Below are positions 1 to 12,340 of a DNA stretch of 12,340 nucleotides, in pieces. Within the stretch, counting starts at the first letter, position 1; every line of letters begins with the position of its first letter. The position numbers were made by a program, and so were the translations under genes. Below the pieces are notes generated by a model. That model made no database searches. It worked only from the letters and a program-made list of their open reading frames with translations, and was not told the origin of the DNA. Source of the DNA: Thermoplasmata archaeon (GTDB lineage Archaea > Thermoplasmatota > Thermoplasmata > Thermoplasmatales > Thermoplasmataceae); contig JAJYPW010000013.1 of NCBI GenBank assembly GCA_021795055.1, forward strand, positions 1 through 12,340, written 5' to 3'.

Positions 1-1030
1 CTTCCAGCCTTCCCGATATTTCCCTGAGGGCCTCTGCCCACCTGGAAGTACTGTCTGCCATTAGGGCAATGTTGTATCCCATGTCCCTGTAATATTCAGC
101 TATGCTGATGCCTGTGTAAATTGAGGCTTCCCTTGCAGCGACCGGCATGTTCGATGTGTTTGCGATAAGTACCGTCCTTTCCATCAGGGGTTTTCCGCTC
201 CTCGGGTCAAGAAGTTCCGGGAAAGTGGTGAGAATTTCGGTCATCTCGTTTCCCCTCTCGCCGCAGCCAACGTAGACCACAATGTCGCTGTCAGCCCATT
301 TCGACAGCTGGTGCTGTACCACAGTCTTTCCGCTGCCGAATGGTCCCGGGACTGCAACAGTCCCGCCCTTTGCTACCGGAAAGAACGTGTCGATTACCCT
401 CTGCCCAGTGACAAGCGGTTCCGAAGGGGGCAGTTTCCTGTTGACCGGCCGGATATTCCTGACGGGCCAGTATTGTCGAAGGTAAAGCTTTACGGAACCG
501 TTGGGGGTCTTCACACTGCCGATTTCTTCCTCCACAGTGTAAGTGCCGGACTTAAGTTTCTCCAACTTTCCCTGCGCCCCTTCCGGGATCATTATCTTGT
601 GGTTGATCAGTGCGGTTTCCTGCACTTCCCCAATAATGTCGCCCGTCGAGACGGTATCGCCTGTCCTTGCGGTTGCCTTGAATTCCCACTTCTTGGTTGT
701 GTCCAGCGGGGGGGCAGTCAGTCCCCTCCGTATGAAATCTCCACTCTTTTCCCTTATTACGTCAAGTGGCCTCTGGATACCATCGTATATTGACTTCAAC
801 AGGCCAGGCCCCAGTTCCACGGACAACGGCCTTCCGGTATTCTCAACTTTATCTCCCGGTCTAATTCCGCTGGTATCCTCATAAACCTGGATTGTTGCGT
901 TGTCAGCGGAGAGTTTTATTATTTCCCCAACAAGACCCAGGTCACTCACTCTCACTACATCATACATCTTTGCGTTTTCCACGGCCGTGGCCACCACAAC
1001 TGGCCCAGAAACCTTAACTATTGTTCCCAA
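1..1030 (-). CDS. atpA: A-type ATP synthase catalytic subunit A, 3' end outside the window
   Basis: This is the nucleotide-binding catalytic subunit of the membrane-bound archaeal ATP synthase, in the A3B3 head. About 343 residues are visible. The N-terminal beta-barrel ([18 protein letters not shown]) comes first, then the insert region characteristic of A subunits. The P-loop GPFGSGKT is at residues 229-236 (nt 323-346), followed by GCGERGNE and, near the window edge, [16 protein letters not shown]. No in-frame ATG fits the N-terminus. I chose TTG at 1030 because a strong ribosome site, GGAGGTG (1037-1043), lies 6 nt upstream; a GTG at 1039 would sit inside that site. The start overlaps the end of subunit F by 17 nt, implying translational coupling. 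No intein interrupts the P-loop or the GCGERG site, both known intein positions in this family. Identity is very secure; only the start codon is inferred. Confidence 0.97.
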
Positions 1031-1349
1031 TGCTAACACCTCCTATGTCTACGCCCAGTACTCTTTTCGCAAGCGACTCTATCGATTCCTGATCGCTTTC
1101 CCCCGTGAATGGCAGAAACACAACCAGGGGTTCAGTAGTTATGTCAAGCTTGGAAAGGAACCTCCGATCAATATATCTCCTGATGGAATCCGACACCATT
1201 ATGACTGAAAAACTGTTGCTTTCGAAGAGTTCTGCGAGCTTTGCCGCCCCCCTTTCGGCGGTGAGCGAAAATGTCTGTTCGATTCCCACAAGGCGGAATC
1301 CCTTGGCCATTTCCTGTTCGCCAATGAATGCTATACCCTTCAGTTTCAT
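1014..1349 (-). CDS. atpF: A-type ATP synthase subunit F
   Basis: This is the small central-stalk subunit that sits with D in the rotor and modulates catalysis. The protein has about 111 residues and begins [20 protein letters not shown]. Subunit F proteins (about 100 aa) typically open with a beta-strand, a G-[DE] turn and a GFRL-like helix. The frame can be extended to a GTG at 1358 (GTGA overlap with the stop of subunit C), but that start has no ribosome site. ATG at 1349 has GGAG about 8 nt upstream and gives the more usual family N-terminus. The gene sits between C and A, the standard position in archaeal operons, and overlaps A. The assignment rests on size, N-terminal pattern and gene order. 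Confidence 0.9.
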
Positions 1350-1354
1350 CTCCT

Positions 1355-2416
1355 TCACTCCGCAAGCCCGGTGAGTGCAATTATCCTTTTCCTGTCAAGG
1401 GAATATCTCTTTCCGTTGATAATGCCTCTTAACTTTTCCCTTTCCGCTTCAGACTTAATCAGGAACCACATGATGAAATTCAGCGAAGATGCGGTTGAAG
1501 ACATTATTTGAAGATACTTGTTCCTGATCCCGTACCAGAGAGCAAGAGACAGATCCGCATCGTATTCGTAACCGTCTGGCATCCTGATGCCGAAGGCACT
1601 GCCTATGTTCTGGATCAAGTCCTGTTCGGTGCTGGAGTAAATCTGGAAAAGTTTGTCTTCTCCCATCACGGTGGTCTCTGCAAAGCTTCCCTTGAGCGCT
1701 TCAAACTTGAGCCCAAGGGTTCGTGCCTTCAGTACCACGTCTATATTGCGGGCGGACATCAGTTCATTGAAATATCTTCTTACGATCCACTCGTCACCCC
1801 TAAAGAACTTGAGCATTGTAATCAGTTTATTGTTGAAACTTGAGTCCACCGCAGAAAAGAACATGGATACATCCTTATGTTTCTTGTAGATTTCAAGCTG
1901 GGAAAGGAATAATCTCCCGGCGTGGTAGGAAGATGCCGATTCTATAATTTGTTCAAGAGACCCGGCCTGGATGATTGATCTGTATACTTCATGAGGGATC
2001 ATGCCACCAAAGACACCCATTGGCACATCCCTGAAACTGAGAAGGAAGGTATCTGACACCGACTGTTCGAGCCCCACCAGTTTTGATGAAATTATGCTCT
2101 TCAGGTTATCGATGTCCCACTTCGAGAGATAAAACTGGATGAAATCAAGTACCTGCCCGGGTGCGCTTCTCATTACAAGAAAATTTCTTTTTGCCAGTCT
2201 TCTGTTCACCGCCATCTCAAGAAGATCGTGACCGGACTGCGTACCGGAAAGGGCAGAGATATCCTCGGAATATGGGAATTCTGACAGCGAGGATGTAAGA
2301 CCTTCAAGATCCATTTCCAGCATTGCCTTCATCTTCTGATATGGAACGAAAGAGAGGGAGTTCGCTTTCAGCGTGCCAAAACTTCCTGTGTAAGTAAGAT
2401 CCAACTTACTTTTCAC
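1355..2416 (-). CDS. atpC: A-type ATP synthase subunit C
   Basis: This is the socket subunit (V-ATPase d/AC39-like family) that joins the central stalk to the membrane c-ring. The protein has 353 residues, within the family range of about 340-380, and is largely helical with the family's repeated aromatic/acidic segments. At the C-terminus, LNFIMWFLIKSEAERE followed by LRGIINGKRY fits the usual ending in which a 'K..E...LR.I..G' helix is conserved. The outermost start is GTG at 2416, overlapping the end of subunit E by 11 nt. A TTG at 2404 is a credible alternative, because GGTGA lies 9 nt before it whereas nothing SD-like precedes the GTG. Its position between E and F agrees with the usual K-E-C-F-A order. 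Confidence 0.93.
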   Translation of the reverse strand: MKSKLDLTYTGSFGTLKANSLSFVPYQKMKAMLEMDLEGLTSSLSEFPYSEDISALSGTQSGHDLLEMAVNRRLAKRNFLVMRSAPGQVLDFIQFYLSKWDIDNLKSIISSKLVGLEQSVSDTFLLSFRDVPMGVFGGMIPHEVYRSIIQAGSLEQIIESASSYHAGRLFLSQLEIYKKHKDVSMFFSAVDSSFNNKLITMLKFFRGDEWIVRRYFNELMSARNIDVVLKARTLGLKFEALKGSFAETTVMGEDKLFQIYSSTEQDLIQNIGSAFGIRMPDGYEYDADLSLALWYGIRNKYLQIMSSTASSLNFIMWFLIKSEAEREKLRGIINGKRYSLDRKRIIALTGLAE

Positions 2417-2975
2417 CTATCTTTGAAGAAAGAAATGCTTCGATTTCCTCGATCGAGTCTTTGAATAGCGAATCGAGCGTAAAATCGACCTCGATTTTCC
2501 CGTTTGGAGAGGTGGCCAGGAACCCCCCAGACATGTTGCCTTCTGATATCCTGACCTGACTGCCGGCAATTTTCTTCATCGCTGCAACATCAGCTTTCCT
2601 GCACCTTATTTCCCCAATGGCCCCAAGCTTGCCCTTGGCTCTCTCAACCCCTCTTGCCAGATACTCCTGATAATAAGAGTCTGAGGTGAAGGCCGCAAAA
2701 GAAGTTGAAACCCTGGCCAGACCATCCTTTAAGAGATCGTATTTCCTTGCTTGTATTATTCTGGAAGATTCTAGCTTTGCCAGATCAATCTCACGATTCT
2801 CGAAACTTTTGAGCTCGCGGCTGGATTTCTTTCGGTACTCTTCCTCTATAGATTTGAGCTCTTCCTGAAACTTCTTTTCCATCAGTTTCTCTTTTGCCTG
2901 AAGTTCCCTATTGAGGGCGGACAGGTTGTTCTTCCTGTTCTCTTCTATTTCGCTGACTATTTCCTCTAGTGTCAT
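2406..2975 (-). CDS. atpE: A-type ATP synthase subunit E (peripheral stalk)
   Basis: This is the peripheral-stalk subunit that holds the catalytic head against rotation. Of 189 residues, roughly the first 85 form a highly charged Glu/Lys-rich coiled coil (for example LQAKEKLMEKKFQEELKSIE). A globular domain follows, including the segment KLGAIGEIRCRKADV and the hydrophobic motif GGFLATSPNGKIEVDFTLD that is typical of the E C-terminal domain. It starts with ATG 7 nt after the stop of subunit K, and no convincing ribosome site precedes it, so translation may be coupled to K. Its usual coiled-coil partner (subunit H, or G in V-ATPases) is not next to it. Confidence 0.95.
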   Translation of the reverse strand: MTLEEIVSEIEENRKNNLSALNRELQAKEKLMEKKFQEELKSIEEEYRKKSSRELKSFENREIDLAKLESSRIIQARKYDLLKDGLARVSTSFAAFTSDSYYQEYLARGVERAKGKLGAIGEIRCRKADVAAMKKIAGSQVRISEGNMSGGFLATSPNGKIEVDFTLDSLFKDSIEEIEAFLSSKIGEK

Positions 2976-2982
2976 GCAATAT

Positions 2983-3204
2983 TCAGAGGATGTTGAGCAG
3001 TAGAACTATACCCAGGATGAAGCCGATAATCCACAAAGTCTCCGGAATCACGAAGAAAAAAAGTACCTGTCCGAACTTTTCAGGCTTCTCAGCAATAATT
3101 CCCATACCTGCCGCTCCTATACCCTGCTGGGCCATGCCTGTACCAATGAGTCCCCCCGCAATGGCAATACCAGCGGCTACTGCTAGAGTCGAATCTACTA
3201 CCAT
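2983..3204 (-). CDS. atpK: A-type ATP synthase rotor subunit K (c subunit)
   Basis: This is the proteolipid that forms the ion-translocating rotor ring in the membrane. Its 73 residues form two membrane helices. Helix 1 is glycine/alanine-rich (residues 7-36, including GGLIGTGMAQQGIGAAG). A polar loop AEKPEK follows, and helix 2 (about 46-72) carries the ion-binding carboxylate as E55 in FVIPETLW. The length and single hairpin fit the simple 8-kDa form rather than duplicated c subunits. It is the first visible gene of the operon: ATG at 3204 lies only about 10 nt past the start site expected from the TATA box at 3235-3246, so the leader is very short and no ribosome site is seen. Whether the ring uses H+ or Na+ was not deduced. 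Confidence 0.97.
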   Translation of the reverse strand: MVVDSTLAVAAGIAIAGGLIGTGMAQQGIGAAGMGIIAEKPEKFGQVLFFFVIPETLWIIGFILGIVLLLNIL

Positions 3205-3234
3205 GATAAATGCACCGTTTCGTGATTCGACGTG

Positions 3235-3246
3235 CGTATATAAAAC
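3235..3246 (-). promoter_or_regulatory. TATA box of the ATP synthase operon
   Basis: On the minus strand the sequence reads TTTTATATACG. Transcription would begin about 25 nt downstream, near 3214, giving a leader of roughly 10 nt before the subunit K start codon. A second palindromic TATA-like sequence lies further upstream at 3298-3306 and could also act on this strand. The call is by archaeal promoter geometry only. Confidence 0.6.
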
Positions 3247-3297
3247 TGAGAGCCGGGTTTTCCTGCAATGACAACTGATGGTCGGACAAGCATCAAG

Positions 3298-3306
3298 TTA
3301 TAAATA
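3298..3306 (+). promoter_or_regulatory. TATA-like element, possibly bidirectional
   Basis: TTATAAATA on the plus strand would place a start near 3330, about 35 nt before a small charged reading frame. It also reads as a TATA box on the minus strand (ATATTTATAA) facing the ATP synthase operon. The adjacent TTGTACAA is palindromic. Which direction is used cannot be decided from the sequence. Confidence 0.35.
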
Positions 3307-3364
3307 TTGTACAACAATAGACCCGGTAGATCAATTGCAATCCAAATTGCACTGATTTCAAGCA

Positions 3365-3619
3365 ATGAGGTGCTTGGTTGAAGAGAAGCTCAAGAGACTG
3401 GAAGAAACGCGGAAAAATGCGATGGAAGTGGAGAAAGAAGAGGATCAGGAGACTGAAGAGAGCAAGAAGAGCCAACAGGACCTGATCTCAGGTTCTTTTC
3501 ACCTACTTGCTGGGCGTGCTCCGTTCAATATTTTTTTTATTATTTTCGGACACATTTCCATACAACTCATTCACATGTTTTCTCCATTAGACATTCCCAG
3601 GGATTGTGCAATAGAGTAA
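3365..3619 (+). CDS. Doubtful small charged protein with hydrophobic C-terminal half
   Basis: I do not recognise this 84-codon frame. Residues 5-40 are almost entirely Glu/Lys/Gln (EEKLKRLEETRKNAMEVEKE), as in a coiled coil. The rest is hydrophobic (about residues 53-70, FNIFFIIFGHISIQLIHMF) and is encoded by a T-rich tract. A plus-strand TATA box lies 60 nt upstream and GAGGTG overlaps the first codons, but no properly spaced ribosome site is seen. It is divergent from the ATP synthase operon. I considered a missing peripheral-stalk subunit H, but the alanine-rich hendecad pattern of that family is absent. The change in composition after residue 42 may mean that only the first half is or was coding. 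Confidence 0.3.
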   Translation: MRCLVEEKLKRLEETRKNAMEVEKEEDQETEESKKSQQDLISGSFHLLAGRAPFNIFFIIFGHISIQLIHMFSPLDIPRDCAIE

Positions 3620-3655
3620 TGCAGATTCGCTTTACGGTTATTTTGCACAATTTGG

Positions 3656-3681
3656 TAATATAAAAAAGACAAATGTTTATA
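3656..3681 (+). promoter_or_regulatory. TATA-like elements upstream of the NYN-LOTUS gene
   Basis: TAATATAAAAAAG begins at 3656 and GTTTATAG lies at about 3674-3681. Either would start transcription between about 3688 and 3706, leaving a 180-195 nt leader before the ATG at 3884. No better TATA box lies closer to that gene. AGGAGG at 3706-3711 would lie near the start of the transcript. Confidence 0.4.
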
Positions 3682-3725
3682 GTTCCCACACGTATAGCTG
3701 CAAATAGGAGGATAAACGGCGCAAG

Positions 3726-3785
3726 ATGGTGTATGCGCGACATGTGTTGCCATATCTGCTTGCCCTTAAAGTGTCACGAGTTTGA
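3726..3785 (+). CDS. Possible 19-codon leader reading frame
   Basis: This short frame starts at ATG, with a strong AGGAGG 14 nt upstream (a long spacing), and ends at TGA 98 nt before the next gene. The peptide would be MVYARHVLPYLLALKVSRV. Its start codon lies in the loop of a small potential hairpin (GCGCA 3719-3723 with TGCGC 3734-3738), and its stop lies inside the loop of the larger hairpin that follows. It could be a regulatory leader peptide or chance. Confidence 0.25.
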   Translation: MVYARHVLPYLLALKVSRV

Positions 3786-3840
3786 TTAAGCCGACTATTG
3801 CCGGAACGGAAATTCCCAATACGACAGAGCCGTGACATTT
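3769..3840 (+). ncRNA. Nested hairpins in the leader of the NYN-LOTUS gene
   Basis: AAGTGTCACG (3769-3778) can pair with CGTGACATTT (3831-3840) over 10 bp, one of them G-U. Inside it, TATTG (3796-3800) pairs with CAATA (3817-3821) and GGAA (3803-3806) with TTCC (3813-3816), giving a second 9-bp arm with a 2-nt bulge and a 6-nt loop. The structure ends 43 nt before the ATG at 3884 and leaves the ribosome site exposed. I match it to no known riboswitch; its reality as RNA is inferred from complementarity alone. Confidence 0.35.
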
Positions 3841-3883
3841 GGATTTGCAATCACCTGATTCCTGTTTATTTTCCGGAGTTCAT

Positions 3884-4828
3884 ATGTTCGAGAAATTCAA
3901 GAAGAAACGCAAAGAAGAGAAGAAAGTTGAAGCCGCAGTGCCGGAAACTGTGAAGAACGAGAAAACGCAGGCGATTGAAAACGTTCAGACCAAGGCTCCA
4001 GAACCAGCTCAGGTTGTAATCCTGGTTGATGCAAACAATGTAGCCTACGGAAACAGCCAGGGAAGCAAGGGTGCGATGCTGGGAAATGTGATCAAGGCGC
4101 TGGACATCCTTAACGGCACTGGCTCACGAATTTTGGCGATAGCTGACGCAACCCTCAGACACAATATTGATGACAAGGACAGCTTCGAAAAGATGATGAG
4201 CAACGGTCAGGTAATGCAGGTTCCGGCAGCTTCATCTGCTGACGACTATATTTGGGAAATCGCACAGCACCACCTGAAAAAGGGAAATAAAGTCTACATT
4301 GTCACAAACGATCGTTTCCCAATTACCAAGGCGACCACTGCCGAATCCAAGAATATCCGAAGAATTTCATTTATGTTCGTAGACAGTGATATCTTTTTCC
4401 AGCCTAATCTCAATGACCTGGTAAAATCGGCAAACCATAACGATCAGATGCCTCCGACACAGCAAAAAACTGCAGAACCTCCAGTAAAGAACGCATTATC
4501 AGAGCGTAAACCCAAGGATACAGAAACTGCAAAGAAACCCAGGCAGATTAAAAAGGACGCTGAGATTCCACCGGAACTTCTTTCGAGCCTTGTCAGCTAT
4601 ATCGGAAGCAGGAACCCACCTGTCAAGGTAGGTGATCGGATCAATTTTGCGTCCATCTCAAATTTTCTCCACAAGAAATATGGGGGGGACTTCTGTGCAC
4701 CCTTTGGGTTCAGGAAGCCCAAAGATCTTGCAAACCTGTTGGAAAGAGACGGTTTCGCCAAACTGTCGCACCAGGGTACGACACTGTACATTGAACCAAC
4801 GGAAAAGTTGATGCCGAACGCTCAGTGA
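3884..4828 (+). CDS. NYN/PIN-like nuclease with C-terminal LOTUS (OST-HTH)-like domain
   Basis: This is a probable soluble RNA-directed protein of 314 residues. After a Lys/Glu-rich N-terminal tail (1-42) comes an NYN-type nuclease fold (about 43-180). Its acidic pocket residues are visible in order: D49 and N51/N52 in ILVDANNVAYG, D88 in IADA, D120/D121 in SADDYIWE, and D143 in IVTNDRFP. This is the pattern of metal-dependent NYN/Zc3h12a-like ribonucleases. A low-complexity linker (about 184-226) leads to residues 228-305, where ELLSSLVSYI, the FGFRKPKDLANLL helix and a terminal LYIEP strand fit a LOTUS/OST-HTH RNA-binding domain. The frame opens at TTG 3839, but ATG 3884 has GGAG 5 nt upstream and is preferred. 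The leader has predicted hairpins. The target RNA is unknown. I am confident of the NYN part and somewhat less of LOTUS. Confidence 0.82.
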   Translation: MFEKFKKKRKEEKKVEAAVPETVKNEKTQAIENVQTKAPEPAQVVILVDANNVAYGNSQGSKGAMLGNVIKALDILNGTGSRILAIADATLRHNIDDKDSFEKMMSNGQVMQVPAASSADDYIWEIAQHHLKKGNKVYIVTNDRFPITKATTAESKNIRRISFMFVDSDIFFQPNLNDLVKSANHNDQMPPTQQKTAEPPVKNALSERKPKDTETAKKPRQIKKDAEIPPELLSSLVSYIGSRNPPVKVGDRINFASISNFLHKKYGGDFCAPFGFRKPKDLANLLERDGFAKLSHQGTTLYIEPTEKLMPNAQ

Positions 4829-4930
4829 GAGGACAGCCCTTTTTCCCTGAAAATCGCAAGATGCCACTGATCTATGTATATTTCCACTCTTCGACAATGA
4901 TCAGGGACATGAGGGTACTTTGACGTAGGA

Positions 4931-4957
4931 ACTTAAATTAAGAAGGAAAAACTTCTT
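4931..4957 (+). promoter_or_regulatory. TATA-like box and adjoining inverted repeat before the methyltransferase gene
   Basis: CTTAAATTA (about 4932-4940) lies about 30 nt before the GTG at 4967, the spacing expected for a leaderless or nearly leaderless mRNA. Directly after it AAGAAG (4940-4945) and CTTCTT (4952-4957) form a perfect 6-bp inverted repeat with a 6-nt gap, between the TATA box and the start codon, where a repressor would block initiation. Functional assignment is inference. Confidence 0.35.
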
Positions 4958-4966
4958 CAAACTGCT

Positions 4967-5950
4967 GTGCCGGAAAACACTAATTCTGTCCTGGAAGGCC
5001 GGGAAGTCGTGAGCCTGTTCGAAAAGTTCGACTTTGAGTCGCTCTGGAAAGGGAGAGATAAGGTCGATCTCCTGGAGAAGAGTATCCTTTCTGATATGAT
5101 CGACCTCGTTGACAGAAGAAGAGTGCTCGAACTGGGAACTGGAAATGGCCGGCTTAGCGAAATCGTACAGAGAAATTCTAACGAATATGTGGCTGCGGAT
5201 ATCAATAAGACCTTTCTTAAAAAGTCGATGAGAAGTGCAGTAAGGAAAGATGGGAAATACGTCGCATCCAATATGTATCATCTTCCATTTGCCAATGGTT
5301 CCTTTTCATCCGTGGTCATGATAAGAGTATTCAATTTTGCGTCGTTGCCTGACCGGGTTTTGAATGAAATTTCAAGGGTCCTTGTACCGGGTGGATTCCT
5401 TATAATCTCAATAAGCCCAAAGCCTTCGCTATCAACATTTGTGGACGACTTGAAATACCACTTTTATGAGAAACATTCAAATCGCGGGGCAAGCGCAACA
5501 ATAACATTTTCCAGGGAGGACATGTCAGAGGTTCACCCTGCATCATCTCCGACTTATGCAATGAGGAGAGGGTTCATTAGAAACCTTTTCAAGATAAACA
5601 AGCTGACGGAGCTGAAGAGGATTTCGTCCGGGCTGGAAGATTACTTCTTACTGCGACGCCTGCCAACACGTTTTTTCATAAAACTTGGTGCTATTTTCCA
5701 GGATTTCTTCATCTTCCCCAACACATTTTACCTGCTGCAGACGAGTGGAGGCACTGGAAGTCCAATTGCAGGAATGAATGAAATCCTGGCATGTCCCGAA
5801 TGCGGGCTGGCCTTTCCAAAATGCGTTGACTTAAATGGTGTTTCCTGCGAATCCTGCGGGTTTAAAGCAACCGTGGATGAGGGAATAGTTGACCTTACGT
5901 ATATACCTGGGAATGCAAAGCTTTCTGACGAGGGGGATTGGCCAGTCTGA
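4967..5950 (+). CDS. SAM-dependent methyltransferase with C-terminal Trm112-like zinc ribbon
   Basis: The protein has 327 residues. A class I (Rossmann) methyltransferase domain occupies about 35-165: motif I VLELGTGNG at 53-61, acidic ribose-binding D78 in AADIN, motif III/IV region NMYHLPFANGSF at 102-113, and PGGFLIISI at 141-149. The middle (165-265) is basic and helical with no recognised motif. Residues 272-315 form a Trm112-like zinc ribbon with C276, C279, C294 and C297 (LACPECG, CESCG) and the trailing DEGIVDL typical of that family. Free Trm112 activates several tRNA, rRNA and protein methyltransferases in trans; here such a module appears to be built in. GTG is the start, with no ribosome site but a well-placed TATA box. 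The substrate cannot be read from the sequence; tRNA, rRNA or a translation factor are reasonable guesses. Confidence 0.85.
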   Translation: MPENTNSVLEGREVVSLFEKFDFESLWKGRDKVDLLEKSILSDMIDLVDRRRVLELGTGNGRLSEIVQRNSNEYVAADINKTFLKKSMRSAVRKDGKYVASNMYHLPFANGSFSSVVMIRVFNFASLPDRVLNEISRVLVPGGFLIISISPKPSLSTFVDDLKYHFYEKHSNRGASATITFSREDMSEVHPASSPTYAMRRGFIRNLFKINKLTELKRISSGLEDYFLLRRLPTRFFIKLGAIFQDFFIFPNTFYLLQTSGGTGSPIAGMNEILACPECGLAFPKCVDLNGVSCESCGFKATVDEGIVDLTYIPGNAKLSDEGDWPV

Positions 5951-6076
5951 AGGTGACAGGATTATAATGCAACCTCTTTAGACCTCTTACGAAAATGTGG
6001 GAGAATCAACTTGGGCTGCAGCTACTTTATGAAAACATGGAGCGGATACTCCGGCATATCATGGTGTGTAAGACAG

Positions 6077-7045
6077 TCAATCATTCTCCAACGGATTTCC
6101 TTCCACCTTTGTGGTGTAACCCATCTCCTCCGCCAATTTCATCGATCTCTTGTAGCCAAGAATTCCAATCACCACGACCACTATCACTACCATGAAGAAA
6201 CCTATCCCGAGGGAGTCGAGGTTGTGGATCTTTATCCCCGTAATTATGCTGAAGTCGTTGACCTGCGGGAACAATATGAGTATAATCCCTGCAACGAAAA
6301 ACGCAATACCACCATAGGTGAGCACATATGAAGAAATTCCAACTGAAACTGTCCGGATTCCCCTGCTTGTGAGTTTTTTGACCTTTGTCATCCATGCTCC
6401 AAATCCCGCACCTATGATGACCTGCATCGTCATGGTTCCCAGGCCGAAGAGGAGCCCGGGCAGGAATCCGAAATAGACAGAAGGCATGGCCGGAGCAAGC
6501 ACGGTGTAAAGTATGAGCGCAAATGCGCCAAAGCCAAAACCGGCTATAAGCCCATGAACAAACGCCAGTTTGAGAGGTATTGGATTTCCCTGATCATCGA
6601 TTACAGGGTTTGACAGGTGGGTGAATTCCTTTTCTTCCCTTGTCTCCTGGTGCCTGTGAATTCCAAACAGCCTGTACAGCCATTTTTCAAGAGAGTGAAA
6701 ATGTGCAACGCGCTGTTTCTTCATTATGTATATCCCTGCGAGAGACATTGCCAGACCTACGAATATGTAGACGATGCCGTCCACATAGACGGAGATGAAC
6801 ACCCCTGCCAGCGCAAGGAATGCGACTTCCGACAGTATTGCCCTCTGGAGAGTAAAGCCTCCTGAGAAAAGCATTCCAGCCTTCATTCCCCCCTTTGTGC
6901 TGTAGCTGCCTACTGCATAGGAAAACGTGATCGGCCATGTGTGCTCATCTGGCGTGATCCCGTGCACAACCCCCAGGAGGTATGAAGTCAAAAGGATAAC
7001 GAGGAGGCCAGTATCTGAAGGATTCCAGAGGTTGAGGCCGATCAT
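6077..7045 (-). CDS. NicO/UreH-like membrane metal transporter
   Basis: This integral membrane protein has 322 residues and about six to seven hydrophobic helices. The first helix carries GVVHGITPDEHTW (H28, D33, E34, H35), close to the His-x4-Asp-(x)-His signature of nickel/cobalt transporters. The related motif AFVHGLIAGFGFG recurs at about 161-173, suggesting an inverted or repeated half. A cytoplasmic-type loop between them is His-rich (H115, H117, H130, H132, H143), plausible for metal sensing or delivery. The start ATG has a strong GGAGGGAG (7053-7060) at 7 nt spacing, lying within the last codons of the upstream regulator gene, and the two genes are 3 nt apart. With a DtxR-type regulator in the operon, export or uptake of a divalent metal (Ni, Co, Fe or Mn) is likely; direction and metal are not determined. 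Confidence 0.78.
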   Translation of the reverse strand: MIGLNLWNPSDTGLLVILLTSYLLGVVHGITPDEHTWPITFSYAVGSYSTKGGMKAGMLFSGGFTLQRAILSEVAFLALAGVFISVYVDGIVYIFVGLAMSLAGIYIMKKQRVAHFHSLEKWLYRLFGIHRHQETREEKEFTHLSNPVIDDQGNPIPLKLAFVHGLIAGFGFGAFALILYTVLAPAMPSVYFGFLPGLLFGLGTMTMQVIIGAGFGAWMTKVKKLTSRGIRTVSVGISSYVLTYGGIAFFVAGIILILFPQVNDFSIITGIKIHNLDSLGIGFFMVVIVVVVIGILGYKRSMKLAEEMGYTTKVEGNPLEND

Positions 7046-7048
7046 TTA

Positions 7049-7462
7049 TCATCTCCCTCCTATGGCTTTTCCGTGCGGGCAGACCTTCGGGCTATCTATC
7101 CTTTTGAGCACTTTTCGTGCATTGTTTTCCGGGATCAGGAAATCAATGTCGCTTGCTTCTTCGCATGCTTTTTCCACTGAAATTCCGCTCTGGCAAAAGA
7201 GTGATTCGAACGTCCTGTGAACAATCAGAATCTTTCTGGCTGCTTCCTTTCCAGCAGTTGTCAATTTCACCATGCCGTTCTTGGATTCAACTAAACCCTT
7301 TTCCTCCAGTCGTTTTATAACATTAAAGGCGGTTGGGGATTTGACCTTCATCGTAGACGCGATTTCATGGAGCCGCATAGGGAAGCCCCTTCCCGTATAC
7401 TCCTCGATAAAAACGAGACAGTCCCTCTCTCGTTTCGTGATTGGATTAGCCATCTGAGACAT
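7049..7462 (-). CDS. DtxR/MntR-family metal-dependent transcriptional regulator with altered ligands
   Basis: The protein has 137 residues. A winged helix occupies about 8-75, with recognition helix region SPTAFNVIKRLEEKGLV. A dimerisation/metal domain follows (78-120), then the family's C-terminal CPHGKAI motif (128-134). Aligned by eye to DtxR, the ancillary-site H79 and E83 are kept (H82, E86) but H98 becomes C100. The primary-site C102, E105 and H106 become S104, D107 and F108, so the canonical site is not intact. A perfect palindrome between the TATA box and ATG 7462 suggests autoregulation. The mRNA is probably leaderless; ATG 7453 is an alternative start. The gene shares an operon with the transporter that follows. 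There is no SH3-like domain, as in MntR-type short members. Confidence 0.87.
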   Translation of the reverse strand: MSQMANPITKRERDCLVFIEEYTGRGFPMRLHEIASTMKVKSPTAFNVIKRLEEKGLVESKNGMVKLTTAGKEAARKILIVHRTFESLFCQSGISVEKACEEASDIDFLIPENNARKVLKRIDSPKVCPHGKAIGGR

Positions 7463-7464
7463 GT

Positions 7465-7520
7465 ATTAGTATCATACTAATGTTATTAAACATATCTATG
7501 GATGCTAGTGCTATACTATT
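7465..7520 (-). promoter_or_regulatory. Promoter with palindromic operator for the metal regulator operon
   Basis: ATTAGTATCATACTAAT (7465-7481) is a perfect dyad with 8-nt arms about one central base. It abuts a TATA box, TTTAATAA on the minus strand (7483-7490), whose centre is 25 nt from the ATG at 7462, so the mRNA should be leaderless and the dyad covers the initiation site. A second, imperfect copy (CTAGTGCTATACTATT, 7505-7520) lies just upstream of the TATA box. This geometry is classical for repression by a dimeric DtxR-family regulator. Binding is inferred. Confidence 0.6.
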
Positions 7521-7574
7521 TCATTCTCAACCTTGTTAAAGCCACTTCAGGCAGTATGATCAAAAACACTATAT

Positions 7575-7901
7575 TTATCTGTGAATTTTTTGTATAATGA
7601 GGGTGAGGCCGTCCACGTCTTTCACTATGCATTTGTCTCCAATCTGGATACTGTCCTTGTCATGCGAGTAGGCAGCCCATATCTGCGAATCCACGCTCAC
7701 TTCAATCCTGTCCCGCGATATCGAGGTTACTGTGCACTTCCGTCCGATCATGCCTTCCGACCCGGTGAAACCGGAAACTCCAAATGGGTAACGGGTCAGT
7801 ATCCTGCCTACCAAGGCACCGACGAACAGGCTAACTGCCGTGTCAGCAATGATTATGACAATAAGACCTGCTTCCGATATGATCATCTTATGCCATCGCA
7901 T
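7575..7901 (-). CDS. Short NfeD-like membrane-anchored OB-fold protein
   Basis: The protein has 108 residues: one or two closely packed membrane helices at about 8-36, then an NfeD C-terminal OB-fold (about 50-106) opening with EGMIGRKCTVTS and ending IVKDVDGLTLIIQK, the family's characteristic final strand. Short NfeD proteins usually partner a stomatin-type (SPFH) protein in the membrane, but no such gene lies beside it here, nor is the serine-protease domain of long NfeD proteins present. ATG 7901 has no clear ribosome site; ATG 7886 (MIISEAG) is possible. It ends 113 nt before the regulator gene on the same strand and is probably a separate transcript. The fold is fairly sure; the role is not. 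Confidence 0.78.
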   Translation of the reverse strand: MRWHKMIISEAGLIVIIIADTAVSLFVGALVGRILTRYPFGVSGFTGSEGMIGRKCTVTSISRDRIEVSVDSQIWAAYSHDKDSIQIGDKCIVKDVDGLTLIIQKIHR

Positions 7902-7985
7902 TCATTCTTTGCTAATAACCTCAATGCATTCCAGAGACTGTCAACACGTAGTTGAAATTCTCTGATTTACTGCTTAATGACAGCA

Positions 7986-8015
7986 ATCATGAAACATGAT
8001 GAGAATATCATATTC
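7986..8015. repeat. Two adjacent palindromes
   Basis: ATCATGAAACATGAT (7986-8000; 6-nt arms, 3-nt centre) is followed after 2 nt by GAATATCATATTC (8003-8015; 6-nt arms, 1-nt centre). Each is perfect. The second shares the core TATCATA with the perfect dyad in front of the metal regulator gene, so it could be another binding site. Single dyads of this size are expected a few times by chance in 12 kb; the adjacency is what is notable. Confidence 0.3.
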
Positions 8016-8029
8016 CGGGCATAAAGTGA

Positions 8030-8236
8030 ACTGCCATTACAACCAACCTTGATGACTTTTCCGGTGATAATCCCTCTTCACCGCTGAAGCTTGAGGATGA
8101 CATGGTGCAGAAGACAAACGACGTCTCCGAACACCACTTCTTTATGCGATCTGAACTGCTCAAGAAGAGATTCAGGACCGATGACGGTCTTCTAAGGACA
8201 TCGTACTTGTACCACGGGCTGTCAGCGGAGAGTTGA
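8030..8236 (+). pseudogene. Orphan coding-like fragment, unrecognised
   Basis: This frame is open for 68 codons from just after a stop (8027-8029) to TGA. It has ordinary protein composition (for example KLEDDMVQKTNDVSEHHFF and ELLKKRFRTDDGLLRTSY) and no start until ATG 8102. A different frame opens upstream at ATG 7996 (MRISYSGHKVNCHYNQP) and stops inside this one, which would fit a frameshift. The opposite strand reads as a serine-rich frame typical of an antisense shadow. I recognise no family; a remnant of a transposase or other accessory gene is a guess. Confidence 0.35.
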
Positions 8237-8326
8237 CTGTCTCCTAAAAGACGGGAGTTCAAGTATTTCCAAGTATTGAATGAAATCATTCGGAAAGAAA
8301 TTTGGTCTTGTGGTTAGAATCTTTTA

Positions 8327-8352
8327 TAGGGGGCATATTATTTGCACCCCTA
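8327..8352. repeat. Stable hairpin
   Basis: TAGGGG (8327-8332) pairs with CCCCTA (8347-8352), and GCA (8333-8335) with TGC (8343-8345), giving 9 bp with one bulged A and a 7-nt AT loop. It lies 70 nt downstream of the DoxX-family gene's stop and could be an mRNA 3'-end structure, but no T-run follows on either strand at the usual place. Confidence 0.3.
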
Positions 8353-8421
8353 CTTGACTATTTTAATCTCCCTCGATAGTCCCATGCCCTTATGACTCCT
8401 CTGCCGCTTGTTTTAGGGTTG

Positions 8422-8991
8422 TTAATTCTTTTTGACAACTGCTGATGCAGTTGGATTGAACTCAGCGACTCTCCGCCAGCTTTTGTATCTCTTTTCTATG
8501 AGATGATCGATGCTGTACTTGCTCGGTCCAAAGGCTCCATTTACCAGTATCAGGAAGAGAAACACGACGAAGTAGATGATGCTGGCTCCGATATCCGTGG
8601 CTCCAGGAATGTAGAAGCCTCCGAAAGCATCTGGTATTGTCCAGAGGAAGAGACTGAAGACTGCACCCAACAGGTATGTCACTTTTCTCATGAAGCCAAA
8701 AAGAACGGCAAGTGCCAGCAGGGTCTCGACAAGAGCAATAATGAATGCAAATGCATAAGGATTCACCGACGTTACGTTTGCCCAAAAATTGAACCATGGC
8801 ATCAAGGAAGAGGGTTGTCCTACCATTGCTGCCTGTATCATTGACTCGAAATTGCTCGAGAATTGTGGTGTCCACTTCAGTAAAGCATCAATTAGCCAGA
8901 TGAGGCCGAATGCAACACGAAGAGCCGTCTTATAGCCTAAAATGTGTTCAAGGTACCAGTTCCTTCCAGCTGTTCCCAGTTCTGTTTGCAT
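8422..8991 (-). CDS. DoxX-family membrane protein
   Basis: This four-helix membrane protein has about 189 residues. Helices lie at roughly 21-38, 79-100, 103-120 and 134-151; the first contains RVAFGLIWLIDALLKW, close to the DoxX signature, and FGPSKYSIDHLIEKR follows the last helix as in this family. Members include DoxX proteins and the DoxD small subunit of thiosulfate:quinone oxidoreductase; this sequence alone does not show oxidoreductase function. The frame begins at ATG 8997, but ATG 8991 has GGTGA 7 nt upstream and is preferred. The gene follows the YHS-like gene by about 15-21 nt and is probably co-transcribed. Family call good; role in redox or metal/sulfur handling is inferred from context. 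Confidence 0.8.
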   Translation of the reverse strand: MQTELGTAGRNWYLEHILGYKTALRVAFGLIWLIDALLKWTPQFSSNFESMIQAAMVGQPSSLMPWFNFWANVTSVNPYAFAFIIALVETLLALAVLFGFMRKVTYLLGAVFSLFLWTIPDAFGGFYIPGATDIGASIIYFVVFLFLILVNGAFGPSKYSIDHLIEKRYKSWRRVAEFNPTASAVVKKN

Positions 8992-9012
8992 ATCCATTTC
9001 ACCTAATTCTCT

Positions 9013-9204
9013 CTAGCAGCAGCCATATCCGCCATGTTCGTGCATGCAATGTCCCTGGTGGCCCTTCATGAATTGCATCGGATTTTTGTCAAACGCTGCC
9101 TTGCATTCAGTGCTGCAAGAATTGTAGTTCATTTCCATGTGCTGGGAATCAAACTCCTTACTTTCTATTTCCATTCCGAATATCGGATCGGTCATTCCTT
9201 CCAT
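9013..9204 (-). CDS. YHS-like small metal-binding protein
   Basis: The protein has 63 residues. Residues 6-46 follow the YHS pattern: DPIFGMEIE at the start, Y27 then the CSTEC pair (C30, C34), then AAFDKNPMQFM. The first cysteine of the usual DPVCGM is replaced by Phe (F9). The C-terminal tail after residue 48 is a His/Cys cluster (H49, H52, C53, H55, H57, C62, C63) that could bind Cu, Zn or another soft metal. The probable mRNA is leaderless or nearly so from the TATA box about 28 nt upstream. It precedes the DoxX-family gene in the same direction. A cytoplasmic metal chaperone or buffer is likely. Confidence 0.78.
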   Translation of the reverse strand: MEGMTDPIFGMEIESKEFDSQHMEMNYNSCSTECKAAFDKNPMQFMKGHQGHCMHEHGGYGCC

Positions 9205-9227
9205 GATTTCTTAAACACCGTGCAGTT

Positions 9228-9289
9228 GATAAAACCGGTCTTTACAAAGTATGTATTTTCGACCATCTTTTTATACATTGTGAAAGATG
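9228..9289 (-). promoter_or_regulatory. Promoter region of the YHS/DoxX operon with inverted repeat
   Basis: Two minus-strand TATA boxes are visible: GGTTTTATC (9228-9236), placed for a start at or beside ATG 9204, and TATAAAAAG (9267-9275), placed for a start near 9247. The second is enclosed by a perfect 7-bp inverted repeat, CATCTTT (9264-9270) and AAAGATG (9283-9289), separated by 12 nt. A regulator bound there would occlude the TATA box. Confidence 0.4.
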
Positions 9290-9487
9290 ACCACTACCAA
9301 ATTGCACTTGATTAACTCTCCAATCTTGAATTCATCCCATTTGTTGGAAATATAGCCTTAGAGGGATTGATGCTTTTCTCAACTTTAAATCTAAGAAGTG
9401 CTTGAGAACATGGTCGAAATGCATGATTATTAAAAAGGAATACGAACCCAATGGTTTAGCTACCATCAGGAACGTACCGGTACCAAG

Positions 9488-9627
9488 TGGGAGTACTGGG
9501 ATTTGAACCCAGATCTACGGGTTTCTTCCGGATCATTGTTCCAGTCAATCATCATCAAATCAGTTGACCCATAGAAAATCACGCCCTGACTGGAGCCCGT
9601 TAGGATGCCTGACTACCCCACACTCCC
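9488..9627 (-). tRNA. tRNA-Trp (anticodon CCA) with 67-nt intron
   Basis: The exons are 9590-9627 (5') and 9488-9522 (3'); the intron is 9523-9589, between positions 37 and 38. The acceptor GGGAGTG pairs with TACTCCC (last pair G-U) and the discriminator is A. The D loop has GG; the anticodon stem ACGGG pairs with CCCGT only when the intron is removed. The loop is CTCCAGA with anticodon CCA at 9591-9593, the variable loop has 4 nt, and the T arm is CTGGG-TTCAAAT-CCCAG. Spliced length is 73 nt. CCA is not encoded, and a gene for the CCA-adding enzyme lies next door. A textbook bulge-helix-bulge is not perfect: the central helix CUCC/GAAG has a C34-A mismatch, so the splice sites are assigned from the mature tRNA fold. 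Confidence 0.93.
9533..9582 (-). ncRNA. Box C/D 2'-O-methylation guide RNA within the tRNA-Trp intron
   Basis: In order on the minus strand: box C GTGATTT (9576-9582), a 12-nt guide (9564-9575), box D' CTGA (9560-9563), spacer TTTG, box C' ATGATGA (9549-9555), a 12-nt guide (9537-9548), and box D as the variant ATGA (9533-9536). Both guides have the usual 12-nt length. The D' guide pairs over 10 bp (one G-U) with tRNA positions 37-46, and the fifth base from the box falls on C39. The D guide pairs with positions 33-37 (extended to 8 bp in the unspliced precursor), and its fifth base falls on C34. A tRNA-Trp intron guiding methylation of 34 and 39 is established for Haloferax. Box C and box D are degenerate, the main caveat. 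Confidence 0.8.
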
Positions 9628-9668
9628 TTGAGTCCCTGTGACCCTTTGGCAGTGAATCAAGAGTCGGA

Positions 9669-9677
9669 TTTATAATT
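9669..9677 (-). promoter_or_regulatory. TATA box for tRNA-Trp
   Basis: Minus-strand AATTATAAATCC is centred near 9673, about 46 nt before the mature 5' end. Transcription would start near 9647, leaving a 5' leader of about 20 nt for RNase P to remove. Confidence 0.5.
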
Positions 9678-9725
9678 ATTGATGGGAAGGGCATTTCTTC
9701 CTGCATCGGGTACAACATGTAACAA

Positions 9726-11027
9726 TCAGCGGAACAATCCTCTGGACATGTACCTGTCGATAAGTTCATTGTATTCGATCTTGCCGTTCGGACTTACGAT
9801 TTTAAGGGAGTTTCGCATCTTCTCAAGGCTCCCCCCAAGGCCCAGCCCGCTAAGGAAATTGCCTAAAAAGTCATCAATTTTCGTGGATTTTCTGGGAATT
9901 TCAACGTAAACCCTGTTTCCCTTCACATACGGGCCGCGCAACACACTATCGCTCTTCCACTTTTCCAGGAAATCCAGCACGTTTCCGTTATCTACGGGCG
10001 GCCCCTCATGCAATACCACTTCTGGAACAACCGAGCGATCAAATTCCACGAGGATCAGCACTTTCTTTTCCTGAAGGGAAATGGTGTCACCGATGATTCC
10101 ATACCCTTCCTTTATAGATGCCTCTTCAACTTTCCTGAGTAGCCTTAAGGCCTGGGGATACAACACGTCATCTGTTCTGTCTGGTCTGTCGATGGAGATC
10201 AGCCTGTAGACTGTTCCCCGTTCTGCCTTATGTCCATTGGTTCCTGAAACGCTCTCCGTCAGTCCCCCGTATCCTCTGGCCTTGTAGAGCCGGCAGGCCA
10301 GCTTAAATTTGGTCAGAGATTCCAGGCTGACGGCGGCTCCAGCGTTTCTCCTGCTGTCAGTGGGATCAACAATATAGACAGGGGAATCTGCGCCTGCTTT
10401 TGGATCGGCACATTCCGATAGCTTCATGTCTCCCCTGAGGGTTGCACCCATCTCGATCACTGAGTCAAAAGTTTTCTCTTTTATGATCAAGAGTTCACAA
10501 ACGTATCCTGAAAATCCTGAAGTAACCACGTCAGCCCCATAAATTCCGGATACTTTCATGAAAAGCTTCAGTTTTCTAACCTCTTTCTTTGCAGGCACCT
10601 TAAGATTTTCATTCACGTACCTGGTGTGAAGAATAGTTCTGTCAACAGAGCTTATTTTAGTCTCACCGGGAGAGATGCTGTAACACGGCACAATATCCGT
10701 GCTGATGCCTTGGTATTCTCCGGAAATATAAGGGTGTTCTGCGTACCTAGCTCTGCCTCCGGGAAGCACCTTCTTTGCAATCTTCATCCCGATCTGTTCT
10801 ATCTGTTCTTCAGTGTATTCCTTTGAAAAAGCGATGAAGATATCGAGATCGGATCCCTTGAGGTTGGTTCCCTTTGCAACAGAACCCACAAGAATTGGTT
10901 CTGCCTTTATCCCAGACTTGCCGGTTTCTGAGCTGATGGCATCTGCAATCTGCCTGTAGGCGTCCATATAACGAAGCGTTTCTGCTTCGGTGGGCGTGCT
11001 CTTTTCCAGCAACTCTTCAAGGTTCAT
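9726..11027 (-). CDS. cca: Archaeal class I CCA-adding enzyme (tRNA nucleotidyltransferase)
   Basis: This enzyme adds CCA to tRNA 3' ends without a nucleic-acid template. Its 433 residues match the family's usual length of about 440. The nucleotidyltransferase motif VGSVAKGTNLKGSDLDIF (48-64) supplies D60 and D62; the third carboxylate is D111 in STDIVPCY. This matches the catalytic triad known from the archaeal enzyme (Glu/Asp, Asp, Asp). The RRNAGAAVSLESLTKF stretch and the KFMKVSGIYGADVVTSGFSG-type region fit the central and body domains; C-terminal segments such as GPYVKGNRVYVEIPRK agree with the family. ATG 11027 overlaps the NAC stop by 4 nt (ATGA), so the two are translationally coupled. 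The neighbouring tRNA-Trp lacks an encoded CCA and needs this activity. Secure. Confidence 0.96.
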   Translation of the reverse strand: MNLEELLEKSTPTEAETLRYMDAYRQIADAISSETGKSGIKAEPILVGSVAKGTNLKGSDLDIFIAFSKEYTEEQIEQIGMKIAKKVLPGGRARYAEHPYISGEYQGISTDIVPCYSISPGETKISSVDRTILHTRYVNENLKVPAKKEVRKLKLFMKVSGIYGADVVTSGFSGYVCELLIIKEKTFDSVIEMGATLRGDMKLSECADPKAGADSPVYIVDPTDSRRNAGAAVSLESLTKFKLACRLYKARGYGGLTESVSGTNGHKAERGTVYRLISIDRPDRTDDVLYPQALRLLRKVEEASIKEGYGIIGDTISLQEKKVLILVEFDRSVVPEVVLHEGPPVDNGNVLDFLEKWKSDSVLRGPYVKGNRVYVEIPRKSTKIDDFLGNFLSGLGLGGSLEKMRNSLKIVSPNGKIEYNELIDRYMSRGLFR

Positions 11028-11350
11028 GAAGTCAGATCTACTATAGCGGTTGCCGGCTCACCGCCGGATTTTTTCAGTGCTTCAATTGCCTTCTCCCTGG
11101 TCACGTTTGCCTGTTCCATAACGAGTTTGACATCATCCTCTGGAAATGAGGCTTCGGCCTGCGGCGCAGGTTTCTTGAGAACTTCCCTGAATTTGCCTGT
11201 GACCTGGAACGTGACCTCCCCCTGCGCTTCTATCCTGGTCACCTGTGGACCCTCTATGATGTAATCCTTCTGGCCCCCCTCCATAACTATCCTCTTCACG
11301 TCAGGCATCTCGGTGGCCTTGATCCCCATCTGGGCCATCATTCTCCGCAT
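11024..11350 (-). CDS. nac: Nascent polypeptide-associated complex protein (archaeal NAC)
   Basis: This is the ribosome-associated chaperone that contacts nascent chains; archaeal NAC works as a homodimer. The 108 residues show the family's layout: a basic N-terminal helix (MRRMMAQMGIK), the NAC beta-barrel dimer domain at about 16-52 (VKRIVMEGGQKDYIIEGPQV, then GEVTFQVTG), a Pro-rich linker, and a UBA domain at about 70-107 (DDVKLVMEQANVTREKAIEALKKSGG). ATG 11350 fits the family N-terminus; only a weak ribosome-site-like AAGGG precedes it. A TATA box at 11401-11410 would give a leader of about 30 nt. The gene overlaps the CCA-adding enzyme by 4 nt, tying a translation chaperone to tRNA maturation. 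Confidence 0.95.
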   Translation of the reverse strand: MRRMMAQMGIKATEMPDVKRIVMEGGQKDYIIEGPQVTRIEAQGEVTFQVTGKFREVLKKPAPQAEASFPEDDVKLVMEQANVTREKAIEALKKSGGEPATAIVDLTS

Positions 11351-11400
11351 TTCCCTTGAATCATTCCTGCTGCACCTTCCTATATGTGTAATGCCTTATG

Positions 11401-11410
11401 TCTTATATTA
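11401..11410 (-). promoter_or_regulatory. TATA box of the NAC-CCA operon
   Basis: Minus-strand TAATATAAGA is placed to start transcription near 11380, 30 nt before the NAC start codon. It lies between the NAC gene and the stop of the ATPase gene, so the two are probably separate transcripts. Confidence 0.5.
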
Positions 11411-11505
11411 TGAAAAACCTTCATTTCCTGATTGGCTCCCATGATCGCTTCTATAATCGGGCTTAAGGCAGAAATATGCAATCCACACCTGAAGTTCCAG
11501 TCAGT

Positions 11506-12340
11506 TTATCTGATTTTCTCCAGAGTGAAGGAACCCAGATCGAATGAAGTTTCACTCATGAAAATCTCAACCCAGTCCCTTGATCTTGCTGATCCCAGTC
11601 CCGAGACCTTGAGGAAAAGCTTTGAGCCATCGTTCTTGAAATCAATTGAACCGTCCATCGTATAAGACACACCCTCGATGGTTTTCTGATCAAACAACCC
11701 ACCTTCTATGAGGTAAAAGGCGGTTCCGTTTTCGCCTCTTCTCTTCTGGATGAACTGCTGAATGAACTTCAGCAGAAGTTTTTCGTCCAGTTCCGTGATG
11801 TACGAGGTCAATGATGAGAACAGAAGGCGGTAATATCCCTTCCTGGCTACCATGCCTGCTGTTATGGTGTCCACATTCTTCATCATCGAACTCACATTGG
11901 AAATATTGTCAATTACCACTGCGTACCTGGAGGAACTCTGTTTCTGAATGGTTCTTGAATATATGTCGACGAACCTGAGTAAACCATCTTCTTCCGCCTT
12001 TTCCGCGTCCGGGTAGATCTTTGAAATCTCAGTTTTGATGTCCTTTATGTCCCTGTCGGTGGTGATTATCAGTACAGGTACTCCTTCCTTGAGAGACTCA
12101 CCTACGAAGTTCCAGGCCAGGACGTACTTCCCGGAGAAGGGTGGGCCAATGAGAAGGCAATTAGTACCGGTCTGAAGGCCGCCGATAAGCAACTCGTCCA
12201 TCTTTTCATTCCCGGTGGATATCTTCTTGGGAATCTCTATACTCTTCTCCTCCCCGTCCTCGGGCGCAGATGGCGCGTTCTCGACTTCGGCTATTATCCT
12301 TGAAATCTGATCCTGCTGCTTTCTTGGCCCATTGCTTACA
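11506..12340 (-). CDS. KaiC/RecA-like ATPase, 5' end outside the window
   Basis: Two hundred and seventy-eight codons are visible and the frame stays open to the window edge. ATG 12201 is internal, because the family's opening motif (KISTGNEKMDELLIGGLQTG) begins 12 codons upstream of it. Upstream of that is an acidic linker. The Walker A region is GPPFSGKY (12124-12147), in which Tyr replaces the Ser/Thr after the lysine. The Walker B strand is YAVVIDNIS (aspartate near 11908). The next parts fit a single RecA core (IITTDRDIKDIKTEI; FYLIEGGLF; KLFLKVSGLG). Archaeal proteins of this group are described as RecA-superfamily ATPases implicated in signalling, with unsettled roles. A TAA stop ends it, followed by the NAC promoter. 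The family call is good; whether it hydrolyses ATP is doubtful. Confidence 0.82.
   Translation of the reverse strand, partial: VSNGPRKQQDQISRIIAEVENAPSAPEDGEEKSIEIPKKISTGNEKMDELLIGGLQTGTNCLLIGPPFSGKYVLAWNFVGESLKEGVPVLIITTDRDIKDIKTEISKIYPDAEKAEEDGLLRFVDIYSRTIQKQSSSRYAVVIDNISNVSSMMKNVDTITAGMVARKGYYRLLFSSLTSYITELDEKLLLKFIQQFIQKRRGENGTAFYLIEGGLFDQKTIEGVSYTMDGSIDFKNDGSKLFLKVSGLGSARSRDWVEIFMSETSFDLGSFTLEKIR

Follow-up and report, generated by a model that had tools for sequence, protein, structure and literature searches.

The tRNA-Trp intron of a Thermoplasmata archaeon as a probable dual box C/D guide RNA for C34 and C39 of its own tRNA

Can the intron of a tRNA gene guide the modification of the very tRNA that it interrupts, and would it do so before it is removed? 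The question is raised by a tRNA-Trp gene on the minus strand of a 12,340-nt stretch of DNA from a Thermoplasmata archaeon (the whole analysed stretch is called the window below). Judging from sequence comparison, we put a probability of roughly 92% on the reading that its intron is a dual box C/D guide RNA for the 2'-O-methylation of C34 and C39, with C34 most likely modified before splicing.

The pre-tRNA-Trp intron of Haloferax volcanii is reportedly such a box C/D guide, in the work of Clouet d'Orval in 2001 and Singh in 2004, and stand-alone archaeal C/D box sRNAs have a layout like that of the window's guide. The Haloferax device is proven according to PMC2584109, PMC4090602 and PMC11408192. 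As described there, the H. volcanii guide shares with the window's the tRNA-Trp(CCA) host, the C/D and C'/D' boxes, the targets 34 and 39 (predicted in the window) and probably bulge-helix-bulge splicing, and differs in intron length (67 nt in the window vs 103 nt) and at position 39 (C vs U). The same situation is found in the pre-tRNA-Trp of at least 29 archaea according to PMC2584109. The Pyrococcus tRNA-Trp intron sRNA, called sR50 in PMC7994747, has the same host tRNA, in which C34 and C39 are predicted targets in P. furiosus (PMC7668247); it comes from another lineage and is likened to the window's intron by description. The stand-alone sRNAs for rRNA share the box layout and, as in PMC7089733, the fifth-base rule, whereas the window's guide is intron-encoded and has its own tRNA as target. 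A table of PMC6313347 assigns Cm34 and "Um39 (or Cm39)" to L7Ae, Nop5, fibrillarin and the intron, and PMC7668247 places Cm34 in the tRNA-Trp of S. acidocaldarius and notes that it had been reported before for H. volcanii and T. kodakarensis. C39 as a target is already in print, in PMC6313347 and, as a prediction, in PMC7668247. The window's intron guide is the known device of Haloferax and others, to which we add co-variation evidence that sharpens how the device must work. Our limited literature search recognised no account of this co-variation, or of the C34 mismatch described below, in Thermoplasmata.

Gene, boxes and guides in the window

The splice sites were placed by sequence comparison, and the intron coordinates given by an earlier sequence-only reading of the window, 9523-9589, proved exact to the base. 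The features are the following:

9488..9627, minus strand: tRNA-Trp(CCA) gene (G1 = 9627, A73 = 9488)
9590..9627, minus strand: 5' exon, G1 to G37 (G37 = 9590, C34 = 9593)
9523..9589, minus strand: intron, 67 nt, between G37 and A38, with the box C/D guide RNA inside
9576..9582, minus strand: box C, GTGATTT; its U at position 6 can pair with A1 of box D
9564..9575, minus strand: D' guide TCTATGGGTCAA; its fifth base, G, faces C39
9560..9563, minus strand: box D', CTGA
9549..9555, minus strand: box C', ATGATGA
9537..9548, minus strand: D guide TTGACTGGAACA; its fifth base, G, faces C34, and its pairing spans the 5' splice site
9533..9536, minus strand: box D, ATGA
9523..9532, minus strand: 3' strand of the inner stem and of the putative bulge-helix-bulge; the A at 9527 opposes C34 as a mismatch
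9488..9522, minus strand: 3' exon, A38 to A73, CCA end not encoded (A38 = 9522, C39 = 9521)
9726..11027, minus strand: archaeal CCA tRNA nucleotidyltransferase gene (TIGR03671, 364 bits vs a cut-off of 281), a neighbour outside the device

The intron reads TCAGGGC, box C (GTGATTT), 12 nt, box D' (CTGA), 4 nt, box C' (ATGATGA), 12 nt, box D (ATGA) and TCCGGAAGAA. This is the spacing that the sequence-only reading had described, with guides of about 12 nt and the boxes in order, and 2 of 200,000 dinucleotide-shuffled versions of the intron show this layout. The fifth-base assignment of the D' guide to C39 and of the D guide to C34 is likewise borne out by pairing. The D' guide forms 10 bp with positions 37-46 of the spliced tRNA (guide bases 3-12, one G-U) and 9 bp with the precursor (38-46), so that just one pair (C3-G37) needs the exon junction; the earlier statement that the C39 guide pairs with spliced tRNA across the junction is true by this one pair, and the precursor offers 9 bp anyway. 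The D guide forms the 8 pairs claimed for it with the precursor (U33 to intron base 3), all Watson-Crick, followed by an additional U-G at intron base 4, vs 5 bp with the spliced tRNA. Among base-shuffled guides, 161 of 20,000 reach the 10 bp of the D' guide anywhere in the spliced tRNA, and 29 of 20,000 reach 9 bp, as for the D guide, anywhere in the 5' exon plus 8 intron bases.

On the window's minus strand Rfam has a single match, sR3 (RF01133), which lies inside the intron and is aligned over 42 nt with D', C' and D in register; by our reading of the alignment, the two guides in the sR3 consensus both seem able to pair with tRNA-Trp. The match scores 17.4 bits vs a gathering score of 41, and the intron is therefore not filed under sR3. 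Folding energies are uninformative for both the pre-tRNA (z -1.39) and the intron (z 0.34, no better than shuffles). The spliced tRNA has 73 nt, and its acceptor, D, anticodon and T stems are all able to pair; the cloverleaf is not the thermodynamic fold of this sequence and is therefore assigned by comparison. With the bacterial code, ARAGORN called no tRNA gene here, and of the 24 matches that the Rfam tRNA model has in the same genome, none falls on the window's contig; these misses are not evidence against the gene.

The genome to which the window belongs (a 0.9-Mb assembly, 62% complete) contains a match to fibrillarin and one to Nop5. The gene of the CCA-adding enzyme lies about 100 nt upstream of the tRNA-Trp gene, which lacks an encoded CCA, on the same strand. 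The nearest relative, isolate YP2.bin70, has a 99% identical pre-tRNA and the same neighbour (L010/L065), with 88% protein identity in the CCA-transferase. The adjacency is local, since this neighbour was seen at 2 of 55 loci, the window's own included, and in 2 of 68 named stretches; at one further locus (L113) the CCA-transferase gene is about 2 kb away.

Co-variation among relatives

By BLAST, the pre-tRNA has matches in 49 of 61 genomes, the window's own included, and a pattern for the 5' exon matched 68 stretches in named genomes, mostly Thermoplasmata, Thermoplasmatota or Thermoplasmatales by title, including Ferroplasma acidarmanus, Thermogymnomonas acidicola, I-plasma and E-plasma. A covariance model built from 17 pre-tRNAs had hits with E up to 0.001 in 386 of 400 genomes of the class, which is no count of tRNA-Trp introns, since many weak matches are other tRNAs. 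From 134 fetched sequences, 132 (122 distinct, the window's own included) were parsed, L176 (not tRNA-Trp) and L183 (second intron) being left out beforehand. The set was hand-picked for family spread, identical sequences are retained in row counts, and family labels were entered by hand; the shuffle statistics ignore kinship. Counts of guide pairing and of the splicing helix leave out L161 and L128 (n=130), those of the D' guide leave out in addition L223, L162, L163, L170 and L171 (n=125), and those of the kink-turn leave out L161, L128 and seven rows of family f15 (n=123), with L223, L228, L162, L163 and box C of L046 assigned by hand. L310-L316 and L318 were read outside all counts, and L314 among them is not a tRNA.

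All 132 parsed sequences have G37, A38 and C39. The sequence-only reading had singled out the window for a C rather than a U at position 39; the C is there, and it is usual for the class rather than peculiar to the window. CTGGA, the pairing partner of U33-G37, occurs in 131 of the 132 introns (all but L161) vs 531 of 6,600 base-shuffled introns, and is followed by NNGA at the place of box D in 124 of the 131. The spacing from C' to D is 12 nt in every row with a recognised C' among the 119 parsed by script. The comparison of introns across Thermoplasmata for compensatory changes, which the earlier reading had suggested, reveals co-variation at C6:D1 of the kink-turn, base 10 of the D guide and base 3 of the D' guide. 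Pair 27-43 of the anticodon stem is mismatched in 12 of the 132 tRNAs (L024, L030, L031, L033, L034 and seven others of family f1).

In a box C/D kink-turn, the sixth base of box C is paired with the first of box D (C6:D1), and the fifth with the second (C5:D2), usually as U-U. Canonical boxes give G-C at C6:D1, whereas the window has U6 and A1, a Watson-Crick pair as well. Such a pair is found in 115 of 123 rows, as U-A, G-C, C-G or A-U. The distinct family combinations number 36, and 28 of them pair (shuffle mean 18.3; none of 20,000 shuffles reaches 28). Slid pairings are found in fewer rows (C5:D1 in 86, C7:D2 in 61, C7:D1 in 23 and C6:D2 in 6 of the 123). At C5:D2, U-U occurs in 103 rows and a Watson-Crick pair in 15, and co-variation is weaker (10 of 36; 350 of 20,000 shuffles). 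The eight rows unpaired at C6:D1 are L156, L199, L215, L219, L221, L222, L238 and L242; outside the count, A-A is present in L312, L313 and L316 (f17) and in L318 (f16), and the pair is kept, as read by eye, in L310, L311 and L315. Boxes C and D of the window had been called degenerate. They are indeed off consensus, and they are not simply degenerate, given a Watson-Crick C6:D1 that co-varies across families; as far as the sequences tell, they are compensated, not decayed. This suggests that box C/D motifs may drift far from consensus yet keep the kink-turn pair, and that consensus-based searches would miss such cases.

The D guide was located by CTGGA, which imposes the pairing of its bases 4-8, and this pairing is therefore not counted as evidence; the free positions are bases 9 and 10 of the D guide and base 3 of the D' guide. 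Both bases of the D guide are paired in all 130 rows, base 9 with intron base 1 and base 10 with intron base 2, the latter as G-C, A-U, G-U, U-A or U-G. All 34 distinct combinations at base 10 pair, vs a shuffle mean of 27.5, and none of 5,000 shuffles reaches 34. Further into the intron, base 11 is paired with intron base 3 in 121 of 130 rows, which is not above shuffles (795 of 5,000), and base 12 pairs with intron base 4 less often than shuffles do. The pairing run of the D guide is 8-10 bp on the precursor and 5-6 bp on the spliced tRNA in all 130 rows. Intron base 2 is under a second constraint, its pairing with intron base -7 in an inner stem (30 of 35 combinations vs 26.3; 38 of 5,000 shuffles), and the pairing with guide base 10 persists in all 12 rows in which that stem pair fails, so selection seems to act on a guide duplex that exists before splicing only. 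The co-variation between guide and intron thus supports a C34 guide that would act on the unspliced precursor.

The D' guide was found by searching for GG(T/A) ahead of the D' box, which imposes the G at base 5 opposite C39 in the 125 rows, and this base is likewise not counted. The free base 3 has a pairing partner in the final base of the intron in 111 of 125 rows. Of 32 distinct combinations 28 pair, vs a mean of 18.3 in shuffles, and none of 10,000 shuffles reaches 28; in much of the class the duplex thus reaches into the intron. This class-wide co-variation points to the precursor as the probable substrate for position 39 too. Base 3 is also able to pair with the invariant G37 in 117 of 125 rows; within the window's genus the intron ends in A, and the C at base 3 can therefore pair with G37 of the spliced tRNA alone. 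Bases 7 and 10 are modestly above shuffles in their fit to the tRNA (107 and 88 of 5,000, respectively), while no co-variation above shuffles was found for bases 8, 9, 11 and 12 with tRNA positions 42, 43, 45 and 46, or for base 2 with intron base -2 (1,686 of 10,000).

The splicing motif and the order of events

The bulge-helix-bulge was read in a register of two 3-nt bulges, which sets C32, U33, C34 and C35 opposite intron bases -3 to -6. In this helix C32 is paired in 130 of 130 rows, U33 in 127 and C35 in 121, vs 37 for C34. In the other 93 rows C34 is mismatched and faces A or U. By family, 21 of 29 have mismatches only, 7 have G only and 1 has both. The central helix comprises 3 pairs in 105 sequences and 4 pairs in 25, and the window, with C-A at C34, has 3 of the 4.

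Both the anatomy of the intron and the comparison with its relatives support the claimed dual C/D guide for positions 34 and 39. We infer that L7Ae, Nop5 and fibrillarin would assemble on the two kink-turns (C/D and C'/D'), and that the D guide would position C34 and the D' guide C39 for 2'-O-methylation, giving Cm34 and Cm39. C34 would most likely be modified on the unspliced precursor, because the D guide duplex spans the 5' splice site. After methylation, the splicing endonuclease would cut the bulge-helix-bulge and release the intron, and the freed intron would probably be a circle able to act in trans. Such a scheme may serve as a concrete model for the ordering of RNA-guided methylation and tRNA splicing on one molecule, in a rare intron with a known job that is here extended through one class of archaea, where co-variation shows which pairings are kept.

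The C34 mismatch may give this order a further meaning. The D guide forms its duplex over the 5' splice site, and its base 10 co-evolved with base 2 of the intron. Pairing of the guide would thus be mutually exclusive with the splicing motif, and a checkpoint of methylation before splicing can be imagined, though we would sooner bet against it than for it. The weak helix at C34 would let the guide win first, and in lineages that lose the methylation proteins the intron would shrink to a short, plain one. That the mismatch serves the order of events is what we infer from its position; if the checkpoint is true, the splicing helix owes its weakness to a mismatch placed exactly where the methyl group is to go.

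Exceptions among relatives and rival explanations

One genome of family f2 (G037) has a tRNA-Trp gene (L161, 1501-1588) with a plain intron of 15 nt and no guides. Fibrillarin and Nop5 were not found in this 86%-complete genome; fibrillarin was found in the other 6 of 7 genomes searched and Nop5 in the other 18 of 19. The methylation proteins may have been lost in this lineage, of which one incomplete genome is no proof. A loose pattern for a stand-alone C34 guide matched 16 of 16 genomes lacking the long intron and could not be distinguished from chance; a stricter pattern gave one hit, in G037, which was dropped because it sits, by eye, in an apparent coding frame.

The exceptions in families f14 and f15 concern the rest of the device. 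In f14, where a pattern search matched 6 of 8 genomes, six sequences (L320-L325) keep the C34 guide and carry a different D' guide with no fit to position 39. This D' guide is nearly constant within each genus and may therefore have a new target; in g51, nine of its bases match a conserved stretch of 16S rRNA, a candidate for that target. In f15 (L164-L167 and L169-L171) the C34 guide string is intact, box C is unrecognisable in five rows and the D' guide in two, D'/C' read CGGA/TGACGA in five of the seven, and Nop5 is present in both genomes searched. A hairpin-like stretch was seen in the box C region of f15. The tRNA-Trp of g25 (G043, G046 and G049) and of G041 was recognised neither by BLAST nor by the model, and is possibly split or otherwise rearranged; Nop5 is present in this set. 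In G043, with 41 tRNA matches, ARAGORN called genes in 37, none of them with anticodon CCA (L280 is unclear), and called no gene in L284, L305, L308 and L309.

Could C34 be the sole maintained target, with the D' guide a drifting passenger that is irrelevant for position 39? The C34 guide string is present in 131 of 132 introns, vs a D' guide that goes unrecognised in 5 of 130 rows and differs in the six f14 sequences, and the D' run on the spliced tRNA is 4-6 bp in 46 of 125 rows. For P. furiosus, PMC7668247 cites predicted methylation at C32, C34 and C39 of tRNA-Trp, and only Cm34, Am38 and m22Gm26 were detected, the predicted C39 methylation not being among them. The co-variation of the free base 3 of the D' guide with the last intron base (28 of 32 combinations vs a mean of 18.3) and the 10-bp D' duplex of the window speak against such drift, and we regard a single maintained target as unlikely.

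Still less credit, in our view a slim chance, goes to an intron that is maintained for folding linked to splicing, or as a free RNA acting in trans on another target, with the match to its own tRNA secondary. In Haloferax, deletion of the intron leaves viability unaffected (PMC11408192 and PMC7714728), tolerated removal is taken in the latter to suggest that the intron is not maintained for its sRNA, circular tRNA-Trp introns are reported in PMC9014305 and PMC7714728, and the D' guides of f14 point elsewhere. Against this, both guides fit their own tRNA at the two known positions of the device and co-vary with the precursor. A chance likeness of a conserved intron to a C/D RNA would accommodate the sR3 match below its gathering score and an intron that folds no better than shuffles. 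We consider it negligible in view of a layout found in 2 of 200,000 shuffles, four Watson-Crick types at C6:D1 and the co-variation at C6:D1 and in both guides, which speaks strongly against chance. The dual guide for C34 and C39 remains the preferred reading.

Several single loci show further variation. An Altiarchaeota-labelled MAG (L128, 1661-1794) has a C34 guide before a CTGA box, here in the first half of the tRNA-Trp intron. In G166, contig C10 carries two tRNA-Trp genes (L185 and L186) 1.8 kb apart; the acceptor and T stems of the second contain mismatches, and it resembles a copy in decay. The T arm of tRNA-Trp carries a second insertion in L183 and L315, and probably also in the three f17 sequences (L312, L313 and L316), which are cut off at the T arm.
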